Below, piece by piece: positions 1 to 64,000 of a stretch of 64,000 bases of DNA. Location of the stretch: positions 868,001 to 932,000 of the forward strand of contig NZ_JAUYGV010000006.1 in the NCBI RefSeq assembly GCF_030690345.1, written 5' to 3'. The notes beneath the pieces are model-generated. The model worked only from the letters and a program-made list of their open reading frames with translations, searched no databases and had not been told where the DNA came from. This stretch comes from Rheinheimera sp. Its GTDB lineage: Bacteria > Pseudomonadota > Gammaproteobacteria > Enterobacterales > Alteromonadaceae. How positions within the stretch are numbered: position 1 is the first letter of the stretch; each line of letters begins with the position of its first letter. A program made the translations under genes and the position numbers.

Positions 1-1006
1 CAGCATTGTATTAGGTGCTGCCGGTTACAGCGGTGCTGAGCTGGCGGTAATTGTAGCGCGTAACCCTTATTTTGAGTTAGTGGGCGCCTATGCGTCGGCC
101 GGCCGGGCGGCAGAGCCGTTTTCTTCTTTGTATCCGCGTTATAAACAGCAACTGGATATACTGGTGCAGCCGTGGACAGATGAGCTGGCTGCAGGCTTAA
201 ACGGCAAGATTGATGTGGCTTTTTTAGCCCTGCCGCATGAAGCCAGCGAGGCGGTAACGCCGTTGCTGTTAGCACAGGGCATAGATGTAGTGGATTTATC
301 CGGCGCCTTTCGGTTAAAGCAGCCGCAGTTGTATCCGCAGTATTATGGTTATGAACACCAGCATCCTGAACTGTTAGAAGAAGCGGTGTACTCGTTAATG
401 GAATGGCAGAGCACGCCATTGCCACGGTTAATCTCGGTACCCGGCTGTTATCCAACCGCCTGTACTTTAGCGCTGTTGCCGCTGATCAAAGCCGGTTTGG
501 TGGCTGATAACTGCATTCCGGTGATCAACGCCACCAGCGGTGTATCCGGTGCCGGCCGAAAAGCGGCACTGAGCACGTCATTTTGTGAAGTAGGCTTAAA
601 TGCCTATGGCTTTTTTAAACACCGCCACCGGCCGGAAATAGAGCAGAATTTAGGTCGAAAAGTAGTGTTTACGCCGCATCTGGGTAATTTTAAACGCGGC
701 ATTCTGGCCACCAGTGTGGTCACGCTAAAAGCAGGCGTTACGCCAGAGCAGGTAACTGCCGCCTTCACTAACGCCTATAACGGTAAGCCGCTAGTGCGTT
801 TAGTCGCGCATTCGCCCAATGTGGCTGATGTTGCCGGTACGCCGTATTGCGATATTCACTGGCAGCAGGATGGCGAGCAGTTAGTAGTGGTGTCGGCCAT
901 TGATAACTTACTAAAAGGTGCGGCAGCCCAGGCTATGCAAGCGGCTAACGTGCGTTTTGCTAAGCCGGAAACCGCCGGTTTATTTGCTGGGGTGAGCCAT
1001 GAATAA
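1..1006 (+). CDS. argC: N-acetyl-gamma-glutamyl-phosphate reductase, 5' end cut by window
   Basis: ArgC reduces N-acetylglutamyl phosphate to the semialdehyde with NADPH, the third step of ornithine/arginine synthesis in the cytoplasm. The reading frame is open from base 2, and its first codons give the Rossmann start SIVLGAAGYSGAEL, so only the first few codons are missing. The active-site cysteine lies in SVPGCYPTA, and GVSGAGRKA follows, both typical of the family. The gene overlaps argB by 8 bases, and the order argC-argB-argF-argG-argH is a classic biosynthetic operon. The promoter and any ArgR operator would lie left of the window. Confidence 0.97.
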   Translation, partial: SIVLGAAGYSGAELAVIVARNPYFELVGAYASAGRAAEPFSSLYPRYKQQLDILVQPWTDELAAGLNGKIDVAFLALPHEASEAVTPLLLAQGIDVVDLSGAFRLKQPQLYPQYYGYEHQHPELLEEAVYSLMEWQSTPLPRLISVPGCYPTACTLALLPLIKAGLVADNCIPVINATSGVSGAGRKAALSTSFCEVGLNAYGFFKHRHRPEIEQNLGRKVVFTPHLGNFKRGILATSVVTLKAGVTPEQVTAAFTNAYNGKPLVRLVAHSPNVADVAGTPYCDIHWQQDGEQLVVVSAIDNLLKGAAAQAMQAANVRFAKPETAGLFAGVSHE

Positions 1007-1769
1007 TACCCCTCTGGTACTGAAAATGGGTGGCCGCCTGTTGCAGGACGACAACGCACTGGATGCCTTGCTGGCTGTGTGTGCCGAATTAAAACAGCAG
1101 TATCCGCTGGTACTGGTGCATGGTGGTGGTGATCAGGTGGATCAGTGGCTGGCCAAATTTGGTTTTCACACTGAAAAGCTGGATGGCCAGCGTATTTCAC
1201 CAGCGGAGCAAATGCAGGTGATCGCCGGTGCCTTAGCCGGCGCAGTAAATGCGCATATGGTGGCGCGTTCGGCACTGCAGGGCTTAAAACCGGTCGGTTT
1301 AACGTTGTCTGCCGGTAACAGCTGTCGGTTTGAATTAAATACTAGACTGGGTGCAGTCGGCGTGGCTAAGCCGCAAGACGGCACTTTACTGCAAAACTTG
1401 TTGGCAGGCGGTTTTACACCGGTATTCAGCTCAATTGGCCACGGCGAGCAAGGGCAGTTGTTAAATGTAAATGCCGATCTAGCTGCTGCGGCGATTTGCC
1501 AACTGGTACAGGGGCAACTGGTGTTGCTGACCGACGTACCGGGTATTTTAGATGGCGAAGGTAAGCTTATCAGTGAGCTTAACTCCAGCCAAGCCGCAGC
1601 ATTGGTCACACAGGGCGTGATTAAAGGCGGCATGAAAGTAAAACTGGATGCCGCTTTAGACACTGCTCAGGCGCTGCGACGAAGTATTACCGTCGCGGGC
1701 TGGCAACACCCGCAAGATTTGTTAAATCTGATGCGACAGCAAGCAGTAGGCACGCGCATCGTCTGTTAG
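999..1769 (+). CDS. argB: Acetylglutamate kinase
   Basis: ArgB phosphorylates N-acetylglutamate, the second step of arginine synthesis. The 256-residue length fits the short, E. coli-type kinase of about 258 residues, which lacks the extra N-terminal helix of arginine-inhibited forms. Visible motifs are the N-terminal lysine block LVLKMGGRLL, the glycine loop VHGGGDQVD, the nucleotide-site segment VLLTDVPGIL, and GGMKVKLDAAL near the C-terminus. The ATG lies inside the end of argC, so translation is probably coupled. Lack of arginine feedback is inferred from length only. Confidence 0.97.
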   Translation: MNNTPLVLKMGGRLLQDDNALDALLAVCAELKQQYPLVLVHGGGDQVDQWLAKFGFHTEKLDGQRISPAEQMQVIAGALAGAVNAHMVARSALQGLKPVGLTLSAGNSCRFELNTRLGAVGVAKPQDGTLLQNLLAGGFTPVFSSIGHGEQGQLLNVNADLAAAAICQLVQGQLVLLTDVPGILDGEGKLISELNSSQAAALVTQGVIKGGMKVKLDAALDTAQALRRSITVAGWQHPQDLLNLMRQQAVGTRIVC

Positions 1770-1812
1770 TCCCTTAAACAAGGATGCCGCACTGGCGGCA
1801 GGTCGATCGAAA

Positions 1813-2727
1813 ATGAGTAAACTGAACCAACTATTGAGTCTGGCTGAATTAAGCCCGGCTACGCTTAACGATTTGCTGAATTTAGCCCTGCAGGTAAAAC
1901 AGCAACCGCAGAAATACACTCAGGCGCTGGCGGGTAAAAGCATAGCGCTGATTTTTGAAAAGCCCTCGCTGCGTACCCGCGTTAGTTTTGATGTCGGTAT
2001 TTATAAGCTCGGAGGCCACAGTGTTTATCTGGATCAGCAAAACGGCGCTATGGGCAAACGCGAAACCGTCGCCGATTTTGGCCGTAACCTGGCTTGCTGG
2101 ACCGACGCCATAGTGGCACGGGTATTCTCGCAGCAAACATTAGAGCAGCTGGCGCAGGCCAGCCATAAACCGGTGATTAATGCGCTGAGTGATTTATATC
2201 ACCCTTGCCAGGCACTGGCCGATTTACTGGCGCTAAAAGAGCGTTTTGGCGATTTAAGCAAGGTGCATCTGGCTTATGTCGGTGATGGTAATAACGTTTG
2301 TCACTCGCTGATGATAGGCGCTGCGCTTAGCGGTATGAAGATGACCGTGGTAACGCCACAGGGTTTTTCGCCGGATTCCCAGGTGCTGCTGAATGTGCAG
2401 AAAATTGCCGCCAACACCGGCGCCGTGTTGGAGTTGAGCCCGCATTTATCCGCCGCAGCGGGAGCTGATGCTATCTATACTGATACCTGGCTGTCGATGG
2501 GCGATAAAGCCGATCCTGAACTTATTGAACGGGTGTTTAAGCCGTATCAGATTAACACCGCCGTGATGCAGCGGCTGGCGGTAAAGTATTTTATGCACTG
2601 TTTACCGGCGCACCGCGAGCACGAAGTTACCAGCGAGGTACTCGACAGCGAGGCGTCACTTGTTTTACTGCAGGCGGAAAACCGCATGCATGCCCAGAAT
2701 GCCGTATTAATCAGTTTATTTGCGTGA
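1813..2727 (+). CDS. argF: Ornithine carbamoyltransferase, anabolic
   Basis: Transfers the carbamoyl group from carbamoyl phosphate to ornithine, giving citrulline. The carbamoyl-phosphate motif SLRTR is at residues 52-56, HPCQ at 130-133, the ornithine-binding segment DTWLSMG near 224-230, and the catalytic HCLPAHR at 262-268. At 304 residues it is somewhat shorter than E. coli ArgF (334) but within the range of anabolic enzymes. It follows argB by 43 bases, and its stop codon lies inside the ribosome-binding site of argG. No decay is visible. Confidence 0.97.
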
Positions 2728-2734
2728 GGACACT

Positions 2735-3943
2735 ATGAGTATTAAAAAAGTCGTTTTAGCCTATTCCGGCGGTCTGGACACTTCGGCTATCGTGCCATGG
2801 TTAAAAGACAACTATAACTGCGAAGTTATCGCCTTTGTCGCCAACGTTGGCCAGGGCGATGAGGAGCTGGCCGGTGTTGAGCAAAAAGCCATTAACTCCG
2901 GTGCCAGTTCTTGCCATATCGTAGATTTACGCGAAGAGCTGGTTAAAGAAGTGATTTACCCGACGCTAAAAACCGGCGCTGTCTATGAAGGCCAATATCT
3001 GCTGGGTACTTCTATGGCGCGACCGGTAATTGCCCGTGCTCAGGTAAAGCTGGCGCTGGAGCTGGGCGCCGATGCACTGTGCCATGGCTGTACCGGTAAA
3101 GGTAATGACCAGGTGCGCTTTGAAGGCGCCTTTGCTGCGTTGGCACCGCAATTAACCGTTATTGCACCATGGCGCGAGTGGCAATTTAACTCCCGCCAGT
3201 CACTGCTTAACTACTTAGCTGAGAAAAAGGTACCGACTACAGCCTCTGCCACCAAAATTTACAGCCGCGATGCCAACTTATGGCATATCTCGCATGAAGG
3301 TGGTGAGCTGGAAAACCCCTGGTGTGAACCGTCAGACCAGGTATGGATGTGGACCAAGTCACCAGAGCAGGCACCGGATCATGCTGCCTATGTTGAGCTG
3401 AGCTTTGATAAAGGCGAGCTGAGCAAAATTAACGGCCATGCCGTTGCCCCGGTGGCAGCGATTGAGTTATTAAACGAAATTGGCTCTGAGCACGGTATTG
3501 GCCGTATTGATATCGTCGAGAACCGTTTAGTCGGTATGAAATCGCGCGGCTGTTATGAAACTCCGGGCGGCACCATTTTAATGGCAGCGTTAAAAGGCCT
3601 GGAAGCGCTGGTATATGACAGAACCTCACTGAAATACCGTGAAGAAGTCGGCCAGGAATTTGCCCAACTGGTATATGACGGCCGTTGGTTTACGCCGTTA
3701 AAAGATGCGTTGTTAGCGGCTGCCACTTCGCTGGCCGAACAGCTAACCGGTGATGTGGTGATCAAGCTGTATAAAGGTAATGTTACCGTGGCCAAACGCC
3801 GCTCGCCTAACTCACTGTACTCTGAAGCTTTTGCTACCTTCGAGGGCGATGAAGTGTACAACCAGAAAGATGCCGCCGGTTTTATCCGCTTGTACAGCTT
3901 GGCCAGCCGCATCCGTGCGCTGCACCAGCAACAAAAGGGTTAA
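2735..3943 (+). CDS. argG: Argininosuccinate synthase
   Basis: Joins citrulline and aspartate with ATP to form argininosuccinate. The ATP-pyrophosphatase motif AYSGGLDTS is at residues 9-17, and the 402-residue length matches the common bacterial (non-E. coli) ArgG type. I start at ATG 2735, preceded by GAGGA at 2726-2730. An in-frame TTG at 2720 would add five residues but has no better site and would overlap argF. The Shine-Dalgarno sequence touches the argF stop codon, so the two genes are tightly linked. Confidence 0.97.
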
Positions 3944-3948
3944 TTATT

Positions 3949-5328
3949 ATGGCGATGTGGGGCGGACGGTTTCAGGAAGCTACCCTGGCGGAGTTTCGCG
4001 ATTTTAACGACTCGCTAAGCTTTGACTATTTGTTGGCGCAGCAGGATATTCAGGCCTCGCGCGCCTGGGCGCAGCAATTGGCGCAGGCCGGTATTATCAG
4101 CAGCGATGAAGCGGCGCAGCTCGATGCCGGGCTGGCCGATTTAGCGGTGGCGATAGATGCTGATGCTAAGCTGCCGCTGCAAACCAGTGAAGAAGATATT
4201 CATAGCTGGGTAGAAGCGCAGCTTACGGCTAAATTGGGTGCCGTGGCGAAAAAGCTGCACACCGGCCGCAGCCGCAATGATTTAGTAGCAACTGACTTGC
4301 GTTTGTGGAGCAAGGCGAATGCACAAAGTGTGCGTCAGTCATTATTGGGCGCAATAGCGGCCTTACTGACCTTTGCTGAGCGGGCTGGTACTGCGGTAAT
4401 GCCCGGTTTTACCCACTTACAGCGGGCACAGCCGGTATTGGTGGCGCACTGGGCACTGGCTTATGTGGAGATGTTTAAACGCGATGTCAGCCGCTTAGAC
4501 GATGCGCTAACACGGATGGATGTGTGTCCGCTCGGATGCGGCGCTTTAGCCGGCACCGGTGTCGCAGTTGACCGTGAACAATTGGCGCAGCGGCTGGGTT
4601 TTAGCAGTGCTGCACTAAATAGCCTGGATGCGGTGTCAGATCGGGATTACGTAGTGGAGCTATCTGCCGCTGCCAGTATCTGTATGACGCACTTATCACG
4701 TTTATCTGAAGATGTGATTTTCTTCTGCTCCGGCGAAGCGGGCTTTTTCAAACTGGGCGATGCGATAAGCTCCGGCTCATCGTTAATGCCGCAAAAGAAA
4801 AACCCCGATGTGTTTGAGTTACTGCGCGGTAAAACCGGCCGTGTGCTGGGCCATTTGGTCGCCATTTTACATGTACTGAAAGGCTTGCCGCTGGCGTACA
4901 ACAAAGATATGCAGGAAGACAAGCAGGGCTTTTTTGACCTGATGGCAACCTGGCAGCAATCTTTGCTGGTATTGGCCACTGTATTGCCGCACTTAAGTGT
5001 CAACGAGGCGCAGTGCCGCCAGGCGGCAGAGCTGGGCTACAGCAACGCTACTGATTTAGCGGATTATCTGGTTAGCAAAGGTATGCCGTTTCGTGATGCA
5101 CACGAAGTCGTAGGTGAGCTGGTAGTGCATGCGGCCAAACAACAATTGGCATTGGAAGCTTTGCCACTGGCTGAGCTTACGCAATTCAGCACATTAATTG
5201 CTGAAGATGTGTATCCGGCGCTGCAACTGGAAGCCGGGTTACAAAAACGCGCTGCCCTGGGTGGTACAGCACCACAGCAGGTGCTCGCGGCCCTGGCACA
5301 GGCGAAGCAATGGTTTGACGCTGTTTGA
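3949..5328 (+). CDS. argH: Argininosuccinate lyase
   Basis: Splits argininosuccinate into arginine and fumarate, the last step of the pathway. The fumarase/aspartase signature GSSLMPQKKNPD is at residues 276-287, including the mobile-loop serine. HTGRSRNDLVATDLRLW near residue 104 is the substrate-binding block. The protein has 459 residues and ends as a plain lyase. In Vibrio and several marine relatives ArgH is fused to an N-acetylglutamate synthase domain; that fusion is absent here, so argA must be elsewhere. The gene starts five bases after argG and ends at a strong terminator. Confidence 0.97.
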   Translation: MAMWGGRFQEATLAEFRDFNDSLSFDYLLAQQDIQASRAWAQQLAQAGIISSDEAAQLDAGLADLAVAIDADAKLPLQTSEEDIHSWVEAQLTAKLGAVAKKLHTGRSRNDLVATDLRLWSKANAQSVRQSLLGAIAALLTFAERAGTAVMPGFTHLQRAQPVLVAHWALAYVEMFKRDVSRLDDALTRMDVCPLGCGALAGTGVAVDREQLAQRLGFSSAALNSLDAVSDRDYVVELSAAASICMTHLSRLSEDVIFFCSGEAGFFKLGDAISSGSSLMPQKKNPDVFELLRGKTGRVLGHLVAILHVLKGLPLAYNKDMQEDKQGFFDLMATWQQSLLVLATVLPHLSVNEAQCRQAAELGYSNATDLADYLVSKGMPFRDAHEVVGELVVHAAKQQLALEALPLAELTQFSTLIAEDVYPALQLEAGLQKRAALGGTAPQQVLAALAQAKQWFDAV

Positions 5329-5334
5329 TGCATA

Positions 5335-5368
5335 ACAGCCTGCAGCTATAGGCTGCAGGCTGTGTTTT
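5335..5368 (+). terminator. Rho-independent terminator of the arg operon
   Basis: A perfect 12-base stem (5335-5346 with 5352-5363, arm ACAGCCTGCAGC) closes a five-base loop and is followed by GTTTT. It begins seven bases after the argH stop codon, so it ends the argCBFGH transcript. Its downstream T run is short. Confidence 0.85.
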
Positions 5369-5413
5369 ATGCCCGATTAGAAAAGATAGCGGTTAAAAAC
5401 GTCAGGCCGTTAG

Positions 5414-5456
5414 AAACGCTACGCAGTTAAAAACGCTACGCAGTTAAAAACGATAG
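5414..5456. repeat. Two perfect 17-bp tandem copies plus a partial third
   Basis: The unit AAACGCTACGCAGTTAA occurs at 5414-5430 and again at 5431-5447, and a third copy begins at 5448 (AAACGATAG). The second copy holds the stop codon of the reverse-strand barrel gene. The gene's last codons (Tyr-Arg-Phe-stop) resemble the unit, so the array looks like a slippage duplication of the gene's 3' end. Confidence 0.85.
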
Positions 5457-6025
5457 TTCAGGCCAACGGTCATCAGCGACACGTCAGACTTAAACAGGCC
5501 ATCCTCTTCGTCTTCCAGCTCAGGCAGAATAGTGTAATCTGCTACTAAGCTCAGCCGCTCAGTCAGGTTAAAAGCTGCACCGGCACCGTAAATCAGGCCT
5601 TTTTCGGTGCTGGTTTCAGACCCTGTCAGGCCCGGAATATCATAGCTAAGGGCATAGCGGGTTTCGCCGTAACCGCCGGTAGCGAATATAGAAAAACGTT
5701 CACCCAGCGGAATACTGCCGCGTGCCATTAACGCCATATGGCGGTCAATTTCAAACTTTGCTGAATCGTTACCGTCAAAAATCTGTTCATCTTCTATACC
5801 TTCGGCATAGCGCGCTTCCAGCGCGAAGAATGGGCTCAGCTGGTAACCGGCGCTGACACCGGCTACGCCGAATTTCAGATCCGCATCGGCAATATCAGAT
5901 TCCAGCTCTACTTTATGCTGTCCGTAGTGCCCGCCAAGATAAAAACCGCTGTCCTGCGTTTGTGCATAACCCGCCGCGGTAAAAAAACTACCTGCAAGAA
6001 CGACGGTAGGGATTAGCTTAAACAT
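5444..6025 (-). CDS. Outer membrane beta-barrel protein (OmpA/OmpW-like size)
   Basis: A 193-residue protein with a signal peptide (MFKLIPTVVLAGSFF..., cleavage likely after AGYA). It then has alternating strands such as FYLGGHYGQ and AALEARYAEG-like segments and a C-terminal phenylalanine (NYRF) of the kind recognised by the BAM machinery. This fits a small eight-stranded outer membrane barrel of the OMP_b-brl type. The ribosome-binding site GAGGAG is five bases before the ATG. It follows the malQ terminator in the same direction and seems to be a separate transcript. The specific role is unknown; a link to glucan use is only positional. Confidence 0.8.
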   Translation of the reverse strand: MFKLIPTVVLAGSFFTAAGYAQTQDSGFYLGGHYGQHKVELESDIADADLKFGVAGVSAGYQLSPFFALEARYAEGIEDEQIFDGNDSAKFEIDRHMALMARGSIPLGERFSIFATGGYGETRYALSYDIPGLTGSETSTEKGLIYGAGAAFNLTERLSLVADYTILPELEDEEDGLFKSDVSLMTVGLNYRF

Positions 6026-6120
6026 AGTGACTCCTCATGTGAGTTTGCGAAAATCACTAACAGGTATAACAGGGGCTTAATGAATCTGAAGTTAACGAAA
6101 TATTAAAATGTATAAAACAA

Positions 6121-6147
6121 AAAACCGCCCCGGGGCGGTTTTTTTAC
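6121..6147 (-). terminator. Terminator after malQ
   Basis: A stem of 11 bases on each side (6121-6131 with 6132-6142, GC core CCGCCCCGGGGCGG) is followed on the reverse strand by TTTTTTGTTTT. It starts about 14 bases past the malQ stop codon. It is T-rich on both sides and could stop transcription both ways. Confidence 0.85.
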
Positions 6148-6160
6148 TTTGCAGACTGCA

Positions 6161-8299
6161 TTATTGCCGTGCGTTTCTGATGGCGGCGATGAGTTCAAGC
6201 ACATCACTGTTGGTTAAAACTTCATCAATGTTATGTGTCAGCTTTCGTCTCCAGTTCGGGTACTCGGTGCTGGTGCCGGGAATATTCACCGGGGTGGCCA
6301 TCAGCAACAAATCTTCCAACTGGAATGCCAGTAGCTTAGCCGGCTGCCGTGCGGTAAATAAGTGGCTGGCGCGCACTAACTGTGCGTAGTCGCCGTCGCT
6401 CAGGTGCAAGCGCTCTGCCATCAGCTGCTTTTCATCGGCGCGCAGGTGATACAGGCTGTCAGCAACCTGTGGGTTGGGGAATAAATCCAACTTATGCCGC
6501 AGGGCTAAGTCGTGCTCTTGCCAGTAACCCACCAGGGTGGGCATATCGTGAGTACTGACTGTCGCCAGCGCCAGTTCCGGGTAGGTTTGCGCTGCATGAT
6601 CGTAACTGCCGGCTTTTTGCTCCAGCATAAATACGCGGTACGACAACACCTGGTATTGCGCCATTAAATGGCTGATCTCTACCGGCACCGTGCCTAAGTC
6701 TTCACCGATAACCACACAGCTGTTGCGCTGGCTTTCCAGTGCCAGAATGGCAAATAAATCAGCCGCCGGAAAACGGATATAAGCGCCAGCCGTGGCATCA
6801 GCTCCGATAGGGCAACACCATAGTCGCAGCAGCGCCATCACATGGTCCAGCCGCAGAGCGCCGGCATAGCGCATATTGGCCTGGATCAACTCAATAAAAG
6901 GCCGGTAGGCTTTTTGCCGTAATGTTTGCGGGTTATAGGCTAACAAGCCCCAGTTTTGGCCTTTGGGCGCCATAATATCGGCCGGAGCACCTACGCTTAG
7001 ATCCAGCAGATAATCTTCCGGCGCGCCCCAGCTCTCTGCACTGCTGCGGCTGGTACCCACGGCAACATCGCAGTATAAACCAATGGCCATGCCGTGTTGC
7101 TGGCACAGGCGTTTTACATCGGCTAATTGCAACTGCGCCTGCCATTGCAGGTATAACTGCAGCTGTATTGCATCGGCATGTTCGCAGGAAAATTCGGCTA
7201 CGGCTGCGCCGTTGGGGTCGCGCAGTTCAGGTGGGAAGTTCTGCCAGGCGGCCATGCTCCAGTCTTGCGCAAATAACTGACCCTGCAGTACCTGGTGCAG
7301 CGCCAACTGGCGCAAACTGGTACCGGCTTGCTGCACAAAGCGATTAAACTCGGCTGCCCGGGGGGTGTTTTTTGCCAGCTGTTGCTGTTTAAATTGGGCA
7401 AACAGTAAGGATGCAATCTCCTTTTTAACAGCGGCAACGCCAATATAGTCTACATCTGTGGTGGCGCGCAGCTGCTGTAAGCGTTGCTGAAAACTTTCAC
7501 TGTTAACCTGTTGCTGCGCCGCGGCGCACTGTTGATACTCTTCAGTATGTTCCAGCGCGACATATTCGGTATTCAGCCATAAGCGACTGTTCGGGCTGTA
7601 GGGGCTGCAATCCTGCGGCAGCTCCGGGTAGAGCGCATGCAAAGGGTTTAAGCCTATAAAATCAACACCTTGCTTAGCAAGGGGCGCAACCATTTGTTGC
7701 AGATCGATAAAGTCACCGATGCCCCAGTTACGTGCTGACTTTACTGCATACAGCTGAATGGCCGGACCAAAGGTTTTATGCAAAACAGCTTTGTCGTGCA
7801 GTTGAAAACAACGCTGCGGCGTAATGATCAGCTGCTGCTGATAGTGCGCTGTGCCACTACTCAGGGTTAGCTGATGATAGCCCAACGGCAGGCTCAGTTC
7901 TAAGGTCAGTTCTGCTGCTAATACCTCGCCTTTAGCTGTGCTGTGGCGCTCGCTGATATCTTTCGCCGCTATGGTCAGGTTACCGCTGAATTGTTGCTGC
8001 TCTTCGGTAACAATGTGCCACTGCCAGTCACTTTCAGCCTCAGCTTGCAGCTGCTGCAAGCGCAGCCGCAGCGGCTCGCCCTGCCGGCACACATTAACCG
8101 GTGCGATAACGTCCAGCCAGGGTTGCTCTGTCAGCTCAGCAATGTGTTGCTGTATGCTGTGCTCAGAGGATAAGTCGAAACCCATGGCCGACAATATGGC
8201 TTGCTGCTTGTCCAGGCTGATATGTTCAGTATGGCCCTGAGCATGCACGTAGCTGTCTTGCAGACCCGCCAGCGCGGCGAGTTGCTTAATTAATTCCAT
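6161..8299 (-). CDS. malQ: 4-alpha-glucanotransferase (amylomaltase, GH77)
   Basis: MalQ moves alpha-1,4-glucan segments between maltodextrins and releases glucose, in the cytoplasm. The GH77 blocks are present: SARNWGIGDFIDL, GLNPLHALYP, YSPNSRLWLN, the nucleophile aspartate in ALRLDHVMALLRLWCC, the acid/base glutamate in CVVIGEDLGTVP, and the transition-state aspartate in VSTHDMPTLVGYW. The 712-residue length fits the long proteobacterial type with an N-terminal beta domain. Its start overlaps the end of the AraC-like gene by 14 bases, so the two form an operon. The other genes of the glucan locus lie divergently to its right. Confidence 0.96.
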   Translation of the reverse strand: MELIKQLAALAGLQDSYVHAQGHTEHISLDKQQAILSAMGFDLSSEHSIQQHIAELTEQPWLDVIAPVNVCRQGEPLRLRLQQLQAEAESDWQWHIVTEEQQQFSGNLTIAAKDISERHSTAKGEVLAAELTLELSLPLGYHQLTLSSGTAHYQQQLIITPQRCFQLHDKAVLHKTFGPAIQLYAVKSARNWGIGDFIDLQQMVAPLAKQGVDFIGLNPLHALYPELPQDCSPYSPNSRLWLNTEYVALEHTEEYQQCAAAQQQVNSESFQQRLQQLRATTDVDYIGVAAVKKEIASLLFAQFKQQQLAKNTPRAAEFNRFVQQAGTSLRQLALHQVLQGQLFAQDWSMAAWQNFPPELRDPNGAAVAEFSCEHADAIQLQLYLQWQAQLQLADVKRLCQQHGMAIGLYCDVAVGTSRSSAESWGAPEDYLLDLSVGAPADIMAPKGQNWGLLAYNPQTLRQKAYRPFIELIQANMRYAGALRLDHVMALLRLWCCPIGADATAGAYIRFPAADLFAILALESQRNSCVVIGEDLGTVPVEISHLMAQYQVLSYRVFMLEQKAGSYDHAAQTYPELALATVSTHDMPTLVGYWQEHDLALRHKLDLFPNPQVADSLYHLRADEKQLMAERLHLSDGDYAQLVRASHLFTARQPAKLLAFQLEDLLLMATPVNIPGTSTEYPNWRRKLTHNIDEVLTNSDVLELIAAIRNARQ

Positions 8300-8735
8300 A
8301 ATTCACCTGTAACAGCGCTTTGTGCGCGGGAAAATGATGTGTTCTGGTTGCCGGTGGCAACTTGCGTTGGCGAAATGCGCCGGGAGAACAGCCTTGCCAG
8401 CACTTAAACGCTTTTTGAAAACTACTTTGTTCTTCAAAACCCAATTGATAAGCAATTTGCTGCAAGCTCAGGCTGTCGTCGTGTAAGTACTGCTGTGCCA
8501 GCTGGTGTCTGCATTCGGTTACCAGACAGCGGAAACTGCAGCCGCTCTGTTGCAGTAGGCGTTGCAATGTTCTGCTGCTCATGTGCAACAACCGGGCCGC
8601 GTCAGATAACCGAGGTGCTTGAGGCAGCCTGCTGCAGATATAGCTGCGCAACGTGGTTGCGACCTGCAGCCCCGTGTGGTTGTTGAGTTGGCTTCGCTTA
8701 ACAGCGGCGTCTGGCCTGGTGCTTATATTTGTCAT
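8286..8735 (-). CDS. Short AraC-family DNA-binding protein
   Basis: A 149-residue protein made almost only of an AraC-type double helix-turn-helix. The first helix pair is in LSDAARLLHMSSRTLQRLLQQSG; the second is in SLQQIAYQLGFEEQSSFQKAFKCWQG, ending in the typical SPGAFRQ. No ligand-binding domain precedes it. I choose ATG 8735 because GGAG stands seven bases before it; a GTG at 8750 would add five residues. It overlaps malQ and is divergent from the first TonB receptor. Control of the glucan genes is a fair inference, but its ligand cannot be told. Confidence 0.85.
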   Translation of the reverse strand: MTNISTRPDAAVKRSQLNNHTGLQVATTLRSYICSRLPQAPRLSDAARLLHMSSRTLQRLLQQSGCSFRCLVTECRHQLAQQYLHDDSLSLQQIAYQLGFEEQSSFQKAFKCWQGCSPGAFRQRKLPPATRTHHFPAHKALLQVNYGIN

Positions 8736-8837
8736 AGTGTGCTCCGGCACGGCAGCAAAGCAAGATCCATACGTTTGCTACCGGCTGCCATATACTGGTG
8801 CAAGCATAAATCAGCCTTGTGCAATTATTAAACCTGT

Positions 8838-8851
8838 TGCATACGTATGCA
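8838..8851. promoter_or_regulatory. Palindromic operator candidate, malQ side
   Basis: TGCATACGTATGCA is a perfect 14-base palindrome about 100 bases before the AraC-like gene. It shares the central ATACGTAT with the operators before both TonB receptors but has GC instead of GA in the outer arms. It probably binds the same or a related regulator and would serve the malQ transcript. Confidence 0.55.
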
Positions 8852-9011
8852 TTGAAAATATCGCTAAAACTGCCCCTGTCTCTTCTCTCCACTCTGCTAT
8901 AACTAAGCGGTATAGCTAAGAAAATAAGGCGCTTCAGATGAAAGCGCATTTTTGCACTGCGTTAGTGCATTAAATTGAAACAATGCGCTGCTTTTGTGCG
9001 ATTTAGCAATT

Positions 9012-9027
9012 ATGAATACGTATTCAT
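9012..9027. promoter_or_regulatory. Palindromic operator before TonB receptor 1
   Basis: ATGAATACGTATTCAT is a perfect 16-base palindrome with a central CG, the form of LacI-family operators. It ends one base before TTGAGC, the likely -35 element. The same palindrome in the same position precedes TonB receptor 2. The regulator, perhaps a MalR-like LacI protein, is not in the window. Confidence 0.7.
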
Positions 9028-9144
9028 GTTGAGCTGTTGACCTAATAAGTTTAATAAATAGCCTTAGACAAAAGTCTGGTTGTACTGATACGGCTGCGCT
9101 TACAGCCAACAGACAACACAAACAACACACCGGGGATGAAGGAC

Positions 9145-12009
9145 ATGACAAAATTTAAACTCAGTATGCTGACACTGGCGCTGGCTGCAGCCGGTTCCGG
9201 TTCCGTGGCGTATGCGCAAACAGCAGAGCAGGCCAAGGCTGATGAACAAATTGAAGTGATTTCGGTAACAGGTTATCGCGGCAGTCTGCAAAAAGCGCAG
9301 GCGATTAAAATGAGTGAAAACTCTATCGTAGAAGTGCTGTCGGCCGAAGACATCGGTAAGCTGCCGGACACCAGCGTGGCAGAATCACTGGCGCGTTTAC
9401 CGGGCTTAGCCGGCGAGCGTCGTAACGGCCGCACCAGCGGTTTATCGGTACGTGGTTTTAATGAAAACTATGTCGGCACTTCATTAAATGGCCGCGAACT
9501 GCTGGGCATGGGTGATAACCGCGGCGTGGAATACGATCTGTACCCGTCTGAAATTGTGTCTACCGCTTTAGTTTACAAAACTCCGGATGCCAGCCTGATG
9601 GCACAAGGCATTGGTGGTACTGTTGATTTGCAAACGGTAAAGCCGCTGTCAGCGGAGCGCACCATTGCCTTCAACGGCAGCTATGAGAAAAATGATCAGG
9701 ACTCCGGCAATCCGGATTTTGATAACACCGGCCACCGTTTGTCATTTAACTACATTGATAAATTCCTTGATGACCGGCTGGGTGTTGCCCTGGTTGTGGC
9801 ATCGCTGGAAACACCGCGTCAGGAACAGCAGTTCCGTGGTTGGGGTTATGCCGGGGTAAATTTAGGCCTGAATGATGAAGGCCAGTTGCAAAACCCACGT
9901 CGCGCGACTGATGAGGTCGACGTACCGGAAGGCACCGTTGTATTAGGTGGCCACGATTCCTTTACCCGTTCCGCGATGCTGGAGCGCGATTCAGTTGCTC
10001 TGGTACTGGAATATGTGGTTAATGACCGGTTGACTGCTACCTTCGATGCGCTGTATATCGATTTTAATGAGCAGGACGCCCGCCGTGGTCTGGAAGAGGG
10101 CGGTGCTGAGTGGGGTACCGGCGCTTATACTATTACCGGCGTAGAAAATGGCCTGGTTACCTCCGGCTATTACGACGGTTTTTATTCTGTAGTGCGCAAC
10201 GATGTGCGCGAGCAGGATTCTGAGCTGAAAACCTTTGGCCTGAACCTGGAGTACCAGATTAACGATAACTGGACAGGGCAGTTGGATATTTCCAGCGGCA
10301 AAGTAACCAAGTCTATTACTGATATTGAAAGCTATTCCGGGGTTGGCCGTGCAACCTCTGAGGGCCGCCCTATAACTGCCCGCTCCTGGGTTATGACACC
10401 TGATGGCGCTTTTTACTCTGATCACCCGACTATCGCACCGGTAGATTTAACCGACCCAAGCCTGATTCGTTTAGCCGGACCACAAGCCTGGGGTGGCTCA
10501 TTGGCACCTATTGACGCTTTTCAGGATGTAAACGGTTTTGGCCCAACGACTGCGCAGGATGGTTTTGTTAATAACCCGGATTTTGAAGAAACGCTGGACT
10601 CAGTGCGCCTGCAAACCAATGGTTATGTGGAATGGGGTATCTTTAATGAACTGGAGTTGGGCGTAGTATATAAAGAGCGCTCTAAAACCAAGATTAATAA
10701 TGGCGCTTTCTTAACAGCAAACGACTGGCCTGACGCAGGCCCTATCCCCAATGTGCTGGGGGTGGCAGATTTAAGCTTTATCGGTATTAACGGTGTATTG
10801 GCCTATGACGCCCTTGGTCTGTACCGAAGTGGCTTTTACACTGAGACCAATGCGGCGTTGCTGGAAAACGGCCGCTACGGTGATACTTACAATATTGAAG
10901 AAAAGCTGACTACCTTGTACGGTATGCTGGATATCAGTACTGAGATTGGCAATATTGCCGTAAGTGGTAATGTCGGCGTGCAAATTGTGCGTGCCGATCA
11001 GCAAGGCCAGGGCTTTAGCGCTACGACTAACTCGCGTGGCTTTACCGAGGCTGTGCCTGTATCTGCCGGCACAGATTATACCGATGTATTGCCCAGCCTG
11101 AACCTGAGCTTTGAAGTTGCCGATCGGCAGTACGTACGTACCGGTTTATCTAAAGTGATGAGCCGGCCGCGGATGGACGATATGCGACCAAACTCGCAGG
11201 TAACCTTTGCCTTTAATGACACCAATATAATCTCAACTGATCCACTAAATAGTGCTTGGGGCGGTAATGGCGGTAATACTGAACTGAAACCTTTGGAAGC
11301 AGATCAGTTTGACTTGTCATATGAAAACTACTTCCATGATAATGGCTTCTTTGCGGCGAGCTTCTTTTTTAAAGATCTGAAAAACTGGCATCGCAATGAC
11401 ACCTTAATCGTAGATTTTTCAGATAATTATATTCCCGGATTCCATCAAACCAGCCCTGATCCGATTACTGGTGAAGTGAGAGAGCCTGGTACCTTTTTGG
11501 GTCGTTTAGATGTGCGTCAGGATGGGCTAACCGGCTTTGTGCGTGGTTACGAATTCCAGGCCAGTGTGCCGTTCGATATTATCCATGAAGCCTTAGATGG
11601 CTTTGGTATTGTTGCCAGTGCCACCTTTATGGATGGCAAACTGGATGACGGTGGCCGGGTGCCTGGTTTGTCTGAGGAGATTTATACTCTGACAGCTTAC
11701 TATGAGTACAAGGGCTTTGAATTCCGTATCTCCGGCACTAAACGCGATGAGTTCCAGACTGAAGAGCGTGGTATCAGTTTGAGTTTGGTGCCGGTGAGCC
11801 GTCAGGGTACAGAGCTGTGGGATGCGCAAATTGGTTATGACTTCAGCGAGTCGGGCATCGACGCACTGGATGGTTTACGTGTTACATTGCAGGCACAAAA
11901 CCTGACAGACGAGAAAGACATCAGCAACAGTGGTGATGATACCCGTCAGGTTGTAACCTATCAGAGCTTTGGCCGTAACTATATGCTAGGGTTGAACTAT
12001 AAGTTCTAA
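9145..12009 (+). CDS. TonB-dependent receptor, probable maltodextrin importer
   Basis: A 954-residue outer membrane receptor. A signal peptide (MTKFKLSMLTLALAAAG..., cleaved near AYAQ) precedes a short TonB-box-like stretch (EVISVTGYRGSL), a plug domain (SAEDIGKLPDTSVAESLARLPG) and a 22-stranded barrel ending in NYKF. Size and N-terminus resemble the Xanthomonas/Caulobacter type of carbohydrate receptor. I start at ATG 9145, by alignment with the sister receptor and GGGGA eight bases upstream; ATG 9136 would add three residues. Neighbours malQ and pullulanase suggest malto-oligosaccharide uptake, which is inference. Confidence 0.9.
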   Translation: MTKFKLSMLTLALAAAGSGSVAYAQTAEQAKADEQIEVISVTGYRGSLQKAQAIKMSENSIVEVLSAEDIGKLPDTSVAESLARLPGLAGERRNGRTSGLSVRGFNENYVGTSLNGRELLGMGDNRGVEYDLYPSEIVSTALVYKTPDASLMAQGIGGTVDLQTVKPLSAERTIAFNGSYEKNDQDSGNPDFDNTGHRLSFNYIDKFLDDRLGVALVVASLETPRQEQQFRGWGYAGVNLGLNDEGQLQNPRRATDEVDVPEGTVVLGGHDSFTRSAMLERDSVALVLEYVVNDRLTATFDALYIDFNEQDARRGLEEGGAEWGTGAYTITGVENGLVTSGYYDGFYSVVRNDVREQDSELKTFGLNLEYQINDNWTGQLDISSGKVTKSITDIESYSGVGRATSEGRPITARSWVMTPDGAFYSDHPTIAPVDLTDPSLIRLAGPQAWGGSLAPIDAFQDVNGFGPTTAQDGFVNNPDFEETLDSVRLQTNGYVEWGIFNELELGVVYKERSKTKINNGAFLTANDWPDAGPIPNVLGVADLSFIGINGVLAYDALGLYRSGFYTETNAALLENGRYGDTYNIEEKLTTLYGMLDISTEIGNIAVSGNVGVQIVRADQQGQGFSATTNSRGFTEAVPVSAGTDYTDVLPSLNLSFEVADRQYVRTGLSKVMSRPRMDDMRPNSQVTFAFNDTNIISTDPLNSAWGGNGGNTELKPLEADQFDLSYENYFHDNGFFAASFFFKDLKNWHRNDTLIVDFSDNYIPGFHQTSPDPITGEVREPGTFLGRLDVRQDGLTGFVRGYEFQASVPFDIIHEALDGFGIVASATFMDGKLDDGGRVPGLSEEIYTLTAYYEYKGFEFRISGTKRDEFQTEERGISLSLVPVSRQGTELWDAQIGYDFSESGIDALDGLRVTLQAQNLTDEKDISNSGDDTRQVVTYQSFGRNYMLGLNYKF

Positions 12010-12020
12010 GCTTGGCAGCC

Positions 12021-12046
12021 TTAGCGGTAAAGTGATTTACCGCTAA
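12021..12046 (+). other. Hairpin after TonB receptor 1
   Basis: A perfect 11-base stem (TTAGCGGTAAA, 12021-12031 with 12036-12046) with a GTGA loop starts 12 bases after the receptor stop codon. No T run follows, so it may protect the 3' end of the receptor mRNA rather than terminate. Confidence 0.6.
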
Positions 12047-12058
12047 ATATGTTATCGA

Positions 12059-12096
12059 CAGCCCAACCAAGCTTTGCCTGGTTGGGCTGTTTTGTT
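12059..12096 (+). terminator. Terminator or attenuator between receptor and halogenase genes
   Basis: A perfect 11-base stem (CAGCCCAACCA, 12059-12069 with 12079-12089) is followed by TTTTGTT. It lies 16 bases before the halogenase start codon. It should end most receptor transcripts and let a fraction read through, so the halogenase would be made at a lower level. Confidence 0.75.
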
Positions 12097-12111
12097 CTGA
12101 AAGGTGCAACT

Positions 12112-13596
12112 ATGCAGACTGTGCGTAAAGTCGTCATTTTAGGTGGTGGTACCTCAGGTTGGATTGCTGCCGCTTTGCTGAAAAAAGTGCTGGGTAACGT
12201 CGTCGATATCCAATTGGTTGAATCTGAGGACATCGGTACAGTGGGTGTTGGCGAAGCGACCATTCCGCCAATCCGTTTATTAAATAACGTGCTGGGTATT
12301 AACGAGGCGGAGTTTTTACGCGAAACCAAAGCCACGATTAAACTGGCGATTAAATTCGAAAACTGGCGGGTGCAGGGTGAAAGCTATTTTCATACCTTTG
12401 GCGCACCGGGTAAAAGCCTGGCATTCTGCCATTTCCATCATCTTTGGCGCCGGGCGCAGCAGTTGGGCGATACCACTTCGCTGTGGCAATACGACTTAAA
12501 CTATCTGTGTGCTGAGGCCGGTAAATTTGCCGGCATTAACAGTAAAGATCCGGTACTGGAGTTACCCTACGCTTATCATTTTGATGCCGGGTTGTACGCG
12601 CGTTTTTTGCGCAAGTTTAGCGAGCAAATGGGCGTAGTTCGCCATGAAGGTAAAGTTGGCAGCGTAACCCAGCATGGCAATGGTGATATTCAACATCTGG
12701 TGTTAGAAGATGGCCGGGTACTGGCAGGTGATTTATTTATCGATTGTTCCGGTTTTCGCGGCCTGCTTATTCAGCAGAAATTGAATACCGGCTATGAAGA
12801 CTGGAGCCATTGGTTACCCTGTGACAGAGCTGTGGCTGTGCCATCAGAGCGTTTTGAGCACACGCTACCTTATACCCGCTCAATTGCTCATAGCAGTGGC
12901 TGGCAGTGGCGTATACCGCTGCAGCACCGCAATGGTAACGGCATGGTATACAGCAGTGCGCATTATACTGAGCAGCAGGCAGCGGATATTTTGTTGGCAA
13001 ACCTGGACAGTAAAGCCCTGGCGGAGCCTAAATTTATTCAGTTTAAAACCGGCCGGCGGCGCAAGCAGTGGCACCGCAACGTGGTATCAGTAGGTTTGTC
13101 GAGTGGCTTTTTGGAACCGCTGGAGTCAACCAGTATTCACCTGATCCAATCGGCCGTGGTGCGCTTACTGCAATTGTTTCCGCACCAGGGGGTTACCGCA
13201 GAGCTGGTAAATGAATACAACCGCCAGTCGCAGATCGAGTTTGAGCAGGTGCGCGACTTTATCATTCTGCATTATCATGTGAACGAGCGAACCGACAGTA
13301 CGTTTTGGCGTGATGTACGGCAGATGGATATTCCGGCGACGCTGGCACGGAAAATTGAACTGTTTGCACAAAATGGCAGCTTATTCCGTGAGCAGAATGA
13401 TTTGTTTCTGGAAAGCTCCTGGCTGCAGGTTATGTTAGGGCAGGGCATAGTACCAAAAGACTACCACCCGCTGGCGAACAGTTTCTCTGAAACTCAGTTA
13501 AAGCAGATGTTGCAAAGCATGCTGGCGATAAAACGCGATCCGTTGGCAAAATTACCGTCGCATGACGAGTTTTTGCGGAAAGTATGCGGTCAATAA
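12112..13596 (+). CDS. Flavin-dependent tryptophan halogenase family protein
   Basis: A 494-residue protein of the tryptophan halogenase family. The FAD motif GGGTSGW is at residues 11-17, VGVGEATIPPIR follows, and the family signature W-x-W-x-I-P is intact as WQWRIP at residues 264-269. A lysine block (TIKLAIKFENWR) lies where halogenases carry the catalytic lysine. Such genes often accompany TonB receptor genes for carbohydrates in Alteromonadales and Caulobacter, and their substrate is unknown. ATG 12112 has AAGG nine bases upstream; a start at 12049 lies inside the terminator and is rejected. Halogenation of any substrate is not shown by sequence. Confidence 0.9.
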   Translation: MQTVRKVVILGGGTSGWIAAALLKKVLGNVVDIQLVESEDIGTVGVGEATIPPIRLLNNVLGINEAEFLRETKATIKLAIKFENWRVQGESYFHTFGAPGKSLAFCHFHHLWRRAQQLGDTTSLWQYDLNYLCAEAGKFAGINSKDPVLELPYAYHFDAGLYARFLRKFSEQMGVVRHEGKVGSVTQHGNGDIQHLVLEDGRVLAGDLFIDCSGFRGLLIQQKLNTGYEDWSHWLPCDRAVAVPSERFEHTLPYTRSIAHSSGWQWRIPLQHRNGNGMVYSSAHYTEQQAADILLANLDSKALAEPKFIQFKTGRRRKQWHRNVVSVGLSSGFLEPLESTSIHLIQSAVVRLLQLFPHQGVTAELVNEYNRQSQIEFEQVRDFIILHYHVNERTDSTFWRDVRQMDIPATLARKIELFAQNGSLFREQNDLFLESSWLQVMLGQGIVPKDYHPLANSFSETQLKQMLQSMLAIKRDPLAKLPSHDEFLRKVCGQ

Positions 13597-13606
13597 AAAC
13601 CTTTCG

Positions 13607-14926
13607 CTAATTTTGCCGCTGCGGCGCGTTGTTCCACAGGTTCTGGTGTTCACTCTGGCTGAAAAATTGCTCCGGATGCCAGCAACGCGGAATAAAGCGC
13701 CGTAGCTGGCCGGGCTCAAAATCGGCGCTCAGGCTGGCCAGAATATCCTGTAGCCGCTGCTGCGGCATAATGGCCAACCGGTCGCGTGCCGGCCGGAAAT
13801 ACAGGTTATGCGCTACGCTGATGCAACTGTTATGGCCACCACGACGGTACTGCAGATTACGGCTGACAATGCGGCACAGCGGCTCTTCTGCTTTGGCCGG
13901 ATATAACTGATTAACTACAGCTAACTCGTACTTTTCCGCCAGGCTTAAATCGTTTTGCGCCGGAATAAATACCACACCGAAGCCTTGCGGAAATACTCCG
14001 GTAATCTTTAGTAAATGCCCGACAAATTGCGCATTTAACTCACCGCGTTTTACCGCGTCTTTCAGTACTAACGTGGCTTTAGGCAGTGCTTCGTAGGCAA
14101 AGCGCTGCCGGCCCGGCAATACAATAGAGCTGTATACCTGTGGCACTTTTAACAAGCTGCCCAGCGCACTGGCCGGGTCGTCAGTTGCCGCCAGCAAGCG
14201 TTCGGTAAAATCGAGCCGCTGTTGCTGTTGCGCCATATCCTGCTGTTGTTCCAGCTTGTTGTTGCTACGAAAACGCACAACGGCTAAGGCTTGGGCAAAA
14301 AAGTGCTGCCGTGCTTTAGCGCTAAGCTGCAGCAATTGCTGACGCTCATCCGCTTGCAACGGCCGGTGCGGATTAAGGTTGCCATTGCTGCCGGCCAATA
14401 CCGCCAGAGCTTTGGGATGCAGCATACCCACATCCAGCAACAGCACTGCTATAACCATCGGCAATTGCACGTTTAAGCGGTACGGACAATCCGGGTCTTT
14501 TGTATCGCGCCGGGCATAGTGTTGTTGTATCCAGGGATCATTAAGCAGCTGTTGTTGCAGCATATGCTGCAATAAACGCAGCGATAACGTAGCGCGGTAC
14601 AGGGCTTTGTAGCCAAACTGTACCTCGCGCCAGCGCCGCGGTGAGTCGGGTACGGTGAGCTGCAAGGTGCCGAGTAATCTGGCGGAGCGGTTCAGCGTTT
14701 CGGCTTCTGTTTGCCCTTCCGTTAGCAGCAGAATTTTTTCGGCCACAAAGGCCAGCTCGGCCATGGCTGCCGGCGGGGTAACGCTGCTGTGCGTGGCGCG
14801 GAAAAAGTCTGCCGCGATACTCACCAGCGACAACGCCGAAGCGGGCGTACTCAGGCTGTTAAGTACGCGTTTCAATTCGCGCATAAATACGCTGTCGGCG
14901 GTGCTGATACTGGCCTGGTTACGCAA
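13607..14926 (-). CDS. Degenerate HD-GYP-like protein
   Basis: A 439-residue soluble protein. The middle (VIAVLLLDVGMLHPKAL...) resembles the metal-binding region of HD-GYP cyclic-di-GMP phosphodiesterases, but the HD pair reads LD and no GYP motif is seen. The later stretch AQFVGHLLKITGVFPQGFGVV resembles the usual HD-GYP end (a '...GVYPPG' block). So it looks like a catalytically dead HD-GYP relative, perhaps a binding or scaffolding protein. It starts at TTG 14926 with AAGGA six bases upstream. It is on the strand opposite its glucan-locus neighbours. The family call is by eye. Confidence 0.55.
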   Translation of the reverse strand: MRNQASISTADSVFMRELKRVLNSLSTPASALSLVSIAADFFRATHSSVTPPAAMAELAFVAEKILLLTEGQTEAETLNRSARLLGTLQLTVPDSPRRWREVQFGYKALYRATLSLRLLQHMLQQQLLNDPWIQQHYARRDTKDPDCPYRLNVQLPMVIAVLLLDVGMLHPKALAVLAGSNGNLNPHRPLQADERQQLLQLSAKARQHFFAQALAVVRFRSNNKLEQQQDMAQQQQRLDFTERLLAATDDPASALGSLLKVPQVYSSIVLPGRQRFAYEALPKATLVLKDAVKRGELNAQFVGHLLKITGVFPQGFGVVFIPAQNDLSLAEKYELAVVNQLYPAKAEEPLCRIVSRNLQYRRGGHNSCISVAHNLYFRPARDRLAIMPQQRLQDILASLSADFEPGQLRRFIPRCWHPEQFFSQSEHQNLWNNAPQRQN

Positions 14927-15210
14927 TGCTGATCCTTTAGTCCAAATGCGGCGCCTGGTCTGAAGTACGGCGCTGTAGAGGTTTACAATAGCGCAATGCG
15001 TTAACCGGATAAAGTACGGCTGTGGCTTTGCACCGCTAAAGTGCGCATTTTCCCGCTTTGCGCTGCTTTGGCGCAGCTGAATACGTATTCATATTGCGCC
15101 CTGCCCCAATTAGGTTAATAAATAAACTGCTTAAAAAGCAGGCTGCACCTCTCATGCTGCTGCATGGAACGCGCAACCACAACAATAAAAACATACGGGG
15201 ATACAGGAGC
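14927..15210. promoter_or_regulatory. Divergent control region before TonB receptor 2
   Basis: This stretch of 284 bases holds the second full operator (15078-15091), TTGCGC at 15094 and TAATAAAT at 15116, nearly copying the layout before receptor 1. GGGGA precedes ATG 15211 by the same distance as in the sister gene. Upstream of the operator both regions also share TGCGCTGCTTT. Confidence 0.65.
15078..15091. promoter_or_regulatory. Palindromic operator before TonB receptor 2
   Basis: TGAATACGTATTCA is a perfect 14-base palindrome, identical to the centre of the operator at 9012-9027. It sits at the same distance from the putative -35 element, so one regulator probably controls both receptors. 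Confidence 0.7.
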
Positions 15211-18099
15211 ATGAATAAGTTTAAGCTTAGTCTGCTCACGCTTGCTATGGCAGGGGTGGGTAGTCTGGCATGGTCTGCTGTTGCACAAACAGCACAGCAG
15301 ACGCCACAACCAGCAAATCAACAAACCTCAACCGACAGCACAGTAGCTGCAGCGGCTTTGGATAGTGTGGAAGTGATTCAGGTGCGCGGCTTTGCCAGCA
15401 GCCTGTTCCGCTCACTGGATGCCAAGCGCTTTGGTGATACGGTATCAGAAACCATTTCGGCAGATGATTTGGGCGCGCTGCCTGATGTATCGATGGCCGA
15501 TGCTTTAACGCGCTTGCCGGGTATTTCGGCGGTGCGTACCGGTGGTCAGGCGGCAGAGATTAATATCCGCGGTATGTCCGGTGGTTTTGTCTTTTCAACT
15601 TTAAACGGCCGTGAACAGGTGTCTACCAGCGGCAAACGCAATATTGAGTTTGACCAATATCCGTCTGAATTAATTAACTCTGCCGCCGTGTATAAATCGC
15701 CGAAGGCGTCGCTGATAGAAGGCGGTGTTGCCGGTACGGTAGAGCTGCAAACCGCCAGCCCGCTGCGCAACGAAAAACAGCATACCTTTACCGTTAATGC
15801 CCGCGGCATGTACAACGACCGCGCTGACGAAGTGCCGGATGGCGTCGATTTTGGCCATCGCTTCAGCTTGTCGTATCAGGGCAAGTTTTTAAATGACACT
15901 CTTGGTTTTGCTGCCGGTTATGCCCGCTTGTATCAGCCCAGCGTGGCGACACAATTTGTTGGCCTGGCCTATAACGGCGAGAAAGACATCAATGATGATG
16001 GTGTGAACGAATATATCAGCGAGGGTTTTGAGCTGCAGCACAAAGGCGGTGAAGAAACCCGTGACGGCTATATGGCTGCGCTGGAGTGGACGCCCCATGA
16101 TGCTTTTACCTTAAAAGCCGATGCGTTCTTATCTAAATTTGATAAAGAAGCCTTTGCCCGTGGCTTACGGGTAAAATTTGGCGGCCCGACCGCTGCATTA
16201 GGTAACGCGGAGCTTAACGGTAGCTCGGTGATTGGCGGCACCTTTAACCGCACTACCACCAGCTTTACCCGGGTAGAAATTGTTAATGATGACAACCGCG
16301 ATTACGACGAGGTACGCAGCTTTGGCATTAATGCCGATTGGGATGTCAGCGACAGTGTAAACCTGAGTTTTGACGTATCGCATTCCGGCGCCAAAAGTAA
16401 CTTCCGTAACGGCCTGCTATGGGCGCTGGTAGCGGAAGATGCCACTGCAGAAACGCCGGTGCTGGATACCAATGTGTCCATCTCTTATCAGCTGAATAAC
16501 CTGAACCTGCCGGGCGTAGGCTTTAACCAGGCTGCAGCATTTTCTGATATCGATAAGGTGATGGTGAGCAAATACGGTATTTACCCTTATGTTAACGAAG
16601 ATGAAGTAAACGCTGTGCGCTTAGATGCGACCTGGATGTTGGATTTGCCCGTGGTTGCTTCACTGGAGGCTGGCGTACGTTACTCAGAGCGCAGCTACAA
16701 AAATGACCGCTCTATCTTTGAATATGGCAGTGATGGCGCTTTTCTTAATTCACAGCCGCCGCTGCGCCTGACGGCAGATATGACAGAAGTAGTGAATTTT
16801 CAGGGTGATTTTGCTGCCTACCCGGCCTATTTGTCGGTTGATCTGAATAAAGCGTTAGCGGCATGGTTTCCTGAAGGTATACCGCAGCCGGTACAAACCT
16901 GGGGCACCGGTAACCCGGATCTGGTGGAAGAGCAACTGGCGCAGAGCGGACCGAATACCAGTTGGTCAGTGCTGGAAAGCGGCGAAGTGTATGAAGATGT
17001 GCTGGCCGGCTATGTGATGGCGAACCTGGATACGGACGTTTTTGGTATTCCGCTAAGCGGTAATATCGGCGTACGTGTGGTGCAAACCGACCAAAGTGCT
17101 ACTAACCTTGCCGATGTCAACGGCGACCCGCTGCGCGGTGCGCAAAATATTACCGATGATGCCGGCCTGGTTAATACCCGCTATGCGCCCGGCGTGCTGG
17201 GTGAGAAATACACCGATTTGCTGCCGCAGCTGAACCTGAACTTCGGCATTACCGACAACTCGCAAATCCGTTTTGCCGCGGCAAAAGTGATGTCGCGGCC
17301 ACCGATTAACCGGTTGGCGTCTAATACCTCTATTAGCATCAGTGACGACGGTGAAATCAGCGGTAACAGTTCCAACAGCCCGTTCTTACGGCCGTTTGAA
17401 GCGACGCAGTACGATTTATCCTATGAGTACTATCTGCCGTCCGGCGCTATTGCTTTTGCGTTGTTTTACAAAGACATTAAGTCTTTTGTAAATGATTTTA
17501 CCATTCAGCAATTTGACTTTGCCGGCGCCGGCTATGATGTACCGCTTGAAGTAATAGACGAAGACGGTATTCCGCGAGCCACCTTTAACGGTGCTTTTTC
17601 TACCGCGGTAAATAACGGTGAGGGCGGCTATATCCGCGGTGCCGAACTGGCTTTTACCAAGGTGTTTGATACCTTGCCTGAAATGTGGTCCGGCTTGGGT
17701 GTGCAGGGTAGTTATTCCTATACCGAAAGTGAAGTCAGCCTGATTAATGACTTAGGCGGCGCAGCCACTGAGACCAGCTTTGAAGGCCTGTCGCAAGATG
17801 TGTTTACCGGCACGGTATTCTGGAATTATCGCGGCTTTGATGCCCGCGTCAGTGCGCGCTACCGCTCGCCGTTTGTCTCGTCCCAGGTAGGTATTGACGA
17901 GCAAATAACCAACTTTGACAGTGAAACCGTAATCGACATGCAAACCTCGTATGACGTTAACGACCATTTCAAGCTGTTGTTTCAGGTAAACAACCTGACA
18001 GATGAACCCACTAAGAGCTATTTCGGTGACAAGGCGCAAACCGGCACGATCCAATTTTTTGGCCGCCAGTTCTACCTTGGCGCGGTGTACACCTTTTAA
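15211..18099 (+). CDS. TonB-dependent receptor of the pullulanase operon
   Basis: A 962-residue outer membrane receptor, sister of the one at 9145. A signal peptide (MNKFKLSLLTLAMAGVG..., cleaved near AVAQ) is followed by a Gln/Thr-rich linker, VEVIQVRGFASSL, a plug (SADDLGALPDVSMADALTRLPG) and a long barrel ending in YTF. An open frame runs upstream to 15058 through the promoter, but ATG 15211 is right by homology and by GGGGA upstream. The lipoprotein pullulanase starts 23 bases later, so the pair likely captures branched alpha-glucan and imports the products. The substrate is inferred from context. Confidence 0.9.
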   Translation: MNKFKLSLLTLAMAGVGSLAWSAVAQTAQQTPQPANQQTSTDSTVAAAALDSVEVIQVRGFASSLFRSLDAKRFGDTVSETISADDLGALPDVSMADALTRLPGISAVRTGGQAAEINIRGMSGGFVFSTLNGREQVSTSGKRNIEFDQYPSELINSAAVYKSPKASLIEGGVAGTVELQTASPLRNEKQHTFTVNARGMYNDRADEVPDGVDFGHRFSLSYQGKFLNDTLGFAAGYARLYQPSVATQFVGLAYNGEKDINDDGVNEYISEGFELQHKGGEETRDGYMAALEWTPHDAFTLKADAFLSKFDKEAFARGLRVKFGGPTAALGNAELNGSSVIGGTFNRTTTSFTRVEIVNDDNRDYDEVRSFGINADWDVSDSVNLSFDVSHSGAKSNFRNGLLWALVAEDATAETPVLDTNVSISYQLNNLNLPGVGFNQAAAFSDIDKVMVSKYGIYPYVNEDEVNAVRLDATWMLDLPVVASLEAGVRYSERSYKNDRSIFEYGSDGAFLNSQPPLRLTADMTEVVNFQGDFAAYPAYLSVDLNKALAAWFPEGIPQPVQTWGTGNPDLVEEQLAQSGPNTSWSVLESGEVYEDVLAGYVMANLDTDVFGIPLSGNIGVRVVQTDQSATNLADVNGDPLRGAQNITDDAGLVNTRYAPGVLGEKYTDLLPQLNLNFGITDNSQIRFAAAKVMSRPPINRLASNTSISISDDGEISGNSSNSPFLRPFEATQYDLSYEYYLPSGAIAFALFYKDIKSFVNDFTIQQFDFAGAGYDVPLEVIDEDGIPRATFNGAFSTAVNNGEGGYIRGAELAFTKVFDTLPEMWSGLGVQGSYSYTESEVSLINDLGGAATETSFEGLSQDVFTGTVFWNYRGFDARVSARYRSPFVSSQVGIDEQITNFDSETVIDMQTSYDVNDHFKLLFQVNNLTDEPTKSYFGDKAQTGTIQFFGRQFYLGAVYTF

Positions 18100-18122
18100 C
18101 CGGATTTTGGAGCAACAAAGCA

Positions 18123-21100
18123 ATGTCTACTATTAAAAAAATGCTGCAGCTCAGTTCATTGTTGCTGGCAGCCAATATGCTGGCAGCCTGTGGTGGTGCC
18201 GATAATACTGCGCCTGGCGAAGAGCTGTTAAGCTGCGATGTACCGCTGATCCCCGATGCCAGCGGCACCAGCTGTATTGATCCGCCGCCGATATTCTGCC
18301 CGGCGCCGCAAGTGCCCACTGCCAATAATGAAAGCTGTGAAATAGGTGAAAATCCGAATGCGCCGGCGCCGGTGGTGATGGCTGGTGCTAACGAAGCTGT
18401 GCTGTTTTATAAACGGCCGCAGGATGGGGTGTATGACGGTTACCGCTTACATACCTGGAACAATGAAACCTGTGATGCCTATGCCCCATCATCAGTTGCA
18501 CCGGGCTGGGAAAACGGTTTGGTGCATAACGGTATTGACCCTAACTACGGTGCTTACTGGATTTTACAGTTAAAACCCGGCTATGCCGGAACGCCAGGCG
18601 CCTGCGGCAACTTTATTGTGCACATTGGTACCGATGATGCCGGTAAAGATCCCGGCACTGATATGCAAATGCCGTTATCCCAGGATCACCCGGATTTTGC
18701 GCGGATGAACTGGATTTTCTCCGGTGTTACCGGCGTGTTTGAATTTCCTATCGAGTCACTGGGAGTAAGTATTCAGGGCGCTGCCGCACATTGGCTGGAC
18801 CAGAATACCTTTATTTGGAATAGCGGCATTGGCGCAGCAACGCCGGTTAAGTTGTACTTTGATGCCAACGCTGCTTTAGCCATTGGCCGTGACGGTAGCC
18901 TGAGCGGTGACAGCATAGAGCTGCTGCCGGTTGAGTTGACAGAGCAGCAAAAGGCGTTGGTGCCGCATCTGGCCGACAAACCGGCCTTTAGTGCCAACTT
19001 TACTGCCGATGAAGCCAAGGCCATGGTGAAAAACCAACTGGCGCTGGCAGCATTTGGCACCGACAATGCTTTACTCAGTGCAACCTGGGTGCAGGCAGCC
19101 AAAGTATTAGATGACTTGTACACTAAAGGCGATGCTGACGCCGATGAAGCCAGCTTGGGTGTAAGTTACGAAGACGGTGCTGTCAGCGCTGCAGTATGGG
19201 CGCCAACAGCCCGTGATGTGCAGCTTAAAGTGTATGACAGCGGCCGTAACCTCACTGCTACCCATGCGATGAGCCTTGATACAGCCAGCGGAATTTGGCG
19301 TTACAGTGGCAGTGATGCGCTGGACCGCCAATTTTATCGTTATGAAGTGACGGTATATCACCCGCTGACGCGCAAAGTTGAAACCATCGAAGCGACAGAT
19401 CCCTATTCGGTTAGCGTGGCGATTAACGGCCGCTACAGCCAGTTTGTTAATCTGGCAGATGCTGACCTGGCACCGGAAGGCTGGAGCGAGCGCACTATTC
19501 CTACCGTCGCTAAACCGGAAGATATCGTGATCTATGAAGGCCATGTGCGGGATTTCTCTATCCGTGACCAAAGTGTCAGTGCCGCTAACCGTGGCAAATA
19601 TCTGGCCTTTACCGAAACTGACTCATTACCGGTTAAGCACTTAGCCTCACTGGCAGAGCATGGTTTAACGCATTTTCATTTATTGCCGCTTAATGATCAG
19701 GCCAATATTAATGAAAATGCCGCCAGCCGGATTGAGCTCAGCGATACAGTAGGCAAACTTTGTGGGTTAAAAGCCGATGCGCCGGTGTGTGGCAATACCG
19801 ATGAAAACGCTACCTTGCTATCGGTGCTGGAAGGCTATTCTGCCTTTGGCGAGAAAGCACAAGAGCTGGTGCAGGCCATTCGCAGCATAGATGGTTTTAA
19901 CTGGGGTTATGACCCGCAGCACTTTATTGCCCCGGAAGGCAGCTATGCCTCCAACCCGGACGGCGTGGCACGCATTAAAGAAGTGCGGGCAATGAACAAA
20001 GCACTGAACGATATTGGCCTGCGTACTGTGCTGGACGTGGTGTACAACCACACCAGTGCATCCGGGCTGAGTACCACGTCAGTGTTTGATAAAATTGTGC
20101 CGGGGTATTATCACCGTTATAACGAAACTAGCGGTGCCATTGAGCGTTCCACCTGCTGTGAAAACACCGCGACTGAGCATCGCATGTTTGAAAAGTTTAT
20201 GCAGGATTCTATGGTGATTCTGGCACGGGATTTTGGCTTTAACGATTTCCGCTTTGATGTGATGGGCCACCACCCGAAAGATAGCATTTTGGCTACCCGT
20301 GACGTGGTGCGCAGTGTAACCCCTGATGTGTACTTCTACGGTGAAGGCTGGAACTTTGAAGAAGTGGCCAACAACCGCTTATTTGTGCAAGCCAAACAAC
20401 AGGACATGGCAGGCTCGGGTGTAGGTACCTTTAATGACAGGCTGCGTGATGAAGTACGGGGCGCCGCGCTGTTTAGCGGTAAGGCAACTGAAGATAACCT
20501 GCGTAAACAGGATATTATCCGCATTGGCCTGGCTGGCACCTTAAAAGACTATGTGCTGGAAAGTTATCAGGGTATTGCCGGCCCGGCATCCAGTTATACC
20601 TGGAACGGTCAGGCGGCAGGTTATGCCGAAAAACCAGCTGATATTATTAACTACGTATCCAAGCACGATAACGAAACATTGTGGGACAAACTGCAATATG
20701 GTTTAGACAGCAGCATGACTAATGCCGAGCGGGTGCGGGTACAAAATATCGCCATTGCCATTCCGTTAATGAGCCAGGGCATACCATTTTTACAAATGGG
20801 CGGCGATTTCCTACGCTCTAAATCGATGGATCGCGATAGCTACGACGCGGGCGATTGGTTTAACTTTGTCGACTTTACTATGCAAAGCAACAACTTCGGT
20901 GTGGGTTTGCCATTGGCAGAGAAGAACCAAGATAACTGGGAAGCCATAGCTGGCATTTTGCTGGATCCCAATGCCAAGCCTGAACCGGAGCAAATTAGTT
21001 TTGCCAGCGCAGTGTTTAAAGAGTTTTTAAGCATCCGCGCCGGCAGCCCATTGTTCCGTTTAGCCACAGCGCAGGACGTTATCGATCGCGTTGGTTTTCA

Positions 21101-22100
21101 TAATACCGGCCAAAGCCAGACGCAGGGCTTAATTGTAATGAGCATTGATGACGGTACTGGCTTAACCGATCTTGATCCGCTGCATGATGCCCTGGTGGTC
21201 GTAATTAACGGCACAGCGCAAGAGCAAAGCCATACTATTCCTACTGCAGCCGGCTTTGATTTACACCCGCTGCAACAGGCGTCGGTAGATACCAACGTCA
21301 GTACCGCGGCTTTTGCCGCCGGTGTTGATGAAGGCAGCTTTACCGTGCCGGCTTACAGTATGGCGGTGTTTGTTAAAGCCCAGGGTGCCACGCAGGGAGC
21401 GGGCCTGGCAGCAGACGCCACCAGCGGTGCGCCGGATATCCCGCCATATGAAGCCAGCACTATTTATGTAAAAGGCGACATGAATGGCTGGAGTGCAGCA
21501 GATGCTATGACCTATGACGGCGAAGGCGTTTACTCACTGGTACTGGATTTGGCTGCCGGCAGTTATAACTTTAAAGTAGCGGACTTTGACTGGAATCCGC
21601 TGGTATTTGGCGCTGGTGCAGACGGCAACAGCGTGACCCTTGGTGCGGCAAAAACGCTGGCTAATCCCGGCGACAATCTTAATGTCGTGATCCCGAACAC
21701 GGCAACCTATGTGTTTACGCTGGATGCCAATAATAAAGATGCGCCGGTGTTAACAGTGCAGGAGCTGCCGCCTTATGGTGTGGGCACTACGGTGTATCTG
21801 AAAGGCGAGATGAACACGCCGACGTGGTCAAATGACGACCCTATGACCTATATTGGCGGCAATGTGTACAGTGTTGATGTTGCACTTGCAGTAAACAACT
21901 ACCAGTTTAAGTTTGCTGATGCCAACTGGACTACTGTGAACTATGGTGCGCAAGACGGTGCTTTTGTTCTGGGGCAGGGTAAAACACTTGAAGCTGACGG
22001 TGGCAACTTGTCGCTGAATGTCACCGAAGTGGGCACTTACCGCTTTAGCGTAGATGCCACAGACTCTGAAGCACCGGTGATGACCATCACTAAACTATAA
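18123..22100 (+). CDS. Pullulanase-type alpha-1,6-glucosidase lipoprotein (GH13)
   Basis: Cleaves alpha-1,6 branches of pullulan, amylopectin or glycogen fragments. The signal peptide ends in lipobox LAAC, so the protein is lipid-anchored, probably in the outer membrane. A pullulanase N-terminal carbohydrate domain (about 75-190) and a CBM48-like domain (VSAAVWAPTARDVQLKVY) precede the GH13 core: LDVVYNH, nucleophile Asp712 in FRFDV, acid/base Glu741 in YGEGW, and Asp849 in KHDN. The C-terminus carries two tandem domains of about 100 residues (STIYVKGDMNGW and TTVYLKGEMNTP) that look like SusE/F-type starch-binding modules. At 1325 residues it is long for the family. It lies in an operon with TonB receptor 2. 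Confidence 0.93.
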   Translation: MSTIKKMLQLSSLLLAANMLAACGGADNTAPGEELLSCDVPLIPDASGTSCIDPPPIFCPAPQVPTANNESCEIGENPNAPAPVVMAGANEAVLFYKRPQDGVYDGYRLHTWNNETCDAYAPSSVAPGWENGLVHNGIDPNYGAYWILQLKPGYAGTPGACGNFIVHIGTDDAGKDPGTDMQMPLSQDHPDFARMNWIFSGVTGVFEFPIESLGVSIQGAAAHWLDQNTFIWNSGIGAATPVKLYFDANAALAIGRDGSLSGDSIELLPVELTEQQKALVPHLADKPAFSANFTADEAKAMVKNQLALAAFGTDNALLSATWVQAAKVLDDLYTKGDADADEASLGVSYEDGAVSAAVWAPTARDVQLKVYDSGRNLTATHAMSLDTASGIWRYSGSDALDRQFYRYEVTVYHPLTRKVETIEATDPYSVSVAINGRYSQFVNLADADLAPEGWSERTIPTVAKPEDIVIYEGHVRDFSIRDQSVSAANRGKYLAFTETDSLPVKHLASLAEHGLTHFHLLPLNDQANINENAASRIELSDTVGKLCGLKADAPVCGNTDENATLLSVLEGYSAFGEKAQELVQAIRSIDGFNWGYDPQHFIAPEGSYASNPDGVARIKEVRAMNKALNDIGLRTVLDVVYNHTSASGLSTTSVFDKIVPGYYHRYNETSGAIERSTCCENTATEHRMFEKFMQDSMVILARDFGFNDFRFDVMGHHPKDSILATRDVVRSVTPDVYFYGEGWNFEEVANNRLFVQAKQQDMAGSGVGTFNDRLRDEVRGAALFSGKATEDNLRKQDIIRIGLAGTLKDYVLESYQGIAGPASSYTWNGQAAGYAEKPADIINYVSKHDNETLWDKLQYGLDSSMTNAERVRVQNIAIAIPLMSQGIPFLQMGGDFLRSKSMDRDSYDAGDWFNFVDFTMQSNNFGVGLPLAEKNQDNWEAIAGILLDPNAKPEPEQISFASAVFKEFLSIRAGSPLFRLATAQDVIDRVGFHNTGQSQTQGLIVMSIDDGTGLTDLDPLHDALVVVINGTAQEQSHTIPTAAGFDLHPLQQASVDTNVSTAAFAAGVDEGSFTVPAYSMAVFVKAQGATQGAGLAADATSGAPDIPPYEASTIYVKGDMNGWSAADAMTYDGEGVYSLVLDLAAGSYNFKVADFDWNPLVFGAGADGNSVTLGAAKTLANPGDNLNVVIPNTATYVFTLDANNKDAPVLTVQELPPYGVGTTVYLKGEMNTPTWSNDDPMTYIGGNVYSVDVALAVNNYQFKFADANWTTVNYGAQDGAFVLGQGKTLEADGGNLSLNVTEVGTYRFSVDATDSEAPVMTITKL

Positions 22101-22141
22101 CCCGTTTTACCTCCGGCTGCGGCCGGATCTTCCTGGTGTTT

Positions 22142-22166
22142 AGCCGCAGCTTGCTGCGGCTTTTTT
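22142..22166 (+). terminator. Terminator after the pullulanase gene
   Basis: AGCCGCA pairs with TGCGGCT around the loop GCTTGC, followed by six T. It lies 41 bases past the pullulanase stop codon and before the helicase gene. Confidence 0.85.
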
Positions 22167-22277
22167 CATCTTTGTTGGTGCTCAGCGCGTTTTTGCTGTA
22201 AGCTGCGCGCCCCTCCGTTTGGGAGGCCACTGCAGCTGCGGCAGTTTTGTTTCGCAGCATTACCTGCGGGATATCGC

Positions 22278-23537
22278 ATGCAATTTACTGATTTAAACTT
22301 GTCGGCTGCGCTGCTTAAAGCCATTGCTGACAAAGGCTATACCACTCCTTCTCCTATTCAGCTGCAGGCTATTCCTGCGGTGCTGGGCGGCCGCGACTTA
22401 ATGGCCGCTGCTCAAACCGGTACCGGCAAAACAGCCGGCTTTACCTTGCCTTTGCTGCAATTACTGACTGACGGCGCTAAAGTACAACCAAACCAGGTGC
22501 GGGCACTTATTTTAACGCCAACGCGCGAGCTGGCGGCCCAAGTGGCTGAAAGCGTAGCGGTGTACGGTAAATACCTGCCGCTGAAAAGCGCCGTGGTATT
22601 TGGCGGCGTAAAAATTAACCCACAGATGATGGCACTGCGTCGTGGTGTGGATATCTTAGTGGCGACGCCTGGCCGCCTGCTGGATTTATACCAACAAAAT
22701 GCGGTGCGCTTTACCCAACTGGAAGTGTTGGTATTGGATGAAGCTGACCGCATGTTGGACATGGGCTTTATTAACGACATTAAAAAAGTGCTGGCGCTGT
22801 TGCCGAAAAAACGCCAGAACCTGCTGTTTTCTGCCACCTTCTCTGATGATATTCGCAGACTGGCCAAAGGCCTGGTAAACGATCCGCTGGAAGTGTCGGT
22901 CAGCCCGGCCAACACCACGGCCGAGCGGGTAGAGCAGGTGATTTATCCGGTGGATAAAAACCGCAAAGCTGCGCTGGTAACCAAACTGATTAACGACAAT
23001 AACTGGCAACAAGTACTTATTTTTACCAAAACCAAGCATATGGCAAACAAGCTAAGCCTGCATTTGGAAACTGCCGGGATTAAGGCGGCGCCTATTCATG
23101 GCAATAAAAGCCAGAATGCCCGCACCAAAGCCCTGGCTGATTTTAAAAAGGGTGAGATCCGCGCTCTGGTGGCTACCGACATCGCGGCCCGGGGCCTGGA
23201 CATTGATCAACTGCCACAGGTGGTGAATTATGAGCTGCCCAATGTTGCGGAAGATTATGTGCACCGTATCGGCCGCACCGGCCGCGCCGGTGCCGCCGGC
23301 CACGCCGTATCGCTGGTATGCGCCGATGAAAGCAAAGAGTTAGCCGGCATTGAACGTTTGATTAAGCAAGAGCTGACGCGTCAGGTGTTGGCAGGTTTTG
23401 AACCGGTAAATGTGTTGCCCGGGTCTAAGTTAAATACTAAGCCTTATAAACCAAAGAAACCTAAAGCGGCGCGGCCGGAACATCGTGATGGTCAGCGCCC
23501 GCCACAGCAGCGTTCAGCGGCTAAACCTGCGCGTTAA
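22278..23537 (+). CDS. rhlE: DEAD-box RNA helicase, RhlE type
   Basis: An ATP-dependent RNA helicase of the cytoplasm. It has the Q motif ([13 protein letters not shown]), Walker [31 protein letters not shown] in [21 protein letters not shown] and [10 protein letters not shown]. The start MQFTDLNL and the 419-residue length with a basic Lys/Pro/Arg-rich tail fit RhlE, which acts in ribosome maturation and RNA turnover. It stands alone between two terminator-bounded units, with no operon partner. Other DEAD-box types cannot be fully excluded. Confidence 0.9.
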
Positions 23538-23696
23538 GCTCGATGTGGTTTAAGCAAAAAGGCAGGATCTAAGCTGCTCTGCTAGAATGATATTTCCAAA
23601 TGATGCCTGCTATTTTGCCGGCATTAAGCCGGAGATAAACAAAACTGTGAACAGCACACAAATAGCCTTAGTGTTTCTACCCGGTGTTTGCCTGCG

Positions 23697-24101
23697 ATGA
23701 AATGGCTGTTACTGCTTTGCCAACTGCTGCTGTTGCCGCTTGAAGCGACGACTGTGGTGGTGCACAGCTCAGTGCCGGCCAATAGCCTTAGCCAAAGCCA
23801 GCTGCGGAATATTTTTACCCTGCGCCAGACGCAGTGGCCGGATGGCAGCCCGGTGAAAATCATAGTGCTAAACGATAACTCCCCGATACATCAGCGCTTT
23901 TGCCGCGAACAGCTGCGGCTGTTTCCTTATCAGTTAAACAGTATTTGGGATAAGCGTAGCTTTTCCGGCACCGGCCGCCGGCCGCAACAGGTAGACAATA
24001 TCGCTGCTATGCTGGCGCTACTGCGCACTGAGCCCGGCGCCATCGGCTATGTGGAGCAGTATACTGCTGAGCCGGCCATAAAGGAGGTGCGCATTGAATA
24101 A
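23697..24101 (+). CDS. Small PstS-like periplasmic protein
   Basis: A 134-residue secreted protein. A signal peptide (MKWLLLLCQLLLLPLEA) is followed by a compact domain resembling part of the PBP-like phosphate-binding fold: LSQSQLRNIFTLRQTQWPDGSPVKI and the end RTEPGAIGYVE. Both blocks are typical of short PstS-like proteins encoded beside porins and signalling proteins. It is about half the length of a true PstS, so one lobe is missing, and it may act as a sensor rather than a transporter subunit. A TTG at 23688 could also start it. It overlaps the next gene by 8 bases. Confidence 0.75.
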   Translation: MKWLLLLCQLLLLPLEATTVVVHSSVPANSLSQSQLRNIFTLRQTQWPDGSPVKIIVLNDNSPIHQRFCREQLRLFPYQLNSIWDKRSFSGTGRRPQQVDNIAAMLALLRTEPGAIGYVEQYTAEPAIKEVRIE

Positions 24102-25275
24102 GCAGCTACTTTGTACCCTGGCTTTAACCTGGTTTATGTTATTCAGCACAGCCGTAGCGGCGGACGACTTTGTTTGGCAGGGTTTTGCTGCCCAGGGGCT
24201 GATCCGCGCTGCCGACAGCAGTTATGTTAATAACAGCGGCAAAACCTCAGCGGCATTAACAGAGCTGGGGCTGAACGGCCGCTATCGTTTGGCACCTGAC
24301 TGGCATCTGGCCGGCCAGGTGGTGTACCTCGATGGTGGCAATCGTTATCCGCAAGGGGGCAGGCTGGATTATCTGTTTTTGGATTGGGCGCTGTATAATG
24401 CGGCTGATTGGCAAGCGAATATGTACTTTGGCCGCTTTAAAAATCAGCACTGGTTATATTCCGAGACCCGGGACGTACCTTTTACGAGGCCGTCGATTAT
24501 TTTACCGCAGTCGGTATATTTCGATAGTTTTCGCGATATTGCTGTCGGCACTGACGGTGTGGCGCTGCAAGTACGTAATTCGGGCAACTATGGTGATCTG
24601 ACCTTCAACTGGAGTTTCGGTACAGTGCCGGTGTCGCGCGAGCAAAGCAGGCAGCTGCTGGGACAGCAAACCCGGGGTGACACCCGGATGAATCATGATC
24701 ACAAAGCCAGTTTGTATTGGCAATCCCTGCAGAGCAGGTTTAGTTACGGTATCGTTATCCAGGAAGCGACCTTTGATTACAGGCGTGGTAGTACGGAATT
24801 ACTCAGTAATGCCAGCTTTACTTCACAGCGGGTGATGCTGACTGCACGTTATCAGAGCCAGTACTGGCAACTAAGCGCTGAGCTACAGCAAGAGGTTGTT
24901 ACGACAGAGGGATTTTTCCTGCCGCAATTTACACGTAAGCAGTTTGGTCAAGGCGGCTACGTTATGTTGCAGTACTATTGGTCGGCAGATCTGAGGTTGT
25001 TTACCACTATTGATTATGCCGTTATCGACAAAGATGATCGCCATGGTAAAAAGCTGCAGCAAATGACCGGAGGCGCCATCCCTTCGTACTTCGGCTATCA
25101 ACATACCTTGAATGTTGGCAGCAGTATTGATTTGAACCAAAGTTGGCGGCTTAATGCGGAGGTGCATTGGGTAAAGGGCGCAGGGCGACTTGCCCCGGTC
25201 ATTCAACCTGATGTTGCCCGTAACAATAGCGAGTACTGGCAGGTATTTGCTCTGCAGCTGATGTACCGGTTCTGA
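24094..25275 (+). CDS. Porin-like outer membrane beta-barrel
   Basis: A 393-residue protein with a signal peptide (cleaved near TAVAAD) and many amphipathic strands with aromatic girdles (WHLAGQVVYLDGGNRY, WQANMYFGRFKNQHW), ending in LMYRF as outer membrane barrels do. The start is TTG 24094 behind a near-perfect AAGGAGGT five bases away, an unusual strong-site/weak-codon pair. It overlaps the PstS-like gene by 8 bases and touches the next start codon (TGATG), so the three are translated together. The substrate is unknown; a phosphate or organophosphate link is only suggested by neighbours. Confidence 0.8.
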   Translation: MNKQLLCTLALTWFMLFSTAVAADDFVWQGFAAQGLIRAADSSYVNNSGKTSAALTELGLNGRYRLAPDWHLAGQVVYLDGGNRYPQGGRLDYLFLDWALYNAADWQANMYFGRFKNQHWLYSETRDVPFTRPSIILPQSVYFDSFRDIAVGTDGVALQVRNSGNYGDLTFNWSFGTVPVSREQSRQLLGQQTRGDTRMNHDHKASLYWQSLQSRFSYGIVIQEATFDYRRGSTELLSNASFTSQRVMLTARYQSQYWQLSAELQQEVVTTEGFFLPQFTRKQFGQGGYVMLQYYWSADLRLFTTIDYAVIDKDDRHGKKLQQMTGGAIPSYFGYQHTLNVGSSIDLNQSWRLNAEVHWVKGAGRLAPVIQPDVARNNSEYWQVFALQLMYRF

Positions 25276-27710
25276 TGATGCCGCGCTATCTGAGTTTATC
25301 CTGGAAAATTCTGCTGCTAATGCTCAGCATGTTGCTGCTGTTATTGCTGTGGTTCACCGGGCTGTCGTTATTGCATATGAATGAACAATTCAACCGGCAA
25401 CAAGCCCAGCGTAAAGCCCAGGGCCAACAGTACTTTGAATTTTATAATCAGTCTTCTGCGCAGCAGTTGCTGACCTGGCTGCAAACGCACGTTGAACTGC
25501 AACAATTACATCTGGCGGACGATTTTGATCAGTTTGCTACTGGTTTAGCCACGCAACTGGAGCCTTTGCAGCAAAACTTTGCTGTGCGTCAGCTCAGTTT
25601 GTTTGGCCCGCAGCAGCAACTGTTGTATCGCAGCAACGCGGCCTTACCCGGCAACAGCAATGATATAGTGGCACGCACCCTGGCTGAGCATAGTCCGCAG
25701 ACGCTGATAAGCTGCGACGTACAATGCGATAAACTGCTGACATTGCCGCTACTGGACCGCCATGGCGAAGTGGCGGTGTTACTGGCCACTACCGATATGA
25801 CAGAGGTGCTGTTTAACCTGCATCAGGCACTGGGCGTTGAGGTGGCCATTTTACGTGACAGCACCGACAACAACGGCCTGCAACGTTTTACCTTGCTGCA
25901 GGCGTCAGACCATCAGCTGTTGCAACAGCTTTATCAAGTGCTGCCGGCACAGTTTGATATGGCGCAGGCGCGCCGCGACGGCCTGGTGTTAACGCTGCAA
26001 CAGCACAGTTATTATCTGCATTTTATTACACTGGACCCGGCCGGCAACGGCTCTCATTTACTGTTGATGCTCGAAGATGTCAGCGCAGCGGTAACAGAAA
26101 ACCGGCGCTATCAACGTCGTATTATCGCAGTGGCAGGGGGCTGTTTTCTGGCGTTGTTATTACTTATTACTCTGGTTACACGGCGTATCAGCCGGCGTAT
26201 TTTGCAGTTGGCAAGAGCGTTGCCGCTGCTGGCGCAGCGCCGTTATGCCGCGTTTAGACAACAAAGCACCTTACAGCCGGGGTTATTGCAAGATGAACTG
26301 ACAACCTTCGCTGACTCGGTGTTGACACTGAGTCATGAACTGGAAACTCTTGACCAGCAACTGCAGGAAAATACCACCAATTTGCAGAAAATGGCTATGT
26401 TTGACCAACTTACCGGGCTTGCTAATCGTAATATGCTGCAATATCAGCTTAATCTGGCATTGGCGGGGTTACAGCACCAGCCCGGCTATGTTGGCTTATT
26501 GTTTCTGGATCTGGATAATTTTAAAGACATCAATAACAGCCGCAGCCATGCGGTGGGGGATTTGTTACTTATTGAAACGGCACAACGCTTAAAAAGTCTG
26601 GCACAGCCGTCTGATGTAGTGTGTCGTTTTGGCGGCGATGAATTCGCCATAGTACTTATGCATATAAGTACACCAGAGCAAGCAGAGCAATTAGCAGCCA
26701 GAGTGTTAGCACTGTTTGATACCGGCTTTACGCCGGAACAAGGCATGGTGTCGCTAAGTGCCAGCATTGGCGTGGCCTGCAGCGCAGATGCCGGTTTTGC
26801 CGCAGAGGAGCTAATCCGCCGTGCAGATTTGGCTATGTATCAGGCGAAACATAACGGCCGCAATCGTTGCTTTGTGTTTGCTGAGCAGATGTCCTCCGAT
26901 TTAGCCAACCGCATGCAACTGGAGGCAGAATTACGCCAGGCCTTGGCACAGCAGCAATTCAGCTTAAGTTTGCAACCACAGGTTAACTTAACCACAGGCA
27001 TGCTCTGTGGCTTTGAGGCCTTACTACGCTGGCAGCATCCGCAGCGCGGTATGGTGGCGCCGGATGAATTTATCAGCGTGTTGGAGCAAGCGCAGTTGAT
27101 GCCGGAAGTAGGTTACTGGGTATTTGAGCGGAGTTGTCAGCACTGCGTAGCGTTAAAAGAGCTGGGGCTGCCGCAGGTGGTGATAGCGGTTAACCTGTCG
27201 GCAGATCAGTTTCTCGACCGTAATCTGCCGGACAACTTTGCCGCCATTTTACAAAAGTATGCGCTCAGTGCCGGCCACTTTGAACTGGAACTGACAGAAA
27301 GCACCCTGGTGAGCCATGTCAGTGAAACACTGGATGTAATGCATCGCTTAAAAGCACAGGGTTTTGCCTTTGCTATTGATGATTTTGGCACCGGTTATTC
27401 GTCGCTGAATTATCTGAAACAGATGCCGGTAAGTACTATCAAGATCGACCGTAGTTTTGTCATGGGTATGCTGGATAACCCGGCAGATCATCAGATAGTG
27501 GCATCAACCATTGCCATGGTGCATAAACTGGGGTTGAAAGTGGTGGCCGAAGGGGTCGAGTCGCTGGCGCATTTACAACTTTTGCAGCAACACAGCTGTG
27601 ATTTCGCTCAGGGCTATTATTTATCACGGCCACTGCCGGAAGCGCAGCTGGCGGATTTTGTGACTCACCAGGTGTTACAGCAGCAGTGGCCGGCGTCGTT
27701 ATTGCCCTGA
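25275..27710 (+). CDS. Membrane GGDEF-EAL protein (cyclic-di-GMP turnover)
   Basis: An 811-residue inner membrane protein. The first membrane helix is at about 11-32, a periplasmic sensor region of about 240 residues follows, and the second helix is at about 281-301. A coiled linker leads to a GGDEF domain with intact GGDEF at 453-457 and an EAL domain with intact EAL at 581-583 and DDFGTGYSSL. Both cyclase and phosphodiesterase motifs are complete, so net activity cannot be told. Its start overlaps the porin stop codon by one base. The periplasmic part probably senses the PstS-like or porin partner; this is inference. Confidence 0.9.
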   Translation: MMPRYLSLSWKILLLMLSMLLLLLLWFTGLSLLHMNEQFNRQQAQRKAQGQQYFEFYNQSSAQQLLTWLQTHVELQQLHLADDFDQFATGLATQLEPLQQNFAVRQLSLFGPQQQLLYRSNAALPGNSNDIVARTLAEHSPQTLISCDVQCDKLLTLPLLDRHGEVAVLLATTDMTEVLFNLHQALGVEVAILRDSTDNNGLQRFTLLQASDHQLLQQLYQVLPAQFDMAQARRDGLVLTLQQHSYYLHFITLDPAGNGSHLLLMLEDVSAAVTENRRYQRRIIAVAGGCFLALLLLITLVTRRISRRILQLARALPLLAQRRYAAFRQQSTLQPGLLQDELTTFADSVLTLSHELETLDQQLQENTTNLQKMAMFDQLTGLANRNMLQYQLNLALAGLQHQPGYVGLLFLDLDNFKDINNSRSHAVGDLLLIETAQRLKSLAQPSDVVCRFGGDEFAIVLMHISTPEQAEQLAARVLALFDTGFTPEQGMVSLSASIGVACSADAGFAAEELIRRADLAMYQAKHNGRNRCFVFAEQMSSDLANRMQLEAELRQALAQQQFSLSLQPQVNLTTGMLCGFEALLRWQHPQRGMVAPDEFISVLEQAQLMPEVGYWVFERSCQHCVALKELGLPQVVIAVNLSADQFLDRNLPDNFAAILQKYALSAGHFELELTESTLVSHVSETLDVMHRLKAQGFAFAIDDFGTGYSSLNYLKQMPVSTIKIDRSFVMGMLDNPADHQIVASTIAMVHKLGLKVVAEGVESLAHLQLLQQHSCDFAQGYYLSRPLPEAQLADFVTHQVLQQQWPASLLP

Positions 27711-27739
27711 CGCCGGCTGCTGCTTAAACGCCGCGCAAA

Positions 27740-29746
27740 CTAGCTGCCTATCACACCGCCGTCATCTTTAGTAATCACAACCGTTGCCGAGCGTGGCCGG
27801 CTGTTGCCGCCGTCCGGCCAGTGGCTGGTGAACTCAGCCGGAGTTGAGCGATCTCCCGGATGTTGGATATTAACAAACAAGGTTTTCATATCCGGTGTAG
27901 CGCTGATGCCGGTTACTTCGCAATCGGTTGGGCCTACTAAGAAGCGTTTCATCTGCCGGGTTACCGGATCGGCTACCAACATCTGATTATTACCAAAAGG
28001 GCCTTCGCCTTGCTGTGAGCCGCTCATATCGGTTTGGATCCACAGCAGGCCGTTTTTATCAAACCATAAACCATCCGGGCTGGCCAGATGGTTGTCTGCC
28101 GTCAGCACCAGCTCAGTGTCAGGGGTTTCGGTTCCGACATCACCGGCCAGCAGGAAGATATCCCAATCAAAAGCGGTAGCGGACTGTGTTTCGCGCTCGT
28201 GCCAGCGGATAATATGCCCGGTCGTATTTGCGGCGCGCGGATTGGCAGCATCCGTTTGCTGCTCTGTACGGCGGCTGTTGTTGGTCAGGGTAAAATACAC
28301 CTCGCCTGTGTCAGGGTGTACAGCGCCCCACTCGGGCCGATCCATTTTGGTGGCACCGGCAACGTCGGCAGCTAAGCGGGTATTTAGCAGCACATCGGCC
28401 TGGTCAGTGAAAGTGACGCCGGCGGTGGCGGCTTTGGCGGCAAAATCAGTATTGTTAATATCCAATGCTAACCAATCACCGCTGCCATCTTCGTTAAAAC
28501 GTGCCACATACAAGGTGCCTTCGTTCAACAAATGGCCACCGGCAGTGTTTTTGTTATAAGGAGCAGCAGAAACGAACTTATAAATATACTCAAAGGTGGA
28601 GTCGTCACCGGAGTACAGCACCACCGGCTTGCCTTCTTCCAATTTGCCAAAAATAATGCCTTCATGGCCAAAGCGGCCCAGCGCGGTGCGTTTTTGCGGC
28701 ACACTATCCGGGTTAAACGGGTCTATTTCTACTATCCAGCCAAAGGTATTGGGTTCGTTGCGATAATCTTCTGTAGCAGATGCACCGGTACTGCCAGCGT
28801 TAAAGCGCTGATACACATCGGCTGCAGGCGCAGCTGTTTCCCAGAAATAACGACCATTGGACGACGATACACCATACCTGCTGTGCTCACGTGGTTGTTC
28901 TGCATCGGCGTTAACAAAGTAACCTGCCCAGTTCTCTTCACAGGTTAAATAAGTGCCCCAGGGCGTAAAGCCATTACCACAGTTATTTAATGTACCGCGG
29001 GTGCGACTGCCATCCGGGCTGTATTTGGTGATCACTTTGCTGCTGCCGCGCACCGGGCCGCTTAGCTCCATTGGGGTAGCGCCGGTAATGCGGCGGTTAA
29101 ACGGGCTGTTGTTAACCAATGCCCAACTGCCGTCGGTCTGCTGTTGAATGTGTGCCACAGTAACGCCGTGGGCGGCGACCTCTTTACGCACCTGGTCGGC
29201 AATACGCGGTACTGTATCTATGCCATTGGGATGGATCAGATTATGGTCGATATATTCATGGTTAAATACCAGTAAGCCTTCTGTTGAGCTGTCGCCGGCA
29301 CTGCGGGTATCTATCGGGAAAAAATGCATGCCGTCGTGGTGCATGCCTACTTGTTGCTCTTGCTCAGCACCGCTATTGGTAGCATCGGCTAAAAAGGGCG
29401 GGTAGGTGCCGGCTAACGGTGTACCCCAGGGTAAAAATGCTGTTGCAGTATAACCGGCCGGCACCTGGATAGCATCGGCTCTGCCGGCGGCCACAGCAGT
29501 AAAACCTAATAGCGGCGCCGTGTTTACCGGCGGCACTACCGGTACAGGGTCGCCGTCACTACTGCTGCAAGCAGCAAGTGATCCGCCGATAATCGCCGCT
29601 ACAGCTGCGCCGACGCTGCCTTTAAGGAAGCGACGCCGTGCCATCCGGCCTTCGACTATTGCTGCAAAAGTGGGATTCAGCGAGAAATTGCTTTGCGGGT
29701 CAACACCCGAGTTATCGATACTGACGTTGGTTTTACTGTCTGACAT
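27740..29746 (-). CDS. phoX: PhoX-family alkaline phosphatase, Tat-exported
   Basis: A 668-residue PhoX (DUF839) phosphatase that would release phosphate from organic esters outside the cytoplasm. A long N-region leads to a twin-arginine motif ARRRFLKG (Arg37-39) and a hydrophobic stretch ending in SLAAC, Cys60, so it may also be a lipoprotein. Family blocks include FNHEYIDH, ARFNEDGSGDW, RPEWGAVHPDTGEVYF and SPDGLWFDKNGLLWIQTD. GGAG stands eight bases before the ATG. It is convergent with the GGDEF-EAL gene, 29 bases apart. A Pho-box-like sequence lies upstream. Confidence 0.9.
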   Translation of the reverse strand: MSDSKTNVSIDNSGVDPQSNFSLNPTFAAIVEGRMARRRFLKGSVGAAVAAIIGGSLAACSSSDGDPVPVVPPVNTAPLLGFTAVAAGRADAIQVPAGYTATAFLPWGTPLAGTYPPFLADATNSGAEQEQQVGMHHDGMHFFPIDTRSAGDSSTEGLLVFNHEYIDHNLIHPNGIDTVPRIADQVRKEVAAHGVTVAHIQQQTDGSWALVNNSPFNRRITGATPMELSGPVRGSSKVITKYSPDGSRTRGTLNNCGNGFTPWGTYLTCEENWAGYFVNADAEQPREHSRYGVSSSNGRYFWETAAPAADVYQRFNAGSTGASATEDYRNEPNTFGWIVEIDPFNPDSVPQKRTALGRFGHEGIIFGKLEEGKPVVLYSGDDSTFEYIYKFVSAAPYNKNTAGGHLLNEGTLYVARFNEDGSGDWLALDINNTDFAAKAATAGVTFTDQADVLLNTRLAADVAGATKMDRPEWGAVHPDTGEVYFTLTNNSRRTEQQTDAANPRAANTTGHIIRWHERETQSATAFDWDIFLLAGDVGTETPDTELVLTADNHLASPDGLWFDKNGLLWIQTDMSGSQQGEGPFGNNQMLVADPVTRQMKRFLVGPTDCEVTGISATPDMKTLFVNIQHPGDRSTPAEFTSHWPDGGNSRPRSATVVITKDDGGVIGS

Positions 29747-29802
29747 TATTATTGCTCCGGGATAAAGCGGATTATTAGGCCGCTACATTTAACCCGTGCT
29801 TA

Positions 29803-29820
29803 ATGTCAAATTGGTTACAA
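29803..29820 (-). promoter_or_regulatory. Pho-box-like site before phoX
   Basis: On the reverse strand TTGTAAC-CAAT-TTGACAT has the 7-4-7 spacing of a PhoB box and matches about nine of 14 consensus half-site bases. It lies about 57 bases before the phoX start. It is plausible for a phosphatase gene but weak by itself. Confidence 0.35.
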
Positions 29821-29941
29821 AAAAATAGCATTTTTATGATGCTGCAGTCTGTTCAGTGCTGTGGAGCGCTATTTCTCTGTGGGCAGCAGGCTTTTACCTC
29901 TGGTATAGTGAGTGCTTTGTGTAGCGAGGGAGCGGGAACAA

Positions 29942-30397
29942 ATGCAGTGGCAGGTATTGACCTTTAATGAATTAGACACTTATACGCTGTACGGCTTATT
30001 GCAACTGCGGGTAGATGTGTTTGTGGTGGAGCAAAATTGCCCGTATCCGGAACTGGATGACAAAGACCTGCATGCACAAACCCGCCACATTATTCTCAAA
30101 AAAGGCGATAAAGTTATTGCTTACTCACGCGTACTGGCTCCGGGCGTAAGCTTTGAAGGCTTTCCGGGCGTTGGTCGGGTTTGTGTATCGCAAACAGCAC
30201 GGCGTTTGGGATTAGGCCAGGTGTTAGTGGAAAAAACCCTCAGCGTAGCAGCAGAGCTGTGGCCGGATACCGATATTCATATTTCTGCCCAATGCTATCT
30301 GCAGCAGTTTTATCAGGATTTGGGTTTTAAAGCGGCCAGCGAACCCTATCTGGAAGACGACATTCCGCATTTGAAGATGATAAAACCGGTGCAGTAA
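29942..30397 (+). CDS. elaA: GNAT N-acetyltransferase, ElaA type
   Basis: A 151-residue acyl-CoA-dependent N-acetyltransferase. Marks of the ElaA subfamily are LYGLLQLRVDVFVVEQNCPYPELDDKD, whose first part is distinctive, the GNAT acetyl-CoA loop region RVCVSQTARRLGLGQVL, and the end ISAQCYLQQFYQDLGF. I start at ATG 29942 (MQWQVL), as is usual for the family, with GGGA just upstream; a longer frame to 29912 is not needed. Its substrate is not known. The stop codon forms part of a shared terminator with mrcA. Confidence 0.9.
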   Translation: MQWQVLTFNELDTYTLYGLLQLRVDVFVVEQNCPYPELDDKDLHAQTRHIILKKGDKVIAYSRVLAPGVSFEGFPGVGRVCVSQTARRLGLGQVLVEKTLSVAAELWPDTDIHISAQCYLQQFYQDLGFKAASEPYLEDDIPHLKMIKPVQ

Positions 30398-30427
30398 CAA
30401 AAAGCCCGCTTAGCGGGCTTTTTGTTA
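30395..30427. terminator. Bidirectional terminator shared by elaA and mrcA
   Basis: A perfect 15-base inverted repeat (30395-30409 with 30413-30427, GC core AGCCCGC) with a TTA loop and T runs on both strands. The first three bases are the elaA stop codon and the last three the mrcA stop codon, so coding ends and terminator are one element. Confidence 0.93.
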
Positions 30428-33040
30428 AAACAGTTCTACTTCTTCTTCTTCGCTGCGTTTTTTATCGCTGCTTTTGTCAAAACTGATTTGCTGAATATCG
30501 GTGCCGGCATATTGTGTTGGTTCTGTGCCCGGTACGAAGTACTCAAAAGCACTGTTGTGGTCATTATTGCGGCTTAACAAACCGCTCTTCAAATCGATAC
30601 GTACAGATGCCAAACCAACCGGCGGTGGTATTTGTTGTTCTGCTACCCCCTCCAGTACAGTTTGCATATAGCTTAACCAGGCCGGCAGGGCGGTGCGGGC
30701 ACCTGACTCTGCTCCTGCGCTTTGCTGCTGCCCCATATTAGCGTGCCATTGCGCTCTGCCAAGGCTGCGGTTAGAGTCGTCAAAACCGACCCAAACTGTT
30801 ACGGCTAACTCCGGAGTGAAACCGGAAAACCAGGTATCCTTAGAGTCATTAGTAGTACCTGTCTTGGCTGAAATATCACGTCGCTTCAAACTTTGCACAC
30901 GCCATGCTGTGCCGTTCCAGCCGGTACCCCGTTGCCAATCACCTCCGCCCCAAACACTGCTTTTCAGCGCATCGGCAATCAGGAAGCTATTCTGCTCAGA
31001 GATAACCCGATCTGCTATCTCTGCAGTCTTCTGCTCTGCAGCAATATCCGCCGTCTGGCTGGCGGCTGCATCGGTTTCCAGAGTATTAAACAAATCGTTC
31101 AGTAAGGCTTCGTTATCGGTAGCGGCTTCAGCTTCAGCTTTTGGTTCTTCTAAGCAATCGTTGCAGGCAATGGCCGGCTGATGCTGGTAAAGCTCAGTGC
31201 CATCTTCATCAAGAATTTTGTCTATTACATAAGGCTTAACCAGATAGCCACCATTAGCAAATGCGGCATAACCGGTAACCAGCTCCAGTGGAGTCAGGGA
31301 AGCAGAGCCCAGCGATAAGGTTTCATTGCGTGGTAAGTCTGATGCGGCGAAACCAAATTGCTGCAAATGCCGGATAGTATTATCTACACCAACACCACGA
31401 AGCAAGCGCACTGACACCACATTTTTAGATTTCGCCAGCGCTTCTCTGATACGGATAGGGCCATCGTATACGGCAGGTGAGTTTTTCGGTCGCCAGGCAA
31501 TACCGGCATTATCATCCCATTGATGAATAGGAGCATCATTCATTATAGAGGCAAGGGTGTAGCCGTGCTCCAATGCGGCCGAATATATAAATGGCTTAAT
31601 ATTGGACCCTACCTGACGCTTTGCCTGAGTGGCGCGATTAAACTGGCTTTGACTGAAACTGTAACCACCAACTAAAGATCGCACAGCACCATTGTGCGGG
31701 TCTATAGCTACGATAGCACTGCTGGGTATTGGCACCTGACTTAAGCGCCACTGTTGTTCAGATTCTCTTACCAGAATATGCATGCCCGGCGCTAAAATAG
31801 CGTAAGCCGTTTTAGGCGCAACTCCCTGACGCTCATCTGTAATAAAACTTCTGGCCCATTTCAGGCCATCCCATTCAAGCGTTACTTTCTGGCCGCCAGC
31901 CAACATAACATCAGCGCTTTGTGTGCTCACTGCAGTAACGACAGCAGGGTGCAGATCTTCTATGCCGGATTGTTGGTCCAGATAAGCTTTGATATCTGCT
32001 TCGCTAAGCGCGTCTGTTTCTTTATAGGTTGGTTCAGCATCTGCTGCTTCAGTAAGCTCTGCCGGCCACAATTGTGCAACAGGACCACGGTAACCGTGGC
32101 GCTCGTCATAATTGTACAGATTTTGTTGCAGCGCAATTTTAGCGGCTGCCTGCTGTTTACTTTGAATAGTGGTAAAAACTTGCAGCCCCGCGGAATAGGC
32201 TGTTTCTTCACCAAACCTGGCGACCATTTCCTGGCGCACCATTTCAGCAATATAAGGTGCAGAGGCGGTGATTTGGGCACCATGTAAACGGCTGGTAATT
32301 GGCGCCGCTATGGCTTGTTGGTAAGTGGCTTTGTCGATAACATCGGTATCCAACATCCGGCCTAATACAATATTACGCCTGGCCCTGGCGTTTGTAGCTG
32401 ATCGCACGGGGTTTAATGTTGACGGCGCTTTGGGTAAGCCGGCAATAATGGCTATCTCGTCGACCGTCAGCTCATGTACGGTTTTACCAAAGTACACCTG
32501 GGCAGCTGCACCAACGCCGAATGAACGTTGCCCCAACTCTATTTTATTCAGATACAGTTCGAGGATCTGATCTTTAGTTAACAGTTGCTCGATATGGATA
32601 GCGAGAAATATTTCTTTGATTTTGCGAACAATTTTCTTCTCACGGCTTAAAAAGAAGTTACGCGCTAACTGTTGAGTAATGGTGCTGGCGCCCTGGCTGA
32701 AATCACCTGAAGAGGCTACTACTGTTACCGCGCGGAAAATGCCGATAATATCTATACCGGGATGTTCGTAAAACCTTGTATCTTCAACGGCCAAAAATGC
32801 TTGTACTAATAAAGGAGGCATTTCTTCCAGTTTAAGTGGAATACGGCGTTTTTCTCCAAATTGCGAGATCAGCTCGCCATCAGCTGTAAACACCTGCATT
32901 GGTGTCTGCAACCTGACGTCTGATAAGGTGGTGACGTCCGGAAGATCATCTTCGAGGTAGAAGTAGATCCCTGCGATCGTGAGAACACCAAGCAGGATCA
33001 TGCCCAGACTGAGAATTAAAAGTTTTTTAACCCAAGACAC
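30425..33040 (-). CDS. mrcA: Penicillin-binding protein 1A
   Basis: A bifunctional peptidoglycan synthase of the inner membrane. One membrane helix (about 6-28) is followed by the GT51 glycosyltransferase with catalytic Glu86 in EDTRFYEHPG and GASTITQQLARN. An OB-like insert comes next, then the transpeptidase with SNIK 479-482, SKN 538-540 and KTG 726-728. At 871 residues it matches PBP1A. An acidic, Ala/Glu-rich insert at about 630-675 lies before the KTG motif. It is divergent from pilM, the usual gammaproteobacterial arrangement. Confidence 0.96.
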   Translation of the reverse strand: MSWVKKLLILSLGMILLGVLTIAGIYFYLEDDLPDVTTLSDVRLQTPMQVFTADGELISQFGEKRRIPLKLEEMPPLLVQAFLAVEDTRFYEHPGIDIIGIFRAVTVVASSGDFSQGASTITQQLARNFFLSREKKIVRKIKEIFLAIHIEQLLTKDQILELYLNKIELGQRSFGVGAAAQVYFGKTVHELTVDEIAIIAGLPKAPSTLNPVRSATNARARRNIVLGRMLDTDVIDKATYQQAIAAPITSRLHGAQITASAPYIAEMVRQEMVARFGEETAYSAGLQVFTTIQSKQQAAAKIALQQNLYNYDERHGYRGPVAQLWPAELTEAADAEPTYKETDALSEADIKAYLDQQSGIEDLHPAVVTAVSTQSADVMLAGGQKVTLEWDGLKWARSFITDERQGVAPKTAYAILAPGMHILVRESEQQWRLSQVPIPSSAIVAIDPHNGAVRSLVGGYSFSQSQFNRATQAKRQVGSNIKPFIYSAALEHGYTLASIMNDAPIHQWDDNAGIAWRPKNSPAVYDGPIRIREALAKSKNVVSVRLLRGVGVDNTIRHLQQFGFAASDLPRNETLSLGSASLTPLELVTGYAAFANGGYLVKPYVIDKILDEDGTELYQHQPAIACNDCLEEPKAEAEAATDNEALLNDLFNTLETDAAASQTADIAAEQKTAEIADRVISEQNSFLIADALKSSVWGGGDWQRGTGWNGTAWRVQSLKRRDISAKTGTTNDSKDTWFSGFTPELAVTVWVGFDDSNRSLGRAQWHANMGQQQSAGAESGARTALPAWLSYMQTVLEGVAEQQIPPPVGLASVRIDLKSGLLSRNNDHNSAFEYFVPGTEPTQYAGTDIQQISFDKSSDKKRSEEEEVELF

Positions 33041-33190
33041 TGAATAGCCCCAATTTTTACTCCCAATTCTGTTACAACGCTGCTAGTATATATTTATTAG
33101 CTTTAGATTAAACGCTTTTTCTTGCCAAAAATTAGCGACTGAGCTAACAATGAGACAATAATCATAACTATAAATTGGCCGCAGGAAGCT

Positions 33191-34270
33191 ATGATAAATC
33201 GCCTGTTCAGTAAACAAACACCGATGATGGTGGGGATTGATGTCGGTGCCCACTCCGTCAAAGCTGTGTTGTTAAGTCAACACAACGGCGTGTGTAAAGT
33301 AGAAGCATTTGCCGTTGAGCCCATGATAAAAGGTGCTATGGCTGATCGAGAGATCCAGGATATAGAAGCCGTGGGAAATGTATTGAGTAAGATCCGTAAA
33401 AAGATCCCCCGCTCAGTTAAATTTGCCGCTACTGCTGTATCCGGATCCACAGTGATCAGTAAAGTGATCTTTATGGATGTGTCCTTAACTGATGCTGAAC
33501 TTGAAAGTCAGATAGAAGTTGAGGCAGATACCCTTATCCCTTACCCGTTGAACGAGGTCAGTCTTGACTTCGAAAAACTCGATGTCAACGAATCAGATCC
33601 TTCTAAGGTTAATGTGCTGCTTAGTGCGGCTCGAACCGAGAGTATTGAAGCCCGCGTTGCTGCGTTAGATAATGGCGGCTTTGCTGCCAAGGTAGTCGAC
33701 ATAGAGAGTTATGCGCTAAGTCGGGCTGCTGAGCTGTGTTTAAAGCAATTGCCGGATGACGCTGCAAAAAAAGTGGTGGCTATGGTCGATATCGGCGCCA
33801 CTATGACGCTGCTCAGTATTATCGAAAATGGCAAAACGCTGTATACCAGAGACCAGGTTTTTGGTGGAGATCAATATACCCGCAGCATTTTGTCCTATTA
33901 CAATAAGAGTTATGAAGAGGCCGAGCTGGCTAAGGTAGCGGGTGATTTACCTCCCAACTACACTTTTGAAGTGTTGGCACCGTTTCAGACTATGTTGTTA
34001 CAACAAGTGCGTCGCGGTATACAGATGTATCTGACCAGCAGCGGCAAAGACGCCGTGGACTATCTGATTATCTCCGGCGGTACCGCACTGATCGATGGCA
34101 TTGATAAATTGCTGATCGATGAACTTGGTATTCATGCCGTAGTCGCCAATCCGTTTAAATCGATGGAAGTTGCGACATCTGTCGATCGTGAACAGCTGAA
34201 CCGGCATGCTTCGCAATTAATGGTTGCCAGTGGTTTGGCGTTAAGGAGCTTTTCGTCATGGCATATATAA
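33191..34270 (+). CDS. pilM: Type IV pilus assembly protein PilM
   Basis: An actin-like cytoplasmic ATPase-fold protein that binds the PilN tail and links the pilus machine inside and outside the inner membrane. GIDVGAHSVKAVLL is the phosphate-1 loop; VVAMVDIGATMTLLSI and ISGGTALIDGID are the later nucleotide-fold motifs. The 359-residue length is typical. AGGAAG precedes the ATG. It is the first gene of pilMNOPQ, and its end overlaps pilN by 13 bases. Confidence 0.96.
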   Translation: MINRLFSKQTPMMVGIDVGAHSVKAVLLSQHNGVCKVEAFAVEPMIKGAMADREIQDIEAVGNVLSKIRKKIPRSVKFAATAVSGSTVISKVIFMDVSLTDAELESQIEVEADTLIPYPLNEVSLDFEKLDVNESDPSKVNVLLSAARTESIEARVAALDNGGFAAKVVDIESYALSRAAELCLKQLPDDAAKKVVAMVDIGATMTLLSIIENGKTLYTRDQVFGGDQYTRSILSYYNKSYEEAELAKVAGDLPPNYTFEVLAPFQTMLLQQVRRGIQMYLTSSGKDAVDYLIISGGTALIDGIDKLLIDELGIHAVVANPFKSMEVATSVDREQLNRHASQLMVASGLALRSFSSWHI

Positions 34271-34860
34271 ATCTGTTGCCGTGGCGCGATGCAGCGCGAA
34301 AAGAGCGGCAGAAACAATATCTTACTGTATTAACGGCGACTGCGATGTTTAGTTTTCTCATCGTGTTCCTGGTGAATATGGTGTATAGCGCACGCATTGA
34401 TGGTCAGACGCAGCGAAATCGATTTTTAGAAAATGAAATCAAAGTGCTGGATCAGCGCATAGCTGAAATCCGCAACCTTAATGACACCAAAAAGAGCTTA
34501 CAGCAGAGGATGTCACTGATTGCCCAACTGCAAGGCAGCCGTAATTTGGGAACACAAATTATGGATGAGATTGCCAGCGCGGTACCGGCCGGTGTTTATC
34601 TGACGCAGTTGGAAAAGAAAGGTACGTCATTGCTGCTTATAGGTAAAAGTGAGTCGAATAATCGCTTATCTAATATGTTGCGTGAGGCCGAAGACTCCGA
34701 TTTATTGTCTGAACCTTATCTGGAGTTTATCGAAGCCGGTAAAGATTCGATCAGTCTGCTGAGCAACTTCAAAATGCATTTGACAGTTAAAGGCTACGAA
34801 GATGTGCAAAGCAGTGATGCTCCGGCAAGCGGAAAGCCTGGTAATGGAGGTGCTAAATGA
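34258..34860 (+). CDS. pilN: Type IV pilus assembly protein PilN
   Basis: A 200-residue inner membrane protein. The short cytoplasmic start MAYINLLPWRDAARKERQ carries the INLLPWR motif that docks into PilM; a membrane helix (about 21-41), a coiled coil and a ferredoxin-like periplasmic domain follow. It pairs with PilO to form the alignment complex. AAGGAG inside the pilM end serves as its ribosome-binding site. It overlaps pilO by four bases (ATGA). Confidence 0.95.
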   Translation: MAYINLLPWRDAARKERQKQYLTVLTATAMFSFLIVFLVNMVYSARIDGQTQRNRFLENEIKVLDQRIAEIRNLNDTKKSLQQRMSLIAQLQGSRNLGTQIMDEIASAVPAGVYLTQLEKKGTSLLLIGKSESNNRLSNMLREAEDSDLLSEPYLEFIEAGKDSISLLSNFKMHLTVKGYEDVQSSDAPASGKPGNGGAK

Positions 34861-35456
34861 GCATGAACATTAACCTTTCCGAAATAGATATTAATGATCT
34901 TGATTTTGAGAATATGGGCTCTTGGCCTGTTGCGGCGAAGATAATTTTTGCTGTTATTCTGGCTGTGCTGGTGTCAGTGCTAAGCTATTTCTTACTGGTT
35001 GACAGCAAGATTGATGAGTTAGCTGCAGCACAGAATAATGAAGTGCAGCTACGTCAGGTGTACCGGACTAAGTATGCCGCAGCGGTTAATCTTGATCTGT
35101 ACAAACAGCAAATGCTTGAAATGGAACAAACTTTTTCATTCTTGCTAAAACAGTTACCCACTACTCATGAGACGCCGGGTCTGCTGGATGACATTACCTA
35201 TGTTGGTACCACCAGTGGTTTGACTTTCATCCGGATTAACTGGGAACCGGAAATCGAGAAGGAATTTTACACCGAACTGCCAATTAAGATTGAAGTGATT
35301 GGTGATTACCATCAATTTGGTAATTTTGTCAGTGAAGTAGCTAAGTTGCCGCGTATTGTCAGCTTACACGACTTTTCTATTCAAACAGAGCAAGATGAAC
35401 GTCTGCGCTTTAATGTAGTGGCGAAAACTTACCGTTATAAGGAGGTTCAGCCATGA
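34857..35456 (+). CDS. pilO: Type IV pilus assembly protein PilO
   Basis: A 199-residue inner membrane partner of PilN. The cytoplasmic start has an acidic stretch (LSEIDINDLDFENMGSWP). A membrane helix lies at about 28-47, then a coiled coil and a periplasmic ferredoxin-like fold (TSGLTFIRINWEPE, YHQFGNFVSEVAKLPRIV). The latter block is highly typical of PilO. It overlaps pilN and pilP by four bases each. Confidence 0.95.
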   Translation: MSMNINLSEIDINDLDFENMGSWPVAAKIIFAVILAVLVSVLSYFLLVDSKIDELAAAQNNEVQLRQVYRTKYAAAVNLDLYKQQMLEMEQTFSFLLKQLPTTHETPGLLDDITYVGTTSGLTFIRINWEPEIEKEFYTELPIKIEVIGDYHQFGNFVSEVAKLPRIVSLHDFSIQTEQDERLRFNVVAKTYRYKEVQP

Positions 35457-35989
35457 TAAAGCGTTTATCTGTAATGGCATTGACCTTGTTGCTGAGCGGT
35501 TGTTTCGATGATTTAAGCGATGTGCAAAACCATATTGCTGAAGTAAAAGCGAATACCCGTGCCAGGGTGGAGCCGCTGCCGGAAGTGCAGGAGTTTGTGC
35601 ATATAGCGTATCGCTCTCAGGATGCCCGTAGCCCTTTTTCTGCGCCCAGACCGGAAGCAATTCAGGATAAGTTTTTGCAGGTGCAGGATTGTCTGCACCC
35701 GGATCCGCGCCGCAGAAAAGAGCCATTGGAAAAATATGCGCTGGATAACTTAAAGATGCGCGGTACTTTGGGCGATATAGGTAATATCTGGGCCTTAATT
35801 GAAGCGTCTGATAAAACTTTGCACAAAGTGACGTTGAGCAACCATGTCGGGTTGTTTCATGGCCGCGTAATAAATGTTGAGCCGACTCATATAGAGTTGC
35901 TGGAGCTTATTCCCGATGGTGCCGGTTGCTGGAAAGAACGGACGACCATGTTGCAGATGGCCGATGCGTCATCAGTAGCAAGTAATTGA
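35453..35989 (+). CDS. pilP: Type IV pilus lipoprotein PilP
   Basis: A 178-residue lipoprotein of the inner membrane that connects PilN/PilO to the secretin PilQ. The signal ends in lipobox LLSGC with Cys17. YRSQDARSPFSAPRP and the C-terminal beta domain (LKMRGTLGDIGNIWALIEA, VGLFHGRVINVEP) are characteristic. It overlaps pilO by four bases. Confidence 0.95.
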   Translation: MIKRLSVMALTLLLSGCFDDLSDVQNHIAEVKANTRARVEPLPEVQEFVHIAYRSQDARSPFSAPRPEAIQDKFLQVQDCLHPDPRRRKEPLEKYALDNLKMRGTLGDIGNIWALIEASDKTLHKVTLSNHVGLFHGRVINVEPTHIELLELIPDGAGCWKERTTMLQMADASSVASN

Positions 35990-36007
35990 CAGGTATGCGA
36001 GTAAATC

Positions 36008-38074
36008 ATGGATAAAATAATCAAAACAATGTCTGGCACAATCCAGCGCACGTTACTGTGCATTGCAGCCTTTACGCTACTTTCACTACCGGCGGCCGCA
36101 GTGCCGTTGTTATATGATGTTCGGTATAACCCTTTATTAACCGGCGAGACGGAAATAGAGTTCATTTTCGATGAAGAATTGTATGCTGATCCGAGCATTC
36201 AGGTATTTAATGAGCCGGCACGGATCGAGTTGTTTTTCGACGAATCTGATTACGAAGAAAAGCTTAAAGAAGTGCTGATAGATAAAGCCGGGGTTAAACG
36301 CGTTACTTCAGAGTTCGTCGATGATGGTTTCAGGACAGTAATTTACCTGGATTACCTGAAAATATACCGTACGCGGGTAAAGGGTAATGTATTTTATATT
36401 CACATTTCCGATAACCCGACCGCTGATCAGATTGGCCAGGCTGCCGACGTTAAGCCAACCTACATTAACCGTGTAAATGCGATAGATTTCCGTCGTGGTG
36501 ATAAGGGTGAAGGTCGGGTACTAATTTTCCTGCGCGATAATACTGCAGCAGTCGATGTGGCTGAGCGGCTGGGTAAACTCGAAGTTGAATTTCACAACAC
36601 CGACATTTTGGAAGAATTGTTGTATCAACTGGATGTGGTCGATTTCGGCACTATTGTTAAAGGCATTGAAACCTTTAAAGATGGCTCTTCTACTCGCTTA
36701 GTCATTGATACAACGGCAGAGTTTACCTTCACTTATCAGCAAATTGATAATATTTTCACCCTGAATGTGGAACGCGATACCACTAACCGCAGCATTTTGG
36801 GTGGTGGTAAAGAGTATAAGGGCCGGGCTATATCACTTAATTTCCAGGATATTGCTGTGCGCACAGTGTTACAGATTATTGCTGATTATAACGGCTTTAA
36901 CCTGGTAACCAGTGACTCTGTTACCGGTAATATTACCTTACGTTTGGACGGTACACCGTGGGACCAGGCGTTGGACATAGTGCTAAGGGTTAAAGGCCTG
37001 GATAAGCGCATGGAAGGCAATATTTTAATGGTTGCGCCGACCGATGAATTAGCGGCTCGTGAAGCCCGTGAATTGGAAGCCAAACAAACGGTAGCTGATT
37101 TGGAGCCGTTGTATTCAGATTTTCTGTCGATCAACTATGCCAAAGCAGCTGATATTGCCGGTTTGTTGAGTAACAAAGACGCCACTCTGCTGTCATCTCG
37201 TGGCTCAGTAAATGTTGATGACCGTACTAACACTATCTTGATTAAAGATACAGCGGTAAATATTGAAAGCGTACGTAAATTGATTGAACGCTTAGATGTG
37301 CCGGTGCGGCAGGTACTTATTGAATCACGCATGGTTACTGTACGTGATAGTGTTACTGATGAGTTAGGCATTCGCTGGGGCTTTAGTGATCAGCAAAGCA
37401 GTAGCAGCTCTAATCAGGGCACTTCCGGTTCTGCTGGTGGCGCCAATACCATTGCCAATGGCACTATCCCTTCATTGGACGATCGCTGGAACGTTAATTT
37501 ACCGGCCAGTAATCCGGCTGGTAGCATTGCTTTTCATATTGCCCGCCTGGCAGATGGCACTTTACTGGATTTAGAGTTGTCAGCGTTAGAGCAGGAAAAT
37601 AAAGGTGAGATTATTGCCAGCCCGCGTATTACCACGGCGAATCAAAAAGAAGCCCGTATAGAGCAGGGGGTCGAGATCCCTTATGTGCAGGCAGCCTCCA
37701 GCGGTGCTACTACAGTTGAATTCAAAAAAGCGGTATTAAGCCTGACCGTGACGCCGCAAATTACACCGGATAACAAGATTATTCTTGACCTTGTTATTAC
37801 GCAAAATACACGGGGTGAAACGGTACAAACGCCAACCGGGCCGGCAACGGCTATTGATACGCAACAAATACAAACTCAGGTATTGGTTGATAACGGCGAG
37901 ACCATAGTATTGGGCGGTATTTATCAACAGCAAATCTTGTCTACAGTAAGCAAGGTGCCGCTGTTTGGTGATATTCCTTATCTGGGAGTGTTGTTCAGAA
38001 CACACCGTGATATTAACGAAAAGAACGAGCTGTTAATTTTCGTTACACCTAAAATTATCACTGACGGCCTGTAA
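36008..38074 (+). CDS. pilQ: Type IV pilus secretin PilQ
   Basis: The outer membrane channel of the type IV pilus. A signal peptide (cleaved near AAA-VPLL) precedes AMIN-type peptidoglycan-binding domains, a secretin/TonB short domain (ISLNFQDIAVRTVLQIIADYNG), an N-domain (VNVDDRTNTILIKDT) and the secretin core (LEQENKGEIIASPRITTAN to VPLFGDIPYLGVLFR). A Ser/Gly/Asn-rich loop of about 25 residues near 465 lies before the core. The 688-residue length is usual. It is the last gene of the pil operon and is followed by a hairpin. Confidence 0.96.
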   Translation: MDKIIKTMSGTIQRTLLCIAAFTLLSLPAAAVPLLYDVRYNPLLTGETEIEFIFDEELYADPSIQVFNEPARIELFFDESDYEEKLKEVLIDKAGVKRVTSEFVDDGFRTVIYLDYLKIYRTRVKGNVFYIHISDNPTADQIGQAADVKPTYINRVNAIDFRRGDKGEGRVLIFLRDNTAAVDVAERLGKLEVEFHNTDILEELLYQLDVVDFGTIVKGIETFKDGSSTRLVIDTTAEFTFTYQQIDNIFTLNVERDTTNRSILGGGKEYKGRAISLNFQDIAVRTVLQIIADYNGFNLVTSDSVTGNITLRLDGTPWDQALDIVLRVKGLDKRMEGNILMVAPTDELAAREARELEAKQTVADLEPLYSDFLSINYAKAADIAGLLSNKDATLLSSRGSVNVDDRTNTILIKDTAVNIESVRKLIERLDVPVRQVLIESRMVTVRDSVTDELGIRWGFSDQQSSSSSNQGTSGSAGGANTIANGTIPSLDDRWNVNLPASNPAGSIAFHIARLADGTLLDLELSALEQENKGEIIASPRITTANQKEARIEQGVEIPYVQAASSGATTVEFKKAVLSLTVTPQITPDNKIILDLVITQNTRGETVQTPTGPATAIDTQQIQTQVLVDNGETIVLGGIYQQQILSTVSKVPLFGDIPYLGVLFRTHRDINEKNELLIFVTPKIITDGL

Positions 38075-38082
38075 TCTGTTTT

Positions 38083-38116
38083 CGGTACCGTTACAGACAC
38101 TACTGTAGCGGTACCG
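38083..38116 (+). terminator. Hairpin after pilQ, probable terminator
   Basis: CGGTACCGTTACAG (38083-38096) pairs with 38103-38116 with one G-U pair and a six-base loop. It starts eight bases past the pilQ stop codon. Only CGTTT follows, so termination may be partial. Confidence 0.6.
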
Positions 38117-38131
38117 CGTTTGAGAATTAGC

Positions 38132-38161
38132 TTGCCAACAAAAGGCTATTCCTGACATAAT
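38132..38161 (+). promoter_or_regulatory. Sigma-70-like promoter before aroK
   Basis: TTGCCA (38132-38137) and CATAAT (38156-38161) are 18 bases apart and lie about 80 bases before aroK. Position between the pilQ hairpin and aroK makes it a reasonable start for the aroK-aroB-damX-dam transcript. Confidence 0.45.
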
Positions 38162-38242
38162 TCAGCGCTTCAAATTTTCGTGGGAGCCTTTTGGTCCTTG
38201 AATTCAACTTTTCACTGAGTTAGCTGATTAGTAATACGACTT

Positions 38243-38761
38243 ATGGCAGAAAAACGTAATATCTTCCTCGTTGGCCCTATGGGTGCTGGAAAAAGCACAA
38301 TTGGACGTCACTTAGCAGACATGCTTCATCTGGAATTCTACGATTCAGATCAGGAAATCGAACGCCGCACCGGTGCCGATATTGCTTGGGTATTTGATCT
38401 GGAAGGTGAAGAAGGCTTCAGAGTGCGTGAAGAGAATGTCATTCAGGATCTGACAGAGTTGCAGGGTATCGTACTGGCTACCGGTGGTGGTTCAGTGCTG
38501 AGCAAAGAAACCCGTAACCGTTTATCGGCACGCGGTATCGTAGTGTATCTGGAAACGCCTATCGAAAAACAGGTAGCCCGTACCCAGCGCGATAAACGCC
38601 GGCCCTTGTTGCAAACAGAAGAAGCACCAAAAGAGGTGTTGGAAAGATTGGCTGAAGAACGCAACCCACTGTATGCTGAAATTGCGGACTTTACCGTGCG
38701 CACCGATGAACAAAGCGCACGTGCTGTGGCCAGTCAAATTATCGACCAATTGGGTTTCTAG
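38243..38761 (+). CDS. aroK: Shikimate kinase
   Basis: Phosphorylates shikimate in aromatic amino acid synthesis. The P-loop GPMGAGKST is at residues 11-19; [18 protein letters not shown] holds the shikimate-binding acid; ATGGGSVL and the lid RDKRRPLL follow. The 172-residue length and the place before aroB identify AroK rather than AroL. No strong ribosome-binding site is visible before the ATG. Confidence 0.96.
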
Positions 38762-38785
38762 TCTATATCTATCGGAGAGCTGCTG

Positions 38786-39856
38786 ATGCAAAAAGTTGAG
38801 GTACAACTTGGCGAACGCAGCTACAGTATCACCATCGCTGACAGCTTTGCCGGTATTGATGCCGGCATAGCAGCCAGTAAGCAAGTTGTCATCATCTCCA
38901 ATCCCACTGTCGCGGCCTTGTATTTGCCTCAAGTGCAGGCATTATTCCCTGATGCAGCTGCGCAGCATTTTTTATTACCGGACGGTGAAGCTTTTAAAAC
39001 GCTCAGCTCTTTTGAACAAGTGCTGGGCTTTTTGCTGGAACAACGCATGTCGCGCGATCTGTTGCTGGTCGCGCTGGGTGGCGGTGTTATCGGTGACTTA
39101 ACCGGCTTTGTGGCAGCATGCTATCAACGTGGTGTCGACTTTTTGCAAATTCCCACTACCTTGCTATCTCAGGTTGATTCCTCTGTTGGCGGTAAAACCG
39201 CTGTCAATCACCCTTTAGGTAAGAATATGATCGGCGCTTTTAAGCAGCCGGTGCAGGTACTAATAAATACCACAGTATTAGCCAGTTTACCGCCGCGTGA
39301 GTTTGCCGCAGGCATGGCTGAAGTGATTAAATATGCGCTGATCAGTGACGCTGGGTTCTTCCGTTGGTTGCAGCAACACCATGCGCAAATCCAGCAACAG
39401 GACACGGCTATCCTGGCTGAAATGATTGGCCATTGTTGTCGGATGAAAGCGGACATTGTCAGCCGTGATGAAACAGAGCAAGGCGAGCGGGCTTTATTAA
39501 ACCTGGGTCATACCTTTGGTCACGCCATTGAGGCCTGGCTCGGCTACGGTGAATGGTTGCATGGCGAAGCCGTTGCTGCAGGTATGGTGATGGCATCTGA
39601 GCTTGCAGCAAGCCGCGGTTGGTTAACGCCGGCAGAGGTGGTAAAGATACGTGATTTGCTGGCAGCATTCAGCTTACCTGTAGCAGCACCGGAAAGTATG
39701 CATATCAACGACTTTATACCCTACATGAAAACGGATAAAAAAGTGAAGCAAGGCACAATGCGGTTTGTATTACCAACTGCATTTTGCCAAACAGCAGTAG
39801 TTGACGATGTAACTGAAGCAGAACTGACAGAGGTGTTTGGCCATGGATACAACTGA
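38786..39856 (+). CDS. aroB: 3-dehydroquinate synthase
   Basis: Converts DAHP to 3-dehydroquinate, the second step of the shikimate pathway, using NAD and a divalent metal. The NAD segment DGEAFKTL, GGGVIGDLTGFVAACYQRG, the substrate block QVDSSVGGKTAVNHP and the metal-binding NLGHTFGHAIE and HGEAVAAGM are all present. The 356-residue length is typical. It follows aroK by 24 bases and overlaps damX by 14. Confidence 0.96.
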   Translation: MQKVEVQLGERSYSITIADSFAGIDAGIAASKQVVIISNPTVAALYLPQVQALFPDAAAQHFLLPDGEAFKTLSSFEQVLGFLLEQRMSRDLLLVALGGGVIGDLTGFVAACYQRGVDFLQIPTTLLSQVDSSVGGKTAVNHPLGKNMIGAFKQPVQVLINTTVLASLPPREFAAGMAEVIKYALISDAGFFRWLQQHHAQIQQQDTAILAEMIGHCCRMKADIVSRDETEQGERALLNLGHTFGHAIEAWLGYGEWLHGEAVAAGMVMASELAASRGWLTPAEVVKIRDLLAAFSLPVAAPESMHINDFIPYMKTDKKVKQGTMRFVLPTAFCQTAVVDDVTEAELTEVFGHGYN

Positions 39857-41150
39857 ACTGCAGGCAAAACTGGCATCCTTAAGCCACCTGACGCCGTCAC
39901 AACATGAATGGTTGGAGCGCCTGTTGTTTCAATTGGCGTTTAACGATAGCAAACAGATCCAGGCTACCGGAGCGGTAGGCGCGGGTAAATCTACTTTAGC
40001 GATGGCAGTGGCTGAGCTGTTTTCCGGTCAATATAATGTGGCAATGCTAAATCCGCCACTTGATGAAGCTAAAGCGCAGCAACAGCTGATGCAGCAGTGG
40101 TTCGGCGCTGTTTGGCAAGCTGATAGCTCGCTGGCAGAACAGGTGAATGCGCAACCGTCGACGTTGCCGCTGCTGTTGATTATTGATGATGCAGAGCATT
40201 TTTCTAACTCTTTTTTACAGCAGCTCGAAGCACTGCCTTGTGTGCTGTTTTGTTTTTCCGTGCAGAAGGTTGCAGACAATGGCCTGGTGCTAACTTTAGG
40301 CCAAATTACTACGGCAGATGCAGAGTATTTGCTGCAGCATGAAAATCTTAACAGTATAGAGCTGGCGGCACGTCTGGCGTCAGCTGACGGCAACTTGCAT
40401 CTGTTGCTGCAAAGCGCAGACAGCGGCAGCGCGGCAGAGGCGTCGCAGCAGCCACAGACAGGTTTTCGCCTATCTACTATGCAGTTAGCTTCCGGTGCTG
40501 CAGCACTGGTGTTCATTGCAGTGTTAGCCTTTGTGCTATGGCCGGAGCCGGAGAAGAAAGTCGTGCGGATACCTGTAGTACCCGCAGCGGTAATGCCGGC
40601 CTCCGAACCGGAAGAGTTGCTGCCCGCTGAGCCAATAGTAAGCGAAGAACCTGTGACAGAAGCTGATATAGCCGAAACGACGCCGCAACTCATGCCAACA
40701 GTACCAGATGAGATTGTTGTCGCTGAAATCGATGATGCGACGTCCGCAATAACGGACGACAACCAGGCTACTGTTGTAGTTGAACCCGCCGACGTTGAGA
40801 CAGAGCCACAGGTGGCAGTAGATTACTTGTTTGACGAAGTGCAGTTGCTGGCAGCAGATAAACAGCAGGTGGCATTGCAATTAGCGGTATTATCGAGCGA
40901 TGCAGCATTGCAGCGCTTTAAGTCAGCTTACCCGCAGCTGATGACATTAACTTATCAGCGTAGCTGGCAGGGTAAGATGCAGTTGGTGCTGCTGTTGGCA
41001 CCTTTTACTAACGCCACCGAAGCTAAAGCTGAACGTGACCAGCTACCTGAAGCATTACAGGCTACCGGGCCTTTTGTTAAAACCATGCAAGCGGTGCAGG
41101 CGGAAATAAAAGCGCAGCAGCGTAATCAGCAAAGCGCCGGCATGGAATAG
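39843..41150 (+). CDS. damX: DamX-type SPOR cell-division protein
   Basis: A 435-residue inner membrane protein linked to septal peptidoglycan. The cytoplasmic N-terminal half has an ATPase-like domain with P-loop GAVGAGKST and a Walker-B-like LLLIIDDAEHF. One membrane helix is at about 220-240 (ASGAAALVFIAVLAFVLW), then an acidic Pro/Glu/Ala/Val linker of about 100 residues and a C-terminal SPOR domain that would bind denuded glycan. Place between aroB and dam is conserved. I start at ATG 39843; an in-frame TTG at 39837 is less likely. Confidence 0.9.
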   Translation: MDTTELQAKLASLSHLTPSQHEWLERLLFQLAFNDSKQIQATGAVGAGKSTLAMAVAELFSGQYNVAMLNPPLDEAKAQQQLMQQWFGAVWQADSSLAEQVNAQPSTLPLLLIIDDAEHFSNSFLQQLEALPCVLFCFSVQKVADNGLVLTLGQITTADAEYLLQHENLNSIELAARLASADGNLHLLLQSADSGSAAEASQQPQTGFRLSTMQLASGAAALVFIAVLAFVLWPEPEKKVVRIPVVPAAVMPASEPEELLPAEPIVSEEPVTEADIAETTPQLMPTVPDEIVVAEIDDATSAITDDNQATVVVEPADVETEPQVAVDYLFDEVQLLAADKQQVALQLAVLSSDAALQRFKSAYPQLMTLTYQRSWQGKMQLVLLLAPFTNATEAKAERDQLPEALQATGPFVKTMQAVQAEIKAQQRNQQSAGME

Positions 41151-41156
41151 CGGGTA

Positions 41157-42032
41157 ATGCAGGTAGCCAAGCGCAAAAGCCGTGCCTTTTTGAAGTGGGC
41201 CGGTGGTAAATACAATTTGGTTGACGCCATATGCCGTCATTTGCCGCACAGCGAGCTGTTGATCGAACCTTTCGTCGGTGCAGGATCGGTTTTCTTAAAC
41301 ACTGACTTTCCCCGCTATCAGTTGAATGATATCAATGCAGACTTAATCAGCCTGTATCAGCTAATCAAAACGCAGCCGGAGCGCTTTATCGCCGATGCCC
41401 GTGATTTGTTTACCCCATTAACGAACCAGCGCGATTGTTATCTGAATTTTCGCCAACAGTTTAATCAAAGTACAGATGTCTACGAGCGGTCACAGTTATT
41501 TTTGTATTTAAACCGCCACGGTTACAACGGCTTGTGCCGTTATAATTTATCCGGCAAATTTAACGTACCCTTTGGTAGTTATAAGAAGCCGTACTTTCCT
41601 GCAGCAGAATTATATTTCTTTGCAGAAAAAGCCCAGCGTGCTGAATTCAGCTGTACCGGCTATCAGCAGGTGATACAAAGTGCGGGTGCTGGTGCCGTAA
41701 TATACTGCGATCCACCTTATGTGCCACTGAGTAAAACCGCCAGTTTTACCGGCTATGCCCGTGAGGGCTTTGATCTGGACGATCAGGCGCAGTTGGCTAT
41801 TTTGGCTGAGCAGGCGCAGCAACGCGGTATCGCGGTGGTGATCAGTAACCATGATACAACCTGGACGCGGAAAATTTACCAGCCGGCGGTATTACACAGT
41901 TTGCAGGTGGGGCGCTCTATTAGTCAGAAGGGTGCCACTCGTGGCAAGGTGGCAGAGCTTTTTGCGGTATACCGGCCTAAGACAGTACCCATGACACCAC
42001 AAGTAATAGTGTTACCACAAAAAGCAGGGTAA
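41157..42032 (+). CDS. dam: DNA adenine methyltransferase (GATC)
   Basis: Methylates adenine in GATC, with roles in mismatch repair and replication timing. FLKWAGGKYNLVD is the AdoMet-binding FxGxG-like start, FVGAGSVF follows, and the catalytic DPPY is at residues 185-188. The 291-residue length is slightly above E. coli Dam (278); the last 15 or so residues lie in the antisense overlap with the DUF2970 gene. It follows damX by six bases, the usual order. Confidence 0.95.
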   Translation: MQVAKRKSRAFLKWAGGKYNLVDAICRHLPHSELLIEPFVGAGSVFLNTDFPRYQLNDINADLISLYQLIKTQPERFIADARDLFTPLTNQRDCYLNFRQQFNQSTDVYERSQLFLYLNRHGYNGLCRYNLSGKFNVPFGSYKKPYFPAAELYFFAEKAQRAEFSCTGYQQVIQSAGAGAVIYCDPPYVPLSKTASFTGYAREGFDLDDQAQLAILAEQAQQRGIAVVISNHDTTWTRKIYQPAVLHSLQVGRSISQKGATRGKVAELFAVYRPKTVPMTPQVIVLPQKAG

Positions 42033-42204
42033 AAATGACCCCGGTAATAATGTAAGGTAACGGGCTGCCTGCAGCAAAATCCTGTTGGCGTTGTTGCTCA
42101 GATTGCACGCCGGCGAAAGCACCGAGTACTGCCTTAATAACCTGCAATATCCCCGGCTTTTTTCTCAGCGAAGGCTGATCTTCTTTATTATTGTTATGCG
42201 GCAT
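41977..42204 (-). CDS. DUF2970 small membrane protein
   Basis: A 75-residue protein of the DUF2970 family. The conserved stretch KPGILQVIKAVLGAFAGVQS leads to a basic/polar bend and one membrane helix (YIITGVIFTLLFVVTLLLVV) at the C-terminus. No function is known. Its end overlaps the dam end by 56 bases on the opposite strand. Its ATG overlaps the stop codon of the gene before it (TGATG), so the two small genes are coupled. Confidence 0.85.
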   Translation of the reverse strand: MPHNNNKEDQPSLRKKPGILQVIKAVLGAFAGVQSEQQRQQDFAAGSPLPYIITGVIFTLLFVVTLLLVVSWVLS

Positions 42205-42461
42205 CAGGGTTTTTGTGCTGGACTAAGTCTGCTTAACAGCTCCAGCAAGTCAACAAAATGGAATTGTGTCGAACGGCTTTTACCCCTGAACCAGCTTAAC
42301 CAGCTTTGCTCTGTGGCTTTATAGCAATCTTCAATCGCAGAAGGTGTTGATAGCGACTGACATTGCGGATTCGTCGTGATGGATGGCAGTGAAATACAAA
42401 CGGCTGCTGCAAAAAATGCGGCTGAAATAAACGCTGCTTTATAATAACTGGTAAATTTCAT
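42204..42461 (-). CDS. Small hypothetical exported or membrane protein
   Basis: An 85-residue protein that I do not recognise. Residues 8-27 (KAAFISAAFFAAAVCISLPS) form a signal peptide or single membrane anchor. The rest is polar with two cysteines (Cys34 and Cys46) that could form a disulphide and a Trp-rich patch (SWLSWFRGK). It is coupled by TGATG to the DUF2970 gene. Reality rests on the coupling and the signal-like start. Confidence 0.6.
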   Translation of the reverse strand: MKFTSYYKAAFISAAFFAAAVCISLPSITTNPQCQSLSTPSAIEDCYKATEQSWLSWFRGKSRSTQFHFVDLLELLSRLSPAQKP

Positions 42462-42560
42462 GTTAAATCCGTTTGTTTGTTAAAACGGTTCGATAATAAA
42501 ACATTGGCGTTGTCGATACAAGCTGATTATTTATTCACCGCTTGCTAAGTTTGATGTTTA

Positions 42561-42591
42561 TGAAAACTACCGACACTGTTAGCGCCGGTAG
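42561..42591 (-). terminator. Terminator after the TorF-like porin gene
   Basis: On the reverse strand CTACCGGCGC pairs with GTGTCGGTAG (two G-U pairs) around a TAACA loop, followed by TTTTC. It starts 12 bases past the gene's stop codon and separates it from the two small genes downstream. Confidence 0.7.
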
Positions 42592-42602
42592 GTTATTCAA
42601 TA

Positions 42603-43283
42603 TCAGAAACTTTTTGAAATGGAGAAAATAACCCGGCTGTCTGCAAGGTAGGAACCATCAACGTCAGTATCAACATAGGCTAAGCTTAGACCTGCGCCCA
42701 TTACTTCGGTGCTGACACCAACACTCCAGTCCAGATAGCTGGCACTGCTGTCATCATACTCATTTTGGCCCACATGCAAGTCCAGGCTCAGGTTTTCCAT
42801 CAAGGCGTAGCTGTAGTTGGCATAAAGATAAAAGAAATCGCCACTGTTTAGGTAGTAATCATCGCTATAGGCTAAACCGAAGGTCAGGTCTTTATATGAT
42901 AAAGAGCCATAAATTTCCCAGAAATTTGAGCCGGGGATGGCGGTATTTGGATAGCCGTAGCGCATAATGCCGACGTCGGTTGACCAATCGTCATTAATGG
43001 CGCCACTCCAACCTAACATTACATCCAGCTCTAAGGTACCTTCGGTCAGAAAATCAACGTTTGAACCCCAAACCGAAACATAAAAACCTGACTCGTCAGT
43101 GAGTGATAGCCCGCCTTGCAAGGCAGGTGCTTCTTCGGTTTGTGAAACACCTCTGAACGCATAGTCTGAGGCGAAAGTAATATCTCCGCTCAGTTCTACT
43201 GCGCTGGCAGTAAAGCTGCCGGCCGATAATCCAAGTAACATCATGCTTGTTGCTAACGTCGTCATTTTCGTTGCTGTTTTCAT
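42603..43283 (-). CDS. TorF-family putative porin (TIGR02001 type)
   Basis: A 226-residue outer membrane barrel. The signal peptide (start MKTATKMTTLATSMMLLG, cleaved near SFTASA) is followed by the family mark ELSGDITFASDYAFRGVSQTEE, repeated amphipathic strands and a C-terminal phenylalanine (ISKSF). I choose ATG 43283 with AAGGG upstream; the frame runs 18 codons further, but those residues would precede the signal peptide. Substrate unknown. It sits between dam and rpe, on the other strand. Confidence 0.85.
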   Translation of the reverse strand: MKTATKMTTLATSMMLLGLSAGSFTASAVELSGDITFASDYAFRGVSQTEEAPALQGGLSLTDESGFYVSVWGSNVDFLTEGTLELDVMLGWSGAINDDWSTDVGIMRYGYPNTAIPGSNFWEIYGSLSYKDLTFGLAYSDDYYLNSGDFFYLYANYSYALMENLSLDLHVGQNEYDDSSASYLDWSVGVSTEVMGAGLSLAYVDTDVDGSYLADSRVIFSISKSF

Positions 43284-43516
43284 TTTATTTGCCCTTTTCT
43301 CTGTTCCCTCACTTTTAGGTTCCAAGATATATGCCATTTAGTTTTATTGTTTAAATTCATGTGGATAAGTAAGTCTGGTTTTAACTTATGTAACAGCTTG
43401 TGCTAAGTTGGTGCGCTACTGCTCGTTTTATGGGCGTTAATGCGCTGCGGCATAACAGTGCATTTTTATGTCAAATTCAGTAAAGTTCGCACACTGTGCT
43501 CAAACGGAAATCTGCT

Positions 43517-44191
43517 ATGCAACCCTATTTAATTGCGCCTTCTATTTTGTCTGCTGATTTTGCCCGGCTGGGAGACGATGTGGCAGCAGTATTAAAAGCT
43601 GGTGCCGATGTGGTGCACTTTGATGTGATGGATAATCATTATGTGCCAAACCTGACTATGGGGCCTATGGTGTGTCAGGCACTGAGGAGCTACGGCATTA
43701 CCGCGCCGATAGATGTGCATTTGATGGTAGAGCCGGTCGACTCCCTGGTGCCGCAGTTTGCGCAGGCTGGTGCCAGCATTATTACCTTTCATCCGGAAGC
43801 ATCACGGCATATTGACCGCACCTTGCAGTTAATTAGAAGCCACGGTTGTCAGGCCGGCTTAGTATTTAACCCTGCGACACCATTGAGTTATCTGGACTAC
43901 GTGCTGGACAAAGTTGACGTTATTTTACTGATGTCCGTTAATCCTGGCTTTGGCGGGCAAAAATTTATCCCCGCTACCCTGGATAAGCTGGCGGCAGCAC
44001 GCAACATTATCGACGCCAGCGGTTTGCCCATCCGGTTGGAAATTGATGGTGGCGTCAGTGCAGATAATATTGCGGACATCGCTGCTGCCGGTGCAGATAT
44101 GTTTGTTGCCGGTTCGGCGATATTTAATGCGCCGGAATATAAGCCGGTAATTGATAAGATGCGGCAACAGCTGGCAAAAGTGGCGCGTTAA
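43517..44191 (+). CDS. rpe: Ribulose-phosphate 3-epimerase
   Basis: Interconverts ribulose 5-phosphate and xylulose 5-phosphate in the pentose phosphate pathway. A TIM barrel with [30 protein letters not shown] (metal and catalytic acid), [19 protein letters not shown] and [11 protein letters not shown]. The 224-residue length is typical. ATG 43517 fits the family start; a GTG at 43496 would add seven residues. Normally gph follows; here trpS does. Confidence 0.96.
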
Positions 44192-44226
44192 GCGGCTTTT
44201 TTACTGTTGCAATGTGCTGATATGGT

Positions 44227-44275
44227 TATAATGCTGCTCTTCAAACCGGTTTGCACCGGCCTGTCATTAACAATA
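44227..44275 (+). promoter_or_regulatory. trpS promoter and leader hairpin
   Basis: A consensus -10 TATAAT is at 44227-44232 with no good -35, only CTGTTG at about the right distance. A short hairpin (CCGGT-TTGC-ACCGG) follows near 44247-44260 in the leader. A promoter for trpS separate from rpe is likely. Confidence 0.4.
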
Positions 44276-44298
44276 CAGCCTTTAAAGTGGATACAACT

Positions 44299-45303
44299 AT
44301 GAGCAATAAGCCAATTGTGCTAAGTGGTGCACAGCCGTCCGGACAACTTACCATAGGTAATTATCTGGGGGCGCTACGCCAATGGGACAAAATGCAGGAT
44401 GACTATGATTGCTTATATTGTATCGTTGACTTGCATGCTATTACCGTGCGCCAGGAACCTGCAGCACTGCGTAGTGCCTCGCTGGACAGCCTGGCGTTGT
44501 ATCTTGCCTGTGGTATAGATCCAAAGCGCTCTGCGGTGTTTATGCAATCGCACGTGCCGGAGCACAGCCAACTGGCTTGGGTGCTGAACTGCTATACCCA
44601 GTTTGGCGAGCTTAGCCGTATGACACAGTTTAAAGATAAATCAGAGCGCCATACGCATAATGTTAACGCCGGCTTGTTTACTTACCCGGTACTGATGGCA
44701 GCAGATATTTTATTGTATCAGGCTAATCAAATTCCGGTGGGGCATGATCAAAAGCAACATCTGGAATTGGCCCGTGATGTAGCCACACGCTTTAATGCGC
44801 TGCACGGCGACATTTTTACTGTGCCGGAACCTTTTATTCCGCCGGTAGCAGCACGGGTAATGAGCTTGCAAGACCCAACGAAGAAGATGTCTAAGTCGGA
44901 TGAAAACCCGTGGAACTTCGTCGGGTTACTCGAAGATCCAAAGATGATTAGCAAGAAGTTTAAAAAAGCGATGACCGACTCTGAAGATCCGCCACGGGTG
45001 CGTTTTGATCTGGACGCCAAACCGGGCGTGGCCAACCTGCTGAGTATTTTAAGTGGTGTAACCGGCAAAACCATCGCCGCGCTGGAAGCGGAGTACGAAG
45101 GTAAAATGTACGGTCATTTAAAAGGCGATGTTGCCGATGCGGTAATTGCCTTGCTGGAGCCGGTACAAAAAACCTTTACCGAGTTACGCGCCGATCAAAC
45201 TACCTTAACCACAGTAATGCGTGCCGGGGCAGAACAAGCCCGCCAACGCGCTACATTAACCTTGCAACGGGTCCATGAAGCCGTGGGTTTTGTTGCCCCC
45301 TGA
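44299..45303 (+). CDS. trpS: Tryptophanyl-tRNA synthetase
   Basis: Charges tRNA-Trp. The class I signatures are TIGN at 18-21 (HIGH-like) and KKMSKSDEN (KMSKS). [19 protein letters not shown] is the typical start. At 334 residues it is the normal bacterial length. I start at ATG 44299; upstream codons from 44251 include the leader hairpin. It follows rpe as in E. coli, but gph is missing. Confidence 0.96.
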
Positions 45304-45325
45304 TACTGCCGGTCAATAAACACCG

Positions 45326-45910
45326 ATGTTACTGTTAATTGATAACTACGACTCTTTCACCTGGAACCTGATGCAGTATTTTGCTGCATTAGGCCAGCAA
45401 GTTATTGTGCGGCGTAATGACGATATCAGTGTGGCGCAAATAGCGGCATTGGCACCGCAATATCTGGTCATTTCACCCGGGCCGAAAACACCCGATGATG
45501 CCGGCGTATCGTTAAACGCTATTGAGCAATTTGCCGGCAAAATACCCATTTTGGGTGTCTGCCTCGGCCACCAGGCCATTGCTCAGGTATTTGGTGCTAA
45601 AGTATTACGCGCCCGCCGGGTTATGCACGGTAAAAATTCTTTGATCCGTCATAATAACCGTTCGGTATTTTGCGGCCTGGCAGACCCGTTAGATGTGACC
45701 CGTTATCACTCTCTGGTAGTGGAGCGCGGCTCTTTGCCTTCAGAGCTGATAGAAACCGCCTGGACAACAGATACTGAAGGTCTGCCCGATGAAATTATGG
45801 GGTTTATGCACTGCAATCTGGCGTTGCACGGGGTGCAGTTTCATCCGGAAGCTATCTTAAGCCAACAGGGTAAACAGTTGCTGGCCAATTTTTTGCAGCT
45901 TAAGGTTTAA
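45326..45910 (+). CDS. pabA: Aminodeoxychorismate synthase glutamine amidotransferase
   Basis: Releases ammonia from glutamine for p-aminobenzoate (folate) synthesis with PabB. A class I amidotransferase with [24 protein letters not shown], nucleophile Cys79 in GVCLGHQ and the His/Glu pair in GVQFHPEAI. TrpG has the same fold and some bacteria use one protein for both, but the 194-residue length and the nearby argD/astC gene match pabA-argD of E. coli. An HDOD gene is inserted between them here. Confidence 0.88.
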
Positions 45911-45993
45911 TCCCCGGCGTAACTTGACTCAGCGCCCGCAGCGCTGCAGTATTGGCTGTTAGCAACTGCTAATGTAAATGGAATAATGCAATA

Positions 45994-47124
45994 GTGAGCA
46001 GCCCTTTAACTTCTGCACCGCAAGAGCTGGTGCAACGTTTCTTCGATCAGTTAGTTGGCGTTAATCCGGATGCTAAGCGGCTGGGCTATCAGATCCGCGC
46101 CGGAGTACAAAATCCTGAACGTAAGTTGCTGGAAGTAGAAGCCAAAGCGCAACAACTGCGCGCTGCCGGGGCCCAGGCTAAAGCCCAATTTACGGAATTT
46201 GCTCAGGCGCACCTGCATGATGAGGTGGCTGATGAACTGGTGCGCCGGCTGCACAATATCGAACAGGTGATGGCGTCGGTGTTTGACGCCGGTGCGGGCT
46301 TTTATGCGTTGCTTGATCAGCTAAGCGCCAAAGCGGTAACAGTAAATAAGCTGGACCCGCTGATCTCAAGGGTGCCCTGGCTGGTAGAAGATTTATTGCG
46401 ACTGGTGAATCAGCCGCAGTACCGCAACCGCAGCACGTCCGGCGCTATGGTAAAAGATATCAAGACCGCACTGCGTTTTATCGGTGTGGAGAGCTTACAG
46501 CAAATTCTGCCGGTATATGCCATGCGCCGTATGTTGCCGCATTCGACCGATCCATTTACGGCACTGAAAACCCGGTTATGGGACTATTCACTGGCCGTGG
46601 CGATAGCGGCAAAGCGCCTGGCAGAACACAGTGCAGAGCACCCTTATAATGCCTTTTGTGTCGGCTTATTCCATACCCTCGGCCATGCCGTTGTCACGCG
46701 CAATTATCTGCGTACTTATCAGCAGGTACGGCAAGCTCAGCTGCTACAAGCAAGAGAAAGTCGCGATACGCAGTTAACCGATGCGCTGGACAAGCTGGAA
46801 CCCGATGCCAGCTTCTTGTGTGAAAGCATGCATGAATTTGCTGCCGTACTCAGCGCCGATATTACCTCGCGCTGGCAGTTACAAGGCTTACCCTTGTGCC
46901 AAACGCTGGACCAGCTGGCAGAAGGCGTAGGCTTTGCCGGCTGCAGCCCCCTGGCCAAATTGGTGCAACAGGCGCAAACCTATGTGCAGTGGCAAGAGCT
47001 GCAACGGCGCCAACTGATCTCAGATACGGAAGCAAAAGCCTGGCTTAATGCCGTGCAGCTAAACGCAGAAAGCATTAATTTGCTGGCAAATACCAATTTA
47101 AAACGTCTTGGTATAGAAAACTGA
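45994..47124 (+). CDS. HDOD-domain protein
   Basis: A 376-residue cytoplasmic protein with an N-terminal helical region (about 1-125) and a central HDOD domain: VNKLDPLISRVPWLVEDLLRLVNQPQYR, KDIKTALRFIGVESLQQILPVYAMRR and FCVGLFHTLGHAVV. HDOD domains are non-enzymatic HD relatives found in signalling and stress regulation. The start is GTG 45994. It stands between pabA and argD, which are adjacent in E. coli. Partner and role are unknown. Confidence 0.85.
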   Translation: MSSPLTSAPQELVQRFFDQLVGVNPDAKRLGYQIRAGVQNPERKLLEVEAKAQQLRAAGAQAKAQFTEFAQAHLHDEVADELVRRLHNIEQVMASVFDAGAGFYALLDQLSAKAVTVNKLDPLISRVPWLVEDLLRLVNQPQYRNRSTSGAMVKDIKTALRFIGVESLQQILPVYAMRRMLPHSTDPFTALKTRLWDYSLAVAIAAKRLAEHSAEHPYNAFCVGLFHTLGHAVVTRNYLRTYQQVRQAQLLQARESRDTQLTDALDKLEPDASFLCESMHEFAAVLSADITSRWQLQGLPLCQTLDQLAEGVGFAGCSPLAKLVQQAQTYVQWQELQRRQLISDTEAKAWLNAVQLNAESINLLANTNLKRLGIEN

Positions 47125-48657
<1,533 letters not shown>

Positions 48658-48701
48658 TACCGGAAATTAAGCAGCGTTAAGACTGCAGAATATGAAGCTA
48701 A

Positions 48702-48716
48702 GGGGCCACTGGCCCC
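48702..48716 (+). other. GC hairpin between argD and astA
   Basis: GGGGCC pairs with GGCCCC around ACT. No T run follows, so it is more likely an RNA processing or stabilising element inside the operon than a terminator. Confidence 0.45.
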
Positions 48717-48749
48717 GAAAACTATAAAGCAAAAGTGGAGTAAGCGACG

Positions 48750-51249
<2,500 letters not shown>

Positions 51250-51269
51250 GCAGGGTTAAAATAAATATG

Positions 51270-51296
51270 ATCGGGGCTTAGGCCCCGATTTGTTTT
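51270..51296 (+). terminator. Terminator after astD
   Basis: ATCGGGGC (51270-51277) pairs with GCCCCGAT (51282-51289) around TTAG, followed by TTGTTTT. It closes the argD-astA-astD unit. Confidence 0.85.
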
Positions 51297-51369
51297 CTGC
51301 AGGAATTTTTGCTTAAATAACTATAACTTATTGTAATCTCATTTCTCACAGTCAGGTGTAAAACAGCCC

Positions 51370-51717
51370 ATGGTCACAGATAAACCCGGATACGAGCATT
51401 TGATCCAGTTTCTGACAGAGCATTTGTCGCTGTTTGAGCAAACCGGCACCGGAGATGCGGATAAAACCATAGGTGAATTGCTGGAAGAGTCTATTGCCGA
51501 GCAGATTATCACGCTTTGTACCCAGCACACTGAACTGGAAGTAAATCACCGCAGTATGATTATTCGCGAAGTGGACGGCATTATGTATGACTTCCAGGAA
51601 GTGCTGTCCAGCGTACTGAATAAAAAAGCCACCCGCCAACAAGCCGAACTTATCAACGAAATTTCGCTGCTAATCAAAAACCTGTTCGACACCGCTGTAG
51701 CTGATCTGATGGATTAA
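51370..51717 (+). CDS. DUF3802-like small protein
   Basis: A 115-residue acidic, all-helical soluble protein with no signal or membrane segment. MVTDKPGYEHLIQFLTEHLSLF and the end LINEISLLIKNLFDTAVADL resemble DUF3802, a family known from Shewanella and Vibrio with no assigned function. Family assignment is from memory of the pattern. It lies after the astD terminator and so has its own promoter. Confidence 0.65.
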   Translation: MVTDKPGYEHLIQFLTEHLSLFEQTGTGDADKTIGELLEESIAEQIITLCTQHTELEVNHRSMIIREVDGIMYDFQEVLSSVLNKKATRQQAELINEISLLIKNLFDTAVADLMD

Positions 51718-51799
51718 GCCGGCGTCGGCTGCGAATTTGCTAGATACCTGCGCTGCTTTTACGTAGAATAGCCGCCTTATTTTTCGGCGGGAGATACCG

Positions 51800-52228
51800 A
51801 TGCAAGCCAGCGTAAAATGGCACCACGATAATACCTTTGTCGGCACCTCTGGCAGTGGCCATGCTGTGGTATTTGACGGTAACAAAGACGATAGCGTAGC
51901 ACCGAGCCCGATGGAAATGGTATTGATGGCCGCAGGTGCCTGCTCATCGGTTGATGTGGTCAGCATTTTAAAAAAATCCCGTCAGCAGGTGCTGGGCTGC
52001 GAAGTGAAGCTCAGTGGCGAGCGCGCTGAAACTGTGCCGAAAGTTTTTACCAAATTGCACCTGCATTTTGAAGTAACCGGCATCAATCTGAGCGAAAAAC
52101 AAGTAGAGCGGGCGGTGCAGCTGTCAGCGGATAAGTATTGTTCAGTGTCCATAATGCTGTCTGGCAGCGTTACCATCACGCATTCTTTTAGCCTGAAGCC
52201 GGCGGATATTACTCCGGTAGCAGAATAA
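51800..52228 (+). CDS. OsmC/YhfA-type peroxiredoxin-like protein
   Basis: A 142-residue OsmC-fold protein. The two conserved cysteines of hydroperoxide-reducing OsmC/Ohr proteins are present, in AAGACSSVDVVSIL and in DKYCSVSIML. The start VKWHHDNTFVGTSGSGHAVVFDG fits the YhfA branch, which in E. coli sits beside crp. GGGAG precedes the ATG. A role in peroxide detoxification is a family expectation. Confidence 0.85.
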   Translation: MQASVKWHHDNTFVGTSGSGHAVVFDGNKDDSVAPSPMEMVLMAAGACSSVDVVSILKKSRQQVLGCEVKLSGERAETVPKVFTKLHLHFEVTGINLSEKQVERAVQLSADKYCSVSIMLSGSVTITHSFSLKPADITPVAE

Positions 52229-52281
52229 TTGTAGTAATGAAGTCATAACCGGTAATCGGTTTTAAGCGGAGACGATGTTTA

Positions 52282-53088
52282 GTGGTTAAGCCTTTTGAAA
52301 AATTGAAACTACATGGGTTCAATAACCTGACGAAAAGCCTGAGTTTCAGTCTTTATGACATTTGTTATGCCAAAACTGAGCAGCACCGGCAGGAATATAT
52401 TGAATATATCGACGAGCAGTATAACGCTGACCGTTTAACCGACATTCTGACTGAAGTAACCGATATTATCGGTGCCAACATTCTTAATGTGGCGCGACAG
52501 GATTACGACCCTCAGGGGGCCAGCGTTACTATTTTAGTCAGTGAAGAGCCGGTGTTGGTTGATCCTGACAACTCAGAAAACCCGGGACCACGGCCGGATG
52601 CCGTAGTAGCGCACCTGGATAAAAGCCATATTTGCGTACATACCTATCCGGAAATTCACCCGCATGATGGCATCTGTACTTTCCGTGCCGATATCGAGGT
52701 TTCTACCTGCGGTATTATATCGCCACTGAAAGCACTGAACTTCCTGATCCACAGCTTTGAATCTGACATTGTTACTATCGACTACCGTGTGCGTGGTTTT
52801 ACCCGTGATGTCAGCGGCACCAAGCATTATATCGATCACCCTATCAGCTCTATTCAGAACTTTATGGACGAAGACACCAAGCGTGCCTTTCAGATGATTG
52901 ACGTTAACGTGTATCAGGAAAACCTGTTTCACACCAAAATGATGCTAAAAGAAGCTGATTTGAATAACTACCTGTTTGGTATGGGCAAAGATTCAATGAC
53001 GCCGGAAGAGCAAAAAACAATCAGCAAGAAAGTGTTCCGCGAAATGCGCGAAATTTTCTACGGCCGCAACCTGCCGGATATGAAGTAA
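52282..53088 (+). CDS. speD: S-adenosylmethionine decarboxylase proenzyme, SpeD
   Basis: Makes decarboxylated AdoMet for spermidine synthesis. The 268-residue E. coli-type proenzyme self-cleaves before a serine that becomes the pyruvoyl group; here Lys114-Ser115-His116 in [14 protein letters not shown]. Start is GTG 52282, as is also common for this gene, with AAGCGGAG-like bases upstream. speE does not follow; dusA does. Confidence 0.95.
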
Positions 53089-53091
53089 CTA

Positions 53092-54081
53092 ATGACCATG
53101 CTTATCGACCATAAGTTTTCCATCGCCCCTATGCTGGATTGGACAGATAAGCATTGTCGCTATTTTCACCGCCTGCTGAGTCAGCATGCCGTGCTGTACA
53201 CCGAAATGGTCACCACCGGCGCTATTATTCATGGCAGCGGTGATTATTTAGCTTTTAATGCAGAAGAGCATCCGCTGGTATTGCAACTGGGCGGCTCTAA
53301 CCCGGCTGATATGGCGCATTGTGCCAAACTGGCAGAGCAGCGTGGTTATGATGCGGTGAATATTAATGTTGGCTGCCCGTCTGACAGGGTGCAAAACGGT
53401 ATGTTTGGTGCCTGCCTGATGGCGCAGCCGCAGTTAGTAGCCGATTGCATCAAAGCCATGCAGGATGTGGTCAGCATACCGGTGACGGTGAAAACCCGAA
53501 TTGGCATTGACGACTCTGATGATTATCAGTTTTTGCAGGACTTTGTCGCGACCGTAGCCGATGCCGGCTGCCAACAGCTGATTATTCATGCCCGTAAAGC
53601 CTGGCTTAAAGGCTTAAGCCCGAAAGAAAACCGTGAAGTGCCGCCACTGAATTATGCCCGGGTGTACCAGTTAAAGCGTGAATTTCAGCAGCTTAATATC
53701 AGCATTAACGGCGGCATTAAAACGCTGCAGCAGGCGCGTGAGCAACTGCAGTATCTGGACGGTGTGATGGTAGGGCGCGAAGCCTACAGCAACCCTATGC
53801 TGCTCAGCGATGTAGATGCGCTGATTTACGCTAAAACCGGTAACGGTCTTACGCCACAGCAGGTGGTGTTGGCTATGCTGCCTTATATCGAGCGGCAAAT
53901 GCAGCAGGGCGCGCGCTTTTGGCATATTGCGCGGCATATGTTGGGGCTGTTTCAGGGCATGCCGGGGGCCAGACAATGGCGGCGGTTATTGAGTGAACGT
54001 GGCCATTTCGCCGACGCTAAGCCGGAATTATTACTGCAGGCACTGGCTAAAGTTACTGCGTTAGCGGATTTAACCAGCTGA
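53092..54081 (+). CDS. dusA: tRNA-dihydrouridine synthase A
   Basis: Reduces uridine to dihydrouridine in the D-loop of tRNA with FMN and [44 protein letters not shown], catalytic Cys95 in [19 protein letters not shown] and [20 protein letters not shown] are diagnostic of DusA rather than DusB/C. The 329-residue length fits. It starts three bases after speD and ends before a terminator. Confidence 0.96.
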
Positions 54082-54114
54082 GTAGTTAATTTCACTATTT
54101 TTTAGTTTTCTGTT

Positions 54115-54149
54115 AAAGGCGGGCAATGATCAAATTGGCCGCCTTTTTT
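54115..54149 (+). terminator. Terminator after dusA
   Basis: AAAGGCGG (54115-54122) pairs with CCGCCTTT (54139-54146), the inner CAA/TTG extending the stem past a G-G mismatch, followed by TTT. It isolates the small-protein operon that follows. Confidence 0.8.
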
Positions 54150-54191
54150 ATTTGTTGTTATAAATCATTATCTTGAATCTTGTTACTAACC

Positions 54192-54207
54192 TGGCACAGC
54201 ACTTGAA
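54192..54207 (+). promoter_or_regulatory. Sigma-54-like promoter of the PspC small-protein operon
   Basis: TGGCAC-AGCAC-TTGAA matches the -24/-12 consensus TGGCAC-N5-TTGCW with exact spacing; the one mismatch is at the -12 C. It lies about 45 bases before ATG 54253, a normal distance. The E. coli psp operon, which also encodes PspC, uses sigma-54 and PspF, which strengthens the call. No PspF gene is in the window. Confidence 0.5.
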
Positions 54208-54252
54208 ACACTGAGGGTGTAGTACAGACTAACCACTTTCAAGGACAGGATA

Positions 54253-54522
54253 ATGAACACACTGACTGCTTTAACCTTTACCGCTTGTGTCACCGCCGGC
54301 CTGTATAGCACTGTCGCCGGCGCAGATGAATTGACAGAACAAGTACGTGCTGCCGTGCCGTCGTCGCAGACAGAATTGCGTGTTACTACCGCACAACAAG
54401 CACAGTTGGCAATGCATAAAACCGTGATTGAACTGCTGGCGCGCCACAGTGCACAGCAAGATGCTCAGGCACTGCAGTTGGCTTATCAGGCGCCGCATAG
54501 CATCCGCGGCGAGGCGGAGTGA
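54253..54522 (+). CDS. Small secreted protein of the PspC operon
   Basis: An 89-residue protein that I do not recognise. A signal peptide (start MNTLTALTFTACVTAG, cleaved near VAGADE) is followed by about 64 mostly helical, Gln/Ala-rich residues (TTAQQAQLAMHKTVIELLARHSAQQDAQ; the middle could coil). It would be periplasmic. AAGGACAGGA lies just upstream of the ATG. It is first in a run of four short genes ending in PspC, behind the sigma-54-like promoter. Confidence 0.7.
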   Translation: MNTLTALTFTACVTAGLYSTVAGADELTEQVRAAVPSSQTELRVTTAQQAQLAMHKTVIELLARHSAQQDAQALQLAYQAPHSIRGEAE

Positions 54523-54525
54523 ACC

Positions 54526-54657
54526 ATGCTGTTATCACCCGGTTGGTTGTTAATTATTTACCTGAGTCCGGTGCTGAGCATTATCCCTGTGATGTTGCTA
54601 TGGCTCAGCATGGCACCGGTTGCCGCCTTGTGGCAAAAAGTACGTTTGCCGGTGTAA
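54526..54657 (+). CDS. 43-residue membrane protein
   Basis: A tiny gene with ATG three bases after the previous stop codon and GGAG about eight bases upstream. The product starts MLLSPGWLLIIYLSPVLSII and continues PVMLLWLSMAPVAALWQKVR; it is almost wholly hydrophobic with a basic end, so one or two membrane segments with Arg/Lys inside. No family recognised. Support comes from spacing, the ribosome-binding site and operon fit. Confidence 0.6.
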   Translation: MLLSPGWLLIIYLSPVLSIIPVMLLWLSMAPVAALWQKVRLPV

Positions 54658-54668
54658 CAGGAGGCAAT

Positions 54669-54791
54669 ATGGATTGGGTAAGTATTGAATTGTTAAGCTT
54701 TGCGGTATTCGCCATGCCGGCACTACTGGCACGACGGGCAAACATGTACAGATCAGACAGCGAAGGAGTAATAAATAATGGCAGCATATGA
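54669..54791 (+). CDS. 40-residue membrane-associated protein
   Basis: A tiny gene behind a strong AGGAGG five bases before ATG 54669. The product begins MDWVSIELLSFAVFAMPALL, a single hydrophobic helix, then a basic RRANMYRSD tail; its last codons overlap pspC by 14 bases. The layout (short helix, basic tail, next to PspC) recalls PspB, but I see no PspB signature. Function unknown. Confidence 0.6.
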   Translation: MDWVSIELLSFAVFAMPALLARRANMYRSDSEGVINNGSI

Positions 54792-54975
54792 TACAGATCG
54801 TTGGTATTGCGCCCGTGCTTATCGCAAAGTGGCGGGCGTTTGCGCCGGGTTTGCCGGTTATTATCAACAGCCGCGTTGGTTAATACGTTTGTTGGCAGTT
54901 ATTCTGTTATTGATGTTTCCGCTGGCAACTATTGTGGCTTATCTGGTGGCGGCGGCAGTGCTGCCTGATCGTTAG
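54778..54975 (+). CDS. pspC: PspC-domain membrane protein
   Basis: A 65-residue protein consisting of a PspC domain: RAYRKVAGVCAGFAGYYQQPRWLIRLL leads to a membrane helix (LLAVILLLMFPLATIVAYLVAAAVLP). PspC proteins sense envelope stress and hold PspA at the membrane in enterobacteria. This one lacks the longer C-terminal part of E. coli PspC (119 residues), and no pspA is near. AAGGAG is about ten bases before the ATG. Confidence 0.85.
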   Translation: MAAYDTDRWYCARAYRKVAGVCAGFAGYYQQPRWLIRLLAVILLLMFPLATIVAYLVAAAVLPDR

Positions 54976-55068
54976 ACCACGGCGGATACGCATTTTGCCT
55001 CAGGTTACCGGCTGTTAACTACGCTAAACTGGTGTAAGATAAGCCCGTGACTTACAAGGAGAAACAAA

Positions 55069-55500
55069 ATGCGATTGTTAAGTACCGCGTTGTTGCTGTT
55101 GAGTATGAATGTATTGGCCGACAGCGGCGCAGCTGTCAGTGTAACGAATGAACAAATCCGCCAGCCAATGCCCGGACGCACTGTCACCGCAGGCTATCTG
55201 ACCCTGCATAATCAATCAGCACAGGCTATTATTCTTAAGGGAGCCAGCAGTCCGGCCTTTGCCCGCACTGAGCTGCATCAGCACAGCCACAAAGATGGCA
55301 TGATGCGGATGGAACAAGTAGAGCAAATCACAGTAGATGCCGGGGAGAGCGTTGAGTTTGCCCCGGGCGGTTTGCATTTGATGTTTTTTGAACCAACGGC
55401 AGCGCTGGAACTGGATCAAGCCGTGCCCTTATCTTTGCAGTTTGCTGACGGGCAACAACTAACGCTGACATTGCCGGTAGTGGCAATGCCGAAGCGCTGA
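55069..55500 (+). CDS. PCuAC-type periplasmic copper chaperone
   Basis: A 143-residue exported protein. After a signal peptide (cleaved near VLADS) it has the PCuAC fold (TAGYLTLHNQSAQAIILKGASSP) and copper ligands in HQHSHKDGMMRMEQ and PGGLHLMFF, fitting the H-M-x10-M-x21-H-x-M pattern. Such proteins deliver Cu(I) to cytochrome oxidase or buffer copper. ACAAGGAG precedes the ATG. It is followed by the DUF2333 gene after nine bases, so they are likely one operon. No oxidase genes are in the window. Confidence 0.88.
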   Translation: MRLLSTALLLLSMNVLADSGAAVSVTNEQIRQPMPGRTVTAGYLTLHNQSAQAIILKGASSPAFARTELHQHSHKDGMMRMEQVEQITVDAGESVEFAPGGLHLMFFEPTAALELDQAVPLSLQFADGQQLTLTLPVVAMPKR

Positions 55501-55509
55501 GGAAAGATA

Positions 55510-56487
55510 ATGTTAAATGCGAAAGTTGTCAGCGCCGCAGTAGCGGCGCTACTGGTTATTATGTACCTGACCGGCTGGTGGGTTAGCCGTGAACCGGCGC
55601 TGCTGGTGGACGAGATTCAACAAAGCCATCAACAACTGGGTGAGCGGGCGATAGTGGGCTACAGTACCACCACCGCGCTTATCCGTGTCAGTGAAACCCT
55701 GCTGGATAAAAGCGGTGGTTATCTTGCCAATGACATTATGCCGCCCTTTGTGCTGCTGGATAATATGCCGGCGTGGGAGCTGGGTGTGCTGGAAATGTCG
55801 CGTGATTTAGCCTTGGCGCTGCGCAAGGATTTAAGCCGCTCGCAATCGCAGTCAACTGAAAATCAGTTTCTTAAAGTCGCTCAGCCAATGTTTAACATTG
55901 ATCATCGCAGTTGGGCAATTCCCGCGGCGGAATCAGAGTATCGCAAAGCGATAGCACAGTTATATCAGTATCGGGCAGAGTTAATGGACCCGGCTAAACC
56001 GGACAGCCAGTTTTATGCCCGTGCCGATAACCTGCGTGATTGGTTAAAAGCCGTAGAGAAACGGCTTGGCAGTTATTCCCAGCGTTTAAGTGCCAGTGTG
56101 GGCCAGGACAGGTTAAATACTGATTTAGCCGGTGACTCCGGTGCACGGCAATCAACCTCTTCTCCGGGCCAAAAGATGGTTAAAACCAGTTGGTGGAAAA
56201 TAGACGATGAATTTTATGAAGCCCGCGGTGCAGCCTGGGCATTACTGCACTTTCTTAAAGCTGTAGAAACAGATTTTGCCGAAGTACTGCAACGTAAAAA
56301 TGCTATGGTCAGTTTGCGACAAATTATTCGTGAGCTGGAAGCCACGCAACAGGCGGTGTGGAGCCCGATGATACTCAACGGCAGCGGTTTTGGGTTAATG
56401 GCTAACCATAGTTTGGTGATGGCCAATTACATTTCCAGAGCAAATGCGGCGCTTATAGATTTATCAGAACTACTAACACAAGGGTAA
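55510..56487 (+). CDS. DUF2333 membrane-anchored protein
   Basis: A 325-residue protein with one N-terminal membrane helix (about 5-24, VVSAAVAALLVIMYLTGWWV) and a large, mostly helical periplasmic domain. RVSETLLDKSGGYLANDIMPPFVLLDNMPAWELGVL and IDHRSWAIPAAESEYRKAI are hallmark stretches of DUF2333. No function is known. It lies between a copper chaperone and a TIGR04219 barrel, all three closely spaced. Confidence 0.85.
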   Translation: MLNAKVVSAAVAALLVIMYLTGWWVSREPALLVDEIQQSHQQLGERAIVGYSTTTALIRVSETLLDKSGGYLANDIMPPFVLLDNMPAWELGVLEMSRDLALALRKDLSRSQSQSTENQFLKVAQPMFNIDHRSWAIPAAESEYRKAIAQLYQYRAELMDPAKPDSQFYARADNLRDWLKAVEKRLGSYSQRLSASVGQDRLNTDLAGDSGARQSTSSPGQKMVKTSWWKIDDEFYEARGAAWALLHFLKAVETDFAEVLQRKNAMVSLRQIIRELEATQQAVWSPMILNGSGFGLMANHSLVMANYISRANAALIDLSELLTQG

Positions 56488-56495
56488 GAGAAAGC

Positions 56496-57254
56496 ATGAA
56501 AAAAACAGTATTAATGCTGTCGCTCAGTGGCGTTTTATTAACCGGTACCGCTCAGGCTGATACCTTGCTGGGTTTATATATGGGCGCCGATGGCTGGCGC
56601 ACATCAACGGATGGTAGTTTTGCCGGTAACGACCAGCAGCAAAGCTTTAATTTTACTGACAAAACGCAAACATCTTATTATGTGGCGTTAGAGCATCCAC
56701 TGCCGTTGGTGCCGAATATTCGTTTGCAACATAACCAACTGGAGTCTGCCGGTATTACCGGTTTAACGGCTGATCTGAGTTTTGCCGGTGAGAGTTTCAC
56801 GGTAGATACTGAAGTGCGAAACCAGGTAGATCTGACCAACACCGACTATGTGCTGTACTATGAGATTCTCGACAATGATCTGGTGAGCCTCGATCTTGGT
56901 GTTAACGGTAAGCATATTAACGGCACTGTTGCTGTAGCTGAAACTGCTGCTAACGGCATGGCGGCGTCGCAGCGTGTATCGCAGATTATTCCGATGGCAT
57001 ATGCTTCTGCTATTGTCGGTTTGCCGTTAACAGGCCTGGATGTATTTGCCCAGGGCAGCCTGATTTCCTACGATGGCAGCCGTCTTTATGATATGCAGGC
57101 TGGAGTAGCTTATGCGGTGCTGGATAATCTGGCGGTCGATTTACGTGTTAAAGTAGGCTACCGTGCGGTTAATTTGCGGCTGGACGATATTGATGATTTA
57201 TATGCCGATATCGATTTTAAAGGCGTGTTTGCCGGTATAGAACTGCATTTTTGA
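56496..57254 (+). CDS. TIGR04219-family outer membrane beta-barrel
   Basis: A 252-residue outer membrane protein. A signal peptide (cleaved near AQAD) precedes LLGLYMGADGWRTSTDGSF, the family start, then paired strands and the end GVFAGIELHF with C-terminal phenylalanine. The family is common in Alteromonadales and without known role. It starts eight bases after the DUF2333 gene; a hairpin follows. Confidence 0.85.
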   Translation: MKKTVLMLSLSGVLLTGTAQADTLLGLYMGADGWRTSTDGSFAGNDQQQSFNFTDKTQTSYYVALEHPLPLVPNIRLQHNQLESAGITGLTADLSFAGESFTVDTEVRNQVDLTNTDYVLYYEILDNDLVSLDLGVNGKHINGTVAVAETAANGMAASQRVSQIIPMAYASAIVGLPLTGLDVFAQGSLISYDGSRLYDMQAGVAYAVLDNLAVDLRVKVGYRAVNLRLDDIDDLYADIDFKGVFAGIELHF

Positions 57255-57262
57255 TCTGAAAC

Positions 57263-57290
57263 ACAGCGGTGCGCTAAGCTGCACCGCTGT
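57263..57290 (+). terminator. Hairpin terminator after the TIGR04219 gene
   Basis: ACAGCGGTGC (57263-57272) pairs perfectly with 57281-57290 around an eight-base loop. It is nine bases past the stop codon. Downstream is pyrimidine-rich (CTGTTGCCTTCCTC) rather than a T run. Confidence 0.7.
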
Positions 57291-57345
57291 CTGTTGCCTT
57301 CCTCTTCTCTTCGCTTGTGACTGTTATCAAATCGTTTTATAGTTA

Positions 57346-59559
57346 TTGCACATATATGCAGCCCGGACTCCAACTTTGGTAAATTATTTCAAACAGTTAA
57401 CCTTGCCATGGTTGATTGCGGTAGCTGCGATGGCGTTGGCAACGGGCCTGTGGTATCACTTTGAGACGCAAGGGCAACAGCGGGTGCAGATCCAGCAGTT
57501 TTCTGCCACCTTGCAATTGAGCGTAGGGGCTTTTGTTAATAATAAAGACCAGGAACTGCTCAGGGCACAGCTAAACCATATTCGTTACGCCAGTGCGATA
57601 CCACTGCATACTGTTGCAGTGTACAACCAGTCCGGCAGGTTGCTTGCGGCCACAGATTCCCCCCCTGTATTGCAGCATTTCAAGGCGGCATTGCCGGTAC
57701 GCAGTTTTTCGCTGCAGCAAGTTGAGCATCAGCTGTTAGCGCTGCAACCTTTGACACAGTTTGCCGCGCTGAATGATGGCGCATTGCGCCAACCGGACGC
57801 AGACAACAACTACTATTTGCTGCTGCTGTTTACACCGCAGACGCCTTACAGTGTTTGGTTAATTCCGGTAGCCATTGTTGGCATTATCGGTTGGATAATG
57901 TTGATGTTGATTCAGGGAACTTTGTCTCAGGCTGCGCAGCGCCTGCATACCGATATCAGCTTGTTGGTACACAAACTCAGCCAGTTAAAACAAGGCCAGT
58001 TGAATGCCCGGGTTGATGAAGAGCTGGTAGCAGAATTACTACCGCTGAAACAATCCGTTAATGACCTTGCTGCCCATCAGGCCGGGTTGCAGAGCAGCAC
58101 TCAGCAACAGTTAAAGCAGCAGCAACAGCTGGCGACACAAGCTCAGGCTATGGCGGCGCAATTACAACAGCAAAATAGCGCATGGCAACTTGAAGCGCAG
58201 ACACAAAGCCGCACGCAGCAGCGCCGGTTGATCAGCCTGCAACAGTTGCAACAGCAGTCCGGCGAACTGACAGAAGATGAGTTTAGCCGCGCACTGTCCG
58301 GCCAACTTACCCTGATGCAACTTGAGCTTAATGGCGAAAGTGCGCCGGCAACACCAATATTACTGACAGATTTTGTTGCCGCGCAGATACAGGATTGCCG
58401 GCAGTTGCTGACAAGCCGCGGCATAGAGCTGCAGTTGATAGAGGGCAGCAGTAATGCCGGCAGCCAGGTCCGGTTACCGTTGTTACCCTTATCGGCTCTA
58501 TTGCAGGCGATGGTGCAGCTGGGCAGCCGCAGCGAAGCCTGTTCAGAGCTTACGTTGGCCGTGCGTGTTGTACAGCAGGCATCCGGCCCGCTGTTACAAC
58601 TGAGTGTAACCAACAACGGCGAGGGCATATCGGCCAGGGTAAGACAACTGCTCAGCAGTAACGATATACAAACATTACAGTGGCACGAAAGTGATATTGG
58701 CATCTTAATTACACTGAAAAAACAACTGGGCGGGCAATTGTCGGTGCAATCGCTCGACGGTTTGGGCAGCACCGTAGCGTTCAATGTACCCTTAGCTGAG
58801 TTGACAGTGGTCAGTTACGCTAAGTTGCAACATGTGCTGCTGTTTGACGCCAACGCAGTGCTGCAGGCGGAGCGGACACAAGGTTTATCGGCTGTGGCGG
58901 CTAATGTCGCCGCTTGCAGCGACCTGTCTGAACTAACTCTGAAAAGCACGCAGTATGCCTATGAGCTGGTATTGCTGTTTTTACCAGAACCAGGCGAGCT
59001 TGCCGCCTGGCAGCAGCTGACAACTATGCTGGCCGGCCGTAGCAGGGTATTGTGTTACTGCGCTGTAGCCCATGTTGCTGTTTGGCGCGAAGCATTAAAT
59101 ATCGCCGTAGAGACCACACCTTTTTGTCTGGCAGCATTAAAAGCTATCAAAGATGACGCAGCGCCCCGGTCATATCCGCATTTACTGGTAGTAGACGATA
59201 ACCCGACCAACCTGGCCTATATCCGTGTGTTGATGAAAACACAACCGGTGCAGCTGAGCACTGTCAGCTGTGGCGCAGAAGCGTTAAAGCTGTGCCGCAG
59301 TGAACGTTTTGATGTGGTGCTGCTGGATATCCAGTTGCCGGATATTAAGGGCACAGAAGTGGCCATGCAACTGCGGCAACTGGCTGGTTACCAGCAGATC
59401 CCTATCCTCGCATTTACTGCGCATGCGTTGGAAGATGAAGTAGCGGCCTACTTACAGGCCGGGATGAATGACGTTATTTTTAAACCGCTGGAACCGGCCA
59501 AGCTGCAGCAAGTGCTGAGCTGGTGTTCATCAGTGCGTAAAACTGATGATCTCAGCTAA
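57346..59559 (+). CDS. Hybrid sensor with decayed kinase core and intact receiver
   Basis: A 737-residue membrane protein: helix at about 19-37, periplasmic domain of about 130 residues, helix at about 172-192, HAMP-like linker, long Gln-rich coiled coil (about 235-305), histidine-kinase-like region, receiver domain. No H-E/D-x-R phosphoacceptor is seen, the N-box lacks its asparagines (MVQLGSRSEA), and the G1 motif reads NNGEGI, not DxGxG. The receiver is complete: Asp617/618, phospho-site Asp661 (LLLDIQLP), FTA, and FKPLE. The layout recalls BarA/LuxQ. The start is uncertain: TTG 57346 or TTG 57376, neither with a good ribosome-binding site. Confidence 0.8.
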   Translation: MHIYAARTPTLVNYFKQLTLPWLIAVAAMALATGLWYHFETQGQQRVQIQQFSATLQLSVGAFVNNKDQELLRAQLNHIRYASAIPLHTVAVYNQSGRLLAATDSPPVLQHFKAALPVRSFSLQQVEHQLLALQPLTQFAALNDGALRQPDADNNYYLLLLFTPQTPYSVWLIPVAIVGIIGWIMLMLIQGTLSQAAQRLHTDISLLVHKLSQLKQGQLNARVDEELVAELLPLKQSVNDLAAHQAGLQSSTQQQLKQQQQLATQAQAMAAQLQQQNSAWQLEAQTQSRTQQRRLISLQQLQQQSGELTEDEFSRALSGQLTLMQLELNGESAPATPILLTDFVAAQIQDCRQLLTSRGIELQLIEGSSNAGSQVRLPLLPLSALLQAMVQLGSRSEACSELTLAVRVVQQASGPLLQLSVTNNGEGISARVRQLLSSNDIQTLQWHESDIGILITLKKQLGGQLSVQSLDGLGSTVAFNVPLAELTVVSYAKLQHVLLFDANAVLQAERTQGLSAVAANVAACSDLSELTLKSTQYAYELVLLFLPEPGELAAWQQLTTMLAGRSRVLCYCAVAHVAVWREALNIAVETTPFCLAALKAIKDDAAPRSYPHLLVVDDNPTNLAYIRVLMKTQPVQLSTVSCGAEALKLCRSERFDVVLLDIQLPDIKGTEVAMQLRQLAGYQQIPILAFTAHALEDEVAAYLQAGMNDVIFKPLEPAKLQQVLSWCSSVRKTDDLS

Positions 59560-60426
59560 CAGCTGCCTTAGCGCCTGTAAATACTGCTGGTTTGGTTGGC
59601 TTGTTAACAGCGGTAGTAATTCGGCGCCGCTTGCGGTGTATTTATAGTACTGCAGCACCACATCTTTACTGGTAATAGTGCCGTTAATACTCAACTGCTG
59701 ATATTGCCAGCTCAGGGCTTGCCCGGCAGGTAGCTCTCCGCTTTCTATCTCAGAATTGTGCAGTAAGCCAATATCCATCAGGCTGAGTATTTGCGGATAG
59801 GATAAACCAAACTGATTCAGATTCATCACCGCTTTACTGCGGCCGGTAAGCAAGCGCCACAGCGACGGTTTGCGGATATAGCCAAAATAAATCCGTGCAC
59901 TGGGGTCTTGTCTGGTACGGCAGCTTAAATTGGCGGCCTGCTGTAAAGCCAGCGCTTCTTTGTAGCTCATACGTTGTAAGGTGTGCAGAGTTTTTAGCGA
60001 GAATTTGCCCGGGCTGGCAATTTCACCAGCCAGAATTTTCGCCCAAAGTTGCTGCATGCTTTTATTGGAAATCTCCAGCACCAGTTGGCAAAATTGCTGA
60101 AACCAGTCCGGGTCGACATCAAGGTTGGATACCTGCTCAGGACAATAGTCCAGTGCCAGCGTCATAATACTTTCCAGGTTATGCTGTTGCCGCTCGCGCT
60201 GCATTTGCAAGCGGCGCTCGGCACGTTGCGCCAGGCTTAGTCCTGCTGTCGAGGCGGCAGCGCCGGAGCGGGCAGCCAGATGCTGGTGTTTGTCGTTAAA
60301 GTGGCCCTGGTCCGCGGCAACGCTGCTGTCCGGCGCGGCATCGGCTACATTCATGGCGGTACCAAGCTGTGTTTTGGCCAGTTGCCGCAGACGTTGCTGA
60401 CCACTTAGCGCATTAATTTTTGCCAT
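59530..60426 (-). CDS. TIGR03899-family protein
   Basis: A 298-residue cytoplasmic protein. The central part (NLESIMTLALDYCPEQV, VDPDWFQQFCQLVLEISNKSMQQLWAKILAGEIASPGKFS) is the typical block of TIGR03899/DUF2806 relatives, where 'WAKILAGE' is a mark. The N-terminal 75 residues are polar and likely disordered. No function known. Its 3' end overlaps the hybrid sensor gene by 30 bases on the opposite strand. Confidence 0.85.
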   Translation of the reverse strand: MAKINALSGQQRLRQLAKTQLGTAMNVADAAPDSSVAADQGHFNDKHQHLAARSGAAASTAGLSLAQRAERRLQMQRERQQHNLESIMTLALDYCPEQVSNLDVDPDWFQQFCQLVLEISNKSMQQLWAKILAGEIASPGKFSLKTLHTLQRMSYKEALALQQAANLSCRTRQDPSARIYFGYIRKPSLWRLLTGRSKAVMNLNQFGLSYPQILSLMDIGLLHNSEIESGELPAGQALSWQYQQLSINGTITSKDVVLQYYKYTASGAELLPLLTSQPNQQYLQALRQLLAEIISFTH

Positions 60427-60584
60427 TGCCCTGTACTGTATGTCACTGAATATTGCTTATCCTCGCATCTCACTAATTCGGCAGCAAGTAAGGTGTTACT
60501 TTTGGTGCAAAATAAAATCAGTGATAACTTACTCTTATGCAAATTAACCATGTATATTTAAACGGAATCATTAAATAAGGCTGA

Positions 60585-62810
60585 ATGATGGTATCGAAAG
60601 AAACAGATGAGGATTTTCTGTTTTTAGCAGAAGACGAACCTGAAATAGCAGGGCCGGAGCAAACACTGGGTGAGTGGCATCTGTTAATCGTCGACGATGA
60701 CGAAGAAATCCACACCGTGACTAAACTGGCGTTAAGTGATTTGACCGTGCTGGGCAAGCATCTGGTATTTCATCATGCTTATTCCGGCAAGGCCGCCGTA
60801 CAATTTTTGCGCCAACATCCGTACACTGCCCTGGTGTTGCTGGATGTGGTAATGGAATCTGACGATGCCGGTTTAAAAGTGGTGCAGCAAATTCGTGAAG
60901 AGCTGGGTATGGACGAGATACGCATTGTATTGCGTACCGGACAACCGGGCTATGCACCTGAAGAAAGCGTCATTAAAGAATATGACATCAATGACTACAA
61001 GACCAAAACTGAATTAACCCGCAGTAAATTGGTTACCTCTATTATCGCCTCGCTGCGTTCTTATCAGCAAATCCGCACTATTAACCAAAGCCGTCGCGGT
61101 TTGCAGAAAATTATTAATGCCGGCGCTAATTTGCTCGAGCAACATTCGCTGCATGAGTTCTCCGAAGGCGTAGTGACGCAAATCTCGTCTTTAATCGGCT
61201 TACATGCTGAGGGCGTGTTGTGCGCACAGATAGAAGATGACGGCAGCGCCAGTGATAATATCTATGTGCTGGGCGCGGCCGGACACTATGCGCCTTACAT
61301 AAAATGTCAGCTCGACCGGCTGGATAATCCGCGTATTGTGGCTCAGATCACTAAGTGTCTGCGCACTCGCCAGCACCTGTTTACCGATTTAGATACCGTA
61401 CTGTACCTGGGCAACGACACCCACAGTGCGGCGGTGTATATCGAAACTAACCGGCCCATTGAAGAGCTGGATCGCCAGTTGATAGAAGTATTTCTCAGCA
61501 ATATCTCTATAGGCTATGAAAACGTTACTTTATTTCAACAGCTTAAACATGCTGCCTATATAGACCCGTTAACCAAGACACCCAACCGCAACGAATTTAT
61601 TCAGATTTTGCAGGATACCAAGCGCTATGAAGCGGCCGGTAATGTTGCTGTGCTGATAGATATCGATCATTTTTCTGACGTGAATGATGGCTTGGGCCAG
61701 GATGTTGGCAACGAGCTGCTGATAGCCGTCACCTTCAGGCTGATTGAGCATTTTGGCGTGTCTTGTCAATTGGGCCGTATCGGTGCAGACGTGTTTGGGC
61801 TAGTGGGGCCGCATACGGAGTTAACGCCGGAGCGGTTACAAGCGGCGTTTAGTGAGCCGTTTCATGCTTCAGAGCACGCATTGCAAGTTAATGCTACTTT
61901 TGGCTTTTGCCGCCTGACAGATACCTCAGAGCAAGGCCTGACGATATTAAAGCATGTGTATATTGCGTTGAATAAAGCTAAAAAACATTTGGGACAGAAC
62001 TTCCAGTATTATCAGGCCGAGATGGAAGATGAAATGGCAGAGCGGCTGGCGATGCTGCGTATGCTACGACAAGATTTTGCCAACGACAAATTACAGCTGT
62101 GGTATCAGCCGCAGGTGTCGCTACAAGGCATGCAGGTTGTTGGCATGGAAGCGCTGTTGCGCTGGCCGCAGGGGCAGGGCCAGTTTGTATCACCGGCGGT
62201 ATTTATTCCGCTGGCGGAATACTCCGGTTTGATTGTTGAAATTGGTGATTGGGTGTTGGCGCAGGCATGTTTGCAAATTAAACAACTGGCTAAACAAGGC
62301 TTTGACGGCTTGCGTATCGCGGTTAACGTGTCGATGCCGCAATTTCGCAATGCTGGTTTTGTGCAGTCGGTTATCGACTGTGTTAACCATTATCAAATTA
62401 ATCCGCAGTTGCTCGAGCTGGAAATCACTGAATCGGTGGTAATGGACGAACCCAAAATCGTCATCGAAGCGCTGCAAAAGCTGAAAAGCTTTGGTATCAA
62501 AGTCGCGATTGATGATTTTGGTATCGGTTTTTCGTCACTAAGTTATTTACAACAGCTGCCGCTGGATCGGATTAAAGTGGACAGAGCCTTTATCCGTGAT
62601 ATTGATAAGGCGGCCGGTGAAGTGATTGCCGAGACCATTATCAGCCTGGGTAAACGCTTAAACCTGTCTACCATTGCCGAAGGGGTTGAAACCAAAGCGC
62701 AGGAGCAGGCCGTGTTGGCAATGGGCTGTGATGAGGTACAAGGCTTTATGTACGCCAAGCCTATGCCACCAACAGAGCTGTTGCTGTTCTTGCAACAGCA
62801 GAAAAAATAA
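60585..62810 (+). CDS. Response regulator: REC-DUF3369-degenerate GGDEF-EAL
   Basis: A 741-residue cytoplasmic protein. The receiver (about 31-155) has acidic residues 37-39 and phospho-site Asp87 in LLDVVME. DUF3369 (about 170-315) follows. The GGDEF motif reads GADVF at 400-404, so cyclase activity is probably lost. The EAL domain is intact, with EAL 522-524, NVSMPQF, LEITESV, DDFGIGFSSL and EGVET. It should break down cyclic-di-GMP on signal. No cognate kinase gene is adjacent except the decayed hybrid. AAGGCTGA precedes ATG 60585. Confidence 0.93.
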   Translation: MMVSKETDEDFLFLAEDEPEIAGPEQTLGEWHLLIVDDDEEIHTVTKLALSDLTVLGKHLVFHHAYSGKAAVQFLRQHPYTALVLLDVVMESDDAGLKVVQQIREELGMDEIRIVLRTGQPGYAPEESVIKEYDINDYKTKTELTRSKLVTSIIASLRSYQQIRTINQSRRGLQKIINAGANLLEQHSLHEFSEGVVTQISSLIGLHAEGVLCAQIEDDGSASDNIYVLGAAGHYAPYIKCQLDRLDNPRIVAQITKCLRTRQHLFTDLDTVLYLGNDTHSAAVYIETNRPIEELDRQLIEVFLSNISIGYENVTLFQQLKHAAYIDPLTKTPNRNEFIQILQDTKRYEAAGNVAVLIDIDHFSDVNDGLGQDVGNELLIAVTFRLIEHFGVSCQLGRIGADVFGLVGPHTELTPERLQAAFSEPFHASEHALQVNATFGFCRLTDTSEQGLTILKHVYIALNKAKKHLGQNFQYYQAEMEDEMAERLAMLRMLRQDFANDKLQLWYQPQVSLQGMQVVGMEALLRWPQGQGQFVSPAVFIPLAEYSGLIVEIGDWVLAQACLQIKQLAKQGFDGLRIAVNVSMPQFRNAGFVQSVIDCVNHYQINPQLLELEITESVVMDEPKIVIEALQKLKSFGIKVAIDDFGIGFSSLSYLQQLPLDRIKVDRAFIRDIDKAAGEVIAETIISLGKRLNLSTIAEGVETKAQEQAVLAMGCDEVQGFMYAKPMPPTELLLFLQQQKK

Positions 62811-62837
62811 AAAAACTGCCGTCAGGCAGTTTTTTTA
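62811..62837. terminator. Bidirectional terminator
   Basis: AAAAACTGCC pairs with GGCAGTTTTT around GTCA, with T runs on both strands. It starts directly after the stop codon of the EAL protein and serves yibQ from the other side. Confidence 0.88.
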
Positions 62838-62858
62838 TTTCACAGAAACCGCGTTAAT

Positions 62859-63665
62859 CTACTGTGGCGCTGATATGGCGGGTGCAGTATAGCCGGCCGC
62901 CACAACATCATGATTTTGCGGTAACAATTCAGAAATGCCTACTAATAACACGCCCTGTTTTTGCAGCTTAGGCAATTGCTGGCGTAAAAAGCGGTAGGTT
63001 TCCGGATAAGGGTGGGCAATGGCAATGGCGGTTTGCCGCTTGCGCGCAATACGCAGCAGTAAATCAAACTGTTTACCAATAGCCGTTTCAGTTTGCTCGT
63101 TATCCAAAAACACGTGCCGGCTCAGGTTGGTTACACCAAACTGACGCGCATATTTACCGGCCTTACTGCGTGACGTGGTCAGGCTGTCAACAAAGAACAG
63201 CTGCCGTTTACTCAGGTATTCCATGGTCCAGGCCATCGGCAGTTCCTGCTCGGTGTAAAAACTGCCCATATGATTATTAATACCAATAGCGTAAGGAATA
63301 TCGGCCAGCGCGGCTTGCAGGGTTTGCTGTACCTGCTGTTTGGTCATGTTTGCCGTCAGGGCGCCGGGACCTAATGCCTTGCCGTTACTAGCCTCCATCG
63401 GCATATGCAGCATGACATCTTTTTGTTGCTGAAAAGCCTGCCGCGCTGCACGCTGGCCATAAGGCGTGTGTGGTAACACCGCATAGGTAAGCGGGAAAGG
63501 TAAATCGACCAACTGCAGGTCCGCTTTTTGATAGCCAATATCGTCGATAATAATGGCAATACGCACGTCGGGAACGGCGGATTGCAGCCGGACACTAAAC
63601 ATAACAATTAACAGAATTAAGACTAGTCGCACGTTATTATTATTCTCTTTTTGCGCAGGGTGCAC
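62859..63665 (-). CDS. yibQ: Divergent polysaccharide deacetylase family protein YibQ
   Basis: A 268-residue exported protein with an N-terminal hydrophobic signal (VLILLIVMFSVRLQSA). RIAIIIDDIGYQKADLQLVDLPFPLTYAVLPHTPYG, DVMLHMPMEA, GINNHMGSFYT and FFVDSLTT are the divergent deacetylase (NodB-like) motifs, with the Asp-Asp and His residues present. No activity is proven for YibQ. It follows envC as in E. coli. Start is uncertain: GTG 63665 or GTG 63632, the latter nearer the usual signal start. Confidence 0.88.
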   Translation of the reverse strand: MHPAQKENNNNVRLVLILLIVMFSVRLQSAVPDVRIAIIIDDIGYQKADLQLVDLPFPLTYAVLPHTPYGQRAARQAFQQQKDVMLHMPMEASNGKALGPGALTANMTKQQVQQTLQAALADIPYAIGINNHMGSFYTEQELPMAWTMEYLSKRQLFFVDSLTTSRSKAGKYARQFGVTNLSRHVFLDNEQTETAIGKQFDLLLRIARKRQTAIAIAHPYPETYRFLRQQLPKLQKQGVLLVGISELLPQNHDVVAAGYTAPAISAPQ

Positions 63666-63722
63666 GGCACCGCAGTATGGTAAAAAGTATATGCGTATCT
63701 TTGCTGCATTACATCAAAATTC

Positions 63723-64000
63723 TTATGGCCGGGTTTGACTTAGCCATTGCAGCGGATTAACTGCTTCCCCCTTGTCACGGATCTCAAAATACAGCCCTGC
63801 CGCGGCCTGGCCACCGCTCATACCCGCCAGCGCGATGGTCTCTCCGGCGTTAATCCGCGCGCCGGGTTGTTTTAATAAATTTTGATTATGGCCGTATAAA
63901 CTCATAAAGCCGGCGCCATGGTCCAGTACAATGACCCAACCATAGCCTTTGAGCCAGTCGGCATAGATCACCTGGCCATCAGCAATCGCTTTTACCGCCT
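63723..64000 (-). CDS. envC: EnvC LytM-domain amidase activator, 3' end only
   Basis: The last 91 or so codons of EnvC; the frame is open to the window edge and continues beyond it. AIADGQVIYADWLKGYGWV, VLDHGAGFMSLYGHNQ and GLYFEIRDKGEAVNPLQWL are the C-terminal LytM (M23-like) blocks of EnvC, which activates septal amidases AmiA/AmiB in the periplasm and has lost its own zinc-site residues. The coiled-coil part would lie outside. yibQ follows 57 bases later. Confidence 0.93.
   Translation of the reverse strand, partial: AVKAIADGQVIYADWLKGYGWVIVLDHGAGFMSLYGHNQNLLKQPGARINAGETIALAGMSGGQAAAGLYFEIRDKGEAVNPLQWLSQTRP

What the first reader, a model, noticed from the sequence alone, without database searches (positions are those of the whole stretch)
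54192..54975. Sigma-54-like promoter driving four tiny envelope genes ending in PspC
TGGCAC-N5-TTGAA has exact -24/-12 spacing upstream of an 89-residue secreted protein, two membrane proteins of only 43 and 40 residues (each with its own ribosome-binding site) and a 65-residue PspC domain. Standard psp operons have pspA and pspB; neither is recognised here. Inference: a reduced, pspA-less envelope stress module with new small proteins, the best candidate in this window for an undescribed system.
Basis: partly seen in the sequence, partly recalled or inferred. Interest (0 to 1): 0.7.

Follow-up and report, generated by a model that had tools for sequence, protein, structure and literature searches.

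The report
Second phage-shock operon beside dusA
Right after the gene dusA, in the spot where E. coli keeps its stress gene pspG, this Rheinheimera-genus bacterium carries four tiny envelope-protein genes behind a promoter that matches those of the membrane-stress (phage-shock) genes, so they are likely a little-noticed second arm of that response.

Summary
TGGCAC-N5-TTGAA (54192) lies downstream of a PspF-type enhancer site (TAGT-N7-ACTA, 54083) and an IHF-like site; a matrix from other genomes' pspA promoters ranks this place first in the window. All four frames are conserved, in order, in 17 of 31 genomes of the genus, under purifying selection. The 43-codon frame persists in 13 of 13 readable genomes of the genus that lack this PspC gene.

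The interpretation needs correcting. The genome has a complete pspF-pspABC locus elsewhere, so this is not a stand-alone pspA-less Psp system but a second, dusA-linked unit of the predicted PspF regulon. In other genera of the order, related operons carry their own PspA paralogue before the short PspC. In E. coli the slot after dusA holds pspG behind the same order of promoter parts. Aeromonas joins the two: pspA2-pspC2-pspG in one operon.

Most likely PspF switches the unit on during inner-membrane stress, and its small proteins act as accessory membrane effectors, in PspG's role. Regulation and function are predicted from sequence and untested. A new variant of a known kind.

The parts
54083..54097 (+). 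PspF-type upstream activating site TAGTTAATTTCACTA, 109 nt upstream of the -24 element
   Evidence: Best match in the whole window, both strands, to a matrix from other genomes' pspA promoters (20.7 bits; next independent 14.5). 13 of 17 genomes with the operon match TRGT-N7-RCYA exactly and 4 of 17 with one mismatch. Spacing is 110-111 nt in most of the 25 pspA promoters with a strict pair.
54115..54149 (+). Terminator-like hairpin with T run after dusA, lying between the enhancer site and the promoter
   Evidence: Read from the sequence and the upstream alignment; not scored by a terminator program.
54163..54175 (+). IHF-like site AATCATTATCTTG, starting 29 nt before TGGC
   Evidence: Loose match WATCA-N5/6-TTR in 15 of 17 genomes, in all 15 at 29 nt; shuffles give 0.285 of 17 on average. 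The IHF consensus is recalled.
54192..54207 (+). Sigma-54-type -24/-12 promoter TGGCACAGCACTTGAA
   Evidence: TGGCA[CT]N5TTG[AT]A in 17 of 17 genomes with the operon.
54253..54522 (+). ORF1, 89 aa, signal-peptide-like N-terminus, predicted helical, exported protein of unknown family
   Evidence: AlphaFold2 gives helix 24-85 at low confidence (pLDDT 60.3, pTM 0.29).
54526..54657 (+). ORF2, 43 aa, one hydrophobic helix with an invariant proline (P15)
   Evidence: 24 aligned relatives from several genera, chosen by me, share the proline; ORF2 in 17 of 17 plus 13 of 13 readable genomes of the genus.
54669..54791 (+). ORF3, 40 aa, one hydrophobic helix, pattern M-x-W-x3-E-x3-F-x2-F; overlaps the start of pspC
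   Evidence: 12 aligned relatives; weak, suggestive profile match to the N-terminus of PspB.
54778..54975 (+). Short pspC, 65 aa: PspC domain only, without the C-terminal periplasmic region of full-length PspC
   Evidence: PF04024 50.1 bits; TIGR02978 43.9 bits against a cut-off of 104, matching only positions 5-59 of 121.
53092..54081 (+). dusA, upstream neighbour that fixes the slot (also upstream of pspG in E. coli)
   Evidence: NF008774, 536 bits.
55069..55500 (+). Downstream neighbour: PCu(A)C copper chaperone, conserved flank, not shown to belong to the operon
   Evidence: PF04314, 116.4 bits.

Best explanation
This is a dusA-linked operon of four small envelope-protein genes, in the slot where E. 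coli carries pspG and behind the same order of promoter parts, and it is likely the second operon of the PspF/sigma-54 (phage-shock) regulon. Shown here by sequence: enhancer site, IHF-like site and -24/-12 element at conserved spacing; conservation of all four frames; a complete pspF-pspABC locus elsewhere in the genome; related operons with their own PspA in other genera. Inferred: when the inner membrane is damaged, PspA made by the main operon lets go of PspF, and PspF then fires both promoters through sigma-54. The products would be an exported helical protein, two single-helix membrane peptides and a PspC cut down to its membrane core. They would insert at the inner membrane and act as accessory effectors alongside PspA, PspB and full-length PspC, the role PspG has in E. 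coli. The short PspC lacks the part that contacts PspA in E. coli PspC, so it would act in the membrane rather than signal to PspA.
For: Enhancer plus promoter composite scores 28.6 bits at 54192. The second best, 17.5, is the same palindromic site read on the other strand; the next independent place has 4.6; 0 of 3000 shuffles reach 28.6 (matrix built without this genome). The own pspA promoter has the same parts at 110 nt, also with GA at -12. Outside the genus, 26 of 46 short-PspC loci have a strict enhancer-promoter pair, against a shuffle mean of 0.06 and 1 on the reverse strand. The spacings cluster near 100, 110, 121 and 131 nt, in DNA-turn steps: R = 0.83 at 10.5 bp, 0 of 5000 uniform draws as high. 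Five of 5 named Paraglaciecola and Lacimicrobium loci read have pspA2, short pspC, PCuAC and DUF2333 with a strict pair upstream. E. coli dusA is followed by pspG with TAGTCAAATTCACCA, AATCAATAGATTA and TGGCATGATTCTTGTAA in the same order. pspG follows dusA in 15 of 20 fetched PspG loci. In 15 of 15 PspG-bearing genomes of family f25, PspG lies directly behind the short PspC (coordinates); their genus g49 is Aeromonas by DNA identity of the main psp locus of two of them to named Aeromonas records, and G233, read in full, is pspA2-pspC2-pspG. The own genome has no PspG. PspC residues 1-68 bind PspB but not PspA in E. coli, and PspC contacts PspG (PMC3068692, passages).
Against: No expression, binding or phenotype data exist here. 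20 of 46 loci outside the genus lack a strict site pair, and only 1 of the 15 fetched dusA-linked pspG loci has one besides E. coli, so control may be lost or changed in places. The promoter matrix alone scores 7.9 bits here, and at least five other places in the window score higher. None of the window's four proteins is detectably homologous to PspG: own genome negative, ORF2 against PspG probability 3.8. The E. coli flank downstream of pspG differs (pspH and qorA, not PCuAC), and several related operons are not next to dusA. ORF1 shows no significant amphipathic periodicity and no confident fold, so its role is open. The effector role itself is by analogy only.
Confidence: 0.72

Rival explanations
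1. A stand-alone, pspA-less envelope stress system: its own sensor and effectors, working apart from the main Psp response.
For: No pspA or full pspB in the operon; PspA-less versions also make up 16 of the 46 loci fetched from other genera.
Against: Complete pspF-pspABC in the same genome and the same enhancer motif at both promoters, so the two units would share one activator. 30 of 47 fetched loci include a PspA paralogue.
Confidence: 0.1
2. Regulatory decoy: the short PspC and tiny helices compete with full-length PspC for PspB and so damp or reset the Psp response, a negative-feedback arm rather than an effector arm.
For: E. coli PspC 1-68 binds PspB strongly but not PspA (PMC3068692, passages), the shape the 65-aa protein keeps; ORF3 looks weakly like the PspB N-terminus (2 of 150 shuffled controls as high).
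Against: 13 of 13 readable genomes of the genus without this PspC keep ORF2, 11 of 13 with a strict promoter pair, so the operon's use does not depend on PspC competition.
Confidence: 0.2
3. Relic: a decaying copy of an old second psp operon, kept by chance in the dusA slot, with no present function.
For: Gene content shrinks step by step across the genus: four genes, two genes, ORF2 alone.
Against: All-pairs pN/pS under 0.6 for all four frames; of the unsaturated pairs printed, all are at most 0.37 except one ORF3 pair at 0.67 on very few changes. The promoter is kept in 17 of 17 genomes.
Confidence: 0.05

Closest known systems
pspG transcription unit of E. coli (dusA-pspG, PspF/sigma-54 controlled)
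   Same: Same chromosomal slot after dusA; same order of enhancer site, IHF-like site and -24/-12 promoter; small inner-membrane product(s); unlinked to the main psp operon.
   Different: No PspG protein; four other small genes instead; enhancer-promoter distance 109 against 67 nt; different downstream flank.
pspABC(DE) operon with divergent pspF
   Same: PspC domain at the end of the operon; enhancer and promoter parts match the own pspA promoter.
   Different: No pspA or proper pspB, no adjacent pspF; PspC is reduced to its domain core. The operon-2 PspA paralogues of other genera fall outside the group of 22 correctly labelled canonical PspAs (support 95/95, midpoint-rooted tree).
pspA2-pspC2 operons of Paraglaciecola, Lacimicrobium, Aeromonas and unnamed relatives (found here, not from the literature)
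   Same: Short PspC behind a PspF-type promoter in many; often an ORF1-like exported protein first and a tiny proline-helix protein; PCuAC or DUF2333 downstream in 39 of 47 fetched loci.
   Different: Most carry a second PspA of about 220 aa, and some a 107-121 aa membrane protein, both missing in the window. ORF3 was not noticed outside the window's genus, but was not searched for there.

Membership tests
PspF regulon (PspF/sigma-54-controlled unit) | -24/-12 sigma-54 promoter | tested here: met
   TGGCAC-N5-TTGAA, 17 of 17 genomes with the operon; -12 GA instead of GC, as in the own pspA promoter.
PspF regulon (PspF/sigma-54-controlled unit) | PspF-type enhancer site upstream at pspA-like spacing | tested here: met
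   54083-54097, rank 1 in the window by a matrix trained on other genomes. Met as a sequence match only.
PspF regulon (PspF/sigma-54-controlled unit) | pspF present in the genome | tested here: met
   TIGR02974, 554.8 bits against a cut-off of 443.55, divergent from pspA.
PspF regulon (PspF/sigma-54-controlled unit) | Transcription depends on PspF and RpoN | not testable with these tools
   Needs mutants.
Canonical pspABC operon | pspA in the operon | tested here: not met
   The only PspA match of the genome is on contig C2.
Canonical pspABC operon | pspB in the operon | tested here: inconclusive
   No Pfam match for ORF2 or ORF3; ORF3 against PspB probability 58, 2 of 150 shuffled controls at least as high; ORF2 3.5.
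Canonical pspABC operon | Full-length PspC with periplasmic C-terminal region | tested here: not met
   65 aa; TIGR02978 43.9 bits against 104. The own main-operon PspC frame is 148 aa.
pspG unit | PspG protein (PF09583) | tested here: not met
   0 matches in the own genome; of 14 control genomes only E. coli rings.
pspG unit | Position directly after dusA with a PspF-type promoter | tested here: met
   for the window; for E. coli.

The most novel reading that the evidence does not exclude
The PspF regulon of this whole bacterial order has two ancient operons, not one operon plus an orphan gene. The second sits at dusA and once encoded its own PspA and PspC; E. coli's unexplained pspG is its last survivor, and Rheinheimera kept a different remnant, in which a 43-residue proline-helix peptide is the part never lost and is a new Psp effector.
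Probability: 0.5. Interest if true: 0.75.

Novelty: new variant of a known kind. Interest (0 to 1): 0.6.

Why it matters
PspG is described in print as an orphan PspF target whose role is not understood (PMC9239133, passages). The Aeromonas loci, where pspA2, pspC2 and pspG share one operon, and the shared dusA slot give PspG an evolutionary context and make its role testable. They also nominate tiny membrane proteins without a family as Psp effectors, and supply a predicted PspF site rule (TRGT-N7-RCYA in DNA-turn steps from the promoter) for finding the regulon in other genera.

Tried and rejected
Amphipathic membrane-binding helix for ORF1: the hydrophobic moment at 100 degrees is not significant for the window protein (p = 0.757) or for any of the 12 sequences tried (lowest p 0.059); dropped. 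ORF2 as a PspB stub: hhalign probability 3.5 and 1.6 in the rerun; not supported. ORF3 as a PspB stub: suggestive only. The 107-121 aa membrane protein of related operons as a divergent PspG: probability 2.8 and no PspG match for five divergent examples, against 77.8 bits for the Aeromonas protein; not supported. AlphaFold2 of ORF1 gave low confidence, so no fold search was run. A first genome-wide promoter pattern was badly written: it fits neither the window site nor the own pspA site, so its 18 hits say nothing. Pfam's GlutR_N hit to ORF1 (E 0.00041, 20.6 bits, cut-off 27) was taken as chance. The automatic gene finder missed several small genes, including ORF1 of the window, and mislabelled two (L114, L147); its table was not used for counts. 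In the PspA tree and in the 30 promoters, one row labelled canonical (L066) is really the operon-2 PspA of G050, identical to L121. The six named Aeromonas records turned out to be main-operon loci, not the second operon, so the name Aeromonas for genus g49 was tested by DNA identity instead. Literature searches judged by titles and starts of abstracts only, with passages read in PMC9239133, PMC11237479, PMC3068692 and PMC2763126; no listed paper was seen to report this operon.

Full report
What is there. At 54083-54975 the window holds, in order, a PspF-type enhancer site, a terminator-like hairpin after the upstream gene dusA, an IHF-like site, a sigma-54-type promoter and four small genes of 89, 43, 40 and 65 codons. 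The last is a PspC domain and little else (50.1 bits; 43.9 bits against 104 for the full-length PspC model). No family is found above cut-off for the other three.

Conservation. In one search (own genome and 59 others), 16 of the 30 other genomes of the genus have a close copy of the short PspC. Reading these with the window gives 17 genomes with all four frames in the same order between dusA and a PCuAC gene. Substitutions are mainly silent: all-pairs pN/pS 0.55, 0.39, 0.58, 0.20 for ORF1 to ORF4; of the unsaturated pairs printed, all are at most 0.37 except one ORF3 pair at 0.67 on very few changes. The other 14 genomes of the genus lack this PspC. In 13 of 14 the region after dusA can be read (the contig of the fourteenth, G005, ends there). 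13 of 13 keep an ORF2-like tiny protein with an L[LM]P[VL] motif, 10 of 13 keep ORF1 (read; the pattern finds 9 and misses L234), and 0 of 13 show the PspC motif within 1300 nt. 11 of 13 have a strict enhancer-promoter pair. ORF2 is therefore the most persistent gene of the operon in the genus.

Promoter. The matrix test used 24 pspA promoters of other genomes with the own genome left out, many of them from the same genus (16 distinct enhancer sites). It puts the best enhancer match of the whole window at 54083, with 20.7 bits against 14.5 for the next independent site. The composite with the promoter is 28.6; the second, 17.5, is the same palindrome read on the other strand, and the next independent place has 4.6; 0 of 3000 shuffles reach 28.6. 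The promoter matrix alone does not single the site out: it scores 7.9 bits, and at least five other places score higher. In the 17 genomes the promoter TGGCA[CT]N5TTG[AT]A is present in 17, the enhancer site in 13 exactly and 4 with one mismatch, and the IHF-like site in 15, in all 15 starting 29 nt before TGGC. The own pspA promoter has the same parts at 110 nt spacing and the same GA at -12. Of 30 fetched PspA upstream regions, 25 have a strict pair (one of the 30, L066, is an operon-2 locus). Calling the motif the PspF site rests on its presence in these promoters and in the E. coli pspF-pspA region (TAGTGTAATTCGCTA), and on recall of that region's role; binding was not tested.

The same operon elsewhere. 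A profile of short PspCs was run over 295 genomes of the order. 47 loci (own included) were fetched from its hits and earlier ones, a selection rather than all hits. Of the 47, 30 have a PspA paralogue in front of the short PspC, 33 have dusA upstream within the fetched stretch (29 within 900 nt of the operon's PspA or PspC frame), and 39 have PCuAC or DUF2333 downstream. The fullest form, seen in several genera of the window's family, is exported protein, pspA2, tiny proline-helix protein, short pspC, 107-121 aa membrane protein; in L143 it follows dusA, in L103, L105, L106 and L111 no dusA was found within the stretch upstream. PspA-less forms are 17 of 47 including the window, and several still have an exported ORF1-like protein first. 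Five of 5 named Paraglaciecola and Lacimicrobium loci read have pspA2, short pspC, PCuAC and DUF2333, each with a strict pair upstream; dusA is within the stretch in 3 of 5, about 1 to 1.6 kb away. Outside the genus 26 of 46 of the fetched loci have a strict enhancer-promoter pair, against 0.06 expected from shuffles and 1 on the reverse strand. Their 30 spacings fall near 100, 110, 121 and 131 nt, steps of one DNA turn (R = 0.83 at 10.5 bp; 0 of 5000). Loci of one genus are not independent, so that figure overstates the evidence. In a midpoint-rooted tree of 53 PspAs the correctly labelled canonical ones (22 rows) form one group (support 95/95) and the operon-2 PspAs lie outside it. The second operon is thus not a set of recent copies of the first.

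Link to pspG. PspG was searched in 295 genomes of the order: 57 have it, in families f10, f12, f18, f21 and f25. In 15 of 15 PspG-bearing f25 genomes it lies directly behind the short PspC (coordinates). Two of them, G175 and G233, have a main psp locus up to 93% identical to named Aeromonas records over more than a kilobase. G233, read in full, is pspA2-pspC2-pspG, and the downstream protein of G175 scores 77.8 bits to the PspG family. In 20 fetched PspG loci, 15 have dusA directly upstream (families f10, f18, f21), four (f12) do not, and one is the f25 operon. In E. coli K-12 dusA is followed by pspG, and between them lie TAGTCAAATTCACCA, AATCAATAGATTA and TGGCATGATTCTTGTAA, the same order of parts as in the window, at 67 nt, four DNA turns less than 109. 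Against this: of the 15 fetched dusA-linked pspG loci only 1 has a strict pair; of the four f12 loci 3 do, and the f25 one does. Several of the others show near-matches by eye and the f21 ones no clear TGGCA element, so PspF control of pspG in those genera is not shown here. Genomes of f10, f12, f18 and f21 listed have one PspC match each, so no second, short PspC was found there. The own genome has no PspG.

How it likely works. PMC3068692 (passages read) reports that E. coli PspC 1-68 binds PspB but not PspA, that a mutated leucine zipper (77-98) loses PspA contact, and that PspC contacts the effector PspG. The window's PspC ends where that region would begin. The best reading is therefore a PspF-driven accessory effector operon whose products act within the membrane, with PspA, PspB and full PspC supplied by the main operon. 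A decoy or damping role is the main rival. All steps after the promoter match are inferred.

Known and new. [quoted passage not shown] PMC11237479 (passages) treats PspA-free PspC contexts; words beginning 'Alteromonad' do not occur in its main text or in that of PMC9239133. The searches, judged from their listings, gave no report of a dusA-linked second psp operon; the library leaves out most subscription papers.

Noticed in passing
L229, L233, L236 after dusA: In three genomes of the genus the operon is reduced to ORF2 alone, lengthened to about 58 residues with a basic tail, before PCuAC or DUF2333.
   Followed up: partly
L154 (R. mesophila) 1904 and 2626; L157 (R. soli) 2709 and 3421: Two species named Rheinheimera have two enhancer-promoter pairs in a row between dusA and a short PspC that lies more than 1 kb away: possibly a doubled operon.
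   Followed up: no
L147 (G078) 2292-2848: The ORF1-like exported protein is present twice in tandem (two 73-aa copies).
   Followed up: no
L110, L117, L122 (family f16): These genomes keep a lone short PspC after dusA before DUF2333, while two of them (G050, G075) have a second short-PspC locus with an exported protein and a PspA elsewhere: the operon seems split between two places.
   Followed up: no
55510-56487: A DUF2333 gene (PF10095, 479.7 bits) follows PCuAC here and in many related loci; why this pair stays beside the slot is unknown.
   Followed up: no
L232 (G005): The contig ends within what looks like the start of the enhancer site right after dusA, so the operon's state in this genome is unknown.
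   Followed up: no
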